Source: Rhodobiaceae bacterium (lineage in GTDB: Bacteria > Pseudomonadota > Alphaproteobacteria > Parvibaculales > Parvibaculaceae). From it: a stretch of DNA of 13,056 nt. Both the position numbers and the translations under genes were made by a program. The stretch is taken from the NCBI GenBank assembly GCA_002401305.2, contig NVSO02000174.1, forward strand, positions 1 to 13,056, given 5' to 3'. A model generated the notes under the pieces. The model did not search any database and was not told where the DNA came from. It saw only the letters and a program-made list of their open reading frames with translations. Of this stretch, positions 1 through 13,056 are shown piece by piece; the stretch's first letter is position 1, and the number at the start of each line of letters is the position of its first letter.

Positions 1-9
1 GAGGCACTT

Positions 10-1197
10 ATGATAACCGACCAGGTGAAGCACGCATTTGAAGAGGTCCTACAAGCCCCTTTCAATTCGGAGCAAGGCGACACAAACGCCTACCGAGCCA
101 AGCTCAAAACAGCCGTAGATCAAATGCTTACTGACCACGGCGATGTCGTAGGTCCTCAATTTGAGGAGCTGTGCTCTCAAGTGTTGGCTAAACGATCAGA
201 TATTCAGCGCCCCGCAGGTGCAAGCGCTCTAGAAGCGATTCGTCAATTCTGTGCCGAGCATCAAGCTGAGTGGAAGAAGACCCTGGGTTTTGGCGAGGAC
301 GGGGCTGGCATGCTGAGCATGAGTGCCTTTTTGGCTCACCAATACCCTCTACCAGAATTCTATGGGGCCATTGCTTCTGCGCTTGGCCGCGCGGCTTATG
401 CAGGGGCACTCTCCATTTTGCCAGTGTATGACGCCTTGGCTCGCGGTTGGTATGCTGACCTTTCCCAACCTCAAAAAGAGGTGGATTTGTTGACGCAAGC
501 CAAGGATCCGGAAAACATCCTTGCGAAAAGGGGTCGCCTTCCAAGCGGTCTCATGGAAAAAGTGTGGAATGTTGTGTCCAACCCTGATGCAGGGGGCGAT
601 GCGCTGAACTTCACCCAAACAATCGCGTCATTTGGGATTGAATGTGATGCGCCCTATCAAGTTGAAAGTGAGCAAGCCTTGTTGCGCCACCCCGGCATGG
701 TGGATGCGGTAGCTCAAACTCTACCCACGACAATAGAGATCGAGGAGTTGAGTGAATGCTCTCAAGGCACACTGGGGCATGGGTTCTATCATCTTATTAC
801 AGACAATAATTTCGATGTGGAAGTGATTGACCCCTCAACGTTATTTGGTCCCTTAGGTGCTGCGTTGTCCCCCACCGAATGGATGAACCGGCGGGTCCTG
901 CAATTGCACGACGTATGGCACATTGCTGGCGAGTTTGGACAAAACGCTGAGGGCGAAATTGGCATATCTGGATTCCAGTTGGCGCAATTGGGTCAGCAAT
1001 ATTCAGCCAACTTTTTGGCTACAATCACGTTCATGTCTGTCATGCAATTTCCCTCAGCGATTGAGCTCGTTTTGTCCCACACCATGGATGGCTGGCGGCG
1101 TGGTCGCCAAACCCCGCCCCTTGCATTAGTTGCTTGGGAAAGCATGTGGGATATCCCCTTAGATCAGCTTAGAAAGGATCTAAACGTCGCGGCCTGA
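10..1197 (+). CDS. Coq4-like protein with an unusually long N-terminal region
   Basis: This 395-residue protein carries the Coq4 signature in its C-terminal half: H300-D-V-W-H304 followed exactly 11 residues later by E316 (HDxxH-x11-E, the metal-binding motif of the family). Upstream is G253-T-L-G-H, matching the conserved GTLG segment, and near the end is W376-E377, matching the family's terminal WE. Coq4 proteins act in ubiquinone biosynthesis at the membrane, probably on the polyprenylated ring intermediate. Typical Coq4 proteins are about 220-270 residues, so roughly 150-190 N-terminal residues here are extra and I do not recognise them. The ATG at 10 has GAGG at 1-4 (5-nt spacing), so it is a plausible real start. 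The next gene is a CYP153-type P450, so the protein might instead serve a pathway linked to that enzyme. Family membership is well supported; the substrate is inference. Confidence 0.8.
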   Translation: MITDQVKHAFEEVLQAPFNSEQGDTNAYRAKLKTAVDQMLTDHGDVVGPQFEELCSQVLAKRSDIQRPAGASALEAIRQFCAEHQAEWKKTLGFGEDGAGMLSMSAFLAHQYPLPEFYGAIASALGRAAYAGALSILPVYDALARGWYADLSQPQKEVDLLTQAKDPENILAKRGRLPSGLMEKVWNVVSNPDAGGDALNFTQTIASFGIECDAPYQVESEQALLRHPGMVDAVAQTLPTTIEIEELSECSQGTLGHGFYHLITDNNFDVEVIDPSTLFGPLGAALSPTEWMNRRVLQLHDVWHIAGEFGQNAEGEIGISGFQLAQLGQQYSANFLATITFMSVMQFPSAIELVLSHTMDGWRRGRQTPPLALVAWESMWDIPLDQLRKDLNVAA

Positions 1198-1233
1198 TTG
1201 ATCGTAAAATCTTAAAATCACTCAAAGCTCAGT

Positions 1234-1304
1234 AATTTCAATGGTTTAAACCATCTTGACGGGTGTGTCATTTTTGGTTTCACCATTGAAATTCGTGCTA
1301 TAGT
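1234..1304 (+). promoter_or_regulatory. Palindrome-rich control region upstream of the P450
   Basis: The gap between the Coq4-like gene and the P450 contains three overlapping symmetric elements. A perfect 14-bp palindrome ATGGTTTAAACCAT lies at 1241-1254. A second, TGGT-TTC-ACCA, lies at 1275-1285. A perfect 12-bp inverted repeat has arms AATTTCAATGGT (1234-1245) and ACCATTGAAATT (1282-1293). A good -10-like hexamer TATAGT lies at 1299-1304, about 69 nt before the P450 start, and the second palindrome falls where its -35 would be. No strong -35 hexamer is visible at 16-18 bp spacing, which fits an activated promoter. This looks like a two-site operator for a dimeric regulator. The regulator is not encoded in the window, and its identity is unknown. 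Confidence 0.5.
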
Positions 1305-1372
1305 ATCCCCATACAAATTAGAGGGTTGAACCAAGATCGCATGAAGCGACGGACTGACCCATGGAGGATACA

Positions 1373-2686
1373 ATGAGTAAAGCAGCAATTGCCGACGCTA
1401 ATGATTTTGCCGCAACCGCCACAAAATCTGATGTGGAAGAGATCCAAGCCGCGGCGCGCGTCCGTGCGTATTCAATGCCCTTGGAAGATATTGATGTAAG
1501 TGACCAGACGTTATTTTTGAACAATACGATCTGGCCCTATTTCGAACGTCTGCGTAAAGAGGATCCTGTTCACTTTAATGCCGAAAGTGACTACGGGCCT
1601 TATTGGTCGATTACGAAATACAAAGACATCATGGCCGTAGATACCAACCACGCCGTTTTCTCATCTGAGTCTGGCCTCGGCGGCATCACCATTCGTGATC
1701 CAATGGATGACTTTCGTCTTCCCATGTTCATCGCGATGGATCAGCCCAAGCACGATGCCCAACGTAAAGTGGTAAGCCCGATTGTGGCACCTAACAATCT
1801 GGATAAGCTTGAAAGTGTGATCCGGGAGCGTGCATGCACAATTCTCGACGACCTACCGATCGGCGAAGAGTTTGACTGGGTAGACCGCGTGTCCATCGAG
1901 CTGACCACGCAAATGCTCGCAACCTTGTTTGATTTCCCGTGGGAAGACCGTCGCAAGTTGACCCGCTGGTCCGATGTGGCGACCGCAGATCTAGACTCCG
2001 GCATTATTGATAGCATGGAGCAGCGCCGCGAAGAGCTACGCGAGTGCGGTGAATATTTCATGCGCTTGTGGAATGAACGCGTCAACGCGCGTGAGCCTGG
2101 GGGCGATTTGATCTCCATGTTGGCGCACGGTGAATCGACACGCAACATGCCGTTCGAAGAATTCCTCGGCAATCTGATTTTGCTGATTGTGGGTGGTAAT
2201 GACACCACTAGGAACTCCATCACCGGCGGCGTGTACGAAATGGACCGGAACCCGGGTGAGTTTGAAAAACTAAAAGCCAACCCAGAGCTCATTCCCAACA
2301 TGGTCTCTGAGATCATTCGTTGGCAGACACCGCTCGCTCACATGCGTCGGACAGCTTTGGAAGATACAGAGCTTGGTGGCAAAAAGATCAAGAAGGGCGA
2401 CAAAGTCGTCATGTGGTATGTGTCGGGTAACAGAGATGACGAAGTAATCCCGGATGCCGATGAGTTCATCATTGATCGCCCGCGTGCACGTAATCACTTG
2501 TCATTTGGCTTTGGTATTCACCGTTGTGTGGGTAACCGTTTGGCTGAAATGCAGTTGCGCATTATCTGGGAAGAAATTCTAAAACGCTTCCCAACCATCA
2601 AAGTTATTGGAGAGCCAAAACGCATCTATTCCAACTTTGTAAAAGGGTATGAATCCATGACGGTGATCATTCCTGAGAAATACTAA
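1373..2686 (+). CDS. cyp153: Cytochrome P450, CYP153 family (terminal alkane/fatty-acid hydroxylase type)
   Basis: A 437-residue soluble bacterial P450. Visible motifs are the I-helix oxygen-activation segment G274-G-N-D-T-T-R-N281, the K-helix ExxR (E313 to R316), and the heme-ligand loop F378-G-F-G-I-H-R-C385-V-G, with C385 as the axial thiolate. The stretches [30 protein letters not shown] and [18 protein letters not shown] are what I know from CYP153 enzymes, which hydroxylate the terminal carbon of medium-chain alkanes, alcohols and fatty acids. Known members need a 2Fe-2S ferredoxin and a ferredoxin reductase; neither is encoded here. I chose the ATG at 1373 over the in-frame ATG at 1361 because GGAGG at 1363-1367 lies 5 nt before it and inside the longer reading. 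A strong terminator follows, suggesting a single-gene transcript. Chain-length preference cannot be read from sequence. Confidence 0.92.
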
Positions 2687-2707
2687 GCAGAATCTTTAGT
2701 CAGCTTG

Positions 2708-2744
2708 AACCGCCTCCTTCTCCCGAAGGGGGCGGTTTTGTTTT
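2708..2744 (+). terminator. Intrinsic terminator after the P450
   Basis: Arms 2708-2720 and 2725-2737 form a 13-bp stem with one G-T wobble around a TCCC tetraloop, followed by TTTTGTTTT at 2736-2744. It begins 22 nt after the P450 stop. This should separate P450 transcription from the downstream acyl-CoA synthetase. Confidence 0.9.
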
Positions 2745-2880
2745 GGAAATAACAACCTTGACCAAAAGTCAGGATAGTTTGCGAACTCCTCAAAAAAGTG
2801 ACCGCACAGCTTAGCTGACCTCTCGACTCAGTGCGTTCCTCCTCGTATGAAAGAGTCCTATTTGATTGGGAGAGAAGAAA

Positions 2881-4749
2881 ATGGAACCGTTTAAGATCGC
2901 CACACTCGCAGATATTGAAGCAGTGGAGGCAACCCCGTGGGAGGCGCGTGAAAAGGCGACATCTACGTACGATATCTTTGCACAAAGCGCCCATGACTAC
3001 GGCGATGCCCCGGCTCTGACATTTGTCATGACCGGTGCCCCGGATAGCAAAGCTTATACGTCCTCCTATTCCCAATTATTTGCAGACATTACTCAGACAG
3101 CAAACCTGTTCCATGCGCATGGCATCAACAAAGACGACGTCGTGTCCTATTTGCTGCCCAACTTGCCAGAAACCCATCACGTCATTTGGGGTGGTCAGGC
3201 AGCCGGCATCGTCAACGCGGTCAACCCCTTGCTCGACAGTGAGCACATCATCGGCATCATGAATGCGGCACAGGCAAAAATATTAGTCACGCTGCCACCG
3301 TTGCCCGGGCAAGACATGTGGGAGAAGGCAGCCCAAGTGGCGGCCAAGGTGCCGACGTTGGAAAAAATCTTTGTCGTCAATCCGTTGCGTTATGTAGAAG
3401 GCATGGAAGATGCGCCGCTACCGGTCCCCGCCTTGGACGGGATTGAGGTCCTCGATTTTGCAAGTGAGCGCGCCAAGCATCCAAATGATCAATTAATCAG
3501 TAAACGCGTTTTTGAACATGAAGATGTCTGCGCCTACTTCCACACAGGCGGCACCACTGGCGTGCCAAAACTTGCGCTGCACACCCATGCAAACGAAGTC
3601 TACATGGCGTGGGTCTTCTCCAATCTAGATATGTCCGCAGCCGGCGAGGCCTTCATTTGCGGCCTGCCACTCTTCCATGTGAATGCGGTGATTGTAACAG
3701 GCCTTGGTACATTCCAAGGCGGCACCCATGTCATTTTGCTCACCCCTCAAGGATACCGCGCACCAGATGTGATCCCCAATTTTTGGAAAACAGTGGAGCG
3801 CTTCAAGGCCGTAAATTTCTCTGGCGTCCCAACCATCCTCTCCGCACTGCTCGAATTGCCGCGCGACGGCATAGACATCTCTTCGTTGAGATTTGCAGGC
3901 TGTGGGGCAGCGCCTCTGTCGCAGGAGTTGTTTGACCGCTTTGAAAAAGCCTCAGGTCTCTCCATCTTGGAAGGCTACGGCCTAACAGAGGGAACATGTG
4001 CCAGTGCGATGAACCCGCCGCACGGTGAACGCCGCTGTGGCTCGGTGGGCCTGCGCCTGCCGTACCAAAAAATCGCCACAGCCATACTCAAAGAAGACGG
4101 GTCATTGGACCATTTCTGCGGTGTCGATGAACCCGGTGTCGTTCTCATTTCAGGCCCCAATGTCATCAGGGGCTATAAACAAGAGCACGCCACCAAAGGG
4201 TTGATTTTGGAAGGTGAGTGGCTCAACACCGGTGACCTTGGTCGCCTTGATGCGGAAGGTTATCTCTGGTTGGTCGGTCGGGAAAAAGACTTGATCATTC
4301 GCGGTGGTCACAACATTGACCCCGCAGCGATTGAAGAGCCTTTGGCAACACACCCCGATGTTGCCTTAGTCGCCGCTATTGGCCAAGTGGACGCTTACGC
4401 TGGTGAAGTGCCAATTGCATATGTCACTTTGCGCCCCGGTGCCACCGTCACAAGTGACGCATTGGTTGGGTTTGCCCGAGAAAACATCTCCGAGCGGGCC
4501 GCCATTCCAAAGCGCGTCATAATCATTGAAACCATGCCTGTTACCGCAGTTGGCAAAATCTTTAAGCCGCCCTTGCGCGTGGAAGCTGCAAGTTGGTCGC
4601 TTCAAGAAGCCCTCACTCAGGCCAATCTGAAAACAGGCCTAACGGTGCGCAATGATCCCAAGCGAGGCTTGGTTGCGACATTGTCTGGTGAGGGTTTGAA
4701 CGAAGCTGTGAGCGCCCTTAAAGGATTCCCGGTTTTGTTCGAGCAATAA
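2881..4749 (+). CDS. Acyl-CoA synthetase (AMP-binding, ANL superfamily)
   Basis: A 622-residue adenylate-forming ligase that would activate a carboxylic acid with ATP and CoA to acyl-CoA. Motifs in order: the phosphate loop T222-G-G-T-T-G-V-P-K230, the A5 segment E364-G-Y-G-L-T-E370, the ATP-ribose aspartate in NTGD (D452), the hinge region KDLIIRGGHNI around R474, and the C-terminal GK with K559 as the likely adenylation lysine. The set is complete, so it should be active. The length (about 620-630) matches long FadD-like proteins annotated simply as acyl-CoA synthetase. The ATG at 2881 follows the purine-rich GGGAGAGAAG (2868-2877); an in-frame TTG at 2866 would place that ribosome site inside the gene, so I rejected it. 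It lies 194 bp after the P450 and beyond a strong terminator, so it likely has its own promoter, though I found no convincing one in 2745-2880. A fatty-acid substrate is inferred from context. Confidence 0.9.
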   Translation: MEPFKIATLADIEAVEATPWEAREKATSTYDIFAQSAHDYGDAPALTFVMTGAPDSKAYTSSYSQLFADITQTANLFHAHGINKDDVVSYLLPNLPETHHVIWGGQAAGIVNAVNPLLDSEHIIGIMNAAQAKILVTLPPLPGQDMWEKAAQVAAKVPTLEKIFVVNPLRYVEGMEDAPLPVPALDGIEVLDFASERAKHPNDQLISKRVFEHEDVCAYFHTGGTTGVPKLALHTHANEVYMAWVFSNLDMSAAGEAFICGLPLFHVNAVIVTGLGTFQGGTHVILLTPQGYRAPDVIPNFWKTVERFKAVNFSGVPTILSALLELPRDGIDISSLRFAGCGAAPLSQELFDRFEKASGLSILEGYGLTEGTCASAMNPPHGERRCGSVGLRLPYQKIATAILKEDGSLDHFCGVDEPGVVLISGPNVIRGYKQEHATKGLILEGEWLNTGDLGRLDAEGYLWLVGREKDLIIRGGHNIDPAAIEEPLATHPDVALVAAIGQVDAYAGEVPIAYVTLRPGATVTSDALVGFARENISERAAIPKRVIIIETMPVTAVGKIFKPPLRVEAASWSLQEALTQANLKTGLTVRNDPKRGLVATLSGEGLNEAVSALKGFPVLFEQ

Positions 4750-4781
4750 GTCACGCGCGCCTTAAGAGGGGATGAGATTAT

Positions 4782-4818
4782 AAATGCCGATCAAATGACA
4801 AATTTGGTCGGCATTTTG
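4782..4818. terminator. Bidirectional terminator between convergent genes
   Basis: Arms 4782-4796 and 4802-4816 form a 15-bp stem with one G-T wobble and a GACAA loop. The plus-strand side is followed by TTTTGTT. The minus-strand side begins one base after the stop codon of the giant repeat gene and leads into ATTTATAAT. It therefore probably ends both the acyl-CoA synthetase and the repeat-protein transcripts. Confidence 0.85.
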
Positions 4819-7800
4819 TTACAGCTGACTGGGCCGCAGGAAAGCTTGGGGCCCTAGGCCATCCTCTTTCCGACTGTTCCACAAGGTCCAGAAATTCGCT
4901 TTCCACTGCTTGGCTTCAGTGGTCTGGTTTGGATAATGCTGTGCCACAAGCGACAAAACTTGCTCTCTTTCAAGCGGAACACTGTTTGAGAAATTGCCAA
5001 ACCCAGCATTGAGATAGACAAATTCGCGGGTCACAAAGGTTGGTCCCTTTGTCACGGTATTAGTCACCGCACCAGTTGCCAGTTCATCCGTCGAAATTTC
5101 CAAAGTCAGATCATCAGCGCCGTCTCTGTTAAAGTCAGCCAGCGCCAACCGCCTATGAGCGAGCACTCCATCGGGGGTGGCGCGCGGCAAGCGGGCGGCA
5201 AGCGGTAGCGCGTCAGTCGCGTCAAAGAAGGTGCCCGACCCATCATTCACCAAGAGCCGAAGAACAGTTGGTTGGGCCAAGTAAAGCGGTTGATGAGGCT
5301 GCGTCCCAATAAGGAGGTCGAGGTCGCCGTCCGCATCAATGTCACCGTGGGCAACAGACCAAACTGTCCAGCGTGGGTTAAGCCATGCTGAATGTTCAGG
5401 CAACGCGTCTTCAGAAACATAGTCGAGCTTGCCTTCTGCGTTGCTCATCAGCAGCACAAGCGGCTCGCCAGCCCCTCCATCATTACCGGGAGCCATAAAG
5501 ATGTCGTCACGGCCATCATCATTGAAATCAGCGATCAAGACATGCGTGGGTGAGCGACGAACCATACGTTTGTCCGAGCTGTCGATCATATCAGTGGAAC
5601 CCAGTCCCCCAGGCCCAAGCGTGACATAAAGGGTCGGCGGTACATCCGCGTAAGGTGCACTTGATTTGGTGGACGCCCAAAGCACTAAATAATCTTGGCG
5701 ATGGTCACCGTTAAATTCGCCTTTGTAGACACTAGCCGGCACCAAATCATCACGCGGCGGTGGGGGCAGGTCTAACGAAGAGATATCCACATCGCTCAAT
5801 TGTTTGGGCAATTGCGGCAGCAGGGGCATCCGCTTAGCCGACATCGATGTTGCCTGATTTTCCAACAAAGCTTGTTGAGCAACAATTTCTGCAGACAGAG
5901 CCGTCAAGGTAACGAGCTCGGGAGCCGGCATCAGCGCCAAATCAGCAACGGCGAAGCTGAACGGCGCATCGGGAATGTAGGGCGCAAACATTTTGGCCAT
6001 GAGTGCGCCAGAATAAGGTGCCCCCGGCTGGTAGGACAATGCCCTAACAGCCGTGCCTGGCGAGACAGGGGCGCCCGGCTGGTAACCCAGCAGGGAAGTG
6101 CTGAACGCCACCGTGAACGGGGCTTCAGGTTGATAGGTGGAGAGGCTCGCTGCCAAATAATGTGTCAACGGCGCTTGAGGTTGGTAACGCAACGTTGCAC
6201 CTGCACTGGCCAAAGCGAGAGGTGATTGCGGTTGGTACGTTAAGGCCTGATGCGCCACCAAATGCGTCATCGGAAGCTCAGCTTGGTAACGCAAGCTCAC
6301 CGTCACGCTCTGCGCAGACAGCGGAGAGGTCGGCAAATACCGAAGGCTATTATGGGCATCCAATAAAGTGAATGGCAATTCGGGAAGTCGAGTAAAGCTG
6401 AGCTGTGCAAAATGCTCGGTCATCGGCGCATTTGGCAGATACTGAAGGGCCTGCTCAGCAGCTGCGATGGAAATTGGCGCCTGTGGCTGATAGCGCAAGG
6501 TGGCTACTGCGAGGCTGCCGCGCACCGGCGCGCTTGGGAGGTAGGCAAATGTGGGGGTTGCCCCTGCGACCGTGAACGGTGCTTCAGGAATGCGTGCAAA
6601 TAACGGCGGCAGGTTACCCTGCGTGATAGGCGCTTGAGGTTGGTACGCCAAAGACAAGTGCGCAATTGAATATCCGAAGGGTGCCTCGGGGTTACGATTT
6701 AGCAATGAGCGCATGTGCGCAGGGCTAAGCGGGGCAGTGACATCGTAGGTGAGGAAGGCTCTCGCGCTGGTAAGCTTGAAGGGCGCACTCGGTGCGTGTT
6801 TCAGAAGCTCTGCCGCTGTCAGGAGAGTGAATGGGAATTCCGGTAGCCGCTTGAGTGCATGATGGGCGGAGAGGGCGGCGATCGGCGCGTTCGGCTGATA
6901 CCGCAAAGCCGCTTCACTCAGAATGAACGTCACGGGGGGATTCGGCTGATATCGCAATATTACGGAAACATCGACCGTAGTGAACGGAAGTTCGGGTAGT
7001 CGCTGAAGGGCGACACTCATTACAGCGCCATCGAGCGGAGCGGAGGCTTGATAGCGCAACATGGTTTTGGCGCTGGCAACGGCCACGGGGGATGAAGGGG
7101 CGTAGCGTAAGGCTGATAACGCATCAAGGTATGTGAATGGAAGTTCAGGCTGTCGTGTAAGGGCCAGCTGAGCGACATGTTTGCTCATGGGAGCGGCCGG
7201 TTGGAACGCAAGACTAAGGCGCGCCAGCGCAGGGCTAACAGGTGAATGAGGCAAATATAGGAACGTGCTGCGTGCGACGGCGACGGTAACAGGGGCCGTA
7301 GACTGGTAGCGCATCAGATTGGCAACCGAGTTTGTCGAGAAAGGCGCGCTCGGTTGGTGCATGAAAGTACGCGCGACAGTCGCCACGGAGAACGGTGGTT
7401 CAGGAATGCGCCGAAGTAGTTTTCTCATGGCGCGCGGTGTAAGCGGCGCTGCAACTTCATAAGAAAGGGCCGCCTGAGCTGCGGTCAAGTCGATCGGCGC
7501 GGTTGGCATGTGGCGAAGAATATATACTCCGTGCGCATATGTGAATGGGGGTTCGGCTAAGCGGTCGAAGGAACGCACAATAGTTCTAATGCTGAGCGGC
7601 GCTTGTGGTTGATAACTTAAACCGGCATGGGCAGTTCGCAGGGCAATAGGAGCACTCGGTTGGAAACGAAGTGTTTGGTGAGCCGCTGCCACGGTGAAGG
7701 GAGCTTCAGGCTGTCTTGCGAGTAAGCCTCGCATTACCCGAGAGCTAAGCGGGGCGGTCACACGGTAGTTGAGTGCGTTGTAGGCTGCCAGTTGTGTGAG

Positions 7801-8805
7801 GGGAGGCGAGGGTTGAAACCCAAGGGCGCTCCGCGCAAGCAGCGGACTGAAGGGAGATTCCGGAATGCGTGTGAAGCTGGATGCGGCAACTTTCCCAGAA
7901 AGAGGAGCTGAGGGAAGGTAGCGCAGGGTAGACGCGGCACTCATGTAGGATATCGGCGCATTGGGTGCGCGTCGCAGTGCGGTTGCCGCCAAGGAATAGG
8001 TAGCCGGCGATGAAGGCTGAAACGTCAAAGCCCGTGATGCCGCGATCCCGGTAAGGGGGGCCGACGCACTGAACCGCAACGCAAGGGCTCCAGCTTGTGC
8101 GCTCAACGGCGCCTGAGGTTGATAGGAAAAAGCGAAATCTATCAGGTCGGCTGAAAGAGGGGCGCTAGGCTGATAAGTGAAAGCGCGGCGCATTATTTGA
8201 GGTGTGAACGGAAGTTCAGGAGATGCCTTGGTAGCCAATTTTCTTTTTTGGCTTTTGGAGGCTTTGGGCGCTGCTTCAATCACCAGGGGCTTTTTCGGTG
8301 TAACGGGTTTTTCTTGGGCAACCGGTGTTTTCCGCGCAACCGGTGTGGGCGCCACTTTAGGAGCCCGAACCTCTTGTGGCGGAACCGCAGGTGCAAGTGC
8401 AGGTACAGGGGCCGCAGGAGAGGCGAGCGCCGCAGGACGCTTCAACCGAAGCACCGGCCAACCGGTTCCAGGTTCACGCGGTGCGTTGGCATCCGGTAAA
8501 TTGATAATAATACTGGGGTTTGAAAAATTGACCGCATCTCTAGGACGCACGACGGGCTGATTGGTGTTCAACCGTGGCGGCAACCGCAATTTGATACGCT
8601 GAGTTGCGCTCAAGGGCGCGTCGTGACCCGTGTTAGCGCTATCTGCGTCGTGCAAATCTTCCTGAACCCCAAGGGAGGGAGGCCATTTTAGTTTGAGTTT
8701 TTCAGGGGAGGCTTGAGCAGAAAGATCCGGAATCGCGAAAAACGATGCGAGGGAAATTCCCAAGACCGTTGCCCCGATGTATCGGAAAACCTGCTTTACC
8801 AGCAT
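4819..8805 (-). CDS. Giant exported 17-residue-repeat protein with C-terminal FG-GAP/VCBS-like domain
   Basis: I do not recognise this 1,328-residue protein as a whole. Residues 1-30 look like a signal peptide: basic start, hydrophobic GATVLGISLASFFAI, likely cut after LSA30. Residues 31-193 form a Pro/Ala/Lys-rich linker containing three similar short motifs (KLKLKWPPSL 36-45, IKLRLPPRL 71-79, VLRLKRPAAL 118-127). Residues 194-959 are 45 tandem 17-residue units. Residues 1020-1328 hold four D-x-[DN]-x-D-G-like FG-GAP/VCBS motifs (about 1029-1041, 1091-1103, 1154-1166 and 1221-1235), as in calcium-binding blades of secreted proteins. There is no cysteine anywhere, and no tryptophan in the repeats. 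The ATG at 8803-8805 follows AAAGGTG at 8810-8816. It stands alone between a bidirectional terminator and a divergent promoter region, so no partner gene hints at function. A cell-surface or periplasm-spanning structural or adhesive role is inference only. Domain layout is certain; function is unknown. Confidence 0.88.
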   Translation of the reverse strand: MLVKQVFRYIGATVLGISLASFFAIPDLSAQASPEKLKLKWPPSLGVQEDLHDADSANTGHDAPLSATQRIKLRLPPRLNTNQPVVRPRDAVNFSNPSIIINLPDANAPREPGTGWPVLRLKRPAALASPAAPVPALAPAVPPQEVRAPKVAPTPVARKTPVAQEKPVTPKKPLVIEAAPKASKSQKRKLATKASPELPFTPQIMRRAFTYQPSAPLSADLIDFAFSYQPQAPLSAQAGALALRFSASAPLTGIAASRALTFQPSSPATYSLAATALRRAPNAPISYMSAASTLRYLPSAPLSGKVAASSFTRIPESPFSPLLARSALGFQPSPPLTQLAAYNALNYRVTAPLSSRVMRGLLARQPEAPFTVAAAHQTLRFQPSAPIALRTAHAGLSYQPQAPLSIRTIVRSFDRLAEPPFTYAHGVYILRHMPTAPIDLTAAQAALSYEVAAPLTPRAMRKLLRRIPEPPFSVATVARTFMHQPSAPFSTNSVANLMRYQSTAPVTVAVARSTFLYLPHSPVSPALARLSLAFQPAAPMSKHVAQLALTRQPELPFTYLDALSALRYAPSSPVAVASAKTMLRYQASAPLDGAVMSVALQRLPELPFTTVDVSVILRYQPNPPVTFILSEAALRYQPNAPIAALSAHHALKRLPEFPFTLLTAAELLKHAPSAPFKLTSARAFLTYDVTAPLSPAHMRSLLNRNPEAPFGYSIAHLSLAYQPQAPITQGNLPPLFARIPEAPFTVAGATPTFAYLPSAPVRGSLAVATLRYQPQAPISIAAAEQALQYLPNAPMTEHFAQLSFTRLPELPFTLLDAHNSLRYLPTSPLSAQSVTVSLRYQAELPMTHLVAHQALTYQPQSPLALASAGATLRYQPQAPLTHYLAASLSTYQPEAPFTVAFSTSLLGYQPGAPVSPGTAVRALSYQPGAPYSGALMAKMFAPYIPDAPFSFAVADLALMPAPELVTLTALSAEIVAQQALLENQATSMSAKRMPLLPQLPKQLSDVDISSLDLPPPPRDDLVPASVYKGEFNGDHRQDYLVLWASTKSSAPYADVPPTLYVTLGPGGLGSTDMIDSSDKRMVRRSPTHVLIADFNDDGRDDIFMAPGNDGGAGEPLVLLMSNAEGKLDYVSEDALPEHSAWLNPRWTVWSVAHGDIDADGDLDLLIGTQPHQPLYLAQPTVLRLLVNDGSGTFFDATDALPLAARLPRATPDGVLAHRRLALADFNRDGADDLTLEISTDELATGAVTNTVTKGPTFVTREFVYLNAGFGNFSNSVPLEREQVLSLVAQHYPNQTTEAKQWKANFWTLWNSRKEDGLGPQAFLRPSQL
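4822..5748 (-). other. FG-GAP/VCBS-like C-terminal domain of the repeat protein
   Basis: Residues 1020-1328 contain GEFNGDHRQDYLV, IADFNDDGRDDIF, GDIDADGDLDLLI and ADFNRDGADDLTL, spaced about 63-67 residues apart. This is the spacing and acidic-loop pattern of FG-GAP/VCBS blades, which bind calcium in extracellular proteins. Four motifs suggest a partial propeller or one completed by divergent blades. The first motif (NGDHRQD) lacks the glycine after the third acidic position and is the most degenerate. Confidence 0.75.
5929..8226 (-). repeat. Tandem array of 45 x 51-bp (17-residue) coding units
   Basis: Residues 194-959 divide into 45 consecutive units of exactly 17 residues with no gap, except one extra Pro (residue 942) before the last unit. 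Typical unit: Y-Q-P-S-A-P-L-S-x-x-x-A-x-x-A-L-x. Hand counts by column: position 6 is Pro in 45/45; position 3 is Pro in 37/45; position 1 is Y, F, R or H in 44/45; position 8 is S or T in 36/45 (Asp in 2 more); position 16 is L or F in 43/45. Units differ widely elsewhere, so this is an old, selected array rather than a recent slippage product. Pro6-hydrophobic7-Ser/Thr8 looks like a helix N-cap with hydrophobic staple, suggesting each unit is a short helix after a PxxP turn. Confidence 0.95.
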
Positions 8806-8947
8806 CTCACACCTTTAAATACAACCACCTAGCAGGTCTCGCCTGTCTGCTCGTGGGAGCACCATTTTGATGGAATTTGCCTAACGGCTGGTAAAGAACG
8901 CCAAATAAACTGACCCTTTTAGTCAATTTGTTAAGCCGCAATTTACC

Positions 8948-8976
8948 CTTGTAAACCGATGCTTTAACCCCCAAGT
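8948..8976 (+). promoter_or_regulatory. RpoH-like heat-shock promoter candidate for hsp20
   Basis: CTTGTAA (8948-8954), a 14-nt spacer and CCCCAAGT (8969-8976) resemble the classic sigma-32 pattern CTTGAAA / CCCCATnT with one mismatch in each box. It fits the alphaproteobacterial CTTG-N17-CYTATnT form less well. It would start RNA near 8983 and give a leader of about 150 nt ahead of hsp20. The rest of the 331-bp divergent gap (8806-9136) contains no gene I can support. On the minus side I see no convincing promoter for the repeat-protein gene, only small inverted repeats: TGAC..GTCA (8911-8925) and TTTAC-CCTT-GTAAA (8942-8955). Confidence 0.4.
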
Positions 8977-8982
8977 TTTAAC

Positions 8983-9136
8983 GGCGATCACGCTGCATGG
9001 CCGCAAAGGGAAATGCTACCTTCAGGTTCCCCTGAGCAAATAGACAGACATGCGCGAACCCCGATCAGCCAAGTGGATTGTCGATGCCGAGATCACGTTG
9101 AGGCCGCCCGTCAGGGGGCTTTGAGAAAGGACCGAA
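8983..9136 (+). promoter_or_regulatory. Structured hsp20 leader, possible RNA thermometer
   Basis: The presumed 5' leader holds a TCAGG-TTCC-CCTGA hairpin, a short GCCC..GGGC hairpin just upstream of the gene, and CTTT-GAG-AAAG at 9119-9129, whose 3' arm is part of the ribosome site AAAGGA (9126-9131). A weak U-rich helix covering the ribosome site of a small heat-shock gene is the arrangement seen in ROSE and FourU thermometers. The canonical ROSE UUGCU motif is absent, so the assignment is tentative. Confidence 0.3.
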
Positions 9137-9553
9137 ATGACCCGTGTGGTTCAATTTAATAGCCCCTTTTTGCTGGGGTTCGACCAGATTGAGCGTTTGC
9201 TCGACCGGGTGACAAAATCAGCCGAAGGCTACCCCCCTTACAATGTCGAACAGCAGGTGACGCAGGAGGGCCAAAAGCTCTCCATTACACTGGCTGTCGC
9301 GGGGTTTGAGCCGACCGATCTGTCTGTGACCATCGAGGAGCGCCAACTCGTCATTCGAGGGCGCCAGAGCGAGGATGAGGACAAAACTTTCCTCCATCGC
9401 GGTATTGCTGCGCGCCAGTTTCAACGGACATTTGTGCTGGCAGATGGTATGGTAGTGGACAAGGCCAAGTTAGAAAATGGATTATTGGCCATTTCCTTGT
9501 TCCGGCCGGAGCCCTCCAGCCTGATCCAAACGATTCCGATTACACAAGCTTAG
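9137..9553 (+). CDS. Small heat-shock protein, Hsp20 / IbpA type
   Basis: A 138-residue alpha-crystallin-domain chaperone that holds unfolding proteins for later refolding by DnaK/ClpB in the cytoplasm. The N-terminal TRVVQFNSPFLLGFDQIERLLDRV and the following YPPYNVEQ match bacterial IbpA-like proteins. The crystallin domain spans about residues 35-130, with the characteristic ALAVAGF-type segment seen here as LAVAGFEPTDLSV and the closing LENGLLAISL. The C-terminal I-P-I (within IQTIPI) is the I-x-I/V tail motif that drives oligomer assembly. Its ribosome site is AAAGGA at 9126-9131, 5 nt before the ATG. It is followed after 62 nt by DUF1150, a pairing typical of Alphaproteobacteria, and is probably heat-controlled given the upstream region. 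Confidence 0.93.
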   Translation: MTRVVQFNSPFLLGFDQIERLLDRVTKSAEGYPPYNVEQQVTQEGQKLSITLAVAGFEPTDLSVTIEERQLVIRGRQSEDEDKTFLHRGIAARQFQRTFVLADGMVVDKAKLENGLLAISLFRPEPSSLIQTIPITQA

Positions 9554-9615
9554 GCGTGTAAAATCACCCATTTAAAACCATGTGTTTGAAGAATTAGCGT
9601 TCAAAGGAGTAAGAC

Positions 9616-9891
9616 ATGCACAATTCATTTGAAGATACGTCCGCAAAAATCGGCGAGAACATGAGCCAAGAAGCCTTACTGGCTTTGGGTGTGCAAAAGA
9701 TGGTCTACATCCGTGAAACCACACTGGAAGAGCTGGGCGAGGAGCTGCAGGCGCAGATCACAGTCGAAGAAGGCGAAGTGCTCTTCGGCGTCTTTGATGC
9801 CGATGGCTCGCCCCTTGCCGTTCTTAACGACCGAGATGCGGCATTTGCTGGCGCACGCCAGTACAATTTTGAGCCCGTCAGCGTTCACTAA
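9616..9891 (+). CDS. DUF1150 family small protein
   Basis: A 91-residue protein of unknown function. The block MSQEALLALGVQKMVYIRETTLEEL, followed by GEVLFGVFDADGSPLAVLNDRDAAFAGARQYNFEPVSVH, matches what I know of DUF1150, an alphaproteobacterial family often encoded just after hsp20. The ATG at 9616 has AAAGGAG at 9603-9609 (6-nt spacing); an internal ATG at 9661 has no comparable site. Part of that ribosome site is the 3' arm of a TTTGAA/TTCAAA inverted repeat (9585-9590 and 9600-9605), a possible translation control. It likely shares a transcript with hsp20, so a stress-related role is suggested by context only. Confidence 0.82.
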   Translation: MHNSFEDTSAKIGENMSQEALLALGVQKMVYIRETTLEELGEELQAQITVEEGEVLFGVFDADGSPLAVLNDRDAAFAGARQYNFEPVSVH

Positions 9892-9958
9892 AAACAACGC
9901 CGCGTTCAAATGCTGAGCCGTGACGTAAACCGCTGTAGCAAGCCGCCGCGGACCACTC

Positions 9959-10423
9959 CTAGGCGGCAGTGGTTGCGGACGGCTCAGTCAAAAGGGCGTA
10001 GAGGGCGGCGGTGTCTTCCGTGCCGCGTAGTTTTTCTACAATGGAGGGGTTGCGCAACAACCGAGAAATGCGGGCCAATGCTTTGAGGTGGTCAGCGCCA
10101 GCTGTTTCTGGTGCGAGCAGTAGAAAAATCAAATCCACAGGCCGGTCATCAATTGAGTCGAAATCAATCGGCGTATCTAGGCGCGCAAACAGGCCGTAAA
10201 GCCGAGTGGCTTCTGCAAGTTTGCCATGGGGAATTGCAATGCCCTGGCCAACACCAGTAGACCCAAGCCGCTCGCGTTCGAGCAGCGTTTCAAATATATG
10301 ACGTTCAGACAGGCCTGTAACCTCAGCGGCACGTGCGCTGAGTTCTTGCAGAGCTTGTTTCTTGCTGCTGACTTTCAGGTGGGCGACAACGCCTTCTGGA
10401 GCAACGAGATCCTGCAGATCCAT
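9959..10423 (-). CDS. ptsN: Nitrogen PTS enzyme IIA (EIIA-Ntr)
   Basis: A 154-residue protein, the usual PtsN length, with the PTS EIIA type-2 (fructose/mannitol-type) fold. The phosphorylated histidine is H66 in GIAIPHGK. Nearby RERLGSTGVGQG and LDTPIDFDSIDDRPVDLIFLLLAP are typical. It receives phosphate from EI-Ntr through NPr and regulates partners such as potassium transport and sensor kinases rather than moving sugar. I chose the ATG at 10421-10423, preceded by AGGAATTAAA; an in-frame ATG at 10493-10495 would add 24 residues encoded across a GC-rich hairpin and is unlikely. It lies 126 bp after hpf in the rpoN-hpf-ptsN cluster. A GCCGCC/GGCGGC inverted repeat (9942-9947 and 9962-9967) at its 3' end lacks a T-run and is at best a weak terminator. 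Confidence 0.95.
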   Translation of the reverse strand: MDLQDLVAPEGVVAHLKVSSKKQALQELSARAAEVTGLSERHIFETLLERERLGSTGVGQGIAIPHGKLAEATRLYGLFARLDTPIDFDSIDDRPVDLIFLLLAPETAGADHLKALARISRLLRNPSIVEKLRGTEDTAALYALLTEPSATTAA

Positions 10424-10449
10424 TTTAATTCCTATATTCCATACCAGTC

Positions 10450-10489
10450 GCCCGGCGCCATTTCCGAAGAATCGGATACAACGCCGGGC
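10450..10489 (-). promoter_or_regulatory. Two-tier hairpin between hpf and ptsN
   Basis: A perfect 8-bp outer stem (GCCCGGCG at 10450-10457 with CGCCGGGC at 10482-10489) encloses an inner 5-bp stem (TCCGA 10463-10467 with TCGGA 10472-10476) closed by a 4-nt loop. It lies 27 nt upstream of the ptsN start and 60 nt past the hpf stop. No T-run follows on the minus strand, so it looks like an mRNA-stability or processing element or an attenuator, not a simple terminator. Confidence 0.6.
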
Positions 10490-10549
10490 AAACAATAGTC
10501 AGAGACCTATCACCGATAGCTCTTATCTGTAAGCAGAATGAGAAACGCC

Positions 10550-11134
10550 CTATAAAGTGGCGGATTCCCGCCCTGCATCAATCCAGCCGATGTGGCCGTC
10601 ATCCCGGCGATACACCAAGTTGACACCTCCACCGGAATTTCGAAAAATCACAAATGGCACGTCAGAAATGTCCATCTGCATGGCCGCATCACTTACAGCC
10701 AAAAACGGTATCGCTTTTGTGCTTTCAGAAATAACCACCGGCTCTAGGGGGGCATCCGAAGTGTCGTCAAATTTATTCGCTTCCGAAGCCAGCGTAACAT
10801 AGGGTACGTCGAGAGCAGGCAAAGGTGACTTATTCTCGTTGTGATGGTCTTTCAGTCGGCGTTTGTAGCGTCGCAAGCGCGTCTCCAAGCGCTCAAGAGC
10901 CGCATCAAAACAACCATAAATATCGCCGGTGCTGGCTTGCGTATTAAGCCGCATTCCGGAGCTTAGATGAACCGCGCAATCGGCACGAAATTCATGTCCG
11001 CGTTTGGAAAAGGTGACTTGCGCGTCGACTGGTCTACCAAAGTATTTTGTAACACTTGTGCTCAATCGATCTGTCACATGTGAACGAAGCGCATCTCCGA
11101 TGTCGAGATGAATGCCTGTCACTTGTACCTGCAT
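10550..11134 (-). CDS. hpf: Ribosome hibernation promoting factor, long form
   Basis: A 194-residue long-type HPF (RaiA/S30AE family), which pairs 70S ribosomes into inactive 100S dimers in stationary phase or stress. Residues 1-105 form the S30AE domain, with MQVQVTGIHLDIGDALRSHV at the start and the basic ALERLETRLRRYKRRLKDH helix that contacts the 16S rRNA channel. A variable linker (about 106-135) is followed by the C-terminal dimerisation domain IPFLAVSDAAMQMDISDVPFVIFRN...VNLVYRRDDGHIGWID. Both domains are complete. The ATG at 11132-11134 follows AGAAAGG with 7-nt spacing. It sits between rpoN and ptsN in the order usual for Proteobacteria, but the 409-bp gap from rpoN implies its own promoter (candidate at 11435-11463). 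Confidence 0.95.
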   Translation of the reverse strand: MQVQVTGIHLDIGDALRSHVTDRLSTSVTKYFGRPVDAQVTFSKRGHEFRADCAVHLSSGMRLNTQASTGDIYGCFDAALERLETRLRRYKRRLKDHHNENKSPLPALDVPYVTLASEANKFDDTSDAPLEPVVISESTKAIPFLAVSDAAMQMDISDVPFVIFRNSGGGVNLVYRRDDGHIGWIDAGRESATL

Positions 11135-11434
11135 GCGAGAACCTTTCTGGGCGCTATCGGGCTGAAAAACAAACCCTCATGCCCACCACTGGATTACGGG
11201 AACCTCAAGACGAGGCCGTGTAGATCGGCTTTGTCTGCATTCCAGACAAACCATGCATATGCATATCAACACGCAACCAATAGTGAGGTGAAAAAACTCA
11301 CCGCCAACAGTCGGGAAAACCCATACAAAGGGAGCACCTAACCACTGTCCATTTTACTGGTCCTATCGACCCGATTGCCAGTTTTCCTTCACATCCCAAG
11401 GCTGCACGTCAGCCTACGGAAGTAGAGCGAACGG
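11135..11434 (-). promoter_or_regulatory. Long, palindrome-rich hpf leader
   Basis: I support no gene in this 300-bp stretch. It contains a perfect 8-bp inverted repeat TTTGTCTG / CAGACAAA (11230-11237 and 11243-11250, 5-nt loop), a perfect 12-bp palindrome ATGCATATGCAT (11253-11264), and a GGTGA/TCACC hairpin (11287-11302). If transcription starts at the candidate promoter upstream, these lie in a leader of about 295 nt. They could be operators for a second promoter or RNA structures. Confidence 0.4.
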
Positions 11435-11463
11435 AAACTAGTGATCAGGCTCCAGAGTGTCAA
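11435..11463 (-). promoter_or_regulatory. Sigma-70-type promoter candidate for hpf-ptsN
   Basis: On the minus strand, a perfect TTGACA (11458-11463) is followed by a 17-nt spacer and TAGTTT (11435-11440), which matches the -10 consensus at 3 of 6 positions, including the first two bases and the last. It lies 80 nt past the rpoN stop and would allow hpf and ptsN to be made independently of rpoN. I looked for the general-stress GGAAC/CGTT pattern in the same gap and did not find it in the right orientation. Confidence 0.45.
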
Positions 11464-11543
11464 CAGAGCACTGCAGGAACGAAATAAAACGCAAACAAAA
11501 CAACAACTTAGTATAGGAGGATCAGGGGAGGAATCAAAGCGAT

Positions 11544-13056
11544 TTACGCAAAAGCTTTCTTCTCGCGTCGACGTTGTACCGAAGAGGGAATGTTCAATGC
11601 TTCTCGGTATTTGGCAACTGTTCGGCGCGCAATATCGATGCCTTCGTCTTTTAATAGAGCAACGATACGGTCATCCGAAAGGATCTTTTTTGTATCTTCT
11701 TGTGCAATGAGATCTTTTATTCTGTGGCGCACAGATTCTGCAGAATAAGCATCTCCGCCAGAAGTGGAGGCGATAGAGGAAGAGAAGAAATACTTCAGTT
11801 CGAAAATCCCGCGTGTCGTTCCCATGTACTTATTAGAAGTCACGCGGCTGACGGTGGATTCGTGCATGGAAATCGCATCCGCAACGGTTTTCAAATTCAG
11901 CGGCCGCAAATGACTCACCCCGTGGGTCAGAAAACCATCCTGTTGGCGAACGATCTCTGTAGAGACTTTTAGAATAGTACGGGCACGTTGATCTAGACTT
12001 TTCACCAACCAATTGGCATTTGCAAGGCAGTCGGTAAGATAGGTTTTGGTCTCTTTGTCCCGGGAGCGGCTCGCGACTTCAGCATAATATTGTGAGTTCA
12101 CAAGGACGCGCGGCAACGTTTCGGTATTCAATTCAATCGCCCAGCCGCCATCAATTTTGTTGCGCACAAAAACATCTGGCACGATGGGCTGAATCGGTTC
12201 GGCCCCAAATGCATGACCCGGCTTAGGGTCGCAGTTACGCACGTCTTCAAGCAGGGAGGTCAAATCCTCTTCGTCAATATCACAAACTTTCAACAGCTTG
12301 CTCAACTCACGACGGGCAAAAAGTTCCAGGTTTTCCAGAAAAAGCGCCATCACCGGATCAAACCGGTCTTTCTCGATCAGTTGGAGTGTGAGGCATTCTT
12401 TTAGGTCGCGCGCAAACACGCCAGTTGGCTCAAAGGTCTGAAGTTTAGCAAGCAACAGCTCAAGCTCTTCAATAGGCACCCCCAGCCGGTCGCTAGACTC
12501 TTCTAAAGTCTCCGTCAGGTAACCCGCTTCAGTGAGTTGATCAATAAGATAGGCGCCAATGAAGCGTTCGCGTTCTGATGAAATGGCAACACTAAGTTGC
12601 TCGGTCAGATGCTCTTTGAGGTCGAGTTCTTTGGTGAGCGTGCTTTCAAAACTTCCCTCTCCGTCAAAAGACCCGCCGCTGCTGGTCTTCGAGGACTGCC
12701 AATCAGAACTGCTTGATTGAGGCCCAGCCTCTGCAGCCGCTGTATCATTGGCACGGTCCGCTTTGGATTCATCCGCATACACATTATCGTAGTCGGTGTC
12801 TAAATCGCCTTCCGGTGCAGGCGGTGCTGTGTCTTCGCTCACTGTCAGAGGGGCTGGTTCAATATCGCCCCCCGCCTCGGTTTTGGAGGCATTGTCTAAA
12901 TAGGTTTCGCTGTCTCCGTCGCCTTGTTCGCCGCGGTCGGGTTGGCCGTCTTCATTAGAGGGCTCAAGCAGCGGATTGCGCTCAAGCTCCTGCTCGACAT
13001 AATCGGTGAGTTCAAGGTTGGAGAGTTGCAACAGCTTAATAGCCTGCTGCAATTGC
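11544..13056 (-). CDS. rpoN: RNA polymerase sigma-54 factor, start beyond window edge
   Basis: The visible 503 or so residues lack only the first part of region I: the coding sequence runs off the right edge within the Q-L-Q-Q-A-I-K-L-L-Q-L-S segment. After it comes the acidic, poorly conserved region II (about residues 30-140, rich in D, E and S), the core-binding domain, the helix-turn-helix LKTVADAISMHESTVSRV, and the diagnostic RpoN box ARRTVAKYRE (codons at 11601-11630), which contacts the -24 promoter element. Sigma-54 directs enhancer-dependent transcription, for example of nitrogen-assimilation genes. The protein ends normally with a basic RRREKKAFA tail and TAA at 11544-11546. It is the first gene of the rpoN-hpf-ptsN cluster; lptB would be expected just outside the window. 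Confidence 0.97.
   Translation of the reverse strand, partial: QLQQAIKLLQLSNLELTDYVEQELERNPLLEPSNEDGQPDRGEQGDGDSETYLDNASKTEAGGDIEPAPLTVSEDTAPPAPEGDLDTDYDNVYADESKADRANDTAAAEAGPQSSSSDWQSSKTSSGGSFDGEGSFESTLTKELDLKEHLTEQLSVAISSERERFIGAYLIDQLTEAGYLTETLEESSDRLGVPIEELELLLAKLQTFEPTGVFARDLKECLTLQLIEKDRFDPVMALFLENLELFARRELSKLLKVCDIDEEDLTSLLEDVRNCDPKPGHAFGAEPIQPIVPDVFVRNKIDGGWAIELNTETLPRVLVNSQYYAEVASRSRDKETKTYLTDCLANANWLVKSLDQRARTILKVSTEIVRQQDGFLTHGVSHLRPLNLKTVADAISMHESTVSRVTSNKYMGTTRGIFELKYFFSSSIASTSGGDAYSAESVRHRIKDLIAQEDTKKILSDDRIVALLKDEGIDIARRTVAKYREALNIPSSVQRRREKKAFA

Follow-up and report, generated by a model that had tools for sequence, protein, structure and literature searches.

A 1328-residue protein encoded in the genome of Rhodobiaceae bacterium contains 45 tandem units of 17 residues, and this array is old and unmatched by any known repeat family in the databases searched. 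On our favoured reading, to which we assign a probability of roughly 0.5, an exported protein carries an ancient spacer particular to this lineage, which is built of helical proline-turn units and holds a C-terminal FG-GAP domain at a set distance. Each unit would comprise a turn fixed by the prolines of a P3-x-x-P6 motif, a cap formed by Ser/Thr 8, and roughly nine helical residues with an inner face of A12, A/L15 and L/F16. Together, the 45 units would fix the separation between the FG-GAP domain and the N-terminal region, in a protein located in the periplasm or on the cell surface. Four elements of this reading are inferences: that the protein is exported, that its spacing is under selection, that the units are helical, and that the array serves as a spacer or stalk.

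The array protein and its repeat unit

The window, the whole stretch of 13,056 nucleotides that was analysed, belongs to genome G000; G001 is the only other congeneric genome among the 40 family genomes examined. The features of the array protein and its orthologue are the following.

4819..8805, minus strand: open reading frame of the array protein, 1328 aa (ORF call; orthologue in G001)
8710..8805, minus strand: signal-peptide-like N-terminus, approximate (by eye on the sequence and the alignment with G001)
8227..8709, minus strand: Pro/Lys/Ala-rich N-terminal region with LxLxxP-like motifs, up to residue 193
5929..8226, minus strand: array of 45 units of 17 residues, residues 194-959
5980..5982, minus strand: single inserted residue, Pro 942, shifting unit 45 by one (also in the orthologue)
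5773..5928, minus strand: linker from the array to the FG-GAP domain, residues 960-1011
4822..5772, minus strand: C-terminal FG-GAP (VCBS-type) domain (Pfam)
L009:6475-10656 of G001, minus strand: orthologue, 1393 aa, at the same locus as the G000 gene

The open reading frame stands alone on the minus strand, with a convergent acyl-CoA synthetase gene on one side and a divergent Hsp20 gene on the other. Its product begins, as judged by eye, with a charged start, a hydrophobic stretch and AQA at residues 30-32; the last is AQP in the G001 orthologue, so that the site is not kept. The protein is probably secreted or otherwise exported; no anchor was found in it. The C-terminal domain is recognised by two Pfam models, FG-GAP_3 and FG-GAP, with E values of 1.8e-12 and 1.1e-10 for the whole protein and 4.2e-14 and 4.4e-13 for residues 959-1328, and both models exceed their gathering scores (48.1 bits against 26.9, and 41.5 against 22.1). 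The domain contains DxDxDG motifs resembling calcium-binding sites (by eye) and is probably a ligand- or carbohydrate-binding module of the beta-propeller type. The likeness to FG-GAP/VCBS beta-propeller proteins (PF13517, PF01839) covers this domain, where both models score above their cut-offs, but not the array.

The sequence-only reading had described 45 units of 17 residues with one insertion over 766 residues, and this count is exact (45 x 17 + 1 = 766), as are its tallies of Pro at position 6 (45/45), Pro at position 3 (37/45), Ser/Thr at position 8 (36/45) and Leu/Phe at position 16 (43/45). Units 1-44 share one register, followed by the extra residue and unit 45, and the consensus of the unit is Y/R-Q/L-P-x-A-P-L/F-S/T-x-x-x-A-x-x-A/L-L/F-x. 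Self-identity of the 44 in-register units reaches 0.31, 0.29, 0.35 and 0.28 at lags of 17, 34, 51 and 68 residues, against a maximum of 0.138 over the same lags in 2000 shuffles. The slightly stronger period of 51 residues, or three units, is absent from the earlier description, as are the two classes of units presented below and the C-terminal FG-GAP domain.

The array has sharply defined ends. Against a unit matrix built from the 91 in-register units of the two species, these same units score 16 to 34 bits, and the best-scoring stretches of the G000 protein outside the array reach only -4.4 bits in the N-terminal 193 residues (mean maximum of 1000 shuffled N-termini -5.2, 95% 2.1) and -0.4 bits in the C-terminal part. 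A seed unit in the N-terminal region was rejected, no stretch there standing above shuffles, and an hhalign comparison of the array with the N-terminus, a weak test with two sequences on each side, gave no match. The linker at residues 960-1011 is Ala/Leu-rich in part and kept in G001, and does not represent a 46th unit.

Two minor features of this region were also recorded. Three short LxLxxP-like motifs at residues 37, ~71 and 119 (window 8425-8697, minus strand) are mostly kept in G001 by eye, the strict pattern occurring twice in G000 and once in G001; they are not array units. GC skew is strong over window positions 6001-8500 (0.19 to 0.26 across 1000-base windows whose starts run from 6001 to 7501) and lies between -0.08 and 0.09 elsewhere in the window, probably because of the Pro and Ala codons of the minus strand.

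Age, order and spacing of the units

Tandem Repeats Finder detects no DNA repeat in positions 5800-8300 at a score of 30. Mean identity among the 44 in-register units amounts to 40.5% in DNA and 31.1% in protein, with maxima of 63% and 71%, and the third bases of the invariant proline codon at position 6 are alike in 11 of 43 adjacent pairs, against 13.5 expected from composition (44 codons). The low identity and the randomised third bases indicate that the array was amplified long ago; together with the lack of a DNA repeat, they rule out recent amplification.

The units fall into ordered classes along the array. Positions 1, 4 and 7 covary within units (top z of 9.4 in G000 and 6.0 in G001), and the covariation splits the units into an R1-E4-F7 class and a Y1-x-L/I/V class. 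F7 occurs in 12/13 units with E4 against 2/31 of the others in G000, and in 12/14 against 3/33 in G001; the corresponding figures for R1 are 10/13 against 1/31 and 10/14 against 1/33. Two E4 units are never adjacent, either among the 44 units of G000, of which 13 carry E4 (probability under random placement 0.0067), or among the 47 of G001, of which 14 do (0.0041), the two species not being independent. By hand alignment, 12 of the 13 E4 units of G000 pair with E4 units of G001, and the remaining one pairs with an R1-F7 unit bearing A4. A unit with M12 is followed by an E4 unit in 4/5 cases in G000 and 4/4 in G001, a count that leaves out the last in-register units, 44 and 47, which also carry M12 and are each followed by a D4 unit. 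Between-unit correlation drops from lag 1 to lag 5, with mean z falling from 0.28 to -0.07 in G000 and from 0.21 to -0.08 in G001.

The orthologous array comprises 48 units. In a residue-level alignment, the two arrays differ in length at three places: by 34 residues in G000, and in G001 by another 34 and by a net 51, the last placed as 5 + 46 flanking a 4-residue island. These differences correspond to two, two and three units, and are thus confined to whole units over 731 aligned codons. Outside the array, indels of 3 and 12 are found in the N-terminal region and one of 5 in the C-terminal part. Synonymous sites of the array are saturated between the species, with dS of ~2 and dN of 0.35 by the Nei-Gojobori method, and the same comparison gives dS of 2.3 and dN of 0.08 for residues 959-1328. 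Since the length changes come in whole units despite this saturation, the spacing seems to be under selection. The array sequence drifts while its spacing is kept, a rule that rests on one species pair, the array being present in two genomes only.

Between-species identity is uneven along the unit (42 aligned codons for each position). It is complete at P6 (1.00), high at positions 3 and 16 (0.86) and 12 (0.76), somewhat lower at positions 1, 2 and 8 (0.69), and lowest at positions 9, 13 and 14 (0.26, 0.21 and 0.24). With 45 copies that are ~31% alike and whole-unit changes in one species pair, the array amounts to a natural experiment on the essentials of a repeat: what it must keep here appears to be a pair of prolines, the cap residue and two positions that are small or hydrophobic.

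Conformation of the unit

The earlier proposal of one helix per unit, following the PxxP turn and a Ser/Thr N-cap, draws support from three lines of evidence and meets one contrary result. Variability at positions 9, 13 and 14 against the conservation of P6, 3, 16 and 12 is as expected of one helix face. At the helical angles of 100 and 110 degrees, the mean hydrophobic moment over positions 8-17 surpasses that of shuffles, with z of 1.9 and 3.4 in G000 and 2.3 and 2.4 in G001, whereas at strand angles (160, 170 and 180 degrees) it does not (z of -1.2 to 1.0); in the averaged profile, hydrophobicity peaks at 75-90 degrees. An AlphaFold2 model of six units, computed from 14 in-register rows of the two species, gives each unit a single helix spanning approximately positions 9-17 and contains no strands, at a mean pLDDT of 50.2 and a pTM of 0.20. 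The moment calculated from conservation only, on the other hand, has its main peak at 180 degrees, the strand angle, and another near 90, which counts against a simple helix reading. Taken together, conservation, hydrophobicity and the model suggest one helix per unit. At this model confidence, short helices on a flexible string fit equally well as an ordered stalk, and the rod or superhelix proposed earlier is one possible arrangement of the units. Foldseek, run with the low-confidence model, returned one meaningless match (E 6.9).

These same confidence values could be taken to mean that the array amounts to a polyproline-like linker, disordered over most of its length, its period no more than a leftover of its origin. 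The linker found at the same place in a sister genus is rich in Ala, Pro and Glu with no significant period, and neither array contains Cys, with Trp numbering 0 and 1, both of which would agree with disorder. Drift in such a linker should, however, yield indels of any length, and the arrays differ by whole units only; P6 is invariant though its synonymous third bases are randomised; and the unit classes are ordered. We therefore regard disorder of this kind as rather doubtful. If the units do form regular structure, they might stack into an undescribed solenoid or toroid, with one helix per PxxP turn, a three-unit super-period set by the R1-E4-F7 units and a rod of ~45 steps that grows and is pruned by whole units. 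We hold this more specific arrangement as a tentative possibility; it would constitute a new, very short solenoid building block.

A strand-based fold is suggested by the best profile match in the PDB, a chain named Fiber (3izo_F; E 0.069 with a four-unit and 0.006 with a six-unit profile), from what we take to be the adenovirus fibre; the weaker PDB matches start at E 0.64. The shaft of that fibre is made of beta repeats of about 15 residues, and it shares with the array the rhythm PL-S/T ... L, seen in the alignment as AP-L-S/T...L. Each unit would then be a strand-turn-strand element of a beta spiral that trimerises into a thin rod, as in viral fibres, which the 180-degree peak of the conservation-only moment would fit. 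The 3izo_F alignment, however, contains gaps within units; positions 13-14, where an alternating strand would have to bury a residue, rank with the most variable ones; the hydrophobic moment at strand angles stays within shuffles; and AlphaFold2 predicts, at low confidence, helices in place of strands. A beta spiral is accordingly very improbable.

The spacer reading also has to be weighed against a binding role, in which the short helices, basic and amphipathic, would attach multivalently to lipid, oil droplets or polysaccharide. The arrays carry a net charge of +24 in G000 and +30 in G001, their amphipathicity is modest, and the genome record of the orthologue is titled isolate bin_ce_oilr1.015. 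The helices of apolipoprotein A-I are likewise tandem, amphipathic and punctuated by proline, but their repeat unit has 22 residues, as against the 17-residue PxxP unit here. The predicted helices are short (~9 residues), their hydrophobic moment is only modestly above that of shuffles (z 1.9-3.4), the Pfam scans return no apolipoprotein model, and the cytochrome P450 and acyl-CoA synthetase genes of the window were not detected in the stretches around the sister-genus gene. Surface binding is, on this evidence, an unlikely function of the array.

Distribution of the array and its genomic setting

The suggestion that the repeat is unrecognised, and may form a new family, holds across Pfam, NCBIfam, PHROGs and protein searches. 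Pfam at E<=10 identifies in the whole protein only the two FG-GAP models, and no TPR, Sel1, LRR, HEAT, ankyrin or pentapeptide repeat; in 85 four-unit windows at E<=1, it returns nine scattered families with 1-2 members each, the best match being a leader-peptide family at E 0.015. NCBIfam and PHROGs give no repeat-family match, and the one weak NCBIfam match (E 0.89) falls in the FG-GAP part. Among the best 8000 candidates by shared words in the protein database, there is no match to the whole protein at E<=0.001 or to residues 194-960 at E<=1; neither the protein of the window nor its orthologue appears in the results. None of 117 proteins sharing the C-terminal region carries the unit (six-unit profile, E<=0.01; best 0.71), and PDB sequences give no match to the whole protein. 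The array is likewise unmatched in 72,556 plasmid records and 50,697 phage records, a pattern-based scan of viral contigs gave no confirmed match, and a scan of genome contigs recovered only a G001-like record.

With up to 12 first-look candidates scored per genome, the six-unit profile matches 4 of 385 genomes of the class (G000, G001, G149 and G144) and 2 of 398 genomes of the phylum (G000 and G149). Two of these genomes, G149 and G144, are spurious matches, each at E ~2e-5: the former reflects DNA that repeats in tandem every 51 bp, with the match on the complementary strand of a longer ORF, and the latter a tandem array of 34-bp DNA repeats matched in three reading frames. The repeat of G149 (L029 1497-1701) lies in an ORF encoding a repeated Lys/Ser/Gly unit of 17 residues, and the adjoining ORF is presumably VgrG-like. 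That of G144, an alphaproteobacterium of another family, has 27.6 copies (L030 1466-2400).

Repeats of 17 residues are known elsewhere, for instance the Ser/Thr-rich repeats of the mucin MUC3, and the open-licence literature on 17-residue repeats, some of it on MUC3 and malaria, yielded no paper on the present unit among those listed. In the nearest of them, PMC12452194, the bacterial Buf_EGKCG repeats are described as 17-residue units of signal-peptide-containing precursors, each with two EGKCG motifs and a predicted beta-helix fold; the unit length is the same as in our array, which is devoid of Cys.

Within the family set of 40 genomes, any match to the array protein is limited to four, and the array itself to two. 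The other two, G004 and G008, belong to a sister genus and encode proteins of 769 and 770 aa at the same locus. Their FG-GAP domain is 43-44% identical to that of G000, while the N-terminus is different and an A/P/E-rich linker stands in place of the array. Neither linker matches the array, and their best self-similarity is within shuffles; the G008 linker has its top lag at 17 (0.168), a value that compares with a mean maximum of 0.169 in shuffles (95% 0.183). An hhalign comparison of the array with the alignment of these linkers, again a weak test with two sequences, found no match. The use of an unrelated linker by the sister genus shows that the FG-GAP domain can do without a regular spacer. 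The same domain at the same locus behind a linker of no significant period also suggests that the array is probably a regular spacer or stalk, and provides a built-in comparison for what the array contributes.

In the other three genera of the family (g2, g3 and g5), six loci of 18 kb contain nothing that matches either terminal part of the protein at E 1e-3, and other ORFs adjoin Hsp20 there. Upstream of the minus-strand gene's own start, a cassette of Hsp20, DUF1150, PtsN, HPF and RpoN genes (window 9137-13052) is present at 9/9 family loci examined, and DUF1150 is found in 39/40 family genomes. On the other flank, window positions 1361-4749 hold cytochrome P450 and acyl-CoA synthetase genes in tandem, adjoining a Coq4-domain gene; the acyl-CoA synthetase scores above the cut-off of model PRK07529.
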